Of a DNA stretch of 64,000 bases, positions 1 to 64,000 are shown piece by piece (the stretch's first letter is position 1; each line of letters opens with the position of its first letter). Position numbers and translations under genes: made by a program. The notes below the pieces were generated by a model that saw nothing but the letters and a program-made list of their open reading frames with translations, had not been told where the DNA came from and did not search any database. The DNA is from Bacillota bacterium (lineage in GTDB: Bacteria > Bacillota > UBA4882 > UBA10575), in contig DUQR01000040.1 in assembly GCA_012837715.1 (NCBI GenBank), positions 1 through 64,000 on the forward strand, given 5' to 3'.

Positions 1-68
1 AGATATTTTTGCATTCCAGGAAGAAAAAGAAGAGTGATTTTTTACGTAGTAATTTTTAACAAATTATG

Positions 69-1127
69 TTAAATATGCCGGTCTAATAAGACCTGTTCCC
101 GCAGACGGCGAAGGCCCTCTTTGATTGAACGGGCGCGCACTTCGCCAATGCCCTCCACTTCATCCAACTCTTCGATGGAAGCACCCACAATATTCTGGAG
201 ATTTTCAAAGCAACGGACCAAGTTTTCGATAACCGGTAAGGGGAGTTTGGGGATTTTAGTTAAGATCCGGTACCCCCGGGGGGTTACTTGGGCGTCTAGG
301 GATTGGGTGGGGAAACCCATCTCTTTGACGACGGAATTTAGGTCCACTAATTCTTCATAACTCCGGCTAAAGAGTTCATCCCGGACCTTTTCCCACTGTT
401 CAGGGTTGGCAATATAGTCTTTAAGCACAAGGAGGCCTTCTTCCTTTAGCTCGAACATTAACTCTTCCAGCTGCATGTTAACCAAACGTCCCTCTGAGCC
501 CAACTCGCAGATGTAAAGTTCGATTTCTTTAGCGATCCTAGAGACCATCGCGGTCCGCTGGACCACCGTCGCCACTTCCGTTAAGGTCGCCAGATCTTCG
601 AATTCCAAAGCGCTTAAATTGATTAACGCTTGATCAAGGACACTTTTATACTTCTCCAAAGTCTGCAAGGCTTGATTCGCTTTAACCAAAATTGTGCCAA
701 CCTCGCGTAAGACATGGCGTTCATTCCCTTTAAAAAGGGTAATCAGATTACGCCGTTGGGAGATGGCAATCACCAACTCCCCCGTTTGGATCGCGACCCG
801 TTCGGCGGTCCGGTGCCGGGAACCGGTTTCCCGGGTCGGAATAATCGAGTCCGGAGTCAAATGGGTGTTCGCCAAAAGAATACGTTTTGCGTCACTACTT
901 AAAATGATCGCGCCGTCCATCTTCGCTAGTTCATAAAGACTGGCCGGATTCAGTTCCGCATTAATATGGTAACCCCCGTCCACCACCTGCATCACTTTTT
1001 CACTGTCCCCGATGACAATCAACGCTCCGGTGCGGGCGCGTAAAATATTCTCCAGTCCTTCGTAGAGCACGGTTCCTGGAGCCACCATTTGTAATATTTT
1101 TATAATTCCCGATTCCTCCGCTGCCAA
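69..1127 (-). CDS. disA: DNA integrity scanning protein DisA, diadenylate cyclase
   Basis: Makes cyclic di-AMP from two ATP and scans DNA for branched or damaged structures; in sporulating Bacillota a block lowers c-di-AMP and delays sporulation (family knowledge). The 352-residue length is normal. The N-terminal DAC domain shows the DGA motif at residues 71-73 and RHRTAER at 104-110. A helical linker follows, and a C-terminal helix-hairpin-helix DNA-binding segment lies near residues 314-345. The start is a TTG two bases after the radA stop; the GGGGG-type ribosome site lies inside the radA 3' end, so the two genes are probably translationally coupled. No ATG gives a full-length N-terminus. 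Identification is secure. Confidence 0.96.
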   Translation of the reverse strand: MAAEESGIIKILQMVAPGTVLYEGLENILRARTGALIVIGDSEKVMQVVDGGYHINAELNPASLYELAKMDGAIILSSDAKRILLANTHLTPDSIIPTRETGSRHRTAERVAIQTGELVIAISQRRNLITLFKGNERHVLREVGTILVKANQALQTLEKYKSVLDQALINLSALEFEDLATLTEVATVVQRTAMVSRIAKEIELYICELGSEGRLVNMQLEELMFELKEEGLLVLKDYIANPEQWEKVRDELFSRSYEELVDLNSVVKEMGFPTQSLDAQVTPRGYRILTKIPKLPLPVIENLVRCFENLQNIVGASIEELDEVEGIGEVRARSIKEGLRRLREQVLLDRHI

Positions 1128-1129
1128 CC

Positions 1130-2503
1130 TTACACCCCCTTCTTCTTCGTTAAAATAGCCAACAATTGTTGAATACTGTCGATCCCTTGGATCCTCATTT
1201 GTTTGCCCTGCACTACTTCTCCGAGTAAACCCTTTGGCATCACCAGGTATTGGTAGCCATGTTTCGCCGCTTCCTCCAGCCTGCGCTGAGCGCTGCTCAC
1301 CCGGCGGATTTCTCCGGTCAGACCGATTTCGCCAAAGGCGGCCAGATCAGCCGGGAGCGGCAAATCGTAAAAACTGGAAGCCACCGCTAAGGCAACGGCT
1401 AAATCACAAGCGGGTTCTTCGGTGCGGACTCCGCCGATCACCGAGACATAAACCTCCCGGTTGGAAAGGGGAAGCCCGCCCCGGCGTTCCAGTACCGCCA
1501 AGACCATCGCCACCCTTTGGTAGTCCAGTCCGGAAACCAACCGCCGCGGGTTACCCGGGTTCCCGGTCGTCACTAAAGCCTGGATCTCTACGAGTAAAGG
1601 AAGGCTCCCCTCAACAATGGGGGTAACCACCGTGCCGCTCTGCTGAGGACAACGTTCTGCCAGTAAATAGGATGAAGGGTTTTGAACCGGTGTGAGGCCT
1701 TGGTCGTCCATGCTGAGGAGGGCGATCTCCTGAGTCGAACCAAACCGATTTTTCACCACCCGAAGCACCCGGTAAGGATAACGCCGATCTCCTTCAAAAT
1801 AAAGAACCACATCAACTAGATGTTCAATCAACTTCGGTCCGGCCAAATTCCCGCTTTTGGTAATATGTCCCACTAAAAAGCAGATCATACCCTGTTCCTT
1901 GACCAACCCCATCATACTCTGCACCACTTCCCGAACTTGAAGGGGGGTACCGGGCAGACCTGGATGGTCAGTGGTTTTTAAGGTTTGGATCGAGTCAAGA
2001 ACAACAGCGATCGGGTTTAACCTTGCTACTTCTTCCCGGACCGCCTCGATCTGATCTGTGGGTAAAAGAAATAGTTCGGGGGTGCTGATTCCTAACCGGG
2101 CCGCCCGTAACCGGACTTGGGTCAGTGACTCTTCAGCACTAACATAGAGGATCCGACCGTGTTTTTTCGCAAGAAGGGCGGCAATCTGCAAGAGGAGCGT
2201 TGATTTCCCCGCTCCCGGCTCGCCCCCTAAAAGAACCAGAGAACCGGGAACCACTCCTCCGCCAAAAAGGCGGTCCATTTCCGGCCGGCCGATGGCCATC
2301 CGCGGCGCCGCCCTGTTTTCCTCGGCCTCCGCCACCAACGGAGCCGCCAGTTCCCGTGGCTGAGAACTCCGTCGAGCTGCCGGGGTAGGGGCCACCGCCT
2401 GCTCGACAAAGGTGTTCCATTGGCCGCAAGTGGGACATTTTCCTAACCACTTAGGCGACTCGCAGGAACAATTTATACATGTAAAAATGGTTCTTTTCCC
2501 CAT
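1130..2503 (-). CDS. radA: DNA repair protein RadA (Sms)
   Basis: RecA-like ATPase that promotes branch migration during recombinational repair. The 457 residues show the N-terminal four-cysteine zinc finger (CINCSCESPKWLGKCPTC, residues 9-26), Walker A GGEPGAGKST at 93-102, the RadA-specific KNRFG motif at 251-255, and a C-terminal Lon-protease-like domain. It is transcribed ahead of disA, the usual Bacillota pairing; B. subtilis also places clpC directly upstream. Here a strong terminator separates it from clpC, so radA-disA may have its own promoter in the 116-base gap. The ribosome site before the ATG is weak (AGAGTAGAGTTGA). Confidence 0.97.
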   Translation of the reverse strand: MGKRTIFTCINCSCESPKWLGKCPTCGQWNTFVEQAVAPTPAARRSSQPRELAAPLVAEAEENRAAPRMAIGRPEMDRLFGGGVVPGSLVLLGGEPGAGKSTLLLQIAALLAKKHGRILYVSAEESLTQVRLRAARLGISTPELFLLPTDQIEAVREEVARLNPIAVVLDSIQTLKTTDHPGLPGTPLQVREVVQSMMGLVKEQGMICFLVGHITKSGNLAGPKLIEHLVDVVLYFEGDRRYPYRVLRVVKNRFGSTQEIALLSMDDQGLTPVQNPSSYLLAERCPQQSGTVVTPIVEGSLPLLVEIQALVTTGNPGNPRRLVSGLDYQRVAMVLAVLERRGGLPLSNREVYVSVIGGVRTEEPACDLAVALAVASSFYDLPLPADLAAFGEIGLTGEIRRVSSAQRRLEEAAKHGYQYLVMPKGLLGEVVQGKQMRIQGIDSIQQLLAILTKKKGV

Positions 2504-2566
2504 TCAACTCTACTCTTTTCTTTCCGGCGCCGAACGGCTTCAATAGATAAAACTTCTTAATTTTAC

Positions 2567-2600
2567 GAAAAAATCCTTCCCCTAAGGAAAGGATTTTTTC
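2567..2600 (-). terminator. Intrinsic terminator after clpC
   Basis: An 11-bp inverted repeat (AAAAAATCCTT / AAGGATTTTTT) with a short loop lies 20 bases past the clpC stop and ends in a T run on the minus strand. It closes the ctsR-mcsA-mcsB-clpC operon before radA. Confidence 0.8.
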
Positions 2601-2619
2601 GGCTTTTACCTGATTGTTG

Positions 2620-5070
2620 CTATACCACGGACGTGGCTTCCTTCTTTTTAAATTTGAGCTGATCATCCTCGGCCGTAACCTGAATTAAATCCCCGCTCTT
2701 AAAAGTTCCCCGGAGAATCTCGTCGGCCAAGGGATTCTCCACTAACCTCTGGATTGCCCGGCGTAAGGGCCGGGCGCCAAAGAGTGGATCATAGCCTTCC
2801 CGGTAGATGATCTCTTTAGCTTCCTTACTGATTTCCAGGCCGTACCCTTGCTCTTTCAGTTGTTCCCGGAGATTCTTCAGCATCAGCTCGATAATGGCTT
2901 CCAGTTCTTCTTTCTTTAAGGGATGGAAGACAATGATATCATCAATCCGGTTTAAAAACTCCGGCCGGAAGGTCCGTTTCAGCTCATCCAAGACCCGCTC
3001 TTTCATCCGTTCATAATCAACGGTCTCATCGCCCTCTTCCGGTTGGGCCTTAAAACCAATTGGGCCTGAACGCTCAATCAGATTAGCCCCGACGTTGGAG
3101 GTCATGATCAGAACGGTGTTTTTAAAATCGACCGTCCGGCCTTGGGCGTCGGTGAGCCGTCCATCTTCCAGGACCTGCAGCAGGATGTTGAAGACTTCCG
3201 GATGGGCCTTTTCCACCTCATCGAGGAGAATGACGCTATAAGGTTTCCGGCGGATCTTCTCGGTCAGCTGGCCACCTTCGTCAAACCCGACATAGCCGGG
3301 AGGGGCGCCCACTAAACGCGAGACCGTGTGCCGTTCCATATATTCGGACATATCCAGACGGATCAAAGCGTTTTCGTCGCCAAAAAGGGCTTCTGCCAGC
3401 GCTCTAGCCAGTTCGGTTTTACCAACCCCGGTCGGACCTAAGAAGATAAAGGATCCCACCGGCCGTTTCGGGTCTTTTAGTCCGGCACGGGCGCGCCGAA
3501 CGGCCCTTGCCACCGAGTCGATGGCTTCGTTTTGGCCGATGACCCGTTGGTGGAGAATTGCTTCCAAATGCAGAAGACGCTCGCCTTCTCCCTCCTGCAG
3601 CTTGGTGACAGGAATCCCCGTCCAACTGGCCACAATTTCCGCGATTTCTTCTTCCGTCACGGTCGGTTCCAAACGGCTTTGCCGGTTTTTCCAATCATTC
3701 TGGTCGGCCTCTAATTGAGCCCGGAGTTTCTGTTCCTCGTCCCTTAGTCCGGCGGCCTTTTCAAATTCTTCATTCCGGATGGCCGCTTCCTTCTCCTTTT
3801 GCACCTGTTCGATCCGGTCTTCCAGATCCTTCAGGTTCGGTGGGGTAATGGTCGTTTTCAACCGCACTTTAGAAGAAGCTTCATCAATCAGGTCAATCGC
3901 TTTGTCCGGTAAGAAGCGGTCAGAGATAAAACGGTCGGAAAGATCGACGGCCGCTTTAATGGCTTCATCGGTAATCTTCACGCGGTGGTGGGCTTCATAA
4001 CGATCCCTTAACCCTTTCAGGATCAATTCCGATTCTTCCCGGTTGGGCTCACCGACGATAATCGGTTGGAAGCGCCGTTCCAAAGCGGCATCTTTCTCTA
4101 CATGCTTCCGGTATTCATCCAAGGTGGTCGCGCCCACACATTGGAGTTCACCCCGGGCCAAAGCCGGTTTGAGGATATTGGCCGCATCAATGGCGCCTTC
4201 CGCTGCTCCCGCCCCGATTAAGGTGTGGAGCTCATCGATGAAGAGAATCACGTCCCCGGCGTTCCTGATCTCCTCAAGGACTTTTTTCATCCGTTCCTCA
4301 AATTCCCCCCGGTATTTAGAACCGGCCACCATTGAACCCATATCAAGGGTGATCACCCGTTTGTTCTTAAGGATCTCCGGCACATCACCGGCCACGATCT
4401 GCTGGGCTAACCCTTCCACAATGGCTGTTTTACCGACACCCGGTTCCCCGATTAACACCGGATTGTTTTTGGTCCGGCGGGAAAGCACCTGAATCACCCG
4501 TTCAATCTCTTTTTCCCGGCCGATCACCGGGTCAAGTTTACCCAGTTTAGCATATTCGTTTAGATCCCGCCCAAATTGGTTTAGCGTTTGGGTTTTACTG
4601 GCGCCGCCGCCTTTGGGCGCAAACCCGGCGCTCACATTACCTCCCAAGAGACTAAAAATTTGTTTACGGGCGTTTTCCAGATCAACGCCTAAGTTCTTCA
4701 GGACCTGGGCTGCCACTCCTTCCCCTTCCCGGATTAGACCAAGGAGAATATGTTCGGTCCCGACGTAATTATGGCCTAATTGGCGGCTCTCATCCCAAGC
4801 CAGCTCCAACACGCGTTTCGCCCGTGGGGTAAAGGGCACTTCGCCAAAGACCATTTCTTCGCCTACCCCAATGATCTTTTCAACTTCAGTCCGGACTTTG
4901 CCCAGACTAACGCCTAACGATTCTAAAGCCTTGGCGGCGACACTGTCGCCTTCTTTCACCAGGCCAAGCAGAAGATGTTCCGTCCCAATCACGTTGTGTT
5001 TTAATCTCGCCGCTTCCTTTTGCGCATGCAGAACAACACGCCGTGCCCGTTCGGTAAATCTTTCAAACAT
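2620..5070 (-). CDS. clpC: ATP-dependent Clp protease ATP-binding subunit ClpC
   Basis: Hsp100 unfoldase that works with ClpP and, in Bacillota, degrades proteins marked by arginine phosphorylation (by McsB). Domains in order: two Clp_N repeats (residues 1-140), AAA module 1 with Walker A GEPGVGKT near residue 208, a UVR/coiled-coil linker near 430, AAA module 2 with GPTGVGKT, and the C-terminal ClpB_D2 small domain. An in-frame GTG at 5079 is part of the ribosome site AAAGAGGTG; the ATG at 5070 gives the usual MFERFTERA start, so the ATG is chosen (816 residues). It is the last gene of the CtsR-controlled operon and is followed by a terminator. Confidence 0.97.
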
Positions 5071-5167
5071 ATTTTTCACCTCTTTCCTAAGATCTAAAAA
5101 TAACAGCTATGGATTCTTTTCAGTCTCAACATTTCGTATTCAATCCTATACCAAGAACAACGCTTGC

Positions 5168-5199
5168 GCGGGCGGTAACCAACGTAAGCCACTACCTAC
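5168..5199. repeat. 30-bp GC-rich dispersed repeat, copy 1
   Basis: GCGGGCGGTAACCAACGTAA followed by GCCACTACCT. One of five near-identical copies in the window (others at 16212, 27121, 47127, 48745), all in the same orientation on the plus strand. The arms GGTA/TACC can pair to a small hairpin. This copy ends four bases from the mcsB stop codon. Confidence 0.75.
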
Positions 5200-5202
5200 T
5201 TA

Positions 5203-6264
5203 TTATCCCCGTGCTGTCTTTAAATGTTCCCGCACAACGGCTGCCCGGTAATAATCCCGTTCATCGGGGGTTAGATCCTTACCGATCAAGTGTTGGAGAA
5301 TAGCCGGCCGGATCAAGAAAAATACCTCTTTTACCTGTTCCGTAGTGATCCCGGGAATCATGTTTAGTTCCACGCCTAACAAAACATTATTCCAAAGGGT
5401 GAGGGCCTCTTCCGTAGAGAGTAATCGGGCCTGGCTCATTAGACCGAACGCCCGGTGCACCCGATCTTCCAGTTGTAAACCGGAGTCATTGCCTAGTAGC
5501 GCTTCCCTAGCGGATCTTTCCTGGTCAATTACTTGTTTGGTCACGGAGATTAGTTTCCCGATGATCTCGTCCTCACTAAGACCAAGGGTAACTTGGTTGG
5601 ATATTTGGTATAAATTCCCCGACGACTCGGTCCCCTCCCCATAGATCCCCCGCACACTCAGGCCGACGTGGGGCAAGACAGAAAGCACCTTCTTCACTTG
5701 ATTCACCATTTGTAAGGCTGGTAAATGCAACATAACCGAGACCCGTAAACCGGTACCCACATTGGTCGGGCAAGTAGTTAAATACCCGCTCTGCTCACTA
5801 AAAGCGTATTCCAACTCCGCTTCCAGAAGATCATCAACGCGGTCCCCTGCCGCCCAGGCTTCCTGTAAGCGCCACCCAGGGAGAATACTTTGCACTCGGA
5901 GGTGGTCCTCTTCATTAAGCATAATCGCCACAGTTTGCTCCCCGTTGAGCATGACCCCGCGGTGGGAAGGGTTTTTCAACAAATCCGGACTAACCAGGTA
6001 TTGTTCGACCAGGAGCAAACGATCGCCTTGGCTCATCCCGTCCAAGCGTCGTAAGGTGAAATTGGTCTTTTTTAGGGCATTCTCCACTTCCGTGATGACT
6101 GCCTCCAGCTCTTTTTCACCGGCTTGGTTGGGAAAAGAGTACCGGGCTAGGTTGCGGGCCAAGCGGACCCGGCTGCTCACGACCACATCTTCATCGGGAG
6201 CTGCTCCTTGCAACCAACCGGGGAGTAGCTGCTTGATTTTGTTTTTTAAATCCACAGCGTTCAC
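5203..6264 (-). CDS. mcsB: Protein-arginine kinase McsB
   Basis: Phosphorylates arginine residues on CtsR and on misfolded proteins, tagging them for ClpCP. The 353 residues belong to the ATP:guanido phosphotransferase family: an N-terminal nucleotide-binding signature VVVSSRVRLARN near residue 28 and the catalytic-loop CPTNVGTGLR near residue 165. It follows mcsA by three bases, and its partner ClpC lies directly downstream. A 132-base gap before clpC holds a copy of the 30-bp repeat. Identification is secure. Confidence 0.96.
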   Translation of the reverse strand: MNAVDLKNKIKQLLPGWLQGAAPDEDVVVSSRVRLARNLARYSFPNQAGEKELEAVITEVENALKKTNFTLRRLDGMSQGDRLLLVEQYLVSPDLLKNPSHRGVMLNGEQTVAIMLNEEDHLRVQSILPGWRLQEAWAAGDRVDDLLEAELEYAFSEQSGYLTTCPTNVGTGLRVSVMLHLPALQMVNQVKKVLSVLPHVGLSVRGIYGEGTESSGNLYQISNQVTLGLSEDEIIGKLISVTKQVIDQERSAREALLGNDSGLQLEDRVHRAFGLMSQARLLSTEEALTLWNNVLLGVELNMIPGITTEQVKEVFFLIRPAILQHLIGKDLTPDERDYYRAAVVREHLKTARG

Positions 6265-6267
6265 CTC

Positions 6268-6801
6268 CTACTTTAACTTCTCTTGCTTCGCTTTGATCTC
6301 ATCCCGAAGCTTAGCGGCTTCTTCATAAGCTTCCCGCCGGATGGCGTCCTGAAGCTTACGGCGGAGGTCTTCGATTTCTTTCTTCAGACGGACCTTTCCT
6401 CCGGTCCGTTTGGGAACTTTCCCCGTGTGAGTAATATTCCCATGGACCCGTCGAAAAAGCGGTTTAAGAAACTCCTTGAAACTCTGGTAACAATTAGCAC
6501 AACCCAAAAGGCCAATTTTTCTAAAGTCAGAGAAGGTCAGTCCACAAGTGGAACATTTTTCGGTGGCCTCCAGGTAAGGTGTGAATCCGTCTTTCGGTCC
6601 AGTCACTTCGTTTTCCAACAACCCGGCCAATAGATTATGGAACGAAAACTCCGGTTCAAAAAGGATTCCCAGTTCTTTGCCAGGATCAATCCCACTTTGC
6701 TGGGCACAAGACGCACACAGGTGAGATTCGGTTTTATAGTTGTTAATCACTTTTGTTACGTGCACGGTTGCCGGTCGTTGTTTACACCGTTCACACCACA
6801 T
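6268..6801 (-). CDS. mcsA: McsA, activator of the McsB arginine kinase
   Basis: Zinc-finger partner that activates McsB and helps control CtsR. The product starts MWCERCKQRP at 6801, after a GGGAGTGGGGGAA ribosome site; a longer in-frame reading to 6954 would run into ctsR and is rejected. Two CxxC pairs are in the N-terminus, two more (CSTC and CANC) near residues 80-105, and a C-terminal UVR motif (EEAAKLRDEIKAKQEKL) is near 155-175. It is 177 residues long, normal for McsA. The gene sits 29 bases after ctsR. Confidence 0.95.
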   Translation of the reverse strand: MWCERCKQRPATVHVTKVINNYKTESHLCASCAQQSGIDPGKELGILFEPEFSFHNLLAGLLENEVTGPKDGFTPYLEATEKCSTCGLTFSDFRKIGLLGCANCYQSFKEFLKPLFRRVHGNITHTGKVPKRTGGKVRLKKEIEDLRRKLQDAIRREAYEEAAKLRDEIKAKQEKLK

Positions 6802-6830
6802 TTCCCCCACTCCCTTCCTTGAAACAAGGT

Positions 6831-7295
6831 CTATTCCCGTCCACAAAGCACCAAAAGGGCAGTCCGGAGTAGAATGGCCCGTTGTTGATCCTTCTTGTCT
6901 TCCGGAAGAACCGGATTCTCCAGTTCCCCGTTGATGACCTGCCATAACAGCCAAGAATCCTTCTCCGTGATGATCGAATCCCGCACTAAACGTTGGAGCA
7001 GGACGGCCATACTCTCCTGATTGATCTCGGCGCCAATTAGATCGGTTATTTTTTCTAAAAAACCCGGCTCTTCATGCCAACTAACCCTGGTGATCCTGAT
7101 GTAACCGCCACCGCCGCGACGGCTGACAATTAAATAGCCATGATCCATGGTAAAACGGGTTTCCAACACGTAATTAATCTGGGAAGGCGCACACCGGAAC
7201 ATCTGCGCCAACTGCCGTCGTTGAATCTCGATACTTCCTGTTTTCGCCAGTAAATCCTGTAAATACTGTTCGATCAGGTCAGAAAGCGACCCCAT
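6831..7295 (-). CDS. ctsR: Transcriptional repressor CtsR
   Basis: Dimeric winged-helix repressor of class III heat-shock genes (clpC operon, clpP, clpE); inactivated by heat and by McsB/McsA. The glycine-rich wing RRGGGGYIRI near residue 60 is the CtsR thermosensor signature. The first in-frame starts (GTG at 7304, ATG at 7301) overlap or touch the AAAGGAG ribosome site, so the ATG at 7295 is preferred (154 residues). It heads the ctsR-mcsA-mcsB-clpC operon and has a CtsR-type operator directly upstream, so autoregulation is expected. Confidence 0.95.
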   Translation of the reverse strand: MGSLSDLIEQYLQDLLAKTGSIEIQRRQLAQMFRCAPSQINYVLETRFTMDHGYLIVSRRGGGGYIRITRVSWHEEPGFLEKITDLIGAEINQESMAVLLQRLVRDSIITEKDSWLLWQVINGELENPVLPEDKKDQQRAILLRTALLVLCGRE

Positions 7296-7312
7296 TGGCA
7301 TCACTCCTTTTT

Positions 7313-7329
7313 CTGACCTTCCCTGACCT
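7313..7329 (-). promoter_or_regulatory. CtsR operator (heptad direct repeat)
   Basis: On the minus strand AGGTCAG-GGA-AGGTCAG, a 7-3-7 direct repeat matching the CtsR box (A/GGTCAAA-NAN-A/GGTCAAA) with G for the sixth-position A. It lies between the promoter -10 and the ctsR start. Confidence 0.8.
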
Positions 7330-7337
7330 TCGTCTTC

Positions 7338-7366
7338 ATTTTAAATCATCTTCCCTCTACCGGCAA
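7338..7366 (-). promoter_or_regulatory. Sigma-A-type promoter of the ctsR operon
   Basis: Minus strand -35 TTGCCG (7361-7366), 17-base spacer, -10 TAAAAT (7338-7343). Transcription would start within the CtsR operator, as expected for repression. Confidence 0.65.
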
Positions 7367-7401
7367 GAGTGTTTTTTTCCTGAATTCGGCTATTTTTGAA
7401 G

Positions 7402-7449
7402 AAAAAAAAAGAATGTTGGGGCTTATTTCCCCTCTTATGCACATTCTTA
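7402..7449 (-). terminator. Intrinsic terminator after the M23 gene
   Basis: Minus strand AAGAATGT ... ACATTCTT enclosing an inner GGGG/CCCC stem, followed by nine T. It lies 34 bases beyond the peptidase stop. Confidence 0.8.
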
Positions 7450-7482
7450 ACCGCTACCGCTTTTTTTCTCGCCTTTGGCTTT

Positions 7483-8316
7483 TTACCGAAGATAAAGTAA
7501 AGGATCGACCGCTTTGTCTTCAAGCACGAGTTCAAAATGAAGGTGGTTACCGGTGGCATTTCCCGTCCGACCCACGGTCGCGATGGTTTGACCCCGGAGG
7601 ACCTCATCCCCGACAGCCACCAGGTTTTTGGCATTATGGGCGTATTTGGATTGAAAAGAGCCGTGGTCGAGGATGATAATCTGACCGTACCCCCTTTGCC
7701 AACCGGCAAAGGTTACGGTTCCAGCCGCCGCCGCCCGAATCGGGGTTCCCGCCGGGGCGGCGAGGTCAATGCCGTGGTGCATGCGTCCCCAACGTTTTCC
7801 GTACCGGGAAGTTAATTTACCGCTGGGCAGAGGATGAAGTAAAGGAAACTGGCTTTGGGTCGTCGCCGGTACACTCCGTGGCCCGCTCCGTCCCCGACTA
7901 GCGACCGGGGTTCTACGTACTAGAAGGTAATCGCCAGAGCGGATCTTTTCCGGATTCAAACCGGGATTGAGCGCTTCTAGTTCGCTGAGACTCATCCCGT
8001 AACGTTGGGCGATGGACCAACAGGTGTCCCCCCAGCAGATTTGGTAGCGATCCTGGTCACCTAAATTGTAAAGGTCGACGGTCTTTTCCGCCTTTGTTAT
8101 CTCCTTTTCCGAAGGGGCTGGAACCAAGGTTGGGTCCTCAGGATCAGTGGCTATTGAGAGCATAACCGTCTTCAAATTCGGGTTTAGTAGTTCCAAAGGA
8201 TTGAGTTGCTGCTTTTTGCTTTCTTCTTTCCCCCCCGCCGGGCCAGAAAGAAGAAATAATGTGATTAAATAAATGAAACCTTTGCGACCTAAATTTACCT
8301 TTAGGTTCTCCTCCAT
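7483..8316 (-). CDS. Secreted LysM and M23 peptidase (murein hydrolase)
   Basis: An N-terminal signal or anchor segment (hydrophobic stretch FIYLITLFLLSGPAGG) is followed by one LysM domain (about residues 93-135) that binds peptidoglycan, then an M23 zinc endopeptidase domain (about 165-277). The zinc-binding HHGIDLAAP and the later HLHFEL motifs are both intact, so the enzyme should cleave peptide cross-links. The 277 residues stand alone between ctsR and rho, with a strong terminator behind. Spore or cell-wall roles are both possible; the sequence does not decide. Confidence 0.88.
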   Translation of the reverse strand: MEENLKVNLGRKGFIYLITLFLLSGPAGGKEESKKQQLNPLELLNPNLKTVMLSIATDPEDPTLVPAPSEKEITKAEKTVDLYNLGDQDRYQICWGDTCWSIAQRYGMSLSELEALNPGLNPEKIRSGDYLLVRRTPVASRGRSGPRSVPATTQSQFPLLHPLPSGKLTSRYGKRWGRMHHGIDLAAPAGTPIRAAAAGTVTFAGWQRGYGQIIILDHGSFQSKYAHNAKNLVAVGDEVLRGQTIATVGRTGNATGNHLHFELVLEDKAVDPLLYLR

Positions 8317-8460
8317 CTATGTCTACCTCCAAAATTCTCGTCCCAATTTCCCTGGTCGAACTGGAATGAAACCAATGACTTGCTTTATCATTTCCGTATC
8401 TATTATATTTCATACCCCAGGAATTGGCCTAACAATCTCCAAACAGGGGGCGAATTATAA

Positions 8461-8504
8461 AGCCTTTTTGCGTTGGCTTTGTTTTAACTTGTTTGTCGAT
8501 GACC
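8461..8504. repeat. Partial copy (left end) of the 115-bp inverted-repeat family
   Basis: AGCCTTTTTGCGTTGGCTTT matches the left arm of the family described at 27262; no right arm follows. It lies between the rho stop and the M23 start; the rest of this 247-base gap shows no gene. Confidence 0.5.
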
Positions 8505-8563
8505 GGCTTCTCTCTTCGCAGGAACGAGTTTTTGGAGGTCAAGGGGGGTGGAGGAGAAATTGG

Positions 8564-9853
8564 TCAGTTTCCGGTTTGTCCTCTTTTACTAAGCACATTT
8601 TCCGCAAAAGAGGAGTTGAGGATTAATCCTTGTAGATCTTTGTTGTTCTCGGTATGGGACAAACGGTCTAACATTAGTTCCATCGTTTCGGCCGGTCCCA
8701 ACGAACTGAGGAGTTTCCTTAAAACCCAGGTCATTTCGAGTTCCTTGTTTTCGAGCAATAGTTCTTCTTTGCGGGTTCCGGACCGGACCAGATCAATCGC
8801 GGGGAAGATCCGCCGGTCGGCCAGTTTCCGATCAAGATGGAGCTCCATATTACCAGTGCCTTTAAATTCCTCGTAGATCACATCATCCATCCGGCTTCCG
8901 GTTTCCACCAGCGCCGTGGCCATGATGGTTAAACTGCCTCCTTCCTCAATGTTACGGGCCGCGCCAAAGAACCGTTTCGGTTTGTGCAAGGCGCCGGGAT
9001 CAACCCCGCCGGAGAGAGTCCGGCCGCTGGGTGGGACTACTAAGTTGTAAGCCCGGGCTAACCGGGTAATGGAATCAAGCAGAATTACCACATCTTTTCC
9101 TACTTCCACCAGGCGTTTTGCCCGTTCCAAAACCAATTCGGCCACCCGTACATGGTTCTCGGCCGGTTGATCAAAGGTCGAACTGACCACCTCACCAGAG
9201 ACCGACCGTTCCATATCGGTTACTTCCTCGGGCCGTTCATCAATGAGGAGAACAATGAGGTAAACATCGGGATGGTTTTTGGTGAGACTGTTGGCAATAT
9301 TCTTTAGCAAAGTAGTTTTCCCGGCTTTCGGCGGCGCCACGATCATGCCCCGTTGCCCTTTGCCAATCGGCGCAATGATATCGACCAGTCGCATCGAAAG
9401 CTCTTTCGGGTGGGTTTCCAAGACCAATCTTTCCTGGGGATAGATGGGGGTCAGTTCTTCAAAATAGGTTCTTTCTTGATAGGAGTCGGGATCAAGGTAA
9501 TTGACAGCTTGGGTTTTGAGCAGAGAAAAGTAACGTTCGTTGTCTTTCGGCGGTCGCACTTGTCCGGCGACTAAATCGCCGGTCCGTAAGTGAAAGCGGC
9601 GGATCTGGGAGTTGGAGACATACACATCGTTCGGACCCGGTTCGTAATTCTCCACCCGTAAAAAACCAAACCCTTCCGGGAGAATCTCCAGCACCCCCTG
9701 GGAAAAGATCCTTCCTTCCTGGGTAGCCAGGACTTTCAGCAGCTCGTAGATGAGCTCCCGTTTACGGAAGCGGGTATAGTTTTCAATACCAAATTCCTTA
9801 GCCACCTTCTGAAGATCGGCCAGGGTTTTTGTTTCAAAATCGGCCAATTGCAT
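8564..9853 (-). CDS. rho: Transcription termination factor Rho
   Basis: Hexameric RNA helicase that ends transcription at Rho-dependent sites. The 429 residues comprise an N-terminal Rho_N helical domain (1-45), a cold-shock-type RNA-binding domain (about 50-120, with GFGFLR at 61-66), and the RecA-like ATPase with Walker A APPKAGKT at 173-180 and Walker [11 protein letters not shown]. The ATG follows GAGGTGAGGG. A copy of the 115-bp repeat lies 47 bases upstream. Confidence 0.97.
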
Positions 9854-9900
9854 GCCCTCACCTCAAATTCATTGTTTTTTTCTGGTTCTTGGTAAGATCT

Positions 9901-10020
9901 AAGGTTCTTTTAAGTTGTCCTTTGGGATTTAAGTATACTAAGACAATATATCAATAGCCATTTCGGGTGAAACACGATATATTGTATTGGTTTTTTAATG
10001 GATCCAAACGCAGAAAGCTT
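9901..10020. repeat. 115-bp inverted-repeat family, copy A
   Basis: Left arm with AAGTTGTCCTTTG, inner arms ACAATATAT and ACACGATATATTGTATTGG, and right arm CAAACGCAGAAAGCTT. It ends two bases before the stop codon of the HDOD gene and begins 47 bases upstream of rho. Confidence 0.75.
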
Positions 10021-10022
10021 AT

Positions 10023-10877
10023 CTAAGGAATTGCCTTTAAAAAATCGACGGCGCGCAACATTTCCCGTCTCATCTTCTGCAGGACACTAGTTTTCTGATC
10101 CGGTGAGAGTTCAATCCAGGTCCAGACCTCGGTTTTAAAATCGGGGTCGGCGTCATAACCTTCCAAATAGCCAATCCCGGCTTCCTGAGCTAAGTTATCG
10201 GCAAGGAAAACCAATGCCGTCGCCGCCCAATAATTTCTGGTCTGAACCGGCCGGTGATGATGGCGTAATACTTCTGTGAATAAGGGAGGAAGATTCCATT
10301 TTTCCGCCAGCAGCTTCCCCACCAAGGTATGGTTAAAGCCTAAGACTTTTTCTTCGGCGCGGATCAGCGGGAGATGTTCCTCGGTGGTTAATTTAAGCAG
10401 TTCCTCAAACTCGGTGGTTAAACAGAGATCCAAAAGGAGAACCCCAATATCATGGAGGAGACCGGCAATGTAAGCATCTTCTTCCAGCGGCAGTCCGGCG
10501 CTTTGGGCTAGGGTTTTAGCCCCCACCGCTGTTCCGACCGCATGTTGCCACAAGGCGGACCGGTCAAAAACCTTTCGGTCGTCTTTCATCCGGAATAAAT
10601 CGGCGATACTAATGCTAAGCACCAGTTCTCTAAGGGCTTTAAGTCCGATGATTACTATCCCTTGTCCGACAGTGGTAATCCGACGGGGAAAACCATAATA
10701 AGCGGAGTTGACCAGTTTTAATACCCGGGCGGTTAAAGCCTGGTCTTGCTTAATGACTTGCTCCAGTTCGGCAGCGGAAGAACCGGGGTTGTTTAAGAGG
10801 TTAACTACCCGTTGGGCAATGAGCGGGAGGGTAGGAAGCTCGCGCATGCGCTCTTCGATTAGATCAAGAAATCTCAT
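10023..10877 (-). CDS. HDOD-domain signalling protein
   Basis: HDOD proteins are a divergent, usually non-catalytic branch of the HD phosphohydrolases, found in signalling proteins of motility and c-di-GMP networks. The HDOD signature is at the N-terminus: LPTLPLIAQRVVNLLNNP, then DQALTARVLKLVNSAYYGF, and a later HDIG-like segment LLHDIGVLLL. The start chosen is ATG 10877 (284 residues), overlapping the cheB 3' end by 14 bases in another frame; longer in-frame readings lie wholly inside cheB. Tight coupling with cheB suggests they act in the same pathway. Confidence 0.82.
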   Translation of the reverse strand: MRFLDLIEERMRELPTLPLIAQRVVNLLNNPGSSAAELEQVIKQDQALTARVLKLVNSAYYGFPRRITTVGQGIVIIGLKALRELVLSISIADLFRMKDDRKVFDRSALWQHAVGTAVGAKTLAQSAGLPLEEDAYIAGLLHDIGVLLLDLCLTTEFEELLKLTTEEHLPLIRAEEKVLGFNHTLVGKLLAEKWNLPPLFTEVLRHHHRPVQTRNYWAATALVFLADNLAQEAGIGYLEGYDADPDFKTEVWTWIELSPDQKTSVLQKMRREMLRAVDFLKAIP

Positions 10878-11940
10878 CGCTACCCACTCGCATTTTCTTG
10901 TTTTGGCTAAATCTAGCCAGAACCGACGATAGACAACCGGGAATATCAGGCAAGGGTAATTGGTAATGCACTGCCCCCATTTCCACGGCGACGCGCGGCA
11001 TCCCGTAAATAACACAAGTGGTCGGCGCTTCAGCGATGGTGATCCCGCCGGCTTCTTTAATGATCTTCAAGCCATAGGCGCCATCTGCTCCCATACCAGT
11101 TAACAAAACCCCTACGGTCCGTTTTTTACTGGCGGCAGCCACTGACTCAAAGAGGTAATCAACAGAAGGCCGGTAGAGCGCATCGCTTTCTTTTAATTGA
11201 ATCAGAAATTTCCCTCCTCTGCGGACAACTCCCGTCTGCAAACCGGCAGGAGCGACGAAGACATGGCCGGGAAGAAGTTCGGCTGCTTCCGTCGCCACCT
11301 CTACCTTTAACATAGAGAGGGAGTCCAACCGCTCGGTAAAACTTTTAATAAATTCCTTCGGGAGGTGTTGTGCAATAATGATCCCCCAGGGGAAATCGGC
11401 CGGGAGTTGAGACAAGAGAAAACGAAGGGCCCGAGGCCCCCCCGTCGAAGAACCAATCGCCACCACTCCGGCGGGTAATCTATCGGTAAAAGCCTTTTCT
11501 GCGACCGGTGCGGCCGTAAGTGATTGCCGAATGATTTCGGGCTTAACCCCGGCGGCTGCTTTCACTTTGTGGACTAGTTCATCCTGGATCCGCCAGAGGG
11601 CTTCGGAAGGACGGGACACCGGTTTGGTAATAAAATCAACTGCACCTAACTCCAAAGCTTGGAGGGTTTGCTCGCCCCCCTCCACCGCTAAAGAGCTCAC
11701 TACCACCACCGGAAGCGGACGTTTTCCCATTATTTCCGCTAGAAAGGTGAGCCCGTCCATACGGGGCATCTCCAGATCTAAGGTCACCACGTGGGGCTGG
11801 TAGAAATCGATTTTTTTCAAGGCATCAAGGCCGTCAGTGGCAACCCCGACTACTTTAATTCCGGGATCCGACTCTAACATCTGCTTAATCAATTGGCGCA
11901 TAAAGGCCGAATCATCCACCACTAAGACGTTAATACCCAC
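10864..11940 (-). CDS. cheB: Chemotaxis protein-glutamate methylesterase CheB
   Basis: Response regulator that removes methyl groups from chemoreceptors. The receiver domain (residues 1-120) has the acidic pair DD at 9-10, phospho-acceptor Asp55 (TLDLEMP) and the conserved Lys in FITKPVS. The esterase domain (about 165-350) retains the triad motifs: AIGSSTGGP (Ser), AQHLP (His) and TGMGADG (Asp). The 358 residues are full length; the start is a GTG. No cheR, cheA or receptor gene is in the window, so this is a detached cheB paired with an HDOD gene. Confidence 0.95.
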   Translation of the reverse strand: MGINVLVVDDSAFMRQLIKQMLESDPGIKVVGVATDGLDALKKIDFYQPHVVTLDLEMPRMDGLTFLAEIMGKRPLPVVVVSSLAVEGGEQTLQALELGAVDFITKPVSRPSEALWRIQDELVHKVKAAAGVKPEIIRQSLTAAPVAEKAFTDRLPAGVVAIGSSTGGPRALRFLLSQLPADFPWGIIIAQHLPKEFIKSFTERLDSLSMLKVEVATEAAELLPGHVFVAPAGLQTGVVRRGGKFLIQLKESDALYRPSVDYLFESVAAASKKRTVGVLLTGMGADGAYGLKIIKEAGGITIAEAPTTCVIYGMPRVAVEMGAVHYQLPLPDIPGCLSSVLARFSQNKKMRVGSDEIS

Positions 11941-11980
11941 TCGCGCTCGCCCTTTCTCTCGGAAGATAGAGCATTCCTTA

Positions 11981-12043
11981 GCTGGCTTTTTCCGTTGTCA
12001 CCGTTGGGCAAGAAACCAAACACACGTAAAAAAGCCCATCAGC
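11981..12043. repeat. Deleted copy of the 115-bp inverted-repeat family
   Basis: GGCTTTTTCCGTTGTCACC and, 25 bases on, CACACGTAAAAAAGCCC keep the two outer arms; the inner arms and core are missing. The following TTTTTT on the plus strand and the small AAAAAAGC/GCTTTTTT hairpin may also act as a weak terminator for cheB-upstream read-through. Confidence 0.45.
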
Positions 12044-12104
12044 TTTTTTATTCGCCTAGATACCCTTTTGATCCTGCTTTTCCTGGCAAAGAGCGGGTAT
12101 TTCT

Positions 12105-12674
12105 TTAATCAAGCCATAATATTTTAAACACCTGGTGTTCCCCATTAAGCAGAAGGAAACAGATCTTCCCCGGGACTAGCGCCGAGCTGGGGATAGTAAG
12201 ATGCGGTGAGAGGTGTAAACGATAGGTTTGGGTCTGGTCCAGGGGTTGGACCGTAAGGAAACGGCTTCCGGTCTCTACGGCGAGGATTTCTACTTCAGCC
12301 CCAATATACCAGCCATCCACCAAGCGGAGGACTCCTTGCTGGTCAAAGTAAAGGCGGGCGGTAAAATAGAACCCGGGCGCAATTGGGCGCAAAGCCGCCA
12401 GTTCCCCGGCACAGCCATTCACAAAAACCGCAGTGGTTGAAGGAGGAATCGTTTTTTCTCCGGTCTGGTATCCCCGGAAACTAATCCGGTCGGCCGTAAC
12501 GGCAATGATTTCTCCTTCTTCAACGGCTAACGTTCCGTATTGTTCTTCACATGCTTTGAGGGCTGCGGCCACCCGATTGGGAGGCGGAAAGGAGAACCCG
12601 TTTACGGTTGCGTCCGTCCGGGAGGTAACGGCCAAGATGAAGAAAACGATGGCCAATAAGACCTTTATTTTCAT
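12105..12674 (-). CDS. Secreted protein of unknown function
   Basis: Not recognised. The start at 12674 (MKIKVLLAIVFFILAV) has a good AAGGGG site and gives a classic signal peptide cleaved near residue 23; 189 residues in all. The mature part is beta-rich, with two similar halves that each pair a value phrase with EVEILAVETG or EGEIIAVTAD, as in small OB- or barrel-like periplasmic proteins. There are two cysteines in the mature region (KACEEQ and NGCAG). It is the last gene behind the metalloprotease and BamA-like pair (82-base gap) and may share their transcript and compartment. Confidence 0.6.
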   Translation of the reverse strand: MKIKVLLAIVFFILAVTSRTDATVNGFSFPPPNRVAAALKACEEQYGTLAVEEGEIIAVTADRISFRGYQTGEKTIPPSTTAVFVNGCAGELAALRPIAPGFYFTARLYFDQQGVLRLVDGWYIGAEVEILAVETGSRFLTVQPLDQTQTYRLHLSPHLTIPSSALVPGKICFLLLNGEHQVFKILWLD

Positions 12675-12756
12675 TGGATAACCACCCCTTATTACCATTC
12701 TTGGCCAAAATAAGGGGGGTTATACCTACGTTGAAATTCTTTCTTTTTAGCACGGG

Positions 12757-13872
12757 TTAAAAGACTTCTCCCAGGCTAAAGTGCCAACGGGGCTGTCGGT
12801 CTTCGGTATTGAGCGGGATCGCATAGTCTACGCCGATATTTAAGCCGAGCAGGAAAAAACGGAGGCCGATCCCGGCGCCCAGCGCCGGGGCGGCGGAGAT
12901 CCGCTCGTCTCCATCCCAGACCCAGGCCGCATCGGTAAACAGCCCCAGAGAAAGACCGGTCTTTCGTAATTGCTGATAGGAAGCGGGCCAAAGCAACATC
13001 CGCAGTTCCAAATTGGATAAGAGAAAGCCATCCCCTTGAAAACAATAGGCGGGATACCCGCGGAGGACCGTATCGGCCAACGTGCCTAAGAGCCCCAAAT
13101 TGGTCAAGGAGCCTAAACTACTGATGCTAACCTGTTGAATCCCGCCAAGGGCAAAGCCCCGGTGGGTAGGGTAATTACCCCAGATTTTACCGGCCCGCCC
13201 GGCCATAATCATTGTCATCCGCCCCAGTGACCAATATTGACGGTAATCCCCTTCCACCTTCAGGTTTTTATAGGCGGTGCCGAGAAGCGGATAGGCCCCG
13301 CCCACACTGAGGTAACCCCGGGCTCCTTTTTGTGCCAGAAAGGAAAAATCATCATGGTTCAAGGTTGCTTCAAAGCCAAAAAGGGAAGCCGCATCCACCG
13401 GATAACGAAAGGAACTCTCCGGTGAAAAATCTTCATACTGCAACCTTAAGTCCAACCGGCTTTGATTCCGAAAATGCCCACTGGCCAACAGGCTGATCCC
13501 CTTTTGCCGCTCCCAAAAGCCTAGTCCCCAAGGAGGTCCGGTGTAAACTGGCATCTGGTAAAGGTTGATCCCGTAAGACCAGAAGGGAGCATGATAGGTA
13601 TAACCTAAAACCAGGTTCACACTTTCCTCCTCCGAAGCCAGCAGCACAAATTGGAGTTCCTGATCCCGTAGAATACTGCTCATCTTACCGTAAGTGGCCG
13701 CACTAAAAGTTCCATCGTACCAAAAGATCGGAATTAAATATTCCAGCTCCAGCTGGGAGTGGTATTCTTCGTACTCTGGACCAACCTGAGCTCCCGCCGA
13801 GGCCGAAACGGCCAAAAAAAGCACAGGCAAAAGCAAAACCCAGGTGCAGCGGGAAGATCTTTTTTTTTCCAT
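12757..13872 (-). CDS. BamA/surface-antigen-like outer-membrane beta-barrel
   Basis: A signal peptide (LLLPVLFLAVSASAGAQ) precedes about 345 residues of alternating amphipathic strands ending in Phe (HFSLGEVF), the C-terminal aromatic signature recognised by the BAM complex. The segments RGYPAYCFQGDGFLLSNLE and GAGIGLRFFLLGLNIGVDY resemble the last strands of the Omp85/D15 surface-antigen domain. No POTRA domains are present, so it is not BamA itself. It starts 13 bases after the metalloprotease/propeller gene; in other bacteria these three modules can occur as one polypeptide, which suggests a shared function at the cell surface (inference). Confidence 0.7.
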   Translation of the reverse strand: MEKKRSSRCTWVLLLPVLFLAVSASAGAQVGPEYEEYHSQLELEYLIPIFWYDGTFSAATYGKMSSILRDQELQFVLLASEEESVNLVLGYTYHAPFWSYGINLYQMPVYTGPPWGLGFWERQKGISLLASGHFRNQSRLDLRLQYEDFSPESSFRYPVDAASLFGFEATLNHDDFSFLAQKGARGYLSVGGAYPLLGTAYKNLKVEGDYRQYWSLGRMTMIMAGRAGKIWGNYPTHRGFALGGIQQVSISSLGSLTNLGLLGTLADTVLRGYPAYCFQGDGFLLSNLELRMLLWPASYQQLRKTGLSLGLFTDAAWVWDGDERISAAPALGAGIGLRFFLLGLNIGVDYAIPLNTEDRQPRWHFSLGEVF

Positions 13873-13885
13873 CGTGTTATCCCCC

Positions 13886-15541
13886 TTAAGGTAGGAATCG
13901 GTAAACTTGGGCCTTTTGGTCGTGATAAAGGGTTACGAGAAAAGCATCCTCCAGCGGGATAAATTCCAGAACACTCTCCCGGTGAAGCCAGAAGGGTTCG
14001 GCGGAACCAACCGTCAGGTCGACGACAGCCGGACGATAGTAACCATGATCTCCAACAAGACAGTATACTTTTCCATCCCCGTTCCAGACCGGATGGCGAT
14101 GGTGTTGATGGTCCCGGGTCAATTGCCGTGTGGTTTGCCCGTTCCAGAGGTAAAGCTGGTCATACTGTTCGTGGGGAGTGACATAAATTAAGTGCTGTCC
14201 GTCGGGAGCCCAAGTGGGTGCGGTTTCATCCTGGAGGGAGTCGGCAATGACCCCTAGCGACCGCCCATCGGGCGCCATGAGAAAAAGGTCGGCGTCGCCC
14301 TTGAGATTGGCCACCACCGCCAGACGGTCTCCCTGAGGAGACCAAGCCACCTCAATGGGATTGGTTATTTCTGAGACGATCGGGGTCACCACACCGGTAG
14401 TTAATTCTAAGTGGTAAAGTCGGCGCTCTCCTTCTTGATCCGAGAGGAAAACCAGTTGTCGGCCATCGGGCGCCAAATCATAAGCAAAAACGGTCCGGTC
14501 GGTCAAGGGCTGCACCTCAGCTCCGTCAGCCCGGTATAGATCGTAGATCCGTCCCTGCTGAGTGGAGAGGAAAAAGATTTCTCCCCCGGGTCCCACTTTG
14601 ACCATGGATTGATCCAGGTAGTCGGGGAAGATTGGTTCGTTCTCCTCAATGTACGAGGATAAATCGGCCCCTACTTGATAGATCTCCTTTAGTTCCTCCC
14701 GCCAGTCCGTCCATAATTCCTGGAGCGAACGGTCAAATAGTCGTCGAAAGGTTTGGTCGCGGTGGCCTTGCTTAACCACGGCCTCCAGCATGACAACCAA
14801 TTGATCCTGCCCGTATTTCCGGGCAATATAATCAATCAGCGACCAAGCTTCGGCATAATGAAGATTACCGCTGACCATTGAGATGGTGTTGAGCGAATCC
14901 ACTGCATCCCGGAGGACCACATCACGGAGGGCGACCTCGCGGTTGGGAAAACGGGTCTCCGCCGGCATATAGTACTCAGCCAGCCCTTCGGCAATCCACC
15001 CGGGCACCCCTTCAGTCACTCCGTAAAGGAGATTGTTTTTAAATGGACCTATGGTAATCAAGTGGGTGATTTCATGGGTTAATACCCCTCTTAAATCCCG
15101 GAAGGTCGGCTGCCCGATCACCACCAACCGGTTGATCAGAATATGGGCAACCCCTTCCGAAGTATCGGTGAGGGAAAGGCCACTGGCCTGAGAATTTTGG
15201 TACTCGTTCCGGGAAGCAAAGAGAATCACCCGGATTTTCCGGTAGGGATGCAGTGTATATAAGCGGCGAAAATCCGGAAACACGCGGTCAAAGGCTTCTT
15301 CTTCCAGGATCCGGCCACTCCGTTCGGCCAATTCTTCTAAGCCTTGGTAAAAATAGATCTCAAAATGGGCGGTGGTCAATTTTTTCCAATGTAAAGGACG
15401 GGATAAGGCTTTCACCTGCCCAAAACGATATTCGGCGCCAGTGTTACTTAGCTCCACGGCCGACCGGGCAGGTAATGTCCAGAACAGACATAAACAGAAA
15501 AGGCTAATTACTGAAAGATAAAAACGATGTTTCTTCTTCAT
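13886..15541 (-). CDS. Secreted peptidase MA-family metalloprotease with TolB-like propeller
   Basis: A signal peptide (cleavage near SA at residue 28) is followed by a gluzincin domain: HEITH at residues 156-160 supplies two zinc ligands and the catalytic Glu, and GWIAEGLAEY at 181-190 the third ligand, typical of the peptidase MA family. The C-terminal half (about 300-551) carries TolB/PD40-type propeller repeats such as LAPDGRQLVFLSDQEG, WSPQGDRLAVVANLKG and WAPDGQHLIYVT. All catalytic residues are in place. It lies directly upstream of the barrel gene, so an envelope complex is likely. Substrate unknown. Confidence 0.8.
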   Translation of the reverse strand: MKKKHRFYLSVISLFCLCLFWTLPARSAVELSNTGAEYRFGQVKALSRPLHWKKLTTAHFEIYFYQGLEELAERSGRILEEEAFDRVFPDFRRLYTLHPYRKIRVILFASRNEYQNSQASGLSLTDTSEGVAHILINRLVVIGQPTFRDLRGVLTHEITHLITIGPFKNNLLYGVTEGVPGWIAEGLAEYYMPAETRFPNREVALRDVVLRDAVDSLNTISMVSGNLHYAEAWSLIDYIARKYGQDQLVVMLEAVVKQGHRDQTFRRLFDRSLQELWTDWREELKEIYQVGADLSSYIEENEPIFPDYLDQSMVKVGPGGEIFFLSTQQGRIYDLYRADGAEVQPLTDRTVFAYDLAPDGRQLVFLSDQEGERRLYHLELTTGVVTPIVSEITNPIEVAWSPQGDRLAVVANLKGDADLFLMAPDGRSLGVIADSLQDETAPTWAPDGQHLIYVTPHEQYDQLYLWNGQTTRQLTRDHQHHRHPVWNGDGKVYCLVGDHGYYRPAVVDLTVGSAEPFWLHRESVLEFIPLEDAFLVTLYHDQKAQVYRFLP

Positions 15542-15561
15542 ACTACACCTCGGCTGGTTTA

Positions 15562-15678
15562 GGGCCTTTTATGTTGTCCTTTGCCTTCATGACTTCCAAG
15601 AGAACTTATTGATCGTCAATCCAAGTTAATCTCGATAAATTGCCAGCAAACCCTTTTTAAGGGTACAACGTAAAAGGC
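15562..15678. repeat. 115-bp inverted-repeat family, copy B
   Basis: GGGCCTTTTATGTTGTCC at the left and GGTACAACGTAAAAGGC at the right pair as outer arms; the inner arms are decayed. The copy begins 20 bases upstream of the metalloprotease start. Confidence 0.75.
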
Positions 15679-15770
15679 GGAGAGTAGTTTCTCAACAGTT
15701 TCCTGTTGCAAATGGCTGAATCTATAATAGTTTCCATAAACCAACAGGGATTTCCTGCCGGAATTAAAAG

Positions 15771-15797
15771 TAAAAAAAAAGAGGTCGTTCCCTCTTC
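15771..15797 (-). terminator. Intrinsic terminator after yabP
   Basis: Minus strand AGAGG-GAACGA-CCTCT followed by nine T, directly at the yabP stop codon. Confidence 0.75.
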
Positions 15798-16059
15798 ATT
15801 TAAAGATCTTGCCAAAAAGGCCTCTACTTTTTTGGGTAAGCGATTCGTTACTGTAGTTAAGGGAGTTGATCATCCCTGTCAAGCCGATCTTACCCTGTTC
15901 CAAATTGAGTTGGGTTAAATGAAGGTTTTCACCTTTAATCATTAACACCCCGTCCTCGGTTTCGAGGAGAAGTTCCGTCGGGTCATAACTGCCCACATTG
16001 GTAACGCCGTCAATCGTCAGCTTTTCCCGCTTTACCAGGGTTAATTGATGGCTGTTCAT
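15796..16059 (-). CDS. yabP: Sporulation protein YabP
   Basis: Small protein made in the mother cell and needed for spore cortex formation in B. subtilis, where it acts with YabQ. The 87 residues show the YabP/YqfC fold pattern (LTIDGVTNVGSYD, LLLETEDGVLMIKGENLH, LEQGKIGLTGMINSLNY) and the YabP-type end GLFGKIFK, which YqfC lacks. AGAGGGGAAATC precedes the ATG. In most Bacillota yabP is next to yabQ; here yabQ is 31 kb away, and yabP instead follows mazG and a spoIID-like gene. Confidence 0.88.
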   Translation of the reverse strand: MNSHQLTLVKREKLTIDGVTNVGSYDPTELLLETEDGVLMIKGENLHLTQLNLEQGKIGLTGMINSLNYSNESLTQKSRGLFGKIFK

Positions 16060-16211
16060 GATTTCCCCTCTGCTCCCTCCTTGCCACCTCTTGATTATGC
16101 TCTAAACTATCATATGAATAAGGATGGGCAATTGGAACAACAAGGGGCTTTACTCCTTAGAAAATAGCTTAAGTTATTCACCCGCCTTTGCCTTTTCATC
16201 ACTTGGCCCAA

Positions 16212-16243
16212 GCGGGCGGTAGCTAGCGTGAGTGACTACCTAC
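16212..16243. repeat. 30-bp GC-rich dispersed repeat, copy 2
   Basis: GCGGGCGGTAGCTAGCGTGA followed by GTGACTACC. The right-hand CTA, read on the minus strand, is the TAG stop codon of the spoIID-like gene, so the repeat forms the end of that gene. Confidence 0.75.
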
Positions 16244-17199
16244 CACAATTTTGTCACCTTAGCTTTCGGGTAATAGTGTTTAATGATCTCCTCGGGGCTC
16301 TTCCCGCCTTTCGCCAGGGCATGAGCTCCCCACTGGCATAACCCGACACCATGACCGAAACCCCGGCCTTCTAAAGTAATCCCGTCCCCTTCGTGCTTGA
16401 TATCGGTCAGCCAAATCGAACGCATTTTTTGGGGATCGGCGGCAATCCGGAAATCAGCGCCAGGCACAGTCGCTTCCCCGTTGGTACCGGTAAACTTTAA
16501 CTTGGTTGCCCGATGTGACTCCTTACTCCGGGAAGCAACCGCAATCCGGTTAACCGGACCGATCTCTTGCCCCAGTTCCGAAAGGGCAGCGGCCAATTCC
16601 TGGGGGGAAAATTTATGGGACCAGAACAATTCACTTTCCGGAATTACTTCCGCTTCAGGGCAGGAAACCGACCGCATATAGGCGGGCTCTTTTTCTTTAT
16701 AGGCCAGGCCGTCCCGGGCTAAAGCGGTTTTCCCACCACAACTGGCCGAGAACCATCCTTTTACGTACCGACCACGGTAAGTGATCACTTGTCCCTTCGT
16801 CATCGCCACGGCTTTCCGGATCGCTGGCGTGATCGCCGCAGCGTTATACGCCTGGGCTTCTTCTTCATCAGTGGAAATATCGGTGTCATGCTCCTCTTTC
16901 GTTCCCCCGTCGGCAATAAAATCCATGGTGAAGGTACGGGCGACAATAGCCTGGGCGGCATAGGCTTCGACCGGCCAGTCCGGTCTCATCTCCCCGGCCA
17001 CTACCCCGAGGAGATATTCTTCAATCGACATGGTTTTTCGCTCTTTAGTTTCATGGAAATAAACGGAAATTTCCGGTTCTTGCGCTAATTTCTTCGCCAC
17101 ATTCCCTTCTCCGTCGGGGCAACCGGTAAGGAGCGGAATGAGTGTTAGAAGACCAAGGAGAATAAGGCACGAACCTCTTGCCTTTTTTGGCTGTGGCAT
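16240..17199 (-). CDS. SpoIID/LytB-family lipoprotein (peptidoglycan hydrolase-like)
   Basis: SpoIID is the lytic transglycosylase of the engulfment machine. The start at 17199 (GGGAGGGATTAGG before ATG) gives 319 residues with a lipobox LLTGC near residues 21-25, so the protein is probably a lipoprotein rather than membrane-spanning like B. subtilis SpoIID. The family core is complete: GVVAGEMRPDW with the catalytic Glu, EAYAAQAIVARTF, the SCGGKT segment, and the C-terminal GRGFGHGVGLCQWGA. It sits between mazG and yabP, which supports a sporulation role. A longer in-frame reading to 17280 runs through a repeat copy and is rejected. Confidence 0.82.
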   Translation of the reverse strand: MPQPKKARGSCLILLGLLTLIPLLTGCPDGEGNVAKKLAQEPEISVYFHETKERKTMSIEEYLLGVVAGEMRPDWPVEAYAAQAIVARTFTMDFIADGGTKEEHDTDISTDEEEAQAYNAAAITPAIRKAVAMTKGQVITYRGRYVKGWFSASCGGKTALARDGLAYKEKEPAYMRSVSCPEAEVIPESELFWSHKFSPQELAAALSELGQEIGPVNRIAVASRSKESHRATKLKFTGTNGEATVPGADFRIAADPQKMRSIWLTDIKHEGDGITLEGRGFGHGVGLCQWGAHALAKGGKSPEEIIKHYYPKAKVTKLW

Positions 17200-17222
17200 C
17201 CTAATCCCTCCCCATACTGTCC

Positions 17223-17341
17223 GGGCTTTCTGCGTTGTCCTTTGCTTTAAGCGTTCCAATACAATATATTGGTGGTCCAATTCAATTTAAACACTCTATA
17301 TTGTCTTGGAATCTTTTTTATTGGTTACAACGGAAAAAGCT
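17223..17341. repeat. 115-bp inverted-repeat family, copy C
   Basis: Well conserved: GGGCTTTCTGCGTTGTCC, CCAATACAATATATTGG, CACTCTATATTGTCTTGG and GGTTACAACGGAAAAAGC in order. It begins 23 bases upstream of the spoIID-like start. Confidence 0.85.
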
Positions 17342-17392
17342 TTGTTAAGAATTTAACCGATGGAGGGCGGGATTATTCAGCGCTTCCTAATT

Positions 17393-18187
17393 TTAAGCCT
17401 TTCTCTTTTCTTCTTCCCAGATGGCGTCCATCTCCGCCAAAGTAAGGCTTTCCAGGGTCGCTCCCTGGGCCGCCACTTTCTCCTCCAACCGCTGGAAGCG
17501 GCGGATGAACTTTTCCGTACTGCGTAATAAGGCTAATTCGGGCCGGATTTTTAGAAAACGGGCTAAATTCACTAAAGAAAAAAGCAGATCGCCATACTCC
17601 TCTTCTAGCTGTCGTCGGTCTTCTGCGCTTTCCACCCCGGCTTCCCAGGCGGCAACCAGTTCTTCCGCTTCTTCTTGGACCTTAGCTAAGGGACCGCGCA
17701 CTTCCGGCCAGTCAAAGCCCACCCGGGCCGCTTTGGCCTGTACTTTTTCCGCCCGCATTAAGGCCGGGAAGGTGATGGGCACGCCGGAAAGGGCCGACGG
17801 TCTTTCTTCTTTTTTTTCGGCCGCTTTAATCTGTTCCCAGTTGACAACCACCCCCTCCGCCCCGCTTACCTCTTGACCCGCAAAGACATGGGGATGGCGC
17901 CGGATTAGTTTAGCGTTAAGGTCGGCTAGCACATCGGCCAGGGTAAACTGGTCGCTTTCTGCCGCCAACTGGGCATGAAAAACCACCTGTAATAAGAGGT
18001 CTCCCAATTCTTCCCGTAGATGGTCCGGGGATTCTTCCTCAATCGCTTCTAAAACTTCATACGCCTCTTCCAGTAAAGAGGCTCTCAACGTCTGGTGGGT
18101 CTGCTGCCGGTCCCAAGGACAGCCCTGTTCCCCCCTAAGCGTACGCATGATCGCTTCCAGACGCTCCAATTCTTCACCACTACGCAC
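17393..18187 (-). CDS. mazG: Nucleoside triphosphate pyrophosphohydrolase MazG
   Basis: Hydrolyses (d)NTPs to NMP and pyrophosphate, cleaning non-canonical nucleotides. Two tandem MazG domains are present: the first with LLEEAYEVLEAIEEE and LREELGDLLLQVVFHA (EExxE and ExxD metal sites), the second with EEAEELVAAWE and LEEEYGDLLFSLVNLARF. The chosen start is a GTG at 18187 placed nine bases after AAGGAG (264 residues). A longer reading to 18271 passes through a repeat remnant. It corresponds to yabN, but the SAM-methylase domain that B. subtilis YabN has in front is absent. Confidence 0.93.
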   Translation of the reverse strand: MRSGEELERLEAIMRTLRGEQGCPWDRQQTHQTLRASLLEEAYEVLEAIEEESPDHLREELGDLLLQVVFHAQLAAESDQFTLADVLADLNAKLIRRHPHVFAGQEVSGAEGVVVNWEQIKAAEKKEERPSALSGVPITFPALMRAEKVQAKAARVGFDWPEVRGPLAKVQEEAEELVAAWEAGVESAEDRRQLEEEYGDLLFSLVNLARFLKIRPELALLRSTEKFIRRFQRLEEKVAAQGATLESLTLAEMDAIWEEEKRKA

Positions 18188-18208
18188 TATTCTTCTCTCC
18201 TTCAGTCT

Positions 18209-18254
18209 AGGGCTTTTTGCGTTGTCCTTATTTAAAGGTGACAACGGAATAACT
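18209..18254. repeat. Shortened copy of the 115-bp inverted-repeat family (copy D)
   Basis: GGGCTTTTTGCGTTGTCC is followed at once by GGTGACAACGGAATAA: only the outer arms remain, and the centre is deleted. It lies 21 bases upstream of the mazG start. Confidence 0.65.
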
Positions 18255-18289
18255 GATCTCAGGTTCATCATTAATTCAACCGTTTTTGG

Positions 18290-18520
18290 TTAATGGTAAA
18301 GGGCTAAACCAAAAAGGCCGCCAAGGATAATCAACAAAAGCCCCAGGCACAAACTGACCTTTTCTCTGGTATCCCCAAAATCCAGCAAAAATAGTATCCC
18401 CCCGGCCACCGGCAACAGCGGACTGTATCTCAACCAGCCATGAGCCACCAGATCCTGATGGCGTAAGAGGATAACGAAGCTCAGCAAAAGGAGAAGAAGA
18501 CCAAAATTTCTCGCCCGCAT
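18290..18520 (-). CDS. Small two-helix membrane protein
   Basis: Not recognised. The 76 residues have a good GAGAGGTGAAAAG ribosome site before the ATG and two or three hydrophobic segments (GLLLLLLSFVILL at 7-19, LLPVAGGILFLLDF near 36-49, LCLGLLLIILGGLFGLALY near 57-75). A short polar loop with DTREK separates the last two. It is 102 bases upstream of the mazG start on the same strand and may share its transcript. Confidence 0.6.
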   Translation of the reverse strand: MRARNFGLLLLLLSFVILLRHQDLVAHGWLRYSPLLPVAGGILFLLDFGDTREKVSLCLGLLLIILGGLFGLALYH

Positions 18521-18577
18521 CTTTTCACCTCTCCGTTACCAATCCCTTGTTTCTGTTCGTTACGTTCAGTTCATTTC

Positions 18578-18692
18578 GCGCTTTTTCCGTTTTCTTTTGC
18601 CTTAATAATCCCCATCCAATCTCCCGATCGCCCCATTGATGTTCAACCCGATCTTGTCTTGGCCTCTTTTTCATTGGTACAACGGAAAAGCT
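18578..18692. repeat. 115-bp inverted-repeat family, copy E
   Basis: GCGCTTTTTCCGTTTTC at the left, GATCGCCCC core, ATCTTGTCTTGG inner right, GGTACAACGGAAAAGC at the right. It is in tandem with copy F, six bases apart. Lies 57 bases upstream of the small membrane gene. Confidence 0.75.
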
Positions 18693-18698
18693 TCTTTC

Positions 18699-18815
18699 GG
18701 CTTTTTGTGTTGTTCTTCGCTTTACCAATGCCAATAAAATATTCTGATCGCCTAATCTAAGCTAAACACGATCGATTGCATTTGAATCCTTTTTATTGAT
18801 TATAACGCAAAAAGC
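18699..18815. repeat. 115-bp inverted-repeat family, copy F
   Basis: GGCTTTTTGTGTTGTTC at the left, GATCGCCTAATCTAAGC core, GATTATAACGCAAAAAGC at the right. With copy E it fills most of the 404-base gap between the divergent small membrane gene and yyaC; no gene is visible in the remainder. Confidence 0.8.
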
Positions 18816-18924
18816 TGTTTTAAGCAGCTTTATTATAACACGGACCGGAAAAGTATGTATACCCTTCCACCAAACTACATAAGATACAATGTGTTAATTT
18901 TCCAGGAAAGGTGGAGGGGTTGGT

Positions 18925-19566
18925 TTGTGGTTCTCCCTATCACGGAAATCGGTTCATTGGCAACCTTTACTTCCCTACCGGATTAATACTAAAAGTCGTG
19001 AAGCTTCCCAGTTATGCGCCGAGCGGCTTTACCGATCTTTAAACCACTTCTGTACCACCGATTCTTCCCTTGTCCTTTTATGTATCGGCACTGACCGCTC
19101 AACCGGGGACAGTTTGGGCCCTTTAGTCGGGAGTAAAATTAAGGATCAGCTGCCCCCCCAGATCACAGTATACGGTACCCTAGAGCGGCCGATCCATGCG
19201 GTTAATCTGGAAGCAACCATCAACGAAATTAAGGAAAGTTTCGCCCGCCCCTTTATTATTGCCATCGATGCTTGTCTCGGGCGAACCGAAAGTATCGGCT
19301 ACATCAGTATTAAACCCGGACCCCTGCGCCCGGGGACAGGGGTAAATAAAAATCTGCCCGAAGTAGGACAGATGCATATCATTGGCGTAGTAAATGTCGG
19401 TGGTTTCATGGAATATCTTGTTCTCCAAAACACCCGCTTAAGTCTTGTCATGCGCATGGCCGAAGTGATCAGCGCCGGGCTGATCAGCAGTTGCCACCAA
19501 TTTTACCACCCGGCGGAAGTAAAAACCACCGAACCCGATCCCTTAGTCCGGATCCGGACCGAATAG
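18925..19566 (+). CDS. yyaC: YyaC-family spore protein (Gpr-like fold)
   Basis: YyaC is a sporulation protein related in fold to the germination protease Gpr; its substrate is unknown. The core matches: LVLLCIGTDRSTGDSLGPL (residues 49-67, the expected acidic pocket), VYGTLERPIHAVNLE, FIIAIDACLG and the glycine-rich KPGPLRPGTGVNKNLPEVG. The start is a TTG after GGTGGAGGGG; a few downstream starts are possible, as the first 20 residues are not conserved. It is a lone plus-strand gene; its last 24 bases overlap the 3' end of the converging ROK gene. Confidence 0.86.
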   Translation: MWFSLSRKSVHWQPLLPYRINTKSREASQLCAERLYRSLNHFCTTDSSLVLLCIGTDRSTGDSLGPLVGSKIKDQLPPQITVYGTLERPIHAVNLEATINEIKESFARPFIIAIDACLGRTESIGYISIKPGPLRPGTGVNKNLPEVGQMHIIGVVNVGGFMEYLVLQNTRLSLVMRMAEVISAGLISSCHQFYHPAEVKTTEPDPLVRIRTE

Positions 19567-20538
19567 GCTGACCAGGGCCCTTTTCTCCGGCGGAAAACCA
19601 AGGAGCGCCGCCCCGACGATCCCGGCATCGTTCCCAAGCACCGCCAGTTTTAACTTGGCCACCGGAACCCCTTCTTCGCCATAGACTTCCCGCGTGAGTT
19701 TGTCTTCCAAGGGACGCAAAATGTCGTCCCCTTGTTTGGAGACCCCTCCACCGAGGACAATCACTTCCGGCTGGAATATGTTGATAATATTCCCAATGCC
19801 AACCGCCAAATAATCCAAAAATTCGTTAACCACGGCAGCGGCCACGCGGTCACCGGCTTGGGCCGCATCAAAAGGCGTTTTTGCGGTAAGCTTCGTCAAA
19901 TCGCCTTTCACCATTTTAAAAAGTAAAGAAGTCGGGTTTTCTTCGGCCGCCGCTTGCGCCGACTCGATTAATCCCCGGGCCGAAGCATAAGCTTCCCAAC
20001 ATCCTCTCCGCCCACAGGTGCAGGGTTTCCCTCCGGCGACAATAACCATATGGCCCAATTCGGACCCGGCATTGTTAAAACCGCTGTAGATGTTATGATC
20101 GATAATAACCCCACCGCCAATACCGGTCCCGAGGGTCACCGTCACCGAATGACGGACCCCGCCGGCCGCCCCCAGTAATCCCTCGGCCAACGCGGCACAG
20201 TTTGCATCATTATCCACATATACCGGTAAAGGGAGGTATTTTTGCAGTTCGGCACGGACCGGCACGTTACGAAAGCCTAGGTTGTTATTGTAAATTATAA
20301 CCCCTTTCTGTACATCGGGCGCGCCCGGCGATCCTACCCCCACGCCGTTAATCTGCTCTAGACGGACGCCGGCTTCTTCCATCACTTTCAGCGCCAACAT
20401 CCCCATTTCCTTCAGGATTACACTGGCGCCGCGTTCCCGGCCAGTAGGGGCATTCCCCCGGTGGATAATCTGTCCCTGCTCATCCACCAGGCCAATGGCA
20501 ATGTTAGTCCCGCCTAAATCAATACCCAGATAATACAT
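19543..20538 (-). CDS. ROK-family glucokinase
   Basis: Phosphorylates glucose (or a related sugar) at the 6 position with ATP. The N-terminal phosphate-binding loop GIDLGGTNIAIG is at residues 5-16, TVTLGTGIGGGVI is near 134, and the ROK zinc site CTCGRRGCWEAYAS is near 170. The start at 20538 follows GAGGGGAAGG; a long upstream extension to 20787 would overlap the ABC gene and is rejected (331 residues, normal). Placing next to a sugar-ABC ATPase supports sugar uptake and phosphorylation. The 3' end overlaps yyaC by 24 bases. Confidence 0.9.
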   Translation of the reverse strand: MYYLGIDLGGTNIAIGLVDEQGQIIHRGNAPTGRERGASVILKEMGMLALKVMEEAGVRLEQINGVGVGSPGAPDVQKGVIIYNNNLGFRNVPVRAELQKYLPLPVYVDNDANCAALAEGLLGAAGGVRHSVTVTLGTGIGGGVIIDHNIYSGFNNAGSELGHMVIVAGGKPCTCGRRGCWEAYASARGLIESAQAAAEENPTSLLFKMVKGDLTKLTAKTPFDAAQAGDRVAAAVVNEFLDYLAVGIGNIINIFQPEVIVLGGGVSKQGDDILRPLEDKLTREVYGEEGVPVAKLKLAVLGNDAGIVGAALLGFPPEKRALVSLFGPDPD

Positions 20539-20590
20539 GGTTGCCTTCCCCTCTCCAGTATTCTTCTCCGGTCTGCCTTTTGTTGAGAAT

Positions 20591-20625
20591 GAAAATAATC
20601 CCCCACCTTGACGATGAGGGATTAT
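20591..20625 (-). terminator. Probable terminator after the ABC ATPase gene
   Basis: ATAATCCC and GGGATTAT form an 8-bp stem with a 15-base loop; on the minus strand it is followed by TTTC. It lies 21 bases beyond the gene's stop. Confidence 0.5.
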
Positions 20626-20645
20626 CGGTGTTAAGCTCAATTCCG

Positions 20646-21749
20646 TCAGGGAATAGCTTTCTCTGTTTCTTTGTCGAAGAGATGGATCTTTTGGGTGTTG
20701 AAGACCAGTTTGTGTTCGGTCCCTTCTTCCGCGTTCGTATGGGCGTCCACCCGGGCGGTAAAGCTGTGCGGTCCGTTGGAAACCCAAAGGTAAGTTTCGG
20801 ACCCGATTAATTCGCTCACCTCAACGTTGGTCGGGACTACATCTTCCGGATTGGCATCGGGGGTATCATCCAGTTCACTGATGTTCTCCGGACGAATCCC
20901 GAAGATAATTTCCTTATCGGCATACATATTAGCGGTCTGGAATTTGCCCTCCGGCACATAAATCTTGAAGGTATTAAAGTCCACATACAACCGGCCGTTT
21001 TCTTGACGGAGAACGCCTTCCAAGAAGTTCATCGGTGGTGTACCGATAAAGCCGGCAACAAAGACATTAATGGGATGATCATAAATATCCAACGGACGTC
21101 CGACTTGTTGGATCACGCCATCTTTCATAACCACAATCCGGTCACCCATCGTCATCGCTTCGATCTGGTCGTGGGTAACATAGATAATGGTCGTTTGTAA
21201 CCGATTGTGCAGTTTCTGCAACTCGGTTCTCATCTGTACCCGCAGCTTGGCATCGAGGTTGGAAAGGGGCTCATCCATGAGGAAGACCTTCGGTTCCCGA
21301 ACAATCGCGCGACCTAAAGCCACCCTTTGCCGTTGACCACCAGAAAGGGCTTTGGGTCTCCGGTCGAGAAGATTTTCGATCCCAAGAATTTTAGCCGCAT
21401 CCTTCACCCGACGATCGATTTCAGCTTTGGGGAATTTCCGGAGTTTCAAACCGAACGCCATGTTATTATAAACATCCATATGAGGATAGAGAGCGTAATT
21501 CTGGAAAACCATGGCGATATCCCGGTCTTTCGGCGCCACATCATTCACGAGCGTCTCGCCGATATAGATATTACCGGAGCTGGCTTCCTCCAAACCGGCC
21601 ACACAACGTAATGAGGTTGTTTTTCCGCAACCGGAAGGGCCAACCAAAACCACAAACTCTTTATCTTTGATCTCTAAGTTAAAGTCGTTAACAGCCACTA
21701 CTCCGTTGGGGAACTTTTTATAGACATGTTCGAAAATTACCTTTGCCAC
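20646..21749 (-). CDS. Sugar ABC transporter ATP-binding protein (UgpC/MsmX type)
   Basis: Shared ATPase that powers several carbohydrate ABC importers in Bacillota. Walker A GPSGCGKTT is near residue 38, Q-loop MVFQNYALYPH near 80, signature LSGGQRQRVALGRA near 135, Walker B VFLMDEPLSNLDAK near 155, and the H-loop VTHDQIEA near 190. The C-terminal OB-fold regulatory domain (about 235-367) is complete. The start is GTG after GGGAGGT. No permease or binding-protein gene adjoins, which fits the multitask MsmX role. The 413 bases upstream hold no gene that I can support. Confidence 0.92.
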   Translation of the reverse strand: MAKVIFEHVYKKFPNGVVAVNDFNLEIKDKEFVVLVGPSGCGKTTSLRCVAGLEEASSGNIYIGETLVNDVAPKDRDIAMVFQNYALYPHMDVYNNMAFGLKLRKFPKAEIDRRVKDAAKILGIENLLDRRPKALSGGQRQRVALGRAIVREPKVFLMDEPLSNLDAKLRVQMRTELQKLHNRLQTTIIYVTHDQIEAMTMGDRIVVMKDGVIQQVGRPLDIYDHPINVFVAGFIGTPPMNFLEGVLRQENGRLYVDFNTFKIYVPEGKFQTANMYADKEIIFGIRPENISELDDTPDANPEDVVPTNVEVSELIGSETYLWVSNGPHSFTARVDAHTNAEEGTEHKLVFNTQKIHLFDKETEKAIP

Positions 21750-22088
21750 AATTATTTACCTCCCACTATATATTATTTAGACTAGCAGATTTATTTTTTA
21801 ATGAATAAAGACCCTAAACTTTAGATCTTGAGGTCTTCTACCCCCCTTCGCGACCAGTGATCTTTCTTTTAAAAATAAAAATTATGCTTTAATATCTTCT
21901 GCTTGTTTCATTAAGGCGATCACGTTTTTCTGGTCATTTCGATACTATCTCGCTCGAGCTGTCTTTGTTTTTCTATGTCTTATATTCGACATAATTACAA
22001 ATTTTCCTGCCATGAAATTCCTAACTTCCCCGGCTCCGTCTATACTAAATCATATGGTTTGGGCCAAAAAATATGTGCGATCAGGACG

Positions 22089-22134
22089 AGAAAACGGAGA
22101 AAGCCCGGAATCCTCCGGGCTTTCTCCGTTTTCT
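22089..22134. terminator. Strong bidirectional terminator
   Basis: A perfect-looking 20-bp stem (AAAACGGAGAAAGCCCGGA and its complement) with a 3-5 base loop lies 29 bases past the porin-like gene. T-rich tails are present on both sides. It sits in the 413-base gap upstream of the ABC ATPase. Confidence 0.8.
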
Positions 22135-22162
22135 TTATAATCGTCGTTGTTACAAGCGTTCC

Positions 22163-23194
22163 TTAGAATTGCAGTTCCAAACCGGCGGTAACTTTCGGTT
22201 GGTTGGCAATAAGGTCATAACCAACGCTGAGCTCCAAACCATTGGGAGCGTTATAAGCCACCGTGGCTTCCAGTTTGTTGGCTTCGGCGCCATCAAAATC
22301 ATAGTCGCCCGCCAATTTGGTGTTGAAATCCATCCCCGCCAAGCTTATGGTGCGGGCTACGGAGTAATCAACAGTTTTGTCGTAATCGGCATAGTCGGCA
22401 GTTACCTCAAAACCATATTGGTTGGCGGTAGCGCCCACGGTAAAACCGGTGCCGTAGACGAGGACATCGCGGTCATTATTCATGTGTTGAGGGCTAAAAG
22501 CTGAGGGAACATCCTGGTAACCGGCCCTTACTTCCAAGCCTTCCACAACCTGATAATTACCGTTTACCCGGTAGGCTTTGGCGCCCTCATGGATAGCCGC
22601 ATAGGTCCCGGCCACTTCCGCTCCCTCGATGGGCTGCACCGTAGTGGAAAGGGCGTAAGCCAGTTCGTCGGCGGCTTTCACAATCGTCCCTTGGGCTTCG
22701 ATCCCTGCAAGCGGTTTTACGCTCACGTAAGCACCCCGGTCCCGATTTTGCTCTTGGTCCAAAGAGTAATAACCACCAATGGTAACCGGACCCATGGTTA
22801 ACTGGTCCATACTAATACCCGTGGTTTTAATCCCCTTGGCAATAAAATCGGAGTAGTTAACATTTAAAGTTCCGATTCTCGTGGTAAATTCAGGGGTCCC
22901 TGGAATGATCGCACCGTTGGTTTCTAACCATAAACCTTTAACGGTCAGGGGCCAACCTTCTGGACCTTCTTGATCCCAGGGGAAAGCCTGTTCCTTACTG
23001 CCAAGGCTTAAACCGGCCTTCAGGTCATTTCCCAGGTTAGCGGAGAGTTCAATTTCGGAGGTTCCGCCAAAATTCTCCTTATACTCGACGTCAGTCGAGA
23101 TTTTACCGGTGAAGTCCATATTGGCCGCCATAACAACGGGGCTAAGGGTGATCAGCATTAAGAGTGCAAGTAAAGATGGGACAATGCGTTTCAT
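22163..23194 (-). CDS. Porin-like outer-membrane beta-barrel protein
   Basis: A signal peptide (MKRIVPSLLALLMLITL, cleavage after VMAA) precedes about 320 residues of regular alternating strands with aromatic girdles and short turns, ending in GLELQF, the terminal Phe expected for an outer-membrane porin. No SLH domain is seen, unlike the Omp-alpha/SLH porins of Negativicutes. The ATG at 23194 stands nine bases after AAGGAGG (343 residues). It has a strong terminator, so it is a single-gene unit, probably well expressed. Porin function is inferred from composition, not from a recognised family. Confidence 0.68.
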   Translation of the reverse strand: MKRIVPSLLALLMLITLSPVVMAANMDFTGKISTDVEYKENFGGTSEIELSANLGNDLKAGLSLGSKEQAFPWDQEGPEGWPLTVKGLWLETNGAIIPGTPEFTTRIGTLNVNYSDFIAKGIKTTGISMDQLTMGPVTIGGYYSLDQEQNRDRGAYVSVKPLAGIEAQGTIVKAADELAYALSTTVQPIEGAEVAGTYAAIHEGAKAYRVNGNYQVVEGLEVRAGYQDVPSAFSPQHMNNDRDVLVYGTGFTVGATANQYGFEVTADYADYDKTVDYSVARTISLAGMDFNTKLAGDYDFDGAEANKLEATVAYNAPNGLELSVGYDLIANQPKVTAGLELQF

Positions 23195-23567
23195 CAATTC
23201 GTTCCTCCTTAGGTTCTGCGTTTGTTTCTAGATTTTTTCTGGATTCTTTAATCAAGATTAGTGCTGCAATAGGAAAGAAGGAACTTGAGCTTTCCATGTT
23301 TCCTCAATTCTCCTTCGTTTCCGGCAATGATCGGTAGTGTGATGAATTACTACTCCTTCCCTCCGTCCAATGCCTAAGTCGTTTCCACCTCCCTTCCACT
23401 GAACGGTTATGTCAGGTGTAGTAAACTTTAAACTTGATTGGATGCTTGCTTTTGATCTGTTTTTCATGGTCCGTTGTTATGCCTACTAATTCGCTTTTTT
23501 CTACATAACTCCTGCTAAACCCCATAATGTATATATTAACTCTGTTGGTGGATTTAAACAATCTTGA
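23195..23567. other. 373-base gap between uvrC and the porin-like gene
   Basis: AT-rich, with the porin ribosome site at its right... left border and no ORF with a ribosome site. I see no repeat copy, RNA gene or clear terminator here. A weak TTGATT-N19-TAGAAA pair upstream of the porin gene is not convincing. Confidence 0.4.
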
Positions 23568-25403
23568 CTATTTCATTTCTTCTAGACCCTCTAAAACCGC
23601 CCGTGCCGCGCTGACCGTCATTCCCTCTACCGCCAGAAGCTCTTCGAGAGAAGCTTCGCGGATTTTTTGGGGAGATCCGAATTTAGCCAATAAAGCTTTT
23701 TTCCGTTTTGGTCCGATCCCTTTGATCCGGTCTAAAACCGAGACAAAACTCTGCTTCTCCCGTCGGGACCGGTGGAAGGTTAAGGCAAACCGGTGAGCTT
23801 CATCCCGAATCTGTTGGAGAAGGTGGAGCGCATGATCCTTTCTTTCCAGGCGCAAGGGGTTTTCCTTCCCCGGCACAAAGATCTCCTCCTCTTTCTCCGC
23901 CAGACTAATCACTGGCTGGGCGTCCAAGCCCAATTCGGCCAGGACGGCACCGACGGCGTTGAGCTGACCTTTTCCTCCGTCGATCACGATTAAATCGGGA
24001 AAGGGTAGAAATCCGGCCGTGTCTCCTCCTTCTGCCTCCTCTTTCCGTCCCCGTAAGATTCTTCTTTTGATCACTTCCTGAAGGGAAGCATAATCATCGA
24101 CTCCGGTTACTTCCCGGATCCGGAACCGGCGGTAAAACTCCGGAGCCGGGTGGCCTTCCTGGAAAACCACCATCGCAGCCACTGGTTCTTCCCCCTGCAG
24201 ATGGGAGATATCATAGCATTCCATCCGCCGCGGAATTCGGGGGAGGGCCAGGAGCTCCTTTAGCCGCGTTAAGGCCGCCTCTCTCTCGGCTTTCGCTTGT
24301 TTCCGCCGGCTGATCTCCCGTTCCAACAAGATCCGCGCGTTTTCTTCGGCCATCTGCAACAGTTGCCGCTTTTCACCCCTCTTGGGGTTAATTAGCTCCA
24401 CTTTTTGTTCCTTCCTCCTTTGTAACCAGGCGGCCACTGCCGCTTGGTCCGGCAAGATCACCGGCAGAATGACCTCCTTCGGAATGTAATCCTGTTCATC
24501 ATAATACTGCAAAAGAAAACTGGAGATAAATTCCTCATCTTCCCCCAAAAGGTCGGTAAAGAAAAAGCTCTCTTTACCAATGAGTTTTCCCCGGCGAATC
24601 TGGAGCAATTGGATTAAGTTTCCTTCTTCGTTCGTGGCTAGACCAAAGATATCCCGGTCGGTCGGGTTCGTGGAGACAACAGTCTGGCGTTCAACAATCT
24701 TTTCTAAAGCCCGCAGTTTATCCCGGAAAAGCGCCGCTTCTTCATATTCTTGACGGGCGGCTGCCGCTCCCATTTTTTCCTTTAATTTTACCGCCAATTG
24801 TTCGGTGTGTCCTTCTAGGATCCGGCAAAACTCCTGTATCATCTGGCGGTACTCTTCCGGATCGGCTGTACCGGCACAAGGAGCCAAACAACGCCCGATA
24901 TGATAATTCAGACACGGACGATACCGTTCTTCCCCGGTTAAAACCCGCTTACAGGAACGAATCGGAAAAATCCTCCGCAAAAGACGGAGAATCTCCCGCA
25001 AAGCCCCGGCTTCTGTAAAGGGGCCATAGTAGCGGGATCCGTCCCGTTGGGGACGGCGAACAATATACACCCGGGGATACCGTTCCGACCAGGTTACTTT
25101 CAGCCAAGGATATTGCTTATCATCCCGCAGACGGACGTTATATTTGGGACGGTGTTCTTTGATCAAATTACATTCCAAGGCCAAAGCCTCTAGCTCTGAA
25201 CCGGTTGATATGAAGTCGATGCGGGCCACTTGCTCCACCATCCGCGCGATCCGGGGCTGATGTTTTTTCGCCGGTTGAAAATAAGATCGGACCCGAGGGC
25301 GCAGGGAAATGGCTTTCCCGACATAGATAATCCGGTCCTCTTTGTCTTTCATTAAATAAACCCCTGGTGTCGTAGGGATGAGGCGTAGTTCTTCCTCGTT
25401 CAT
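23568..25403 (-). CDS. uvrC: Excinuclease ABC subunit C
   Basis: Makes both incisions in nucleotide excision repair. The 611 residues show the GIY-YIG nuclease (PGVYLMKDKEDRIIYVGKA at residues 13-31), a cysteine cluster (CKRVLTGEERYRPCLNYHIGRC broken over 150-175), a UVR motif near 205-240 for UvrB binding, the RNase-H-like nuclease (ECYDISHLQGE near 395, DGGKGQL near 480) and C-terminal HhH repeats (RIKGIGPKRKKALL). AAAAGGAG precedes the ATG. No uvrA or uvrB is in the window. Confidence 0.97.
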   Translation of the reverse strand: MNEEELRLIPTTPGVYLMKDKEDRIIYVGKAISLRPRVRSYFQPAKKHQPRIARMVEQVARIDFISTGSELEALALECNLIKEHRPKYNVRLRDDKQYPWLKVTWSERYPRVYIVRRPQRDGSRYYGPFTEAGALREILRLLRRIFPIRSCKRVLTGEERYRPCLNYHIGRCLAPCAGTADPEEYRQMIQEFCRILEGHTEQLAVKLKEKMGAAAARQEYEEAALFRDKLRALEKIVERQTVVSTNPTDRDIFGLATNEEGNLIQLLQIRRGKLIGKESFFFTDLLGEDEEFISSFLLQYYDEQDYIPKEVILPVILPDQAAVAAWLQRRKEQKVELINPKRGEKRQLLQMAEENARILLEREISRRKQAKAEREAALTRLKELLALPRIPRRMECYDISHLQGEEPVAAMVVFQEGHPAPEFYRRFRIREVTGVDDYASLQEVIKRRILRGRKEEAEGGDTAGFLPFPDLIVIDGGKGQLNAVGAVLAELGLDAQPVISLAEKEEEIFVPGKENPLRLERKDHALHLLQQIRDEAHRFALTFHRSRREKQSFVSVLDRIKGIGPKRKKALLAKFGSPQKIREASLEELLAVEGMTVSAARAVLEGLEEMK

Positions 25404-25513
25404 CAGTAAAACTCCTTTTCGAGCTTTTAAGCTCTTATCTTTAGTGAAAATCTTGCTTCCTCATTACTTTAACTTTTCTCTCAACCTAGGGTAAAATCCC
25501 TTTCTTTCGGGTA

Positions 25514-25548
25514 TGAAAAAATAGTGGTCTTTCTGTGCTGACCACTAT
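25514..25548 (-). terminator. Intrinsic terminator after the small ORF at 25581
   Basis: ATAGTGGTC and GACCACTAT form a 9-bp stem with a 10-base loop, followed by TTTTTT on the minus strand. It lies 32 bases past the small ORF's stop, upstream of uvrC. Confidence 0.75.
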
Positions 25549-25580
25549 CGTCTTCCATAATATGAACGGACCATTATCCT

Positions 25581-25784
25581 CTAAACAATCTCGGTATAGT
25601 CGGCCGTCCCATCGGAGAACAACTTGATTTTCAGGCGACCACCTTCAAAGGAGACAAATTGGTAAATACGTAGATTACGTCCGGCTTCCAACAACCGGAT
25701 CCGTCCCTTTCCCTTTAAGTAAGAAATATTTGTCGCCCAATCACCGGTCCTGTGTTTCTGTAAAAAGGCAATAATCTCTTCCAG
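25581..25784 (-). CDS. Small unknown protein without a standard start codon
   Basis: Not recognised. A coding-like reading frame of 67 codons runs to a TAG and is followed by a strong terminator. Its product would end in LKIKLFSDGTADYTEIV and begins LEEIIAFLQKHRTGDW. No ATG, GTG or TTG lies in frame upstream before a stop codon. A CTG at 25784 is eight bases after GGAAGGAG and could serve as a rare start; alternatively the 5' end was lost, since a remnant of the 115-bp repeat lies just upstream (25834). It was too short to be listed by ordinary ORF finding. Confidence 0.4.
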   Translation of the reverse strand: MEEIIAFLQKHRTGDWATNISYLKGKGRIRLLEAGRNLRIYQFVSFEGGRLKIKLFSDGTADYTEIV

Positions 25785-25833
25785 GGTTCTTTCTCCTTCC
25801 CCATTGATTAACTTAGGCCGTCGCCTAACAAAA

Positions 25834-25857
25834 GGAATTTACAACGTAAAAAGCGCT
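25834..25857. repeat. Partial copy (right end) of the 115-bp inverted-repeat family
   Basis: GGAATTTACAACGTAAAAAG matches the right arm; no left arm is present, the place being taken by the small ORF. A separate AGCC...CTTTTT/AAAAAG...GGCT hairpin follows at about 25875-25908. Confidence 0.5.
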
Positions 25858-25971
25858 TAATTTATAAAGGAAAGCCCTCTTTTTCTAGATAACATAAAAA
25901 GAAGGCTGCTTGGCTATTATAGTTAAGAGTGAGCCCCTTGTCAATAATTTTATGTTAAGATGATGATCCCA

Positions 25972-27000
25972 TTAGGAAAGCCGTCGTTCAATTTTTAGTA
26001 AAGAATCTGTTACCAGCAGCACTTCTTTTCCCTGGTCTTCACCGGTGAGAAATTCTATTTTTAGGTGTTCGGGAGTTACGTCCGTAACCATTCCTACCTC
26101 CAAGTTATTTAATAAAACGATACTGCCGACCGGATAGAGGGCAACCGACCCGGCCAGGAGCATAATCATGTTCAGATCATATTTGGCTGCCGCGTCTAGC
26201 GCTAACTGGGTTAATGCTTCATGACTCCATAACGTCCGGTGGTCACTTCGTCCGGAAGTCATGACCTCATAAGCGTCAGCCACCATCGCGATCTTAGCAT
26301 ACAAATGGATCTGATGACCTGCCAAGGCCCGAGGGTAGCCGGAGCCATCTTCCCGTTCATGATGTTGGTAAGCGACATGGGCAGCGAGCAGACTCACCCC
26401 GGGATAATCACGGATCAGTTCAAAGCCGTACCTGGGGTGGGCGCGCATCTCCTGATCCTCCTCCTCGACAAGCTGTCCTTTCTTTAGAAGCGGTTTGGTG
26501 ATACACATCTTGCCGATATCGTGAAGCAAAGCGCCGGTCGCCAGCTCTCTAAGGTTCTTTCGGCTTAACCCTAAATTTTTGCCCATAATGGTGGCAATGG
26601 TTCCAACATTGATCGAATGCACATAAATATTTTGATTATGGTTGTGCAGATCGATAATATTATATAAAACAGGCTTCTCCACAATTTCGTCGACCATAAA
26701 TTCCGCCACCTCAAGCAGAGCCCGAAAATCCAGGTTTTTCCTCTTGGCGACACGCAAAAATAGTTCCCGGACGACGCCTAAAGCCTGGCTAAAGGTTTGT
26801 TCGCTGATCGCCCCCTGAAACTCCAGATCCTCCGGGCGATTGCCGACAAAAAGGAAGGGATAGCCCTTGGCATTCAGCTTTTTTAGGTAACCTTTGGTCA
26901 GCTTGGTCCCCCTCGCCAGTAAAGGCCGACCATCTTCCCTAATAATGCTTCTGGCCAGGAACATACCTTCTTGGATCTCTGTCAACGGTAAATAGCGCAT
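25972..27000 (-). CDS. HD-GYP domain phosphodiesterase
   Basis: HD-GYP proteins hydrolyse cyclic di-GMP. The catalytic features are complete: LLHDIGK near residue 165, then H in AHVAYQHHEREDGSGYP near 240, matching HHExxDGxGYP, and ADAYEVMTS near 275. The N-terminal 110 residues form an unrecognised domain starting MRYLPLTEIQEGMFLARS. That start (27000) matches the paralogue at 34716 (MRHVPLKEITEEMFLAHS); an upstream ATG-like start to 27069 is less likely. The C-terminus (ALYPVGSIVLLN) is a short extra domain shared with the paralogue. 342 residues. Confidence 0.9.
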   Translation of the reverse strand: MRYLPLTEIQEGMFLARSIIREDGRPLLARGTKLTKGYLKKLNAKGYPFLFVGNRPEDLEFQGAISEQTFSQALGVVRELFLRVAKRKNLDFRALLEVAEFMVDEIVEKPVLYNIIDLHNHNQNIYVHSINVGTIATIMGKNLGLSRKNLRELATGALLHDIGKMCITKPLLKKGQLVEEEDQEMRAHPRYGFELIRDYPGVSLLAAHVAYQHHEREDGSGYPRALAGHQIHLYAKIAMVADAYEVMTSGRSDHRTLWSHEALTQLALDAAAKYDLNMIMLLAGSVALYPVGSIVLLNNLEVGMVTDVTPEHLKIEFLTGEDQGKEVLLVTDSLLKIERRLS

Positions 27001-27120
27001 GAAAGTCCCCGTCCGTTCTTCATAATTTTCAGGCTTGACAAAGCATTCTCCGGAAAATGGAAATACCATTCGGTCTCGGCGGAGATGGTAACTGGCTCCA
27101 AATTTTCACCCCTTCGTGGT

Positions 27121-27151
27121 GCGGGCGGTAGCCAGCGTCAGCGACTACTTG
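27121..27151. repeat. 30-bp GC-rich dispersed repeat, copy 3
   Basis: GCGGGCGGTAGCCAGCGTCA followed by GCGACTACTTGG, closest to the family consensus. It lies in the divergent gap upstream of the HD-GYP gene. Confidence 0.75.
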
Positions 27152-27261
27152 GGAATAAATCCGGGAGAAAGATTCCTCCCTTCAAGTATAAAATAAATTC
27201 TCCCTTTTTTCTATAAAAATTGGCAAATTGCTTTATTTAATGTTATAATCCAGACATAATT

Positions 27262-27375
27262 GGGGCTTTTTGCATTGTCCGGCAGATTAATTAATACAAT
27301 ATATTGAGAGCCTGATTCATCTCAAGCACTATATATTGGATCGGAATCCCTTCCATCGGTTACAACGCAAAAAGC
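27262..27375. repeat. 115-bp inverted-repeat family, copy G (reference copy)
   Basis: Clear example of the family. Outer arms GGGGCTTTTTGCATTGTCC and GGTTACAACGCAAAAAGC pair, inner arms AATACAATATATTG and CACTATATATTGGATCGG pair, and a 20-25-base core reads GAGAGCCTGATTCATCTCAA. The core has a fixed direction, and every copy in this window points the same way on the plus strand. It lies 33 bases upstream of tldD in the 408-base divergent gap, which also holds one 30-bp repeat and otherwise nothing. Confidence 0.85.
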
Positions 27376-27408
27376 TACTGAAGGAAATTCCTAAAGAAGG
27401 GAAGTTAA

Positions 27409-28785
27409 ATGAATACCAACTTATTCTCCTACAAACACCTGTTGTCCGCTTATACCGAACTACGGTGTCAGGAAAACAATAGTCTGGTCATTAGTTTTTT
27501 ACAAGGGGACAATACAACCAATACCCGTCTGACGACAAGCGGGGTCTCCGCCCGCGTCTATAAGAAAGGAGCGTGGGGTTTTGCTTCCCACCCTGAGATC
27601 TCCGACAAAGGCGTACGGTTTGTCCTCGATACCGCCACCCGGAACAGCAATTTTCTAGCGGCAAAAGAACCTCAACCGGATATCCCCCTCCCCCACGGGG
27701 GGGTAACCACTGACCGGGATACACCGGAACCCCAAAACCAGCTGCGTTCGGAAGACCTGGTGCCTTTCTTAAAAGAGATCGATCATTATATCGCCACGAA
27801 ATATCCGCGGATCAGCAGTCGCACGGTAAGCCTAAACTGTTCGGAACTGAAAAAAACCCTCCTTAATTCGGATGGCGTTTCCGCCTATTCTTACCTGCCC
27901 CGTTCGTTCATTGCCATTGGGATGACCGTCGAACAAGAGGGCGCTCCGGTCCGTCTTCAGGAGCTCTTTGGCGGGCGCGGGCAGTTTACCGATCTTTTCA
28001 CCGCTCCCGAAGCCCTTTTTTCCAAAATTGACTGGTTATACGAACATTTAATGCGAAAACGAGAAGGGATCTTTGCCGAGGCCGGTCTGAAAACTTGTGT
28101 CCTTGCCCCTGAACTGACCGGGATTCTGGCCCATGAAGCCATCGGTCATACCTGTGAAGCCGATCTGGTTCTGGGCGGCTCGATCGCCGGCTCCCATCTT
28201 GGTCACCCAGTGGCTAGCCCCTTGGTCTCGCTGGTTGACTTTGCCCATACCGCCTTGGGGGCAACCTGTCCGGTGCCGGTAGTGGTCGATGATGAAGGTA
28301 GCGCCGCCCAAGACGCTGTCCTCATTGACCGGGGCATACTCAAAGGTTTTCTCCATAATAAAGAAAGCGCCCGCCACTTCGGGGTAGCGCCAACCGGGAA
28401 TGCCCGCGCTTTCCGCTTTTCCGATGAGCCGTTGATTCGGATGCGCAACACGGCTATTCTACCAGGGACGGCTAAGCTGGAAGAAATGATCGCCTCACTC
28501 GACGATGGCTATTACCTGATGCGGCCAAGTAACGGTCAAGCCGATACCACCAGCGAATTTATGTTCGGAGTGACCCTGGGTTATGAAGTGAAAAACGGCA
28601 AACTAGGACGGGCGATTAAAGACACGACCATCTCCGGAATGGCCTTTCAGGTCCTGCAAACCGTAAGTCAAGTCTCACAGGAGTTTAAATGGATCAGTGG
28701 AGGCATGTGCGGAAAAAAACAACTCATTCCGGTGGGTATGGGCGGACCTGCCCTGAAATGCCAAGTTATGATCGGAGGTCGTTAA
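27409..28785 (+). CDS. tldD: TldD-like metalloprotease
   Basis: Forms the TldD/TldE heterodimer, a metalloprotease that degrades unfolded peptides and can mature modified peptides such as microcin B17. The zinc site HEAIGHTCEAD (HExxxH) is near residue 240, and the conserved C-terminal glycine-rich segments (FGVTLGYEV, GMCGKKQLIPVGMGGP) are complete. The 458 residues are full length. Its ATG follows GGGAAG, 33 bases after a repeat copy. It is translationally coupled to tldE, whose ATG directly follows its stop. Confidence 0.93.
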   Translation: MNTNLFSYKHLLSAYTELRCQENNSLVISFLQGDNTTNTRLTTSGVSARVYKKGAWGFASHPEISDKGVRFVLDTATRNSNFLAAKEPQPDIPLPHGGVTTDRDTPEPQNQLRSEDLVPFLKEIDHYIATKYPRISSRTVSLNCSELKKTLLNSDGVSAYSYLPRSFIAIGMTVEQEGAPVRLQELFGGRGQFTDLFTAPEALFSKIDWLYEHLMRKREGIFAEAGLKTCVLAPELTGILAHEAIGHTCEADLVLGGSIAGSHLGHPVASPLVSLVDFAHTALGATCPVPVVVDDEGSAAQDAVLIDRGILKGFLHNKESARHFGVAPTGNARAFRFSDEPLIRMRNTAILPGTAKLEEMIASLDDGYYLMRPSNGQADTTSEFMFGVTLGYEVKNGKLGRAIKDTTISGMAFQVLQTVSQVSQEFKWISGGMCGKKQLIPVGMGGPALKCQVMIGGR

Positions 28786-30081
28786 ATGACGCTAAAAGAG
28801 CTGAATTTCCAGGCGCTCGAAGCCTTAGCGCAAGCCGGCGCTGAAAAAGCCGAAACCATCTTAACCAGCACGGAAAAGACGGAAATGAATTTGGAGAACG
28901 GTCAATTAAAGCTGATCCGAACCACCGTTGATCATCATTGGCGCTTAACCGCCCTCCAAGACCAAAGGCGGGGCAGTATCACCGTTAATAAAGTGGATCT
29001 GGAATCTTTAGAACTGGCTGTGGCGGAAGTAATGGCCATCACCGCCGCCTCCGCTCCGGACGCGGCCCATGATACCGCTGCCTTTCAAAGGGCCAAAACC
29101 TTCCGGAAAGGAGCGGCTCAGCCCGACTTGGAAACAATGTATCAACGACTAGACGCTTTTACCCACGCTGTTGCCACCAGTTTTCCCCGGATCGTTCTCC
29201 TCTCCGCCCAATTGGACTTTACCGGATCGACCACCTTTTTTCAGAATTCCAATGGGGTTGATTTCACTGCTCAACAGGGATCATATAATTTTTCCGTAAT
29301 GTTCTCCGCCAAAGCGGGGACCAGTTCTTCTTCGATGAATTACTCCGGTTTTTCCAGCTTGAACCTGGAGGACGAATTGCTAAATGGCGGCTCCCTGCGG
29401 ACGCTCCTCGCCCAAGCCGACCAAGGACTGGCCCCAAGGAAAGCCCCAGGTAAATTCGAAGGAACGGTGATTATTGCCCCCGATTGTCTCGAAGGTTTTC
29501 TCTACTCTTTACTGGGAATCACGATTACCGACCGGCCACTAATCACCGGAACCAGTCTCTTTAAGGATAAATTGGACCAACCGGTAGCCAGTCCACTGTT
29601 GACCCTCGCTTCCCGGCCGGTCGCTCCGGAGATTGCCCCCGGTTACTTTATCACCGCCGACGGCTATGAGGCCCAAAACGCCACGATCATCCAAGACGGG
29701 ATCTTAAAAACCTTTCTCCTCAGCCTTTACGGGGCTAACAAAACCGGTCTGCCCCGGGGCGCAAACGACGGTGGGGCTTTCGTCATTACCCCAGGCCCCC
29801 AGTGTTTGGCGGAAATCGTTAAAGGGGTAAAAAAGGGTCTGCTGCTCACCCGTTTTTCCGGCGGTGCGCCAAGCCCAAATGGGGATTTTTCCGGCATCGC
29901 CAAAAATAGCTTCTATTTGGAAGACGGAGTGATCCAATACCCACTCAGTGAGACGATGATCGCCGGCAATCTGATCAGTCTCTTCCGGGCGATCACTGCC
30001 ATCTCCCAGGAGCGGATTGATTTTGGTTTTGCCCTCTTACCCTGGGTCGCTGCCCAAGGGGTTACGATCTCCGCCCAATAA
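28786..30081 (+). CDS. tldE: TldE/PmbA-family protein
   Basis: Non-catalytic partner of TldD. It has the PmbA/TldE fold (LENGQLKLIRTT near residue 35; GTSLFKDKLDQPVASPLL and the C-terminal FSGGAPSPNGDFSGIAKNSF segment) and lacks the HExxxH motif, as expected. The ATG directly follows the tldD stop, with GGAGGTCGTTAA as ribosome site. 431 residues. No modified-peptide precursor gene is visible nearby, so a general protein-turnover role is as likely as peptide maturation. Confidence 0.92.
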   Translation: MTLKELNFQALEALAQAGAEKAETILTSTEKTEMNLENGQLKLIRTTVDHHWRLTALQDQRRGSITVNKVDLESLELAVAEVMAITAASAPDAAHDTAAFQRAKTFRKGAAQPDLETMYQRLDAFTHAVATSFPRIVLLSAQLDFTGSTTFFQNSNGVDFTAQQGSYNFSVMFSAKAGTSSSSMNYSGFSSLNLEDELLNGGSLRTLLAQADQGLAPRKAPGKFEGTVIIAPDCLEGFLYSLLGITITDRPLITGTSLFKDKLDQPVASPLLTLASRPVAPEIAPGYFITADGYEAQNATIIQDGILKTFLLSLYGANKTGLPRGANDGGAFVITPGPQCLAEIVKGVKKGLLLTRFSGGAPSPNGDFSGIAKNSFYLEDGVIQYPLSETMIAGNLISLFRAITAISQERIDFGFALLPWVAAQGVTISAQ

Positions 30082-30139
30082 CCTATCAAACAGGAAACAA
30101 CCTTCCCTTCCCCCGCATAGGATATATTATTAATCCTTT

Positions 30140-30238
30140 GGGATTTGCATAATCACCGGTTTGGGCTGTGCTTACCAGATAATGGAGTCCAATTTTGGCT
30201 AAACACTAGAGGACTAGATTTAGGCTTATGCAATTCCC
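30140..30238. repeat. Related inverted repeat, subtype II (copy upstream of the patatin gene)
   Basis: GGGATTTGCATAA and TTATGCAATTCCC are 13-bp arms with one mismatch; inner AGTCC/GGACT pairs; the core CCAATTTTGGCTAAACACT resembles the core of the 115-bp family. A similar GGAATTGC-armed element lies at 50415. Confidence 0.55.
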
Positions 30239-30256
30239 TCATCCGACGAATGAGGG
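30236..30256 (+). promoter_or_regulatory. Hairpin covering the patatin ribosome binding site
   Basis: CCCTCAT-CCGACGA-ATGAGGG: the 3' strand contains the GAGGGGG ribosome site of the gene starting at 30268, so the site would be paired in the folded mRNA. Confidence 0.4.
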
Positions 30257-30267
30257 GGAAGACCAGC

Positions 30268-31236
30268 ATGAAACGGGCTTTAGTTCTCTCCGGAGGAGGA
30301 AGTAAAGGGGCTTTTGAGGTCGGAGCAATCACTTATCTTCTGACCCAACTGAAGCTGGATTTTCATCTGTTAGCAGGGACGAGCGTCGGCGCGTTGAACG
30401 CCGCCTACCTGGGTCAAGCCCGGAGCCAGAGCGAATTACAGGAGTTGGGCGAAGAATTAAAAGAAACCTGGTTGGGGATTAAAGGAAGCAGGGTTATTTA
30501 CCGCGGAGGGATGCTGGGGAATCTTTGGCGGGTCCTGTTCCGTGGCGCTTTATATGATCCCGTTGGGTTAAGGGAATTAATCCACCAAAGGATTGACCAG
30601 GAACGCCTCTTCCACCGGCGAACGGTGGTTAAAATAGCGGTCGTCTCCTTTGAAACCGGTAACTTGCTTTATGTCGACAGCCGCCGACCTGAATTCCGCC
30701 AAGATTTCCTGGCCTATGTTTTAGCTAGCGCCAGCATGCCCTTTTTCTTTCCACCGGTGTCCATTGGCGGAGAACATTGGTATGACGGGGGTTTAAGGGA
30801 TCTAACCCCCTTAGGGACGGTGATTAAGGAGTACCCCGATGAGATCGTAGTAATTACCACCTTTCCCCTCAACTCCAAGCTGGAAGCCATCCTCCCCCCG
30901 GCCGTAACAGGTAGCGTCCTAAAAGCAGCTTTACGCACACTGGAGATCCTGCTTAACGAGATCTCCGCTAATGATCTGCAATTAGCGCAAGCAATCAATA
31001 AGGCTTGGTGGCGTTATCCGGGGAAAAGGCCGATCCCAATCCGGATTATTGCGCCAGCCAAGCCTTTACCAGGAGATGCTTTGGACTTTGACCCGGAGAA
31101 AATCCGGGCCAATCTGCAAGCCGGTTACGAAGCCGCGCAAAGATCCCGATTTCTCGAGATCACTCGCTTCCCAGCCGCTCCTAACCCCCCGGTTAGTACT
31201 CTTAAGCCGCAAATTGAGGAGAAGGGAGTCCGCTGA
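30268..31236 (+). CDS. Patatin-like phospholipase
   Basis: Serine lipid acyl hydrolase of the RssA/YlbK type. The start at 30268 follows GAGGGGGAAGACC and gives MKRALVLSGGGSKGAFEVG: the oxyanion loop GGGSKG at residues 9-14, the nucleophile elbow GTSVG near 37, and the catalytic Asp in WYDGGLRD near 165, so the Ser-Asp dyad is intact. The 322 residues carry no signal peptide, pointing to a cytoplasmic enzyme acting on membrane lipids. The last 35 bases overlap the 3' end of the converging SMP-30-like gene. Confidence 0.88.
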   Translation: MKRALVLSGGGSKGAFEVGAITYLLTQLKLDFHLLAGTSVGALNAAYLGQARSQSELQELGEELKETWLGIKGSRVIYRGGMLGNLWRVLFRGALYDPVGLRELIHQRIDQERLFHRRTVVKIAVVSFETGNLLYVDSRRPEFRQDFLAYVLASASMPFFFPPVSIGGEHWYDGGLRDLTPLGTVIKEYPDEIVVITTFPLNSKLEAILPPAVTGSVLKAALRTLEILLNEISANDLQLAQAINKAWWRYPGKRPIPIRIIAPAKPLPGDALDFDPEKIRANLQAGYEAAQRSRFLEITRFPAAPNPPVSTLKPQIEEKGVR

Positions 31237-32080
31237 CCCCGGGTCGGAAGCGGAAAATCCCGCCGGCCGAGGGTTGGCGGCTCAGTTCTTTCGGGCTGAG
31301 GGGATACCGCCCGGTAGTAATATATAACTCCGCCAGATCCGGCCCGCCGAATTGGCAAGCGGAGACCAAAGTCACCGGCAGCTGAACGGTCTCCAGCAAA
31401 GCGCCAGTAGCCGGATCCCAACGGGTCACACACCCTCCCTGCCAATGGGCAACCCATAGTTTTCCTTCGGCATCAACCGAAAGCCCCGCCGGCAAACCCA
31501 TTCCCTCCGGGAATTTTATGGTCGTACGCTTATTATTTAAGCCTCCTGTTTCCGGAGAGAAATCAAAGGCGACAATCTCCCGGGTTGGGCTATCCGCAAA
31601 GTACATCACCTGGTAATCCGGGCTCCAGCCTAACCCCCAAGGGAGGGTGGTATTGACCAGAACCGGCCGTACCATAAAATCCTGTTCCATACAGTAAAGC
31701 GTTCCCCAAGGTTTTTGGTTGAAAAGGTCGGCGGCGCCAACCCAGATCCGTCCGGTCGCGTCACACTTTCCACTAATGAAACGGCTTTCACCCATGGAAG
31801 GGTCGGGCGTATAAACCGAAGCAACTTCTTTGGTTTGGGGATCCAGGAGGTAAAGGCCACTCTGGAGGGCAATAACCGCTCCGCCGCCTTGCCGTGGAAT
31901 AAACGCCCCCACATGCTGGTTTACTTCCAACCAATGTTTGGCGCCAGTCGCCGGTTGGTAAGTATAGACTCTACTTCCCATCAGGTCTACCCAATAAAAG
32001 GTCTGGCTTTTATGGTCCCAACAGGGGTTTCCGCCCAGCATAATTTTGCTGTCCACCACAAGCTCCACCTGGTTTTTCAC
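31202..32080 (-). CDS. SMP-30/gluconolactonase-like propeller lacking the metal ligands
   Basis: Six-bladed beta-propeller of the SMP-30/LRE family, which normally hydrolyses lactones using a bound metal. The fold is clear (YFADSPTREIVAFDF, SVDAEGKLWVAHWQGG, ACQFGGPDLAELYITT). Every usual metal or substrate position is changed: the Glu of LGEGPxW reads LGGNPCW, the NDG before CDxxGRxW reads ISG, the Asn of SNGLAWSPD is Trp (PWGLGWSPD), and the Asp of PDGLxVDxEG is Ala (PAGLSVDAEG). It is therefore probably not a lactonase. GTG start at 32080 after AAAGGAGGG; 292 residues. Confidence 0.85.
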   Translation of the reverse strand: MKNQVELVVDSKIMLGGNPCWDHKSQTFYWVDLMGSRVYTYQPATGAKHWLEVNQHVGAFIPRQGGGAVIALQSGLYLLDPQTKEVASVYTPDPSMGESRFISGKCDATGRIWVGAADLFNQKPWGTLYCMEQDFMVRPVLVNTTLPWGLGWSPDYQVMYFADSPTREIVAFDFSPETGGLNNKRTTIKFPEGMGLPAGLSVDAEGKLWVAHWQGGCVTRWDPATGALLETVQLPVTLVSACQFGGPDLAELYITTGRYPLSPKELSRQPSAGGIFRFRPGVSGLPSPQFAA

Positions 32081-32164
32081 CGGCGCCCCTCCTTTACGGT
32101 TCGTCTTGATAACCGTTATTATCTCCCATTGCAACAAAAAATATCCATCTTCTTCGGCCTACTC

Positions 32165-33556
32165 CTAAAATTCAGCCGCTTTAACGGTCCGGGGGAAAGG
32201 AATCACATCACGAATGTTCGCAATTCCTGTTAGATACATGATCGCCCGTTCGAAACCAAGGCCAAACCCGGCGTGTTTTGTCCCCCCGTATTTCCGCAGA
32301 TCAAGATACCACCAATAGTCCTTATAATCCAAGCCGCATTCTTTCATCCTGGCTTCAAGGAGAGGAAGACGTTCTTCCCTCTGGCTCCCTCCGATGATCT
32401 CCCCAACCCCAGGGACAAGAAGATCCATGGCGGCCACCGTTCTCCCATCGTCATTGAGCCGCATATAAAAGGCTTTAATCTCTTTGGGGTAATTAATGAC
32501 AAAAACCGGCTTCTTAAAGATCTGTTCCGTTAAATAACGTTCGTGTTCGGTCTGGAGATCGGCGCCCCATTCCACCGGATAATTAAAAGATTGCCCGGAT
32601 TTCTTAAGGAGCTCAATGGCTTCCGTGTAGGTCACGACCCCAAAGTCGGAATTAATCACATGCTCCAGGCGGGGTAACAGTCCCGGGTCGATAAACCGGC
32701 TGAAAAACTCCATCTCTTCCGGAGCTTGCTCCAGACAGTAGCTTAAGATATACTTGAGCATCGCCTCGGCAAGGGCCATATCCTCATATAAATCGGCAAA
32801 GGCGATCTCCGGTTCCACCATCCAGAACTCAGCGGCGTGCCGCGGCGTGTTGGAGTTCTCCGCCCGGAAAGTAGGGCCAAAGGTGTAAACCTTCCGGAAA
32901 GCCAGGCAAAAGGCCTCCGCTTCTAACTGGCCACTAACCGTCAGGTTAGTCTCTTTCCCGAAAAAGTCCTGGCTGAAATCGACGGCACCCTGCTCATCCC
33001 GGGGATAATCAGGAAAATCCAAGGTGGTGACGCGGAACATCTGGCCCGCCCCTTCACAATCGCTTCCGGTTATGATCGGCGTATGGACATAAACAAAATT
33101 TCGCTCCTGGAAAAAGCGGTGAATCGCATAGGCCGCCAGCGAGCGGAGGCGGAAGACAGCCGAAAAAGTATTGGACCGTGGTCGGAGGTGGGCAATGGTC
33201 CGTAAATACTCCAGCGAATGTCGTTTCTTCTGCAACGGGTAATCGGAATGGGAAAGCCCTTCCACCTCGATCCGGGTAGCTTGCATCTCCCATGGTTGCT
33301 TTGCGCCCGGGCTTTCTACCAGTTGGCCCTCGATCCGCAAGGCGGTCGCAATGGGAAGTTTCGCCACTTCTTCAAAATTGGGCAGGTTATCGGTGAAAAC
33401 AACCTGTAAGTTACGGAAAAAAGAACCATCATTGAGTTCAATAAAACCAAAGGTTTTCGAGACCCGAAGGGTCCGTACCCATCCACTGACGTGAAAGTGA
33501 CGGTGTAAATAAGAATCGGGATCTCGGAAAAGATCTTTTATTAATACTTCTTCCAT
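32165..33556 (-). CDS. asnS: Asparaginyl-tRNA synthetase
   Basis: Class IIb synthetase that charges tRNA-Asn. N-terminal OB-fold anticodon domain ([20 protein letters not shown] near residue 22), motif 2 [17 protein letters not shown] near 245 (the Asn-specific form of FRAE), and motif 3 [15 protein letters not shown] near the C-terminus. The ATG at 33556 is six bases after GGGGGA and beats the in-frame ATG at 33562, which touches the site. 463 residues. It lies 69 bases after asnA, giving asparagine synthesis and charging in one unit. Confidence 0.96.
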
Positions 33557-33625
33557 GTTCATTCCCCCAATAATCACTTCTGATCGCAACGGAAATATTT
33601 TAGAAATTACTTCTTTTCATCCGTT

Positions 33626-34648
33626 CTACAACAAGAATATTTCCCGTTCCCGGCAACGGGCGATCATTTCGTCCGGCCAGACCGAAGCTTGCACTTCCCC
33701 GATATGGGCCTTCTGGAGAAAATACATACACAACCGTGACTGGCCAATTCCACCCCCAATCGTATAGGGGAGCTTACCCTGGAGTAAATCCTGATGGTAG
33801 GTTAGGACTAACCGTTCTTCACATTCAAGTTCCTCAACTTGCCGACGGAGACTTTCCGCATCCACGCGAATTCCCATGGAAGTCATTTCGATCGGTTGTT
33901 GTAGTAAACCATACCAGAGAATTAAATCACCGTTGAGGTTCCAGTCATCGTAGTCGGGAGCCCGTCCATCGTGGCGCCGACCTGACTTCAGAATGCCCCC
34001 GATCTTCATAATAAATACCGCTCCCCACTGGCGCGCAATCATCTCTTCCCGCTCCTTCGCGGATAAATTGGGATAGCGGTCTTCCAGTTCCTGGGCGGTA
34101 ATAAACCTAATCTCCGCTGGTAACTGTGGCGGTAAGAGCGGAAAAAGGCCCCGGATATAATCCTCGGTGGCCTGGAGTACCCGGTAGATCGCGCGGACGG
34201 TCTCTTGTAAAGTGGTCACGGTCCGCTCTTCCCGCCGGATCACTTTCTCCCAATCCCACTGGTCAACATAGATGGAATGGAGGTTATCAAGCTCCTCATC
34301 CCGCCGGATCGCATTCATATCCGTATATAAACCCTCACCGGGGCGGAATCCGTAGCTTTGCAAAGCCATCCTTTTCCACTTCGCCAGCGACTGAACGATC
34401 TCGCATCTCCCACCATTCAAACCTTTTACATCAAAACTAACCGGTCGCTCCGCACCGGTTAGATTATCGTTGAGTCCCGTTTCGGGCCGGACAAACAAAG
34501 GAGCGGAAACACGGACCAAATCCAATTCCTTCGCCAAGGCATTTTCAAAAAAATCCTTCAATTTTTTGATCGCCACTTGTGTATCTCTTACCCCAAGGAG
34601 CGGCCGGTAAGTTTTGGGAAACAAAACCGAATAAGGTAGTGCAATCAT
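33626..34648 (-). CDS. asnA: Aspartate-ammonia ligase (asparagine synthetase A)
   Basis: Makes asparagine from aspartate and ammonia with ATP; structurally related to class II tRNA synthetases. The signatures LVRVSAPLFV, GLNDNLTGAERPVSFDV and LHSIYVDQWDWEKVI are all present, and the C-terminus holds GGGIGQSRLCMYFLQK with the motif-3-type Arg. The 340 residues are full length. CTAGGAGGACGCTGC precedes the ATG. No T-box leader fits in the short upstream gap (67 bases). Transcribed together with asnS. Confidence 0.95.
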   Translation of the reverse strand: MIALPYSVLFPKTYRPLLGVRDTQVAIKKLKDFFENALAKELDLVRVSAPLFVRPETGLNDNLTGAERPVSFDVKGLNGGRCEIVQSLAKWKRMALQSYGFRPGEGLYTDMNAIRRDEELDNLHSIYVDQWDWEKVIRREERTVTTLQETVRAIYRVLQATEDYIRGLFPLLPPQLPAEIRFITAQELEDRYPNLSAKEREEMIARQWGAVFIMKIGGILKSGRRHDGRAPDYDDWNLNGDLILWYGLLQQPIEMTSMGIRVDAESLRRQVEELECEERLVLTYHQDLLQGKLPYTIGGGIGQSRLCMYFLQKAHIGEVQASVWPDEMIARCREREIFLL

Positions 34649-34715
34649 GCAGCGTCCTCCTATTCATAACAAAGGCCCTGGGCCATGAAGAGTTCTCAAT
34701 AAAAAATAATCTCTT

Positions 34716-35741
34716 CTAAAAAACCCGTTTCTTAATCCGGGAGAAGTCGTCACCGGTCAACTCCAGAAGATCGGTAAGTTCCCCCGGCTTTTGCAAAATA
34801 AGCTTGGTGGCGGAAGCCGCAACCACCACCCTTACCTCTCCATCGATTAATTCGACCCCGCTCCCTAACGGATACAAAGCCACCGATCGGCGCAAAGCCG
34901 CAACCACCTTCGGATCATATTTGGTCGAACTTTCTCCCTCCAGTTCTTGCAGGGCTTGATCGTTCCAGCGCAATTCCCGGTATACCCGGCGGGAGATCAT
35001 GGCGTCAAAAGAATCAGCGGTCCCAACTATCTTCGAATAAAGAGGGATATCGACACCGATTAACCCAAGGGGATAACCGGAACCATCTTCCCGTTCATGG
35101 TGTTGATAAGCCATATTGGCCACCTTGGCTGGAAACCCGGTTTCCTTTAGTATATCAAAACCTCTTTTCGCATGCTGTTTAATCAGCACCGTATCTAAGA
35201 GGGAAAGGGCTTGGATCTTCTTGACCGAAGATTGAATATGGGCTTTACCTAAGTCATGCAAGAAAGCCCCAAGGGCGATCTCCTTTAATTCATCCTGATT
35301 AAAATTGAGGTGCTTAGCCATTAAAATCGATAGGACACAGACATTAAGCGAATGATTGTAAATATAGTTATCGGCTGTCTTTATGTCAATGATATTGAAG
35401 ATACCGTCCTCTTCTTGGAGCACATTTTTTAAGATCCCTTCGACAACAAAGAGAATCTGTTCTTCGTCGAGGGGTTTACGTTCCACCACCCGGATTAATG
35501 ATTGCCAGAGGACCCGCATGGCCTCAGCCCGGATCCGGTCACGGAGGGGACCGGTACAGTCCCATTGTTCATCGGGGGATTCATAAACGTATAAATGGGT
35601 ATAACCCATTTTCTCCAGCCTCTGCAAAAAAGAAGCCGTTAACTTGGTCCTTTTCTTTAATAAGACCCGCCCATCATTGCCAAAGACAGAGTGAGCCAGA
35701 AACATTTCCTCGGTAATCTCTTTTAAGGGCACATGTCTCAT
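34716..35741 (-). CDS. HD-GYP domain phosphodiesterase (paralogue of 25972)
   Basis: Same architecture as the gene at 25972: N-terminal MRHVPLKEITEEMFLAHS domain, HD-GYP core with FLHDLGK near residue 175 and YQHHEREDGSGYP near 235, ADSFDAMIS near 265, and the short C-terminal domain beginning ALYPLGSGVEL. All catalytic residues are present, so c-di-GMP hydrolysis is expected. ACAGGAGGGAGTAAA precedes the ATG. 341 residues. The pair 9 kb apart on the same strand suggests a dispersed duplication. Confidence 0.9.
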   Translation of the reverse strand: MRHVPLKEITEEMFLAHSVFGNDGRVLLKKRTKLTASFLQRLEKMGYTHLYVYESPDEQWDCTGPLRDRIRAEAMRVLWQSLIRVVERKPLDEEQILFVVEGILKNVLQEEDGIFNIIDIKTADNYIYNHSLNVCVLSILMAKHLNFNQDELKEIALGAFLHDLGKAHIQSSVKKIQALSLLDTVLIKQHAKRGFDILKETGFPAKVANMAYQHHEREDGSGYPLGLIGVDIPLYSKIVGTADSFDAMISRRVYRELRWNDQALQELEGESSTKYDPKVVAALRRSVALYPLGSGVELIDGEVRVVVAASATKLILQKPGELTDLLELTGDDFSRIKKRVF

Positions 35742-35858
35742 TTTACTCCCTCCTGTCCCGCCCGATCAGACGGCTATAAAGAGGATTTCTCTATCGGTAA
35801 ATATTTCCCTCTTCCGAGCGTTGTTTCTAAATTGTTTACTTTCTTCTGTCGTCTTGGT

Positions 35859-37148
35859 CTAACCCCATATTAATTGAAATATATCATTAAAAAGCACAAA
35901 TACTGCTAACACCATCAACAACACAAAACCAACCATGGCAATGTTGGCTTCTCGTTCCGGGGGAAGGGGTTTTCCTCTTAACGCCTCCACCACATAGAGG
36001 ATGAGTTTCCCCCCATCCAGAGCCGGTAAAGGCAACAGGTTGGTGGCGCCAATGGCAATACTGATTAAAGCGGAGATATTCAACAGGTTAAGGATGACCA
36101 AAGATACCGTCGGGCTATAACTGACCGCCTCACTCATCATGCTGACGATCCGTACCGGCCCGGCCAGTTGGGTCAAAGATACCTTTCCTGTTAATAGCCA
36201 GGCAAAACTATAAACCACACTTCGGATCACCGAATAGATATAGACCACAGCTTGTTGTAAAGTTTTACCGACCCCGCCCCGGAGGATCTGGAAAGTAAGC
36301 CCGGTGTCAAAGTAAACGGTCCCCGTCTCCAAACGGGGTGTCATCGTCAGCACTAATTCCCGCCCATTCCTTAAAACGGTGACCTTGAGTGGTTGGTCCT
36401 TCTTTTGCTGCAAGTAGGCGCTGACCTCTTTCTTCGTCATCACCTTCTCCCCATCAAGCCGGATCACCCGGTCTCCCGGTAACAGTCCCCCTTCTTCCGC
36501 CGGTGAACCCGGGACAATATAATCAACAACGGTTGAATCCTGACCATAGGGTTCCCGCGGTCCATAGCCTAGCAAATACCGGTTGGCAGGAATAATGTCC
36601 GGGGTAAATAAGACTTGTTTACGCTCTGTCCCCCGTTGCAACTGAATAATGCTGGGTTGCCCGTTGTTAATGGCCATAAAGGAGTAGAAATCAGAAGGTT
36701 GGTAGACCCGCCGCCCGTCATAACGGAGAATGCGGTCCCCTTCCAATAATCCGGCTTCCGCCGCCGGCGATCCCGGGGGAACCGTCGCCACCGACATGGA
36801 GTTATACCCAACTACAGTAAAGACGATACAGAGAAAAAGAAGGGCCGAGAGAAAATTCATCAACGGACCGCCGGCGACCACCGCCATGCGGACACCCAAT
36901 GGTTTTTTACTGAAGGAACGTTCAGTATCGGAAGCTTCTTCTTCTCCTTCCAGCATCACAAAGGCGCCAACGGGGAAAAGACGTAAGGTGAATACGGTTT
37001 CTCCTTTTTGTTTACTGAATAGTTTCGGCCCAAAAAACAGGGAGAATTCCATTACTCTAATCCCCGCTGCTTTCGCCACCAGATAGTGGCCTAATTCGTG
37101 GAGAATTATGATCATATTCAGAGCTAAAATAGCGATTAAAATATTCAA
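35859..37148 (-). CDS. rseP: Site-2 protease RseP/RasP
   Basis: Intramembrane zinc metalloprotease that cuts anti-sigma factors and signal-peptide remnants. HELGH at residues 17-21 in the first membrane helix gives two ligands and the catalytic Glu; NLLPLPALDGG near 375 gives the third. Two PDZ domains lie between (about 115-185 and 200-280), as in E. coli RseP; many Bacillota RasP proteins show one. Four membrane helices. 429 residues. dxr and cdsA, its usual neighbours, are not in this window. A hairpin terminator from the upstream gene precedes it. Confidence 0.94.
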   Translation of the reverse strand: MNILIAILALNMIIILHELGHYLVAKAAGIRVMEFSLFFGPKLFSKQKGETVFTLRLFPVGAFVMLEGEEEASDTERSFSKKPLGVRMAVVAGGPLMNFLSALLFLCIVFTVVGYNSMSVATVPPGSPAAEAGLLEGDRILRYDGRRVYQPSDFYSFMAINNGQPSIIQLQRGTERKQVLFTPDIIPANRYLLGYGPREPYGQDSTVVDYIVPGSPAEEGGLLPGDRVIRLDGEKVMTKKEVSAYLQQKKDQPLKVTVLRNGRELVLTMTPRLETGTVYFDTGLTFQILRGGVGKTLQQAVVYIYSVIRSVVYSFAWLLTGKVSLTQLAGPVRIVSMMSEAVSYSPTVSLVILNLLNISALISIAIGATNLLPLPALDGGKLILYVVEALRGKPLPPEREANIAMVGFVLLMVLAVFVLFNDIFQLIWG

Positions 37149-37261
37149 TCCGTGTCCTCCTTTTACATGAAGGGTAAGAAGTATCTCCCCAATGATAGAT
37201 TGAACGTGGCTGATTAGGGGAAAGTTCCTTTCCTTTATTCGTTACTACAACCATTATGCTC

Positions 37262-37294
37262 GAAAAAAAGGGTCCTTAACCAGACCCCTTTTTC
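37262..37294 (-). terminator. Terminator between the small barrel gene and rseP
   Basis: AAAAAAAGGGTC and GACCCCTTTTT form a stem with an 8-base loop; on the minus strand a T run follows. It is about 150 bases beyond the stop of the gene at 37441; the rest of this 292-base gap shows nothing. Confidence 0.6.
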
Positions 37295-37440
37295 GTGCTT
37301 GTCTTCTTGTTCGAGGGCGTTTACGCTGCCCGTTGTTTTAATTATCCCGCCCGCAATGGCTAGCCCTGGTCCGTGCCGGATTATCTACCGGCCCGTAACC
37401 TTGCACTGGAGACCACTGCTTTTCTTATGTAAGCGATAGT

Positions 37441-37935
37441 TTAGTAGTTAACTCCCAACCCAATTTGGAAACTGAAGTTTTTGCCCTTTTGGTCGGTTTC
37501 CGCTAATAATCCCCCGCGGAAGTCTAAATTGTGGATCAGGTTAAAGAGTACTCCCAATTCAAATTGGACCGACAAATGATTGCTGGCGAGGGAGAGACAA
37601 AGATCGCCGACCACGTCCAGGTAATCATCTACGGGCATCGAAATGTTGGCCCCTAAAAAGGGCGCATTATTAACCGCTCCTAGCAACAACGAGAGGTTAG
37701 AATCAAATTCATACTTAGCCCCTATTTTGGTGGTATCTTGGCGGATCCCCACAATTAATCCGATTTGAGAAGTAATCCCATATTCGGTCCCCAGTTGCAA
37801 ACCTCTGTCTCCGACAAACATCAGGGTGGTCTCACCGCCGTACGCTTGAACTTCAGCCGTCGTTAGGCCTAAAGCCGCCCGGGGCACGAAGAACAGACAA
37901 AGAAACACAACCGCGACGACAAAGAATTTTTTCAT
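37441..37935 (-). CDS. Small secreted beta-barrel-like protein
   Basis: Not assigned to a family. A signal peptide (MKKFFVVAVVFLCLFFVP, cleavage near ALG) precedes about 140 residues predicted as eight or so alternating strands (LMFVGDRGLQLGTEYGI, SLLLGAVNNAPFLGANIS, VQFELGVLFNLIHNLDF) ending in GLGVNY with a terminal Tyr. That is the pattern of a small outer-membrane barrel of the OmpA/OmpX size class. It is a separate unit between the DUF4015 gene and rseP. Function unknown. Confidence 0.55.
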   Translation of the reverse strand: MKKFFVVAVVFLCLFFVPRAALGLTTAEVQAYGGETTLMFVGDRGLQLGTEYGITSQIGLIVGIRQDTTKIGAKYEFDSNLSLLLGAVNNAPFLGANISMPVDDYLDVVGDLCLSLASNHLSVQFELGVLFNLIHNLDFRGGLLAETDQKGKNFSFQIGLGVNY

Positions 37936-38050
37936 GATCGTTTCCCCTTTCTCTTCTCTTCTGTTGACTCCTTACGTCGTGCCAATACCCATTTCGCGAT
38001 GACGGCGAAGGTTCCCTCTTTTCGACAATCTGGTAATTATTGTTCTTAAG

Positions 38051-40030
38051 TTACCGTCCGGACTCGGTTGTTGCCTCAACCAACGGCGGTGGCGTCACGG
38101 GTGGGGTTTCCCGTGGTGGCCTTGGCAAATATTCAGTCAGCGAATTTTTCACCATATAGTAATTATTTGAGTTGTTCCACAACGTAAAACCGGCGGCCGG
38201 TGAAGCCAAAGCGCCAGTAACCTGTTTAAGTAGATACTCCGTATAAACCGGCGCGGTCATCCGTAATTCCCGCCCGATCAGAAAAGCTTGCACATACGGA
38301 CGGATGATACTCTCTCCCTCGGTTAAGACATGGGCCCGAAAGGAACCCTCACGGTAAATATACTCGGCCCGTTCCAAATAATCACCGGGGTAAAAGGAAG
38401 CGGGAAAATGGGAGGGATAATACATGGGACAAATCACATCTACATAGCGGGCAAACAAACGGATATTCTGCCCGGTAAGCCCTTCCATCTGATACCAGCA
38501 ATGGAACCCATATAGGTCGGTACTGATCGGGATCTGCAACCGGGTTCGGGCTTGCGCCAAGAACCCTTCCAGGGCGTCAGCTTCAGTGGCGCCGACGGGT
38601 TTATAACGGTAGCGGCAACGGCTGATCGGACCATCGGTCGGAAACCGGATGTAATCAAACTGAATCTCGTCAACCCCTAAAGCTTCCAGTTCAGCAGCGA
38701 TCTCCAGGTTATACGCCCAAACATCGGTCGCATAGGGATCAACCCAGTGTTCCCTTTGGACGTACGTAGTTTCACCGTCGGTTGCTTGCGCAACCATATA
38801 TCGCCAAGGTCCCTCTCCGTTCCGATCCCAGATCGCATATTTATAGTGATCATACTGGTACAACCGGCTATCCTTAAAAACCACCAACCGACCGATCAGA
38901 TAGATCCCATTGGCCTTCGCTTTTTTTATCAACTCGTTAATATCAAAACGCTTCCGGACCGCCCCGATTTGCCGGGCAAAGTCGATTTGGGTATCGTAGG
39001 TAATATACCCCATGTCATCTTTAAAATCCACAACCATGGCGTTCAAGCCGTTCTTTTTGATCAGTTGGATGTGGTTATCCAGTTTTTTACCGGAGGCAAA
39101 ATCGGACCGGACATAAATTCCGTATTGATCAGCCGCCCGGGCCAGCCGCTCTTCTTTTGCCGGATCCACCGTCGGCGGAGGCGGCTCCGCTACACTCGCC
39201 TGTAAGGCCAAGTCAGGCCAGGAGTATTCCTCTCTTTCGTTTTCATAAGTAATCCGCAGCCACCATTCTTGCTGCTCCGGGGAATCCTCAGACCCACCGG
39301 GCGCCGGATGGAAAAAAAGGTTTTTCACAAGCTTGCGACTGTTTTGACTAGTCTCCAATTCCTCCCAGATATTTAGGGCCTTGTTATAGAGATAAATTCC
39401 ATTCCCGAACCCACACGCCAAGAGCAGCTTGTCCGGATTTTCCGGATGGTAGACCAGGGCCGCAATCTCTTCTTCGTAAGAGTATTGCCGGAGAAAACTT
39501 AAGTTACCGGAGAGTTTAGACCAATTCCGGCCGGAGTTGGTGGTTTCATGGATACCGTTAAAAGAGGTCCCCACCATCAGTTGTTCCTTGTTCACCGGCG
39601 AAAGAGCCACCGCCGTTAATACGCTGCCGTTATTAAAGGGGATCCTACGCCAGGTGGCGCCGGAGTCTTCGGAGAGATAAATCTCTTTGCTGGTGGTGAC
39701 CGCCACCCGTTGGGGGGAGACCGGATCGACCCCGATGGCAGTAATGGTCCGGACTTGCCCCTCCCCGGCAAAAATCTTCCGGGGCAATCCTTCGTTCCGG
39801 GCTTCCCAGGTTGTTCCCCCGTCAAAGGAGACCAAAAAGCCATCTCGCCAGGATCTACCATACCAAAGAGCGGGACCGGCTTTCACAATCTGTTCGGGTT
39901 GAGGAGAGGGAACTCCCGGTTCCTCCGCCACGGAAAAATCCCCTTCGGTTCCAACCGCCGGGATTGTGTAAAGAGAGAGGACGAAAAGGGTTATAAGAAT
40001 AATTCTTAATAATAAGCTTCGGCTTTTCAT
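38051..40030 (-). CDS. Secreted DUF4015 glycoside-hydrolase-like protein with BNR repeats
   Basis: Signal peptide (IILITLFVLSLYTIPAVG), then three or more BNR/sortilin-type repeats (SFDGGTTWEARNEGLP, SEDSGATWRRIPF, TTNSGRNWSKLSG) within residues 40-230, then the DUF4015 domain (about 300-620), a putative TIM-barrel glycosidase. Likely active-site regions are MVVDFKDDMGYITYDT and GVDEIQFDYIRFPTDG with several conserved acids. The C-terminus is proline-rich (PRPPRETPPVTPPPLVEA). Polysaccharide or peptidoglycan cleavage is plausible but unproved. 659 residues. Confidence 0.78.
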   Translation of the reverse strand: MKSRSLLLRIILITLFVLSLYTIPAVGTEGDFSVAEEPGVPSPQPEQIVKAGPALWYGRSWRDGFLVSFDGGTTWEARNEGLPRKIFAGEGQVRTITAIGVDPVSPQRVAVTTSKEIYLSEDSGATWRRIPFNNGSVLTAVALSPVNKEQLMVGTSFNGIHETTNSGRNWSKLSGNLSFLRQYSYEEEIAALVYHPENPDKLLLACGFGNGIYLYNKALNIWEELETSQNSRKLVKNLFFHPAPGGSEDSPEQQEWWLRITYENEREEYSWPDLALQASVAEPPPPTVDPAKEERLARAADQYGIYVRSDFASGKKLDNHIQLIKKNGLNAMVVDFKDDMGYITYDTQIDFARQIGAVRKRFDINELIKKAKANGIYLIGRLVVFKDSRLYQYDHYKYAIWDRNGEGPWRYMVAQATDGETTYVQREHWVDPYATDVWAYNLEIAAELEALGVDEIQFDYIRFPTDGPISRCRYRYKPVGATEADALEGFLAQARTRLQIPISTDLYGFHCWYQMEGLTGQNIRLFARYVDVICPMYYPSHFPASFYPGDYLERAEYIYREGSFRAHVLTEGESIIRPYVQAFLIGRELRMTAPVYTEYLLKQVTGALASPAAGFTLWNNSNNYYMVKNSLTEYLPRPPRETPPVTPPPLVEATTESGR

Positions 40031-40134
40031 TTAAGAGGAACTCCTTTACAGCTAATCTCTATGCAACAACCATTGGCAAGATCTTCTGTACGCGCCTGGA
40101 AATTCCTCTTTTTCCCTTCATTGCTCCGACCAGC

Positions 40135-41250
40135 TTATTTCAAGTTCTCCGGATTCAAAGCGGCCAACTCCGGGAGCACAAAAAGGCCGTCTTTCCGGAC
40201 CAGCCGGTCATCGAAGTAAATCTCCCCTCCACCGTATTCCGGTCGTTGGATGAGCACTAAATCCCAATGGATCGCCGAATTATTCCCGTTGCTGCATTCG
40301 TCGTAGGTAGCCCCGGGAGTGAAATGGATACTCCCAGCGATCTTCTCGTCAAAGAGAGTATCTTTCATCGGCGTTAAAATGTGGGGGTTGACCCCCAACG
40401 CAAATTCGCCCGCATACCGCGCTCCGGCGTCGGTGTCAAGAATGGCTGCCAACCGTTGAGGGTCATTGGCGGTGGCGTTAATAATCTTGCCTTCCTTAAA
40501 CTCTAAGATTACCCCTTCAAAGGTGAATCCGTCGTAGATGGATGGGGTGTTAAAGCTAATGACCCCATTAACCGATTCCCGGACCGGAGCCGTAAAAATC
40601 TCACCGTCAGGGATATTACGATGGCCGTCGCATTTGATGGCCGGTAGGCCTTTGATGGAAAAGCTGAGATCCGTCCCCGGGCCGGTGATCCGGACTTGAT
40701 CGGTAGCATTCATGATGGCGACGAGGGGATCCATGGCCTGGGACATTTTGGCATAGTCGAGATTGCAGACGGCAAAATAAAAATCCTCAAACCTTTCCAA
40801 GCTTGTCTCGGCCAGTTGGGCCATGGAAGCGTTGGGATAACGCAGTACACACCAGCGGGTACGGGGAACCCGCACTTCAGAATGGACCGGTTTCTGATAA
40901 TAGTTTGTATAGAGCTGTAACTGGGCAGCGGAAAGATCAGCCCATTCGTTCACATTATCCCCGGCCCGGATCCCAAGGTAAGCATCCATCTCTTCCATCC
41001 GGGCCCGATCCCAACGGGCCATCGCAGCCACCTGGTTCACATCGGCTTTTTTCAGTATTTCCCGTTCGAGCACCGGGTCGTTTAAGGAGAGAAAAGGCAC
41101 TCCCCCGCAAAGATATACTTCCCGAATGAGGGCTTGGGTAAAGGCGGTAACCTGGCCTGTCGTCTCGATTAAAATTTTATCTCCTGGTTTTAATTCGACC
41201 GAATAGTTGATTAACGAAGCTGCTAGTTTTTGTAAACGTGGATCAATCAT
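40135..41250 (-). CDS. M29-family aminopeptidase (AmpS-like)
   Basis: Leucyl-type metallo-aminopeptidase of the thermophilic M29 family. The core metal-binding region is present: GEIFTAPVRESVNGVISF with the conserved Glu, FEGVILEFKEGKI, and the C-terminal HFTPGATYDECSNGNNSAIHWDLV with His and Asp ligands. The start at 41250 follows GGAAGGATGATTCG; an upstream reading overlaps the kinase gene. 371 residues, close to the family norm of 370-410. It starts four bases after the histidine kinase stop, so the two are co-transcribed. Confidence 0.9.
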   Translation of the reverse strand: MIDPRLQKLAASLINYSVELKPGDKILIETTGQVTAFTQALIREVYLCGGVPFLSLNDPVLEREILKKADVNQVAAMARWDRARMEEMDAYLGIRAGDNVNEWADLSAAQLQLYTNYYQKPVHSEVRVPRTRWCVLRYPNASMAQLAETSLERFEDFYFAVCNLDYAKMSQAMDPLVAIMNATDQVRITGPGTDLSFSIKGLPAIKCDGHRNIPDGEIFTAPVRESVNGVISFNTPSIYDGFTFEGVILEFKEGKIINATANDPQRLAAILDTDAGARYAGEFALGVNPHILTPMKDTLFDEKIAGSIHFTPGATYDECSNGNNSAIHWDLVLIQRPEYGGGEIYFDDRLVRKDGLFVLPELAALNPENLK

Positions 41251-41254
41251 CGAA

Positions 41255-43597
41255 TCATCCTTCCTTTCTTGATTTTGGTTCCTCCCCTTCCCGGTCGGCA
41301 AAAGTAGTCAGCGTAAAAAAGAAGGTGCTGCCCTCTCCGGGTTTGCTCTCTACCCAAACGGTCCCGCCATGGGCTTCCACTAAATTTTTGATAATGTAGA
41401 GGCCCAGCCCTAAGCCTTCTTCTTTGGAAGTGCGCACCCGGTAGTACCGGTCAAAGATATAGGGCAAATCGCCAGGGTCGATCCCCGGCCCCTGATCACG
41501 GATGGCAACCACCATCCGGTCACCATTAATCCGGGGAATAATCTCGACCATTGTTCCCGCGGGGGAGTACTTTAAGGCGTTGGACAGAAAGTTGACAAAG
41601 ATCCGTTCTAAGCGACAAGGATCAGCAATAATCGGCGGTAAGGGTTGTTTCTTGACAATCCGGATCCGATCGACTTCCATCACCCCACGCATCCGGAATA
41701 AAAAGTCATAAAGAAAACTTACCAGATCGAAGCAAGAAGTCTTGAGGACTAATTGACCGGATTCAATCCGGGTCGAATCAACCAAATCGGCGATCATATT
41801 CTTCATCTGCAGGGAAGAAGTGGCGATCGCTTGCGCGCTTTTTCCGATCCGGGCATCGTCTTTGGCGATCATCGCCAGTAATTGGGCATGGGATAAGAGA
41901 ACGGCCAAAGGAGAACGAAGATCATGGGAAACCATATGTAAATAGTCCTCTTTAAGCTGCTCTAAACGGCGTAATTCGGAAACATCCCGCAACGTAACCA
42001 GGAGCATGAAGATCTGCCCCTGCCGGTCTTTAACCTCGTTTCCGCTGATTAAAATCCGCCGCTCTTTCCCGTCGGACCCTCTGATCCGGTATTCCTCATT
42101 GGTAAAATAATCACCGGCCAAGAGCCGAGGAGTGAGTAGTTGGGCGGGCGGCAACGGGGAACCATCTTCCCGGACCAGTGTATGCCGGCCAAAAAACTCC
42201 TCTATGGTCTTAGCTTGCCCATTGTCCTCAAAAAGCTCCATCGCCACTTTATTGGCTAAAAGCAGACGACCATCGGGCGCAATGACCAAGACCCCTTCAC
42301 CAATATTATCAAGGAGAACCTGTTTCTGCAGGGCTTGTCTTTCCGCTTCGGTCCGGGCTTTTTGCTCACTGGCCAGTAAGCGCTCCCGTTCTTGCTCGGC
42401 CTTTTTCGCTTGGGTAATATCCCGGACCACCACTAACCCGAAGATCAAATCTCCTTGGGGGTTGCGCACCGGTGTGCCGCTAAAACTCCCAATCCAGAAT
42501 CGTTCCTGGACTAGATCTTCAACTCCCAATTCTAAATTAATAAAAGAACTCCCTTGTAAAGGGCGGTGGAGGGGATAAGCCTCCGGCAAGATCGGAGTGG
42601 CGGAGAGATCTTGAAAGCAAAATCTCTGGTAATAATCGGCAAGGGGTCGAAGGGCTTCATCCGTGTGAAAACCGAAGATTTTTTGACCGGCCGGATTAAT
42701 ATAGACCACTTGGTGTTGGGGATTGATCACCACGATCCCCTCTGTTAAGTTGTTCATCACGGCTTCTAATTGCGCCAGGCTGTTCTCGGCAAACCGCACT
42801 AATTCTTCCTGTTTTTTTCTGTTTTTGATCTGCTCCGTTAAATCAACCACAATAAACAGAAGCATCGGCGGTTCTCCTTCCGCCGTTTCCAACGGAACAA
42901 TAGTCAGACGCCAGTAAGCGCCCCCTGGTTGACAGCCGTCAATCCAAAATTCGGAAGCAATAAAAGGTTTCCCCGTAGCTACTACGTAATGGCAAGCCGC
43001 GAATAAACCGTTACGTTGGGCGCCAGGAATTAATTGGCATAAAGGTAAACCCACCAGCTTAGCTTTTTCCGGGTTTTTCCCTAACATATGATGGAACACC
43101 CGATTTAACCAGTTAAGTTTTAGAGAATATCCGTCAAAGACAGCAATCCCCACCGGTGAGCTGTTCAGGACGGCCGCAGAAAGAGCCTGCTGGATTTGGG
43201 CCTTTTGCAATATCACCTTCTCCGTCATCCTTTGTTCCAGCGGCAGGATAGGTTCTTCGTAAGTCATTTCTTTAAAAAGCAACAACCATCCGAAAAAAGC
43301 CCGATCCCGGTCCAAGACCGGAACAACCTTCATGATTTCGTGGAAAAACGGTTTATTACTCTTCTTCACTTCGGAGCAAATGGTGATGAGTTGAGTGCCC
43401 CATGCTGGAAAGATCTGTTCTATGCTCGCTCCTGATAAGCTGCCAACCGCTGGCGAAATCTGCCGGGCAAAACTGGGATTATATGCTTTTACCGAATAAT
43501 CCGGCCCAATCCAGACGATCCCCTCGGTGGTATGGGCAAAAACCTGTTCTAAAACGGCTTCTTCCGGTAAGAATAATGGTGTCTGGTCCTGTTTCAT
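41255..43597 (-). CDS. Multi-PAS sensor histidine kinase
   Basis: No membrane helix, so a soluble kinase. Four PAS-like domains are strung over residues 1-530 (ending segments include TTEGIVWIGPDYSV, LTEGIVVINPQHQVVYINP, IGEGVLVIAPDGRLLLANK), followed by HisKA with the phospho-acceptor His in MVSHDLRSPLAVLL near residue 558 and HATPase_c with NFLSNALKYSP (N box), DQGPGI (G1) and GLGLGLYI (G2). All catalytic boxes are intact. No response-regulator gene is adjacent, so it is an orphan; a phosphorelay role in sporulation initiation is one possibility. ATG at 43597, nine bases after AAGAGGTG. Confidence 0.92.
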   Translation of the reverse strand: MKQDQTPLFLPEEAVLEQVFAHTTEGIVWIGPDYSVKAYNPSFARQISPAVGSLSGASIEQIFPAWGTQLITICSEVKKSNKPFFHEIMKVVPVLDRDRAFFGWLLLFKEMTYEEPILPLEQRMTEKVILQKAQIQQALSAAVLNSSPVGIAVFDGYSLKLNWLNRVFHHMLGKNPEKAKLVGLPLCQLIPGAQRNGLFAACHYVVATGKPFIASEFWIDGCQPGGAYWRLTIVPLETAEGEPPMLLFIVVDLTEQIKNRKKQEELVRFAENSLAQLEAVMNNLTEGIVVINPQHQVVYINPAGQKIFGFHTDEALRPLADYYQRFCFQDLSATPILPEAYPLHRPLQGSSFINLELGVEDLVQERFWIGSFSGTPVRNPQGDLIFGLVVVRDITQAKKAEQERERLLASEQKARTEAERQALQKQVLLDNIGEGVLVIAPDGRLLLANKVAMELFEDNGQAKTIEEFFGRHTLVREDGSPLPPAQLLTPRLLAGDYFTNEEYRIRGSDGKERRILISGNEVKDRQGQIFMLLVTLRDVSELRRLEQLKEDYLHMVSHDLRSPLAVLLSHAQLLAMIAKDDARIGKSAQAIATSSLQMKNMIADLVDSTRIESGQLVLKTSCFDLVSFLYDFLFRMRGVMEVDRIRIVKKQPLPPIIADPCRLERIFVNFLSNALKYSPAGTMVEIIPRINGDRMVVAIRDQGPGIDPGDLPYIFDRYYRVRTSKEEGLGLGLYIIKNLVEAHGGTVWVESKPGEGSTFFFTLTTFADREGEEPKSRKEG

Positions 43598-43832
43598 CAC
43601 AACCCCCACCTCTTCTTGCGGAAGCTATTCCGTGATCCTGTATTTCTGAACGAATACTGGTTTTCCTGTTCGCCGCCGTTAATCTAGTTGATGGCTTGGC
43701 TTCCGAATACAACAATAATATTTACCTCATAATTATACCATTGTTGTCGTCCTTCATGACAAAGTTCTGTATAGGGAAACCATCTTTCGTGGTAGATTAG
43801 TGCTGACAGACGCATCATAAAAATATTTATGT

Positions 43833-43858
43833 AAAAAGGCCGTTCTTGCGAACGGCCT
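43833..43858 (-). terminator. Terminator of the tRNA operon
   Basis: Minus strand AGGCCGTTC-GCAA-GAACGGCCT followed by TTTT, 16 bases beyond tRNA-Lys. Confidence 0.85.
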
Positions 43859-43874
43859 AAACCCTTATCATAAT

Positions 43875-43950
<76 letters not shown>

Positions 43951-43956
43951 TTTATA

Positions 43957-44033
43957 TGGTGGCGGTGACTGGAGTCGAACCAGTGACACTACGGGTATGA
44001 ACCGTATGCTCTAACCAACTGAGCTACACCGCC
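43957..44033 (-). tRNA. tRNA-Met (anticodon CAT, elongator type)
   Basis: Complete 77-base cloverleaf on the minus strand, starting GGCGGTGTAGCTCAG, with loop TTCATAC and encoded CCA. The first base pair is a normal G-C and the anticodon stem lacks three consecutive GC pairs, so it is not the initiator; it resembles Bacillota elongator tRNA-Met. Ile-2 (lysidine) is less likely. Confidence 0.92.
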
Positions 44034-44053
44034 TTGTTACAGCTGCAAAGGTT

Positions 44054-44082
44054 ATTATAATATAATTGTCTTCTTTAAGCAA
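44054..44082 (-). promoter_or_regulatory. Sigma-A promoter of the tRNA-Met/tRNA-Lys operon
   Basis: Minus strand -35 TTGCTT (44077-44082), 17-base spacer, consensus -10 TATAAT (44054-44059), 21 bases before the tRNA. Confidence 0.8.
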
Positions 44083-44124
44083 GATCCTTTTTTCACTAAA
44101 CCCATCTTTTCGTCGGGAATTTCC

Positions 44125-44499
44125 TTAAAAATGACTTAAACGTCCGCCACCTCTACCACCGCGCTTAGAATCCATACTTCTTTTCAAATCTGACTGGCGT
44201 TCATCCGAATCTTTCATGAATTTAGCCAGTTTATCCTCGAAAGACTGTTGACTTTGTCGGCTTGGCTTCGGTTGGGCCTGCCTAATGGAAAGACCAATTT
44301 TCCCGTTTTGCATCGACAATATTTTCACTTTGACTTGATCGTTTAACTGAACGAAATCTTTAATATCTTTAACATAGACATCCGCCACTTCGGAAATGTG
44401 CACCAATCCGGTCGTCCCTGGTGAAATCTCCACAAAAGCGCCAAAATTGGTAATCCCGGTGACCTTTCCTTCCACAACCTGGCCCACCGCAAAAGACAT
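44125..44499 (-). CDS. yabR: S1 RNA-binding domain protein YabR
   Basis: A single S1 domain (residues 5-75: VEGKVTGITNFGAFVEI, GLVHISEVADVYV, VKVKILSMQNGKIGLSI) followed by a basic, glycine-rich tail (SKRGGRGGGRLSHF). This matches the general-stress RNA-binding family YabR/GSP13. The ATG at 44499 follows GGGGAGG with a long spacing; the in-frame extension to 44541 lies in the leader. In B. subtilis it closes the yabP-yabQ-divIC-yabR series; here tex is inserted between it and divIC. 124 residues. Confidence 0.87.
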   Translation of the reverse strand: MSFAVGQVVEGKVTGITNFGAFVEISPGTTGLVHISEVADVYVKDIKDFVQLNDQVKVKILSMQNGKIGLSIRQAQPKPSRQSQQSFEDKLAKFMKDSDERQSDLKRSMDSKRGGRGGGRLSHF

Positions 44500-44607
44500 A
44501 TTCAGTTTTTTCCTCCCCTTTAAAATTAGAATCCTCGACAAAACTAATATATCATATTATATCCCAGTAAAAAATGTGTTGTCAAGTTTGTACCAATAAA
44601 TATTGCC

Positions 44608-46770
44608 CTAATCCACTTCTTTTAAGGAGAGTGCGATTCGTTTCCGTTCCAGATCGATGCTAAGCACCCGCGCTTTCACTTTTTGACCCACCGAAACCAC
44701 TTCGAGCGGGTGACGGATATACTTGGTGGTCAATTGGGAGATATGGGCCAACCCGTCTTGCTCGACGCCAAGATCGATAAAGGCGCCAAAATCAACTACG
44801 TTCCTAACCACCCCTTGCAGTATCATCCCGGGTTTAAGATCCTTCATTGCCTTGACATCCCGGCGAAAGACCGGTCCGGGTAATTCTTCGCGGGGGTCCC
44901 GTCCCGGACGGCAGAGGCCGTCAATAATATCCTCTAAGGTCGGCAGGCCTGTTTCCAGCTGTTGCGCGAGAGGGGCTAGGTCCAAAGTTTTAAGCTTCTT
45001 CCGAAGCTCGGTAAGTTGGGGCGGATTTTTTAAATCCTCGCTGGTAAAGCCGAAGGAAGTTAGTAATGTTTCAGCGATATGATAGGATTCCGGATGGATA
45101 CCGGTATTTTCCAGACTATACTCCCCATCGGGTAAACGGAGAAAACCGGCGGCCTGAGTATAAACATGCGGTCCCAACCTTTTAACTTTCAACAGATCTT
45201 CCCGTCGCCGGAAGGGACCGTTTGTCTCCCGGTAGTCCACAATCGACCGGGCCAGTGCCGGTCCAATCCCCGCCACATTCTGCAGCAAAGAAGCGGATGC
45301 GGTGTTCAGATCAACCCCGACATAGTTCACACAAGATTCGACTACTCCTTTTAAGGCCTGCCCTAGACGGCTCTGGTTCACATCATGTTGGTATTCCCCA
45401 ACCCCGAGGGCTTTCGGCTCGATCTTAACCAATTCCGCTAAGGGATCCTGTAACCGACGGGCAATCGAGACCGCGCCCCGCATCGAAACATCATGATCTG
45501 GCAACTCTTCCCGGGCCAGTTTAGATGCGGAATAGACCGACGCGCCGGCTTCACTGACAATAGTATAATAAACCGGACGTTTGCTTTCGGCTAAAACTTC
45601 AGCCACCAGTTCTTCTGTCTCCCGGGCAGCCGTCCCGTTTCCGCTGGCTACTAGATCGACCTGGTGTTTTTCGATTAAAGAAGTTAGCAATATTTTGGCT
45701 TGCTCCCATTCGCCCTGGGGCGGATGGGGAAAGATCGTCGCCGTTTCCTGCACCCGACCAATAGCATCGACCACCACTACTTTACAGCCGGTACGAAACC
45801 CCGGATCAATCCCCAGCACGGTCTTACCACGGACCGGGGCTTGTAACAGTAATTGGCGTAAATTAAGTCCGAAAACTTTAATCGCTTGTTCCTCGGCCTT
45901 CTCGGTTAAAGCGGTCCGAATCTCCCGTTCGATGCTGGGAAAGATTAACCGGTTGAAACTATCCTCAATGGTCGCTTTAAGGTAAGAAGTAAAGATACTG
46001 GCCTTATTTTTTAGAACCAAAGCTTCCAACTGTTGCAGAAGGGGGGTGGGCTCCAGTTGTAACCCCACCTTTAAGCATTCTTCCTTTTCCCCCCGATTGA
46101 GCGCCAAAATACGGTGGGGCGGAATCCGCTTCACCGGTTCGCTATATTGATGATATTGCTGATAAACCTGGGCTTCCTTTTCTTCCTTCTTTAGCTCCGA
46201 AACGATTAGGGCATGCTCCCAGATATAATCCCGGATTATCTTCCGCCAGGCCGCCTGGTCCGCAATATATTCGGCGATAATATCCATCGCCCCGGCCAGC
46301 GCTTGTTCGGGCGTCTCCACCCCCAAACCAGGAGCGAGGTAAGCAGTTGCTATCTCCTCCGGCTCTCCCGTCTCCATTTCTTGACTGAAGATCAAGTCGG
46401 CCAACGGCTCCAGCCCTTGTTCTTTAGCCTTTGTTGCCCGCGTCCGCCGCTTCGGACGGAAAGGCAAGTAATAATCCTCAACCTCTTGGCGGATGGTCGC
46501 CCCTTTAATCGCTTTCGCCAGCTCCGGTGTTAACTTACCTTGTTCTTCAATGCTACGTAAGACTTCTTCCTTTCTCGCCTCGAGGTTGCGTAAATAAATG
46601 AGGCGTTCTTCCAAACGCCGAAGCTCCTCTTCATCCAACCCGCCGGTGACTTCCTTCCGGTAACGGGCGATAAATGGCAAGGTATTTCCCTCGTCAAATA
46701 ATTTTACGGTACGGGAAACCTGCTCCCGACTAAGCTCAAGTTCGCTCGCCAACTGATTAATCAGGTCCAA
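44608..46770 (-). CDS. tex: Tex-family RNA-binding transcription accessory protein
   Basis: Nucleic-acid-binding protein related to eukaryotic Spt6. Domains in order: N-terminal Tex_N helix bundle (1-190), YqgF-like RNase-H fold (about 320-450, with VLGIDPGFRTGCKVVVVD), helix-hairpin-helix (about 490-560, NVAGIGPALARSIVDYRE), and C-terminal S1 (about 645-720, GVVRNVVDFGAFIDLGVEQ). 720 residues, full length. The start is TTG with a poor ribosome site; no better in-frame start exists. It sits between divIC and yabR. Confidence 0.95.
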   Translation of the reverse strand: MDLINQLASELELSREQVSRTVKLFDEGNTLPFIARYRKEVTGGLDEEELRRLEERLIYLRNLEARKEEVLRSIEEQGKLTPELAKAIKGATIRQEVEDYYLPFRPKRRTRATKAKEQGLEPLADLIFSQEMETGEPEEIATAYLAPGLGVETPEQALAGAMDIIAEYIADQAAWRKIIRDYIWEHALIVSELKKEEKEAQVYQQYHQYSEPVKRIPPHRILALNRGEKEECLKVGLQLEPTPLLQQLEALVLKNKASIFTSYLKATIEDSFNRLIFPSIEREIRTALTEKAEEQAIKVFGLNLRQLLLQAPVRGKTVLGIDPGFRTGCKVVVVDAIGRVQETATIFPHPPQGEWEQAKILLTSLIEKHQVDLVASGNGTAARETEELVAEVLAESKRPVYYTIVSEAGASVYSASKLAREELPDHDVSMRGAVSIARRLQDPLAELVKIEPKALGVGEYQHDVNQSRLGQALKGVVESCVNYVGVDLNTASASLLQNVAGIGPALARSIVDYRETNGPFRRREDLLKVKRLGPHVYTQAAGFLRLPDGEYSLENTGIHPESYHIAETLLTSFGFTSEDLKNPPQLTELRKKLKTLDLAPLAQQLETGLPTLEDIIDGLCRPGRDPREELPGPVFRRDVKAMKDLKPGMILQGVVRNVVDFGAFIDLGVEQDGLAHISQLTTKYIRHPLEVVSVGQKVKARVLSIDLERKRIALSLKEVD

Positions 46771-46807
46771 ACTATCAACAGCACCCTTTCTTCTATTCCT
46801 TGTCGGC

Positions 46808-47080
46808 CTATTTTTGCTGGATTTCCACTTCGGACGGATTAAGGTCCATCCGGCGCAACTGATTTTCTAAGTCCTCCACCATCCGTCTCTTTTCCTGTAG
46901 CAAGGCCTCCATTTTATGTAACCGCCGGTTGTAGATAATCAGGTTATAAAGGCCGCTCCCAATTTGAAAGATTAAGGTTAAAAACAAAATCCACAACAAA
47001 AGGGTCAAGGCATTCCGTTTAAACCGTCTTCCTTTATCTTCCGGCGGCATCCGGTCGGGAAAATATATCACCCGGTCCAT
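46808..47080 (-). CDS. divIC: Septum-formation protein DivIC/FtsB-like
   Basis: Single-pass divisome protein that partners FtsL. A cytoplasmic basic start, one membrane helix (ALTLLLWILFLTLIFQIGSG, residues 24-43), then a coiled coil (RRLHKMEALLQEKRRMVEDL and on) and a short end. The ATG at 47080 follows AAAGGGGAGGG; a longer frame to 47113 is less likely. 90 residues, short because the C-terminal cap after the coil is brief. Its place after yabQ and before tex/yabR supports DivIC rather than another FtsB-type protein. Confidence 0.8.
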   Translation of the reverse strand: MDRVIYFPDRMPPEDKGRRFKRNALTLLLWILFLTLIFQIGSGLYNLIIYNRRLHKMEALLQEKRRMVEDLENQLRRMDLNPSEVEIQQK

Positions 47081-47126
47081 TTTGCCCTCCCCTTTCATTT
47101 CCGGCTTGTCCAAACAAAGGTCGTCT

Positions 47127-47157
47127 CCGGTCGGTTGCCAGCGTGAGCCACTACTTG
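47127..47157. repeat. 30-bp GC-rich dispersed repeat, copy 4
   Basis: CCGGTCGGTTGCCAGCGTGA followed by GCCACTACTTG, in the gap between yabQ and divIC. Confidence 0.7.
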
Positions 47158-47260
47158 AGAAAATAACAGACCAACAAATGAGCCAACTTGTTTATAGTTC
47201 GTGGTTTAACCGGGCAATCCTGCTCATCTCTGCCACGTTTTAGAACATGGAATTACCCAA

Positions 47261-47578
47261 CTAGGTAAAAAATCCCCGTCGGCGCCGGAGTTTCCCCTTT
47301 ACCAACCGCAAAGAAAGATAGACCGACGGGTGAAAGACCCGCCGATAACAGGCCACACCCATCAGTAAACTGACCCCCAAAGAGACACGGAGTTCACCCC
47401 AAGTCGTCAGGAGCAACACCGGAAAGGTTAAAAAGATCAAAGAGATCCAGAAAGCAAAATCACCTAACTGCCGTCGTTTCCGAAAAAGGAGAACGAAACA
47501 ATCATAAAGTAAACCCCAAGCCAGCCCCGTCCAGAAAAGAATCATTAACGAACTGATTTGCCTTTCGATTCCTTCCAT
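47261..47578 (-). CDS. yabQ: Sporulation membrane protein YabQ
   Basis: Multi-pass membrane protein of the mother cell, required for cortex formation with YabP. Helices at about residues 5-25 (SLMILFWTGLAWGLLYDCF), 38-56 (FWISLIFLTFPVLLLTTWG) and 60-75, followed by a basic tail (GKLRRRRGFF). The early WTGLAWGLLYD segment is the YabQ signature. The ATG at 47578 follows GGCGAGGGTGAT; 105 residues, as expected. Neighbours divIC, tex and yabR keep the standard order. Confidence 0.85.
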   Translation of the reverse strand: MEGIERQISSLMILFWTGLAWGLLYDCFVLLFRKRRQLGDFAFWISLIFLTFPVLLLTTWGELRVSLGVSLLMGVACYRRVFHPSVYLSLRLVKGKLRRRRGFFT

Positions 47579-47659
47579 ATCACCCTCGCCATTTTCTGTG
47601 CTTTTAATTAACTTATGTTGGACTGGCGTAATTATGCCTGGCCACAAAGGAGGCATTTT

Positions 47660-48517
47660 TTAGTTTTTCCGGAGATGCTTTTTGCTCCAGAGCAATAAAA
47701 CAGCCCACAAAACCACGGAGCAAAAGAATAAAACCCGCAAAACAGCCCGGAAAAGACGGTTCAGCTCATACTGGACCAAAAAGTCATCAGACCCGGAGGC
47801 GGCCAGCAGTTTACCGAGGCGTCCCAGATAAGTCCGGGTCTCCTGATATTTAGGGCGGAATTCGGTTAATTCCACATTGGTCAAGCCGGCGTTATAAGCC
47901 TCCAAGGCCCGACCGGTCTCCCCGTCAAAATAATCGATCAGTTGACGAAGATAACGGACACCGGTTCCAATATTGGCTTCAATATTATAGACACAATCCC
48001 TGCCGTGGTCGGCCTCCCCCGGCCGGTGCCGCCCATCGCAGGAAGAATTAGGGTTAAAGGCTTGCCAGACCAAAGGAGTGATCTGCATGAGACCACAAGC
48101 TCCTTTCGGTGAGTGGGCTTCAGGATCAAAGCCGCTTTCGACCTGTATTACCGCCATCACCAGTTGCGGACTGATGTTCGCCAATAGGGCGTCACGGTAG
48201 ATAATTTCCTGGATCTCCGAAGTAACCGGAATCGCCCCTCGCGTATAGGAAAAATAACCCCCTAAACACTTCTCCAGTTGGGTTTGGTGCCGCTCAACAT
48301 AAAAATATAAACCGGCGATCATAAGCGAAACCCCTAGCATGAACCAGAGGAAAGCCCGGAAAATCGGTCGGGAAGGCCGGGAGCGAAAAATATCAATTAA
48401 GAGTAAAAGAGGACTGCAACAGATCTGGAAGATCCGGAGGAGAAAGTTGCCCCTTTGAGGCCGGGTTTTAACCCTCTTGACCTTCCTTCTTCCGGGGAGT
48501 GGATTTACAGTCTCCAT
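47660..48517 (-). CDS. Membrane-bound lytic transglycosylase (SLT family)
   Basis: Cleaves glycan strands of peptidoglycan. One N-terminal membrane helix (AFLWFMLGVSLMIAGLYFY, near 55-73) and an unusual second helix at the C-terminus (RVLFFCSVVLWAVLLLW, 261-277) bracket the SLT domain. The catalytic Glu is in VIQVESGFDPEAHSP near residue 128, followed by GACGLMQI and the AYNAG motif. The domain would lie outside the membrane, possibly in the space between the forespore membranes. It stands directly before yabQ, 82 bases upstream, so a sporulation or division role is likely. Confidence 0.85.
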   Translation of the reverse strand: METVNPLPGRRKVKRVKTRPQRGNFLLRIFQICCSPLLLLIDIFRSRPSRPIFRAFLWFMLGVSLMIAGLYFYVERHQTQLEKCLGGYFSYTRGAIPVTSEIQEIIYRDALLANISPQLVMAVIQVESGFDPEAHSPKGACGLMQITPLVWQAFNPNSSCDGRHRPGEADHGRDCVYNIEANIGTGVRYLRQLIDYFDGETGRALEAYNAGLTNVELTEFRPKYQETRTYLGRLGKLLAASGSDDFLVQYELNRLFRAVLRVLFFCSVVLWAVLLLWSKKHLRKN

Positions 48518-48617
48518 CTAACCACCCACCTTTCCTTTTCCTCTTTTTCCTCCTTTTCTCTTTTCTTTCCCCTTTCTCGATTTTCCTTCCCGATCTTTAT
48601 CCCCTTTTTAAGCAAAG

Positions 48618-48640
48618 AAAATCCGGACTTGCCGGATTTT
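48618..48640. terminator. Terminator-like hairpin downstream of pyrG
   Basis: AAAATCCGG-ACTTG-CCGGATTTT, a 9-bp stem with T tails on both strands. It lies 146 bases beyond the pyrG stop and before the transglycosylase gene. A polypyrimidine tract follows on the left (48520-48612). Confidence 0.65.
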
Positions 48641-48744
48641 CCTACTTAGAAAATAATCTCGCCGCTCGACGCTGGTGTAAATGACTTGCCTGCGCAAGCA
48701 AAGCACGACTCACCTGGCTTTTAAAACTTCCCCACTCTGCGTAA

Positions 48745-48775
48745 GCGGACGGTAACCAGCGGGAGCGATACTTTG
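48745..48775. repeat. 30-bp GC-rich dispersed repeat, copy 5
   Basis: GCGGACGGTAACCAGCGGGA followed by GCGATACTTTGG, ten bases past the pyrG stop; the most diverged of the five copies. Confidence 0.65.
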
Positions 48776-48785
48776 GCTATTCAGT

Positions 48786-50521
<1,736 letters not shown>

Positions 50522-50606
50522 TTAAAGTCTATGCTTCTTTTGCCGCTCGGACTTTTTAGCATTCACCTTTCCATGAGCCCTAAACCCGTTCCGTAAACCT
50601 TTCCTG

Positions 50607-51362
50607 TCACTCCCCCTCTTCTTGAACGGGAGCAACCGGATCCGGATATTTCATCATAATACCGTTGAATAAATGAACCATCAAGACCAGTAGTAAGCTA
50701 CCGTAAAAAGAGACCAATAAAGGAGTAATTAAGGTAAATAAGACACCAATTACGACTAAAAGCAATAAGGCGCCAATGGTAAGCCAAATATTATCCAAAA
50801 CCAGAACAAAAGTTTTATGGAGGACCTTTTTTAACGTGTTCTTTTGAAAGACGATAAATCCCGGTAAATAGAGAAACCAAAAGACTAAAAACAACAAAAG
50901 GTAAAGAAGGAAAAAACCGAGGATCTTCATTCCCAATGCCTTCAGAGTAAAAAAGCAGATCACCAGATCAACCAGGCAGAAAATAATCATCGCAGTGTAA
51001 AGCGCATAAACCCGTACCGACAACCAATAGTGTTTCCGTAGTCCTTCCCAAAAACCCCGAATTTGCCCTTCATTATTGATGACTTGATTCATTTGGTAGA
51101 ACAAGGCAGTATGTACCGGTCCGAGGATGAATGCAGTATAGGGCACGCCTAAGAGCATCAGAAAAAAAAGGAGGCCTAAGGGGAAATTGGTATTCTCCAT
51201 AAAAATAGTAAGCCCCGTGTTGATCAGTACGCCAAAAGGATAAGCGAACAAAAGCCAAAGGATACTGATGAGGATGGAATAACCAAGATGGTTGTAGATA
51301 TCAATAATCGACCGCTTAAGGATAAGAAAAAGATTACGTTCCTCTGCTATCTGTATCTTCAT
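50607..51362 (-). CDS. YesL/DUF624-like multi-pass membrane protein
   Basis: Six hydrophobic helices in 251 residues, with conserved-looking features of the DUF624/YesL group (a first helix with NHLGYSILISILWLLFAYPF, and a loop with GFWEGLRKHYWLSVRVYALY). The C-terminus is acidic (PVAPVQEEGE). The function of this family is unknown; several members lie next to carbohydrate-use genes. Here the neighbours are an FmdB zinc ribbon and pyrG, which do not indicate a role. The start at 51362 (MKIQIAEE) is preceded by AAGGAGGGGA. Confidence 0.7.
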   Translation of the reverse strand: MKIQIAEERNLFLILKRSIIDIYNHLGYSILISILWLLFAYPFGVLINTGLTIFMENTNFPLGLLFFLMLLGVPYTAFILGPVHTALFYQMNQVINNEGQIRGFWEGLRKHYWLSVRVYALYTAMIIFCLVDLVICFFTLKALGMKILGFFLLYLLLFLVFWFLYLPGFIVFQKNTLKKVLHKTFVLVLDNIWLTIGALLLLVVIGVLFTLITPLLVSFYGSLLLVLMVHLFNGIMMKYPDPVAPVQEEGE

Positions 51363-51408
51363 CGCTTCCCCTCCTTAAATAAAAAATTACGGTAAAAACC
51401 GTAGTCAT

Positions 51409-51441
51409 TAAAAGAAAGGTCACCTTCTTTAGGGACCTTTC
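51409..51441 (-). terminator. Terminator after the FmdB gene
   Basis: GAAAGGTC and GACCTTTC with a 12-base loop, followed by TTTT on the minus strand, a few bases past the fmdB stop. Confidence 0.65.
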
Positions 51442-51448
51442 CTTAGGT

Positions 51449-51682
51449 TTATGAAACTTTCTTATCTGTCGATGGGGTGTTGCCGCTCTCCTTCTGGCTT
51501 CCCGTTTTCCGATTGTCGGTAACATAGAATCCACTGCCTTTAAAGATTATCCCGACGTTACGGCTAATTTGGCGATAAACTTTTCCGCCACAATGGGGAC
51601 AGACCGTTAAGGGTTCGGCGGTGATCTTCTGTACCCATTCAAAATGTCCACACTGTGAACATTCATAGTCATAGATCGGCAT
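51449..51682 (-). CDS. FmdB-family zinc-ribbon protein
   Basis: Small protein with a single zinc ribbon: MPIYDYECSQCGHFEWVQK (CxxC at residues 8-11) and CPHCGGKVYRQI (CxxC near 28-31), then the typical FKGSGFYVTDNRK end and a polar tail. Often annotated as a regulatory protein FmdB, but no function is established. 77 residues. It ends in its own terminator. Confidence 0.88.
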   Translation of the reverse strand: MPIYDYECSQCGHFEWVQKITAEPLTVCPHCGGKVYRQISRNVGIIFKGSGFYVTDNRKTGSQKESGNTPSTDKKVS

Positions 51683-51828
51683 CTCCTCACCTCCATTAGC
51701 TACCTAAGCTCAATCTTAAAGCGGTACGATATTGTTACTTTGTTTTTTACAATCTACATTTTTATACTATAAGATAATTCTTGACTCTTGTCAAGGATCT
51801 TCCCGGCGCCTCTCCAAGGGGCAACCGC

Positions 51829-51861
51829 AAAAAAAAGACGCCGTTCTGGCGTCTTTTTTTT
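51829..51861. terminator. Strong terminator after the SipL-like gene
   Basis: Perfect stem AAAAAAAAGACGCC-GTTCT-GGCGTCTTTTTTTT. On the minus strand it is 22 bases past the stop; it would also work on the plus strand. Confidence 0.9.
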
Positions 51862-51882
51862 CTATAGATGCTGGGGATTTGT

Positions 51883-53499
51883 CTAATTCCCGCGGGGGCC
51901 CTTGGGAATCACCAATTTTTTTCCATAAACTAGTTCCTGATCAGGATCGGTCAGTCGGTTGGCTTCCGCGATCGTGGCCATTGTCGTATTATAGCGACGG
52001 GCAATCTTCCACAGTGTATCCCCTGGTTGAACCAGATAGAATAACATGCTCGGTTTTGGTCCTTCCTCCGGAAGGATTAAAGCGGCATCCGTGACTAGGG
52101 ATAAGTGCTTGGTTTGGGTAACGGTAATTAAAGCCTCAAATTCCCAAAGCAGACGGATTGACCGCTCATCCACCTGCTCAACTTTTAATTGTTGCGGATG
52201 GAGACCGATGCGGGCCTGCATGTTTTCATCCACCCCCGGAAGCTCTAAATAGGATCCGAAGGTAAACGGTTCAGTTCCCCTGATGCCCCATGCAGCGGAT
52301 GTAACAGCATCCCCCTCTTCTTCTCCCTGTGCCCCCTGGTAAAGTAAGATGGCAATGGCTTCCCCACCGACAATTAGCTGATCACGGGCCGATTGCCAAT
52401 CGAATTTTGGTTCCATCAAGCTCACTTGTAGTACTTTCCTAATGTTCTGTTGCTCCGTAGGCAAGGTTAGCATTTTTTCGACGACAAAATGCCGTTCCGC
52501 TTCCTCCACGACTTCAACCCATTCACTCTCTTCCCGTTGATAATCGATGATCCCTTTCTCTAACGAAGCTACATCGACAACGGCTTTTACTTGTCGCCTT
52601 TTTACGACGTTCACCCGCGCACCGATTCGGGCATCCACCCGGCAACTTTCCGGATGGACTGAAGTAACCTGTATCCCTTCAACCCCGAGCTCATACTGGA
52701 TAGATGGCTCGGTGAGGATCGGCGTTTCAATCGAAATCTGAAAAGGAATCGCCCCTCCGTTTTCTTCCGTCCATTTTTGGGCTTCCACGCCACCTTCTTG
52801 CCCATCTTCGGTTAAACTGATGTATAGCAATTGCACTTCCAGCTTACCTTCGATATTAACCCGGTCTTTGGTAAAAGAAGCCGTTGTCCGTAGAGGAAAG
52901 ACTTGACAACTCAGAAAACGGGCTAAAGGAGGTTTGGGATAGGTAAGGGAGAAATTAGCACCAATCTCCCGGCTCACATAGGTCTCTAACACCGGCTCTT
53001 CGATCCGGAGAACTTCCTCTTCGGTTTGAATTTGGGGATCGGCTTCGATCTCTTCAACATAAAAAGTTGAACAGGGCTGACGGGAACGGAGATTGACCTC
53101 CAGTTCCAACTGGTATTTAAGGGTTCTTGTCGACTCCGGCTCCACTTTGATCTTGACTAAACGGGCGTGCCAGTCCCAGTCGCTTCCTTGTTCAGGAAGG
53201 TTAATCTCCCCGTTAAAGACCGCTCCTTCCGTCCCCCGCCATACTAATCCGAACTCGGGAACCTGATCCATTCTTTCTTTCCCTTGGTAAACCAGATGGG
53301 TCTGAACCGCCCCGGATAAGACCAGTTTATTACCGCTGATTTCCCCGTGAATCTCCTCCAAATAACCCTGGACGGAAAGGATGGTTTCCAGTTCGGGGTA
53401 TTCTGGGGGAATATACAGCTCACCTTCGACTTCCAGGTATTTACTGGTTACCGCTAAGGTTTTTTCCATGGTTGCTTGCCCGTAATGACAAGTTAACAT
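51883..53499 (-). CDS. sipL: SipL-like spore coat morphogenesis protein (SPOCS and LysM domains)
   Basis: SipL of clostridia binds SpoIVA and anchors the spore coat. The 538 residues hold three SPOCS (DUF3794) repeats (about 30-130, 150-290, 310-460) and a C-terminal LysM domain (YLVQPGDTLWKIARRYN, residues about 487-533). This order, three repeats then LysM, is the SipL arrangement. AAGGAGGGGGTAGC precedes the ATG. No signal peptide, as expected for a mother-cell protein. The gene is a single unit with a strong terminator; it follows a peptidoglycan-binding spore-type protein. Confidence 0.88.
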   Translation of the reverse strand: MLTCHYGQATMEKTLAVTSKYLEVEGELYIPPEYPELETILSVQGYLEEIHGEISGNKLVLSGAVQTHLVYQGKERMDQVPEFGLVWRGTEGAVFNGEINLPEQGSDWDWHARLVKIKVEPESTRTLKYQLELEVNLRSRQPCSTFYVEEIEADPQIQTEEEVLRIEEPVLETYVSREIGANFSLTYPKPPLARFLSCQVFPLRTTASFTKDRVNIEGKLEVQLLYISLTEDGQEGGVEAQKWTEENGGAIPFQISIETPILTEPSIQYELGVEGIQVTSVHPESCRVDARIGARVNVVKRRQVKAVVDVASLEKGIIDYQREESEWVEVVEEAERHFVVEKMLTLPTEQQNIRKVLQVSLMEPKFDWQSARDQLIVGGEAIAILLYQGAQGEEEGDAVTSAAWGIRGTEPFTFGSYLELPGVDENMQARIGLHPQQLKVEQVDERSIRLLWEFEALITVTQTKHLSLVTDAALILPEEGPKPSMLFYLVQPGDTLWKIARRYNTTMATIAEANRLTDPDQELVYGKKLVIPKGPRGN

Positions 53500-53527
53500 G
53501 CTACCCCCTCCTTGTGATTAAATCTGC

Positions 53528-53568
53528 TTCGCTTACGCGAATAGGCCTTACCCTCCTTTCTAAGGCCT
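53528..53568. other. Two small hairpins between sipL and the next gene
   Basis: TTCGC-TTAC-GCGAA (53528-53541) and AGGCCTTA/TAAGGCCT (53543-53568). No T run follows, so a terminator for the gene at 53580 is only a guess. Confidence 0.3.
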
Positions 53569-53579
53569 CCTTAAAATAA

Positions 53580-54722
53580 TTATGCTAATCCTTCTTCCTT
53601 CATTACCAAAATCCGCGGGGTAGCCAGAAAATAACGATTCCCTTCCTCTTGCCAAATCTCCGGCCAGTTCTCTAGTCCGGACAACACAACACCGCGCAAG
53701 TTTAAACGGTCAATATGGTTCAAAATTCCCCTGACGGTAAGGGCATCGGGGAACAATACCGCTCTAATCTCCTCTTTCCACCGGTAACGGTAAAAGATCC
53801 ACCCATACGCACCCAATCTTTTGGGGGCGCCCACCCGGTTTAGCCGCGTCATTCTCCTTTCCGCTGGGGTTATAAAACGTTCTTCCCCCTTTTCCCCTTT
53901 TTCCTTTCCTCGTAGATCAAAATGGAGTAACAATCGCGTACATGGATAATAAGTTAAGACCCTTTTCACCTCCGGCAGCCAGACCCCATGGGTGTACTGC
54001 TCCGAAACGGAGGCCGAGAGCGGGATCAATAAAGCGTCGGCTTCTTCCGGTGTAGGATAATAATAACCATCAGGCCTTAATCGCCAAATCAATTCGGCAT
54101 CGGTTTTCGACCGAAAGCGCCGGAGCATCCTCTTCTTTCCTGAAGTTAGCTTTTCTCCGGTCAAATCCACCACAAGAGAAGCCCCCGGTTCCATCGGTTT
54201 CTCCGCTAACCCTTTGAGCTCTTCGGGTCGGGCTGAATAAAGGGGGCCTCCCATCCTGATTTTTTCCACCGTCCCTTCCACCAACTCCTGAGTTGGCACA
54301 CTAAAGATTAATTCCCGTTTCTCAAGCATGACGAGACGGCCGGTTTTAGCCCGTTCAAGACGTCTTCGGGTTTCGGGATCTTTAAAAGCCTGCCGACCCA
54401 CTCCGTAAAGATCAGCTAAAAAGCTTAAGTTCTCTTCTTCTTTTATCTTTTTCAATACGCGATTATGGATCTTTGCTTCAGCCAGTAGTCTACAAGTATC
54501 CGGACCGGTCACCCCATCGACCGAAAGGTGGTATGCCCTTTGAAAAGCCTTTACCCCTTCCCGCGTTAAAAGATCATATTCTCCGGTTACTCCGGCTTCG
54601 TATAAGCCTAAGGCGGTGAGGATCTCCTGCAATTGCCGGACATCCCTTCCTTGATCACCTAAGCTTAACCACCTTTTACCGAGAGGTAAACCATCTATCG
54701 GTAAGATGACCAGACGGGGCAA
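53580..54722 (-). CDS. Peptidoglycan-binding protein with a C-terminal glycosidase-like region
   Basis: The N-terminus is a PG_binding_1 domain (LGDQGRDVRQLQEILTALGL, then GVKAFQRAYHLSVDGVTGP, residues 20-85). A LysM-like stretch (ILKKIKEEENLSFLADLYGV) and a C-terminal domain resembling GH18 spore-germination proteins (YaaH/SleL type) follow, but I cannot find the DxDxE active-site motif, so it may be inactive. A TTG at 54722 stands nine bases after AAGGAG and is preferred over the ATG at 54731, which touches the site. No signal peptide, fitting a spore-surface protein made in the mother cell. About 380 residues. Confidence 0.6.
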   Translation of the reverse strand: MPRLVILPIDGLPLGKRWLSLGDQGRDVRQLQEILTALGLYEAGVTGEYDLLTREGVKAFQRAYHLSVDGVTGPDTCRLLAEAKIHNRVLKKIKEEENLSFLADLYGVGRQAFKDPETRRRLERAKTGRLVMLEKRELIFSVPTQELVEGTVEKIRMGGPLYSARPEELKGLAEKPMEPGASLVVDLTGEKLTSGKKRMLRRFRSKTDAELIWRLRPDGYYYPTPEEADALLIPLSASVSEQYTHGVWLPEVKRVLTYYPCTRLLLHFDLRGKEKGEKGEERFITPAERRMTRLNRVGAPKRLGAYGWIFYRYRWKEEIRAVLFPDALTVRGILNHIDRLNLRGVVLSGLENWPEIWQEEGNRYFLATPRILVMKEEGLA

Positions 54723-54745
54723 TACTCCCATCTCCTTAACAGTAT

Positions 54746-54885
54746 TGGCCTTTTTCTGTTGTCCTTTGCTTTATTCATTCCCATACAATATACTGATCGC
54801 CCAATTCAAGCTAGGCACTATACATTGTAGAAAGGCAAAAAGTTTTTCCGCTTCTTTTTCGTTGGCAGAAGCGCAAAACTTTTAT
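54746..54885. repeat. 115-bp inverted-repeat family, copy H (rearranged right end)
   Basis: GGCCTTTTTCTGTTGTCC, CCATACAATATACTGATCGC, CACTATACATTGTAG are present; the right arm is broken up by an extra CTTCTTTTTCGTTGGCAGAAG hairpin before GCGCAAAACT. Begins 14 bases before the ATG at 54731. Confidence 0.7.
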
Positions 54886-54974
54886 TGGACTCAAGGCCCG
54901 GGTTTATCCGCGTACGCGTCGGAACACAACCATTACATGATATGAAGGGCGGAAAGACAAGGTGCCAATGGGCA

Positions 54975-55000
54975 TAAAAAAGCAGCCCCATCGGGCTGCT
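54975..55000 (-). terminator. Terminator downstream of the rhomboid gene
   Basis: Minus strand AGCAGCCC-GAT-GGGGCTGCT followed by TTTTTT. Repeat copy I lies between it and the rhomboid stop codon, so the repeat would be part of the 3' end of that mRNA. Confidence 0.75.
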
Positions 55001-55001
55001 T

Positions 55002-55117
55002 GGGCTTTTTGCTTTATCCTTTGCTTTAACAATTTCAATACAATATCTTGATAGCCTGATTTATATTAAACACTGTATATTGTATTGGAATCTTTTAGCG
55101 GTTACAACGCGAAAAAC
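55002..55117. repeat. 115-bp inverted-repeat family, copy I
   Basis: GGGCTTTTTGCTTTATCC, CAATACAATATCTTGATAGCC, CACTGTATATTGTATTGGAA, GGTTACAACGCGAAAAACT in order. It ends six bases from the rhomboid stop codon. Confidence 0.85.
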
Positions 55118-55122
55118 TTTAC

Positions 55123-56721
55123 CTAATCTGCTCTTGCCTTTAGTTCCCCCAGTAAAGCTTGGGCTTCCTTGTTTTCCGGGTTAAGCCTTAGTACGGTTTC
55201 CAACCGGTCGATGGCTTCCGCGACCCGTTCTTGTCGATAATAGATTACTCCTAAGATATGATGAAATCCCTCCACCTGATTGTCGAGGGTAATTCCCTGC
55301 AAACAGTCTTCCTCTGCCCCCGCTAGTTCTCCGGCGTTATAACGGTGGTATCCGCGGTATAGATAAGCTCTGACCAGTTCCCTTTCCCCTACCCCGGATT
55401 GGATTTTTACGCTCTGTTCCAGATTGGAAATGGCTTCATCCCACATTTCTGCGGTCAACGCCCGGGTACCTTTCTCCATATAAACCCCAGCCAGCATCCG
55501 TTGGGTTATCCCCGAGGCGGGGTTTAGTTGGTAACTTTCTTCCAAAGACGGTATGGCTTGGTCAAGCTCCCCTCGCTCCAGAGCGATTCTTCCCTTTTCC
55601 AACGGAAGATGCCATTTGCTTGGTGGTGGAGTAACGGCTTTCATGGCGCCGGTCATAAATAAAGCCAGAAAAAGGAAGCGCCAAAACCAGCGTCCAGGGA
55701 GCCTGTCTTTCGCTCCCAAACCGAGAGCATACCCACAGAAGAGACCGGCTACTAAACCGCCTAAGTGCCCCAGATAATCGATTCCCGGAAGCACAAAACT
55801 CAACACTAAATTCAACCCCAAAGTCACCCAGAGGCTACGGCCGAAAAGGCCTTTGGCCGTCTGTGGCCGGCGGATACTAAAATAGAGCAAAGCGCCTAAC
55901 AAGCCGAAGACCGCGCCGGTGGCCCCCACCGTCACGGTGTCGGGCCGGAAAAGGATACTGGCCACCGTGCCACTTACCCCCGCCGCAAAATAAATGGCGA
56001 GAAACCGGCCTTGACCGAATAGTTTCTCCACTAATCCACCCAGCTGAAGCAGGGCGATGGAGTTTAAAAGAAAATGTTCCCAACCGGCATGTAAGAAGAG
56101 GGGGGTTAAAAACCGCCAGTACTCACCCATCCAGAGACGGGGGTTATATTTCGCCCCTAGCCTAATTAGAACAGACGTTTTATTACTGCCCCCACTCATC
56201 ATTTCCGCCAAAAAAACGAGGAGATTGATCACCAACAGAATCCAAGTGAACTCCGGCCGCTTCCAACCTTTCTTCCTGCGTCCGGTAGGTTTATCTTCCT
56301 CGGGCAAGGAAGCAGTTGCTACCTGGGTGGCCAGTAAAAGAATGCTTTCTTCGACCTGCCAGCGGAAATGGGTTTTCACCGTCGATAACTGCCGATCGAC
56401 TTTTTCCCAAATGGTTTCAACCCATGGCATCTCTCCGAGGTAATCGAGGATCCCCTTTTCTCGCGGGCCGTAACTTATGCCTAAAACTAAAACGGCCAGA
56501 GCCAATGGCGTCCGTCCATCCCGCTCGGTAAGGACTGTTTGGATGATCATACTCCGCCATTCTTCCGCTTGGTGCAAGCTAGTCCCGATCAGCAATAATT
56601 TACGGTGGAATGGTTCTTTTTTGGCCAGAAGAATAAACCCCTCTTTGGACGGGGCTTTTCTTGTTTGGTAACCCAAAGCGGTTAAGCGGGAGATTATAAC
56701 TCTCAGCTCGTCAGGGTTCAT
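55123..56721 (-). CDS. Rhomboid-family membrane protein with TPR repeats
   Basis: Layout like B. subtilis GluP (YqgP): cytoplasmic N-terminal domain (1-160), a six- or seven-helix rhomboid core (about 165-345) and C-terminal TPR repeats (about 365-532). The core has HAGWEHFLLNSIALLQLG and the catalytic His in DYLGHLGGLVAG, but the GxSG motif reads GATGAVFGLLGA, so Thr (codon ACC) replaces the nucleophile Ser. The ATG at 56721 follows GGAAGGTG, and a GTG at 56730 is part of that site. 532 residues. Function may be pseudoprotease-like. Confidence 0.88.
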   Translation of the reverse strand: MNPDELRVIISRLTALGYQTRKAPSKEGFILLAKKEPFHRKLLLIGTSLHQAEEWRSMIIQTVLTERDGRTPLALAVLVLGISYGPREKGILDYLGEMPWVETIWEKVDRQLSTVKTHFRWQVEESILLLATQVATASLPEEDKPTGRRKKGWKRPEFTWILLVINLLVFLAEMMSGGSNKTSVLIRLGAKYNPRLWMGEYWRFLTPLFLHAGWEHFLLNSIALLQLGGLVEKLFGQGRFLAIYFAAGVSGTVASILFRPDTVTVGATGAVFGLLGALLYFSIRRPQTAKGLFGRSLWVTLGLNLVLSFVLPGIDYLGHLGGLVAGLFCGYALGLGAKDRLPGRWFWRFLFLALFMTGAMKAVTPPPSKWHLPLEKGRIALERGELDQAIPSLEESYQLNPASGITQRMLAGVYMEKGTRALTAEMWDEAISNLEQSVKIQSGVGERELVRAYLYRGYHRYNAGELAGAEEDCLQGITLDNQVEGFHHILGVIYYRQERVAEAIDRLETVLRLNPENKEAQALLGELKARAD

Positions 56722-56829
56722 GGCAAACACCTTCCTTGCCTTGAGTTATTTCGTTATTTAGGTAAAAAACCCTTTCCCTTCCTTTTCTCCATACGCCTTG
56801 AATTTCTTGTGCTTCTAAACGGAGCCAAG

Positions 56830-56854
56830 AAAAAAAGCCGGATGTCCGGCTTTT
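56830..56854 (-). terminator. Terminator at the 3' end of the gene at 56853
   Basis: AAAAGCCGGA-TG-TCCGGCTTTT with a T run on the minus strand; the stem includes part of the stop codon. Confidence 0.8.
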
Positions 56855-57113
56855 AATCGAAGGCAACAGTTTTTACTTCTATCTCGGCTACCTCTTGCAG
56901 CTCGGCGGTTAGGCGACCCACCGCCGCCGCTTCCTGCATCAAAAGGACGATTAAACCCCTGTTCTTATCGGGACTGGGGATTCCGAAACGGCCCATAATG
57001 TCTTGGCCATATCTGGTGATAATTGATTGGACCTCCGGGGCCAGATCCGCCCGGTGCGGAACTTGCATTCCGACGAGAAAAGTTTGACTGCTCTTGGCGA
57101 AGACAGGCACCAC
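56853..57113 (-). CDS. TM1266-like ACT-fold regulator
   Basis: Short ACT-like protein resembling the putative iron-only hydrogenase system regulator group (TM1266 type): IITRYGQDIMGRFGIPSPDK and LIVLLMQEAAAVGRLTAEL followed by EIEVKTVAF are the expected strand-helix pattern. Function of the group is unproved, and no hydrogenase gene is in the window. The start is uncertain: GTG at 57113 or 57110, both with a weak site, give the usual 85-86 residues; a TTG at 57155 would be longer. Its 5' region abuts the divergent gene at 57169. Confidence 0.55.
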   Translation of the reverse strand: MVPVFAKSSQTFLVGMQVPHRADLAPEVQSIITRYGQDIMGRFGIPSPDKNRGLIVLLMQEAAAVGRLTAELQEVAEIEVKTVAFD

Positions 57114-57168
57114 CTTTCGGCTAAACGCATAACCTAAGAGTAAAATTGGGGGCAAGGAGGAAACAAAA

Positions 57169-57585
57169 ATGTCCGATCATGAGGTGAAAAATTTCCCGAA
57201 AAAACGGGTTTACAAAAGGCGAAGCGCGACTCAAGAAAAATCGCCACCACCATCCCCACCAAAAGGGTTACCCCCTGAAGATCTGGCCGCTTTCCGTGAA
57301 TTAGCGCCCAAACTCAGCCCCAAAGGACAAGAAGTGGTCGCCCTCTTAATAAAAGTCTTTAACGAAAAGGTGGAACTCAACACTGATCAGTTATTACAAT
57401 TAATCGGTAATTACACCGGTCAAGAGAAGAGCAGTCCGCATAGGAACCAGCAAAACCCGAATCTCTCCCCGTTGATCAGTATGTTACCGCTGTTAACCTC
57501 CTCCCTTGGCAACCAGGGTATAAACCCGACCGTGCTCGCCAGTTTAGTAAGCATGCTAGCGGCTAACCGACCGCCGCGGGATTAG
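57169..57585 (+). CDS. Proline-rich protein of unknown function
   Basis: Not recognised. AAGGAGGAAACAAAA is an excellent ribosome site before the ATG, so the gene is probably real. The 138 residues start with a basic, proline-rich low-complexity segment (KRRSATQEKSPPPSPPKG), have a helical middle (KLSPKGQEVVALLIKVFNEK) and end in another helical part (LISMLPLLTSSLGNQGINPT, LASLVSMLAANRPP). It is a lone plus-strand gene; a GC-rich hairpin behind it may end its transcript. Confidence 0.6.
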   Translation: MSDHEVKNFPKKRVYKRRSATQEKSPPPSPPKGLPPEDLAAFRELAPKLSPKGQEVVALLIKVFNEKVELNTDQLLQLIGNYTGQEKSSPHRNQQNPNLSPLISMLPLLTSSLGNQGINPTVLASLVSMLAANRPPRD

Positions 57586-57591
57586 GCATAA

Positions 57592-57612
57592 CCCCGGGTG
57601 TTCAGCCCGGGG
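57592..57612. terminator. Hairpin between convergent genes
   Basis: CCCCGGG-TGTTCAG-CCCGGGG between the stops of the plus-strand gene and spoVT. The T tail is poor on both sides, so it is a weak call. Confidence 0.45.
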
Positions 57613-57618
57613 TAAAAT

Positions 57619-58182
57619 TTATTGTTCCATTTGTTTGGCCAGAAAACCGGCAGCGGTCTCCGCCACTTTAATCTCCAGATCCCCCATGGTCACCCCGGGT
57701 TCTTTGGAGGTTAAAATAACCGCCCCAATCGGGTCTCCTTCCGCAATGATGGGGGCAATCACTTGAGCGGTAAACGCACATTCCCCTTCATCTTCGAGTA
57801 TGGGACAAGCTTCGCAGTATTTATGTTCGCCCGGGGTCGGCATCAGAACAACCTTCCGTTCTTCAATCGCACTTTCAACTGCTTTTGAGATGGCTTTATC
57901 GACAAACTCTTTTTTGGGCGCTCCTGCCACTGCGATCACCACATCCCGGTCGGCAATTAGGGAAATATGTCCGGTCGATTCATATAAAGAATCCGCATAT
58001 TCTTTGGCAAAATCACCGAGTTCACCAATGGGGGAGTATTTCTTGAGGATTACTTCTCCCTCACGGTCCACAAAGATTTCCAGGGGATCACCCTCCCTAA
58101 TCCGGAGGGTTCTGCGAATTTCCTTGGGAATAACTACACGACCAAGGTCATCGATTCGCCGAACGATACCTGTTGCCTTCAT
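57619..58182 (-). CDS. spoVT: Stage V sporulation protein T
   Basis: Forespore transcription factor that tunes sigma-G-dependent genes. N-terminal AbrB-type swapped-hairpin DNA-binding domain (MKATGIVRRIDDLGRVVIPK, residues 1-20 and on to 45), C-terminal GAF-like domain (about 60-180) with CEACPILEDEGECAF. The 187 residues are full length. A sigma-G-like promoter is visible upstream, as in B. subtilis. It follows mfd, the conserved position. Confidence 0.96.
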   Translation of the reverse strand: MKATGIVRRIDDLGRVVIPKEIRRTLRIREGDPLEIFVDREGEVILKKYSPIGELGDFAKEYADSLYESTGHISLIADRDVVIAVAGAPKKEFVDKAISKAVESAIEERKVVLMPTPGEHKYCEACPILEDEGECAFTAQVIAPIIAEGDPIGAVILTSKEPGVTMGDLEIKVAETAAGFLAKQMEQ

Positions 58183-58294
58183 CCTTTTTCCCTCCTTCTT
58201 CTAAGTCCTCCATCCGCCTCTGTTGTTGCAAAGGTTTCAGCCTCACCAGGATCTAACCCTGCTTTCATTGCCCGGAGTTTCTGCTATTTATTAG

Positions 58295-58325
58295 TATTAT
58301 ATACTATGTTGAGCTGGAATATTCA
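58295..58325 (-). promoter_or_regulatory. Sigma-G-like promoter of spoVT
   Basis: Minus strand TGAATA (58320-58325), 18-base spacer, TATAATA (58295-58301); one mismatch to the sigma-G pattern TGMATA-N17/18-CATAMTA. About 110 bases upstream of the spoVT ATG. Confidence 0.5.
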
Positions 58326-58404
58326 TTGGTGGATTTGACGTCAACGGTCGTCAGATGGAAGGTTGTCATGATTAGATTTCCCTGTTCAACTGTGATTATA
58401 CTTC

Positions 58405-61400
58405 TTAAACAGACTTCTTCTCTTCTAACAAATAGAGGAGGGAGTCTTTAACCAGCTTCCAGCTTTCCGCCATTCCCCGCCCGGCCGTACGCCAACGTAA
58501 AATCTGTTGCCTGCCCGGTTGATAACGAATTTGCCCCCGATGGTTAATGAGTAAAGCGCTGATCCGTTCCCCATCCAAAGCTAGCCCGGGCAGGAACCGA
58601 GCAACCAAATCACCCCGTTCGGTGGTGATCGTGTTGATGCCCAATTGTTTAGCAAGCACTTTCAACCGGGCAATCTCGACCAGATTCCGCGCCGGAGGAG
58701 GCAGCTCCCCAAAACGGTCCTCAATCTCCTCTTCCACCGCATCGGCTTCCACCAAGGAGTTGATGGCAGCAATCTTCTTATAAATCTCCACTTTTTGTGC
58801 CGGATCTCCGATCAAGTTTTCGCTAATATAAGCATCCATTGCGATCTCGATGGTGGGATCAGGAGTATCCGGCTTTTTCTCGCCGCGCCGTTCTTTCATG
58901 GCTTCTTCCAAAAGTCGGCAATACAGGTCAAAACCGATGGCGGCAATATGCCCATGTTGCTCCGGTCCCAAGAGGTTCCCCGCGCCCCGGATCTCCAGAT
59001 CCCGCTGGGCGATCTTAAACCCGGATCCCAAATCGGTAAAATCCCTAATGGTAGCGAGTCTTTTTTCCGCGACCTCACTTAAAAGTTTGTCTTTTCTAAA
59101 GGTGAAATAGGCGTAAGCCACCCGGTTACTCCGCCCTACTCTCCCGCGAAGCTGATACAGTTGGGAAAGGCCAAGGCGGTCCGCGTCATAAACGATAATT
59201 GTATTTACATTGGGAATATCTAAGCCGTTTTCAATAATCGTCGTACAAACCAAAATATCGCTAGCGCCTTCGTAAAAACTGAGCATAATCTCTTCCAATT
59301 GGTCTTCGGACATCTGTCCGTGGGCAATATCGACCCGCGCTTCCGGAATTAGCTGCTGTAGGTACCCGGCCATCCGGTCAATCGTTTTCACCCGGTTATA
59401 GACAAAGAAAACCTGTCCTCCCCGCTCCAGTTCGCGTCGGATGGCTTCGGCGACGACCTCTTCATTAAATTCGATCACATACGTTTTCACGGGAAAACGG
59501 TCTTCCGGCGGCGTTTCGATTAGACTGATGTCCCTGATCCCGATCAGCGACATGTGTAAAGTTCGTGGGATCGGCGTGGCGGTGATGGTCAGCGCATCCA
59601 CATTTTTCTTTAGTTCCTTTAATCTTTCTTTGTGGGTAACCCCAAATTTTTGTTCTTCATCCACAATTAACAGTCCCAGATCTTTAAAGGAAACATCCTT
59701 AGATAATAAGCGATGGGTGCCAATCACCAGATCAATGGTACCGTTGATTAATCCTTTCACCACTTTCTCCTGTTCACTAGGGGACTGGAAGCGGCTTAAA
59801 AGCCCAATGTTCACCGGATAACCACTGAACCGTTGGATAAAGGTCTGGTAATGCTGCTGTGCCAGAATCGTCGTGGGAACCAGCAACGCCACCTGCTTTC
59901 CGTCGGTAACGGCCTTAAAAGCCGCCCGCATCGCCACTTCCGTCTTACCGTAACCCACATCGCCGCAGAGCAAACGATCCATTGGCCGGTCCGATTCCAT
60001 GTCTTTTTTGATCTCCATAACCGTCCGCAGTTGGTCAGCGGTCTCTTCATAGAAAAAAGCTTCCTCAAACTCTTTCTGCCAAACCGTATCCGGAGGATAG
60101 GCATAACCCTTGGCCATAAACCGGTCGGCGTAAAGCACCAACAGTTTATCGGCCATTTCTTTAATGGATTCCTGGACACGTTTTTTAACTTTTTGCCAAT
60201 CCCCACCCCCCAAACGGTTAATGCGGGGTGGGTTTTCTTCAAACCCGATATATTTTTGGATGAGATTAAGCTGGTCGGTGGGGACAAACAAACGATCCTG
60301 ATCGGCATATTCGATCTCCAAGTATTCCCGTTCTGCCCCGCCAATCTCCAGCTTTTTGATGCCAAGATTGCGCCCGATTCCATGATTGATGTGGACCACA
60401 TAATCCCCGATTGCTAATTCGCCAAAATCGGAAAGTTTAATTCCTTCTTTACCAAAACGAGCTTTCACCCTTTTCGGGCGACGTTTTCGCCCATACAGTT
60501 CGGTCTCGGTCAAGAGAAGAAGTTTATCGGCAGGTAATTCGACTCCTTCATGTAAAGAAAGGGGCGCAGAATAAAGTTGTCCGGGGACCAATGGGCCCGT
60601 TTCAGGCCAACTATTTACTAAGAGGTCCTCCGCCTTCAAGCTTTCCGCCATGCCCCGCCGCCGCTCCTCTCCAAAGACGCCAAGAACCACAACCCATCGC
60701 TTCTGGAGTCTGTCCTTTAAATCCTTAATTACTTTACTGAACTTGCTGGCATAATCGGGGGCCGACCGCATGGGGAAACCAACTGTAGTAGTTACTTTAC
60801 TTCCTTTTAGGGTCCGGTTTAACATTGACAAATGGACCTTGGCTTGTTGCGTTAAAAAGTCTTGAATTTCAGTTAATGATAAATAGAGTTTAGTCTCTTC
60901 CGGAAGGACCAAGCCCCGTTCAATAAAGCCCCCAAACATCCGGGTGTTTTCTTCTTCAATCGAACGGAAGTATTCACTCCCCCGAATTGGTTCATGGAGG
61001 ACAAAAAGGGCATCCGGCAGGTAAGTCCAGAAAGGAACCAGATCCGAACGGATTAAAGGTAGGAACCGGTCCATCCCGGGAAAAACCAAACCGTTTGCTA
61101 CCTTCTCCAGCAACTCACCATAGCGTTTTTCCAGAAAAGACGCGGCCTCTTCCCTTCTTTCTCCAGTGCTGGCTTTCCTTAATCGTGCGCACTGTTGGTT
61201 AAGAGATGATTCCAACATCGGTCTTGCCGTTACAAATTGTTCCATGGTCCACAAACCTTCCCGGGCCGGTAAAATCAGGACCTTTTCCCGTTTGGCAACG
61301 GATTTTTGCGATTCCGGATCAAAGGTTCGAATCGAGTCCACTTCATCCCCAAAAAACTCAAACCGTAAGGGATCCGGTTGATTGAGCGGATATAGATCAA

Positions 61401-61941
61401 TAATATCCCCACGCACACTAAACTCCCCGCTGGTTTCTACTTTCGCCACCCGGTTGTAACCCATCGTTACTAACTGCCGGAGAAATTGCTCCCGTTCAAG
61501 CTCGTCTCCAAGCGCAACGGGGAGGATGAAACCAACCAACTCGCGGGGTGGGAGGACCTTCCGGACCAATGCCGGCCAAGAGGTAATCACCATTATTTTG
61601 TCATCGGCCAACAGTTTCTCCAAGACGGAAAGGCGTTGCCCAGCCACTTCCTTTTCATAGGCTTCCTCATGGGCTAAAAGATCGTACGCGGGAAAGAGGT
61701 GGCAGCAGTCTTCACCCACCAATTGACTAAGGTCCGACCAGAGATGTTCCGCCGCCGACGGTGTGCTCGTGACGATCAGCATCTTCCTATTTTGCTCCCG
61801 CCAGAGCAGGGTTAGCAGTAGAACACTTGAGGTCCCTCCGACCCCTTGACCTAAAACAACCCCTTTCCCTGTTTTAGCCGTATGGAGCAACCTCCCGGTT
61901 TCCGCCCAAGCGTAAAACGGTTCCAACAGTTGATCAAACAA
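58405..61941 (-). CDS. mfd: Transcription-repair coupling factor Mfd
   Basis: Removes RNA polymerase stalled at DNA lesions and recruits UvrA. Domains in order: UvrB-like D1-D2 (1-350), the RNAP-interaction domain (about 480-545, YVVHINHGIGRNLGIKKLE), the RecG-type translocase with Walker A LLCGDVGYGKTEVAMRA near 630 and DEEQKFGVTHKERLK, and the TRCF domain at the C-terminus. The start is set at TTG 61941, seven bases after AGGGGG; reading on to 62019 would add a false hydrophobic segment. 1178 residues. Between pth and spoVT, as in other Bacillota. Confidence 0.96.
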   Translation of the reverse strand: MFDQLLEPFYAWAETGRLLHTAKTGKGVVLGQGVGGTSSVLLLTLLWREQNRKMLIVTSTPSAAEHLWSDLSQLVGEDCCHLFPAYDLLAHEEAYEKEVAGQRLSVLEKLLADDKIMVITSWPALVRKVLPPRELVGFILPVALGDELEREQFLRQLVTMGYNRVAKVETSGEFSVRGDIIDLYPLNQPDPLRFEFFGDEVDSIRTFDPESQKSVAKREKVLILPAREGLWTMEQFVTARPMLESSLNQQCARLRKASTGERREEAASFLEKRYGELLEKVANGLVFPGMDRFLPLIRSDLVPFWTYLPDALFVLHEPIRGSEYFRSIEEENTRMFGGFIERGLVLPEETKLYLSLTEIQDFLTQQAKVHLSMLNRTLKGSKVTTTVGFPMRSAPDYASKFSKVIKDLKDRLQKRWVVVLGVFGEERRRGMAESLKAEDLLVNSWPETGPLVPGQLYSAPLSLHEGVELPADKLLLLTETELYGRKRRPKRVKARFGKEGIKLSDFGELAIGDYVVHINHGIGRNLGIKKLEIGGAEREYLEIEYADQDRLFVPTDQLNLIQKYIGFEENPPRINRLGGGDWQKVKKRVQESIKEMADKLLVLYADRFMAKGYAYPPDTVWQKEFEEAFFYEETADQLRTVMEIKKDMESDRPMDRLLCGDVGYGKTEVAMRAAFKAVTDGKQVALLVPTTILAQQHYQTFIQRFSGYPVNIGLLSRFQSPSEQEKVVKGLINGTIDLVIGTHRLLSKDVSFKDLGLLIVDEEQKFGVTHKERLKELKKNVDALTITATPIPRTLHMSLIGIRDISLIETPPEDRFPVKTYVIEFNEEVVAEAIRRELERGGQVFFVYNRVKTIDRMAGYLQQLIPEARVDIAHGQMSEDQLEEIMLSFYEGASDILVCTTIIENGLDIPNVNTIIVYDADRLGLSQLYQLRGRVGRSNRVAYAYFTFRKDKLLSEVAEKRLATIRDFTDLGSGFKIAQRDLEIRGAGNLLGPEQHGHIAAIGFDLYCRLLEEAMKERRGEKKPDTPDPTIEIAMDAYISENLIGDPAQKVEIYKKIAAINSLVEADAVEEEIEDRFGELPPPARNLVEIARLKVLAKQLGINTITTERGDLVARFLPGLALDGERISALLINHRGQIRYQPGRQQILRWRTAGRGMAESWKLVKDSLLYLLEEKKSV

Positions 61942-62097
61942 GCAATTACCCCCTAAAACAAGACACAAAAACACAACCAAGAAAGAAAAAAGGCATAAAG
62001 CCACCCTTCTTGGCCTCACTTTTGTCTAGACCAGCCTTGTCCCTATTTTCATTGGTCTTCACTAATAAAAGCATATGGTTACAGATGATGTTATATT

Positions 62098-62676
62098 CTA
62101 GGTAGTCGTTCCCGCCGGCCCATTGTATCTACTCATTGTTTTTTCGATCCCTTGATCCAGCCAGGCTTGGACCGCCTGGGCCGCCCAAAAAGTGATCGCG
62201 GGTAAAATTTTTTGTTCTTCCGGAGTAAAGCGGTCTAAGACATAATCAGCCATCCCGTCCTTGTCGGGAGGAGCGCCAATCCCCACCCGCAAACGGGGAA
62301 AATCAGACCCGAGAACCGCGATGACCGAAGCCAACCCATTATGCCCACCGGAACTCCCCCGCGGTTTCAGACGGATCCGGCCGAAGGGTAAAGCTACATC
62401 ATCAGATATTAGTATTACCCGGTCTAAGGGAAAGTGATACTTCTCCATAAAAATCCGTACTGCTTCCCCACTCCGATTCATATAAGTAAGCGGCTTAAGA
62501 AGGTGAAGGCGGCGTTCGCCCTCCGTCACCACCGTACTGGCGTAGACCCCCCGGTTACGAAACCTGACTTGATAAATCCGGGCTAAACGCGCCAATACCA
62601 AAAACCCGGCATTGTGCCGGGTTAGATGGTATTGTGGGCCAGGATTACCCAATCCTACAATCAAATATTCCTTCAT
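62098..62676 (-). CDS. pth: Peptidyl-tRNA hydrolase
   Basis: Recycles peptidyl-tRNA released from ribosomes. The catalytic His is in LTRHNAGF (near residue 21), with GLGNPGPQY at 8-16, PLTYMNRSGEAV near 62 and the DDVALPFGRIRLKPRGSSGGHNGL signature split over 92-115 with its Asp and second His. 192 residues, full length. Directly downstream of rplY with a 26-base gap. Confidence 0.96.
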   Translation of the reverse strand: MKEYLIVGLGNPGPQYHLTRHNAGFLVLARLARIYQVRFRNRGVYASTVVTEGERRLHLLKPLTYMNRSGEAVRIFMEKYHFPLDRVILISDDVALPFGRIRLKPRGSSGGHNGLASVIAVLGSDFPRLRVGIGAPPDKDGMADYVLDRFTPEEQKILPAITFWAAQAVQAWLDQGIEKTMSRYNGPAGTTT

Positions 62677-62702
62677 ACCTGCTTACCCCAACCCCACCAA
62701 GT

Positions 62703-63326
62703 TTACTCTTCCGGTTGTTGCTGAGGCTCGGTTGCTTTCTCCTCTTCTTCCTCCGCCGGTTTCTCCTCTTCCACCCGCGGAGCATAAGCGACAACTACCG
62801 CTTCGGTCGCCGGGGTAACAAATTCAATCCCCTCCGGCGCCTGCAGATCGGCTACGGTAATGCTATTACCCATTGTCAGCCCGGAAATATCCACTTCGAT
62901 TTTGGCGGGAATATCCGCCGGCAAACATGATACTTCCACTTCATAAAGGGCGGTGTCAATCACTGAGCCATCATTAACCCGCTTCTCTTCGCCGACAAGC
63001 ACAACGGGAACTTTCATAACAACCTTTTGTTGCATCGAAACTTGAAGAAAATCTAAATGTAACGGGTTCCCTTTGACTGGGTCGAACTGTACCTCTTTAA
63101 CTAAAACCGGTCGCTTCTCCACCTTTCCTTCATTATCTAATTGAAGCGTAATCAATTGACTATACCCGTTAGTATTAAAAAACTTCTGCGCTTCCCGGGC
63201 ATCGAGACAAACATTAGCCTGCCCTTCACCGTAAATAACCGCCGGGATCTGCCCTGCTTGACGCAGACGGTGGACGGCCCCTTTCCCGGTTTCTTTCCGT
63301 ACTGTCGCCTTCAGCACTGACTCCAT
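62703..63326 (-). CDS. rplY: 50S ribosomal protein L25 / general stress protein Ctc
   Basis: Long form (CTC) of L25 that binds 5S rRNA. N-terminal L25 domain (1-92: VRKETGKGAVHRLRQAGQIP, AVIYGEGQANVCLDAREAQ) and C-terminal TL5 domain (93-185), with a Glu-rich tail (EEEKPAEEEEEKATEPQQQ). 207 residues. In Bacillota it follows prs, which is not here; glmU is the direct neighbour. Confidence 0.95.
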   Translation of the reverse strand: MESVLKATVRKETGKGAVHRLRQAGQIPAVIYGEGQANVCLDAREAQKFFNTNGYSQLITLQLDNEGKVEKRPVLVKEVQFDPVKGNPLHLDFLQVSMQQKVVMKVPVVLVGEEKRVNDGSVIDTALYEVEVSCLPADIPAKIEVDISGLTMGNSITVADLQAPEGIEFVTPATEAVVVAYAPRVEEEKPAEEEEEKATEPQQQPEE

Positions 63327-63420
63327 AACTATCTACCTCCATATTGCTATCATCTCATCGCGCACCGTTATTATCCATAAACATTAAATAATTATATCAT
63401 TAGATCAGCCGGGGAGCAAA

Positions 63421-64000
63421 TTATTCCCCAATTTTCAAGCTCACTGTTTTGCTTGGAATCCACCCCTCTTTAAAAGCTTTTGCCTTGAGTACTGTCCCCG
63501 CCTCTAAACATAAGGATTGCTCATAACAGAGGCTTTCTTCCGTTGGCTCCTGGCCGTCCAGGGAATAATATAAGCGAACTTCCGGTGTGGGAGACTTGAT
63601 CGTAACCCGGTAACTATTTTCTCCTTCCCCCTTTTCAACGTGTAAAACCGGGGGCGCCGCTTTGGTTGTCTGGTGGGCCCGGGCGATGGTTATACTATGC
63701 GCCGGCACATCTTTTGTAATTGTGGAACCAGCTCCCACCAAAGCCTCTTCACCCACCTTAACCGGAGCAACTAAACTGGTATTACTGCCAATAAAAGCCC
63801 CATTCCCGATCTGGGTCGTCCATTTCCGGAGACCGTCATAGTTACAGGTAATAGTCCCGGCCCCGATGTTTACCCCCGCGCCAATGTCTGTATCCCCAAT
63901 ATAACTTAGGTGAGGGACTTTACTATTCACACCCACCCTTGATTTTTTGATTTCCACAAAACCGCCAACCTTCGCCCGGTTTTCCACAATCGTCCCGGGA
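63421..64000 (-). CDS. glmU: GlmU C-terminal part fused to a chitobiase-type domain (5' end outside window)
   Basis: Acetyltransferase part of the bifunctional UDP-GlcNAc enzyme. The reading frame is open through 64000, so the N-terminal uridylyltransferase lies beyond the window. The left-handed beta-helix shows [32 protein letters not shown] and [13 protein letters not shown]. After the usual end comes an extra 75 residues ([34 protein letters not shown]) that match the CHB_HEX_C_1 (chitobiase/hexosaminidase C-terminal) pattern. Such a tail is unusual on a cytosolic enzyme. Followed by rplY without prs. Confidence 0.9.

Follow-up and report, generated by a model that had tools for sequence, protein, structure and literature searches.

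A predicted metalloprotease-propeller and a POTRA-less Omp85 barrel encoded as a coupled gene pair in Bacillota

Introduction

The WD40-Omp85, noNterm and 'Metallo' groups of Omp85 proteins were described by Heinz and Lithgow in 2014 (PMC4104836). Propeller-Omp85 fusions are thus already catalogued, with functions only proposed, and the proposal for WD40-Omp85 is a BamA-BamB-like platform (PMC4104836). For Omp85-'Metallo', proteolytic quality control in the periplasm is considered (PMC4104836).

Two other systems place a hydrolytic enzyme at an Omp85 barrel. In PlpD the enzyme domain is periplasmic, and the first barrel strand binds a beta-signal-like motif in its lid (PMC11116518). BepA, a metallopeptidase of the periplasm, works at BAM and contacts its client through an edge strand (PMC8423444).

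Here we describe a gene pair in the window, the whole stretch of 64,000 nucleotides that was analysed. A secreted metalloprotease with a propeller and an Omp85 barrel are encoded there as two chains, an arrangement called split below, whereas the relatives called fused-type are one chain. The pair resembles WD40-Omp85 in combining a TolB-like propeller with an Omp85 barrel (PMC4104836) but has them on two chains instead of one. The fused proteins of this analysis would fit that group, with a Peptidase_MA domain in front, and the word 'peptidase' is absent from the main text of its description (PMC4104836).

The barrel is like the noNterm Omp85 proteins in lacking an N-terminal domain (PMC4104836) but is coupled to a secreted metalloprotease-propeller gene. 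An enzyme domain and an Omp85 barrel are shared with Omp85-'Metallo', whose domain is however PF00149, not Peptidase_MA, and lies in the same chain (PMC4104836). The likeness to BepA is a periplasmic zinc metallopeptidase at an Omp85 protein (PMC8423444), and that to PlpD is a hydrolytic enzyme that faces the periplasm at an Omp85 barrel (PMC11116518). BepA, however, has neither a propeller nor a dedicated barrel, and PlpD is a patatin lipase with POTRA, all in one chain. Among the titles and abstract openings listed by a literature search for the architecture, there was neither a split pair nor a characterised Peptidase_MA-Omp85 protein.

Results

Layout of the locus

The genome comprises 2.44 Mb in 53 contigs, and its SpoIID and YabP matches point to a spore-forming host. 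On the minus strand, YabP is followed by the protease-propeller gene, the barrel gene, a third gene and CheB, with the following features.

15796-16059, minus strand: YabP, upstream of the protease-propeller gene
15778-15797, minus strand: terminator-like stem-loop with a T run, between YabP and the pair
13886-15541, minus strand: predicted secreted Peptidase_MA and TolB-type propeller protein, 551 aa (ORF, Pfam, NCBIfam and structure model)
15386-15463, minus strand: conserved N-terminal strap of the protease, residues 27-52, holding the beta-signal-like NTGAEYRF (33-40)
15062-15076, minus strand: HEITH zinc-site motif, residues 156-160, with HExTH invariant in the orthologues
14975-14989, minus strand: EGLAE, residues 185-189, with E185, G186, A188 and E189 invariant
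13895-14608, minus strand: TolB-type beta-propeller, residues 312-549 (Pfam, model and VIA)
12757-13872, minus strand: Omp85 barrel without POTRA, with a predicted signal peptide, 371 aa (Pfam, model, Foldseek and VIA)
13054-13065, minus strand: LRGY of the barrel, residues 270-273, with R271, G272 and Y273 invariant, 102 residues from the C-terminus
12105-12698, minus strand: predicted secreted protein of unassigned family, 197 aa, an optional third gene present in 11 of 14 loci
10864-11940, minus strand: CheB, after the 12105-12698 gene

The protease-propeller and the barrel are two ORFs in different frames, and 13 nt separate the stop of the former from the ATG of the latter. Signal peptides of the encoded proteins were assigned by eye. 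Neither terminator-like sites (5 in the region against a shuffle mean of 6.8) nor promoter-like sites (4 against 3.7 in shuffles) are enriched. The 12105-12698 protein has no Pfam match at E up to 1 and no NCBIfam match, and it evolves fast, the window copy being 20-64% identical to 7 others.

The protease-propeller protein

The first-pass annotation had read the pair as a secreted peptidase MA domain with a TolB-type propeller, followed 13 bases downstream by a signal-peptide barrel of the Omp85 kind. Both halves of this reading hold.

The protease-propeller matches Peptidase_MA_2 (1.3e-11) and PD40 (1.4e-11), both over the Pfam cut-off. Its sequence has HExxH and a downstream third glutamate, E185, the presumed third zinc ligand. 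All 13 split orthologues, at 46-81% identity, keep HExTH and EG.AE.Y unchanged, which suggests more than chance conservation of these motifs. The product is a predicted Peptidase MA metallopeptidase. PF00149 of the 'Metallo' group is a phosphoesterase family.

The NCBIfam TolB model matches the propeller at 7.9e-22, and its 77.8 bits are far under the cut-off of 343.15 bits for a full-length TolB. The propeller fold is that of TolB, but a peptidase domain takes the place of TolB's N-terminal domain. In the model (pLDDT 82), the peptidase part is helical and, by our own strand count, the propeller has five blades of four strands followed by a last one of three.

VIA aligns the modelled propeller with TolB at Z 21.7-23.1 over 231-238 residues in its first 13 rows, for example with 4r40_A at Z 22.9 over 238 residues (rmsd 3.0). 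The VIA rows for the protease model cover residues 293-551 only, so the peptidase fold was hardly compared. By sequence, 55 PDB chains among the matches listed match the propeller part and none of them matches the peptidase part.

The barrel protein

The barrel matches the Pfam Omp85 model over the cut-off (3.9e-16). At E up to 1 it matches neither POTRA, which sets it apart from BamA and FhaC, nor ShlB. The lack of a ShlB match distinguishes the pair from two-partner secretion, as does the barrel's partner, modelled as a peptidase with a propeller and not as a beta-helical exoprotein. As aligned, only the signal peptide and about 10 residues precede the barrel.

Failure of the barrel prediction would have spoken against the first-pass reading, and the model instead matches Omp85 entries in both Foldseek and VIA. 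Its top Foldseek match is D. radiodurans BamA (E 8.2e-10), and the best 50 of 125 matches at E up to 0.001 are all BamA/BAM, SAM, TamA or TOC. VIA gives SAM, BamA, TamA and TOC entries at Z 20.8 to 18.9 among the 50 matches listed. The PDB sequence search found one weak BamA match (E 0.0054).

Pfam, Foldseek and VIA together point to a BamA-type barrel, for which the model has 14 strands built against 16 expected and a low-confidence N-terminal part. Its mean pLDDT is 64, and residues 19-72 and 241-267 are weak.

We take LRGY, or RG(F/Y), to be the Omp85 loop-6 motif. RGY is invariant in 11 aligned barrel rows and [LM]RGY occurs in all 14 split barrels. The barrel end, RWHFSLGEVF, resembles RFNFLIGEMF of a BamA from the same genome.

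Pairing and synteny in the class

Of 29 genomes of the class, 15 carry the split protease, and the barrel occurs in exactly these 15. The other 14, comprising G016 of the same family and 13 genomes outside the family, have no orthologue of either half. G016 has a fused-type protein only. Judged by their frames, the weaker protease matches outside the 15 genomes are either propellers or proteins of the fused type. The protease is visible only as pieces at contig ends in G002 and G004, and in G003 it lies at a contig end with the barrel on a different contig.

The protease-barrel junction is visible in 14 loci. Each of them has an in-frame candidate start codon for the barrel (ATG, GTG or TTG, picked close to the stop) at a distance of -14 to +20 nt from the stop codon of the protease. 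Conserved linkage in relatives, whose lack would have spoken against the first-pass reading, is borne out, in a neighbourhood that is itself largely syntenic. Most of the Rho-to-ROK gene order around the pair is preserved within the family; most gene labels there, among them Rho, ROK, HDOD and MazG, were assigned by eye. Because this synteny extends over many genes, the adjacency of the pair is weak evidence alone.

The 12105-12698 gene had been suggested as a third part of the system. It is missing, together with HDOD, from three loci of genus g3 (L058, L060 and L061), so it does not qualify as a fixed component.

Omp85 proteins across the phylum and in the same genome

In a phylum sample of 398 genomes, the profile of the fused proteins matches 41 at 1e-20 and Omp85 matches 102; both surveys are taken to cover the same genomes, as their handles agree. 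Forty of the 41 are among the 102, and the exception, G185, has a propeller-only match. Among genomes hand-picked for a match that covers the peptidase, all 31 have Omp85; in one of them, G009, the protein matched by the profile is the split protease. Fisher values for the association are overstated, since the genomes are related. The family is not universal among genomes with Omp85, 62 of the 102 having no fused-profile match.

The window's own genome has six Omp85 matches, four of them over the cut-off. Two are POTRA-bearing, BamA-like proteins (POTRA at 9.9e-21 and 5.7e-19). An OmpH-like and a TamB-like protein are also present. The LptD model PF04453 has no match in this genome and matches two of seven Omp85-bearing control genomes. 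BepA belongs to the M48 family and carries TPR; a search for this family found two members in the genome.

Fused-type relatives

The first-pass annotation had described such modules as fused in other phyla. A published counterpart, WD40-Omp85, joins the propeller and the barrel (PMC4104836), and in this analysis fused relatives occur within the same phylum, family and genome. These long frames with one HExxH are found inside and outside the family and across the phylum. Read by hand, they are in 13 of the 16 family genomes and in 12 of the 15 with the split pair; G003, G004 and G009 have none among the fused-profile matches.

The genome of the window seems to encode a one-chain version too, of 882 aa (G000:C40:3486-6134). 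The fused profile covers it at positions 3-651 of 915 (E 1.0e-69), which is the ground for assigning it a peptidase and a propeller. It has no Pfam propeller, and Peptidase_MA_2 is sub-threshold (24.4 against 32.4). Its IRGY lies 102 residues from the end, the same spacing as LRGY in the split barrel. This spacing and the likeness of the two fused barrel groups below are the grounds for its putative barrel assignment.

The peptidase-propeller halves of split and fused proteins are clearly homologous by profile (474 aligned columns, E 6.5e-43). Pfam, run on 10 fused proteins, finds the Omp85 barrel in none and Peptidase_MA_2 absent or sub-threshold. The split barrel has no match to the full-length fused alignment in a profile comparison (probability 5.7), and only trimmed C-termini matched. 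The barrel-start pattern for trimming fitted 19 of 32 fused-type proteins, of which 14 were used. They were grouped by eye into A (eight barrels) and B (six, including the paralogue from the same genome), and L080, L090, L098, L041 and L043 fit the pattern but were left out.

The split barrel scores 39.2 locally (best of 100 shuffles 21.8) and 39.3 globally (best 16.9) against group A. None of 100 column shuffles reaches the score, the local probability is 54.4, and the global alignment is nearly end to end (8-339 against 1-318). Group A matches group B at 56.5 (best shuffle 21.8; 0 of 100 reach it). Against the BamA barrels of the same genome, the split barrel scores 65.3 locally (best shuffle 26.5) with a local probability of 95.5.

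Two comparisons did not rise above shuffles. One is the split barrel with group B, where 48 of 100 are as high locally and two of the six B rows (L104 and L105) are incomplete, ending at the edge of the fetched stretch. The other is group A with those BamA barrels (12 of 100 locally and 6 of 100 globally). By these scores, the split barrel would bridge the fused barrels and BamA, being nearer to BamA. Ten of 26 fused proteins have a strict loop-6 motif within their last 220 residues and 16 are without it; the 15,976 residues that precede the last 300 contain no match.

A tree was built of 47 protease-propellers without L088, L094, L096 and L100, left out by hand. It includes 34 fused-type rows, hand-chosen with one HExxH each, some of which end at the fetched stretch or a contig edge. 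One branch parts all split from all fused rows (100/100), with a stem of 1.83 and an attachment beside the long row L103 (89/95) under midpoint rooting only. With this long stem and midpoint root, the tree is silent on whether the split or the fused form came first.

The fused group A genes of genus g3 (L037, L038 and L039) lie near genes for a bacterial alpha-2-macroglobulin and a GH94 phosphorylase, as identified by Pfam for L038.

N-terminal strap of the protease

The strap lies directly after the presumed signal peptide, at the mature N-terminus. Among 13 orthologues, 13 of its 26 residues are invariant against 130 of the 499 in 53-551 (Fisher p 0.012). The model is of low confidence there, with pLDDT of 28, 29 and 39 for blocks 21-30, 31-40 and 41-50. 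The strap is not unique in this, as residues 121-140 form a second conserved stretch of low pLDDT with 7 of 20 invariant.

A beta-signal follows the pattern polar-x-G-x-x-aromatic-x-aromatic. This pattern, chosen post hoc with the strap already seen, is matched by NTGAEYRF-type sequences in 12 of the 13 split orthologues, which form one lineage so that the 12 are not independent events. The one failing the tight pattern is L057. Upstream of HExxH, the pattern occurs in none of 29 fused-profile relatives, a few of them incomplete. As background, 43 other long ORFs of the window, 17,291 residues in all, contain 6 matches.

Discussion

Our main reading, with moderate confidence, takes the pair as a two-chain form of the published WD40-Omp85 type, in which a periplasmic metalloprotease would be held beneath a POTRA-less barrel and cleave envelope proteins. 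The barrel would sit in the outer membrane and the protease would remain in the periplasm, where its propeller would hold it beneath the barrel. Its targets would be envelope proteins in transit or stalled at the membrane, much as for BepA at BAM. The complex, its periplasmic side, the strap docking and a role in quality control or processing are what we infer. The parallel with BepA and LptD may not be literal, because PF04453 finds nothing in the genome.

The modules, the existence of fused forms and the association with Omp85 genomes favour a protease kept next to an outer-membrane barrel. The first-pass label of a 'surface' system has no support here, a periplasmic place being likelier by analogy. 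FhaC-type Omp85 barrels do export partner proteins, and both chains here look secreted from closely coupled genes. Export of the protease to the surface or medium, by a two-partner or type Vd-like secretion pair, is nevertheless improbable. The barrel has no POTRA match and the partner is modelled as a globular metalloprotease with a propeller, not a beta-helix. Moreover, PlpD, the former model for type Vd, turned out to be periplasmic (PMC11116518). Still less probable is that two envelope proteins with separate jobs have merely inherited their synteny. The kept order from Rho to ROK, mostly labelled by eye, would allow this, but both halves are jointly absent from G016 and the 13 genomes outside the family, the stop and the candidate start lie within 20 nt in every visible junction, and fused relatives exist.

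The origin of the barrel bears on a further alternative, in which a BamA-derived POTRA-less insertase was recruited and partnered by the protease, with no fission of a fused protein. Its higher local score with BamA than with group A, the failure against group B and the BamA-like barrel end all speak for recruitment, and the tree, with its long stem and midpoint root, favours neither origin. We still consider recruitment somewhat unlikely, as the group A barrel is related beyond shuffles and nearly end to end globally and the peptidase-propeller halves are clearly homologous.

Within the two-chain WD40-Omp85-type reading, the strap perhaps helps to hold the protease by beta-signal-like pairing with an edge strand of the barrel, and it could stand in for the covalent link lost in the split form. 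In the bolder version, the strap would pair with the edge strand of the POTRA-less partner barrel, the recognition code for barrel assembly being reused for lasting protease docking. This is a tentative idea that we judge unlikely.

The pair is relevant to how outer-membrane-bearing, spore-forming Bacillota keep that membrane under surveillance. As a natural two-chain version, it offers an enzyme and a barrel that can be expressed separately, and docking, topology and cleavage are each testable.

Two other loci of the same genome may be mentioned. At G000:C53 (L129:1848-4857), a protein with AAT (PF03417) and TPR lies directly before an Omp85 barrel that has one sub-threshold POTRA match, the second such combination of a hydrolase-like protein and an Omp85 barrel in the genome. 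At G000:C22 (L128:4926-7925), a 999-aa protein has Peptidase_M1, a sub-threshold C-terminal Omp85 match and MRGY 122 residues from the end, and is perhaps another protease-barrel chain.
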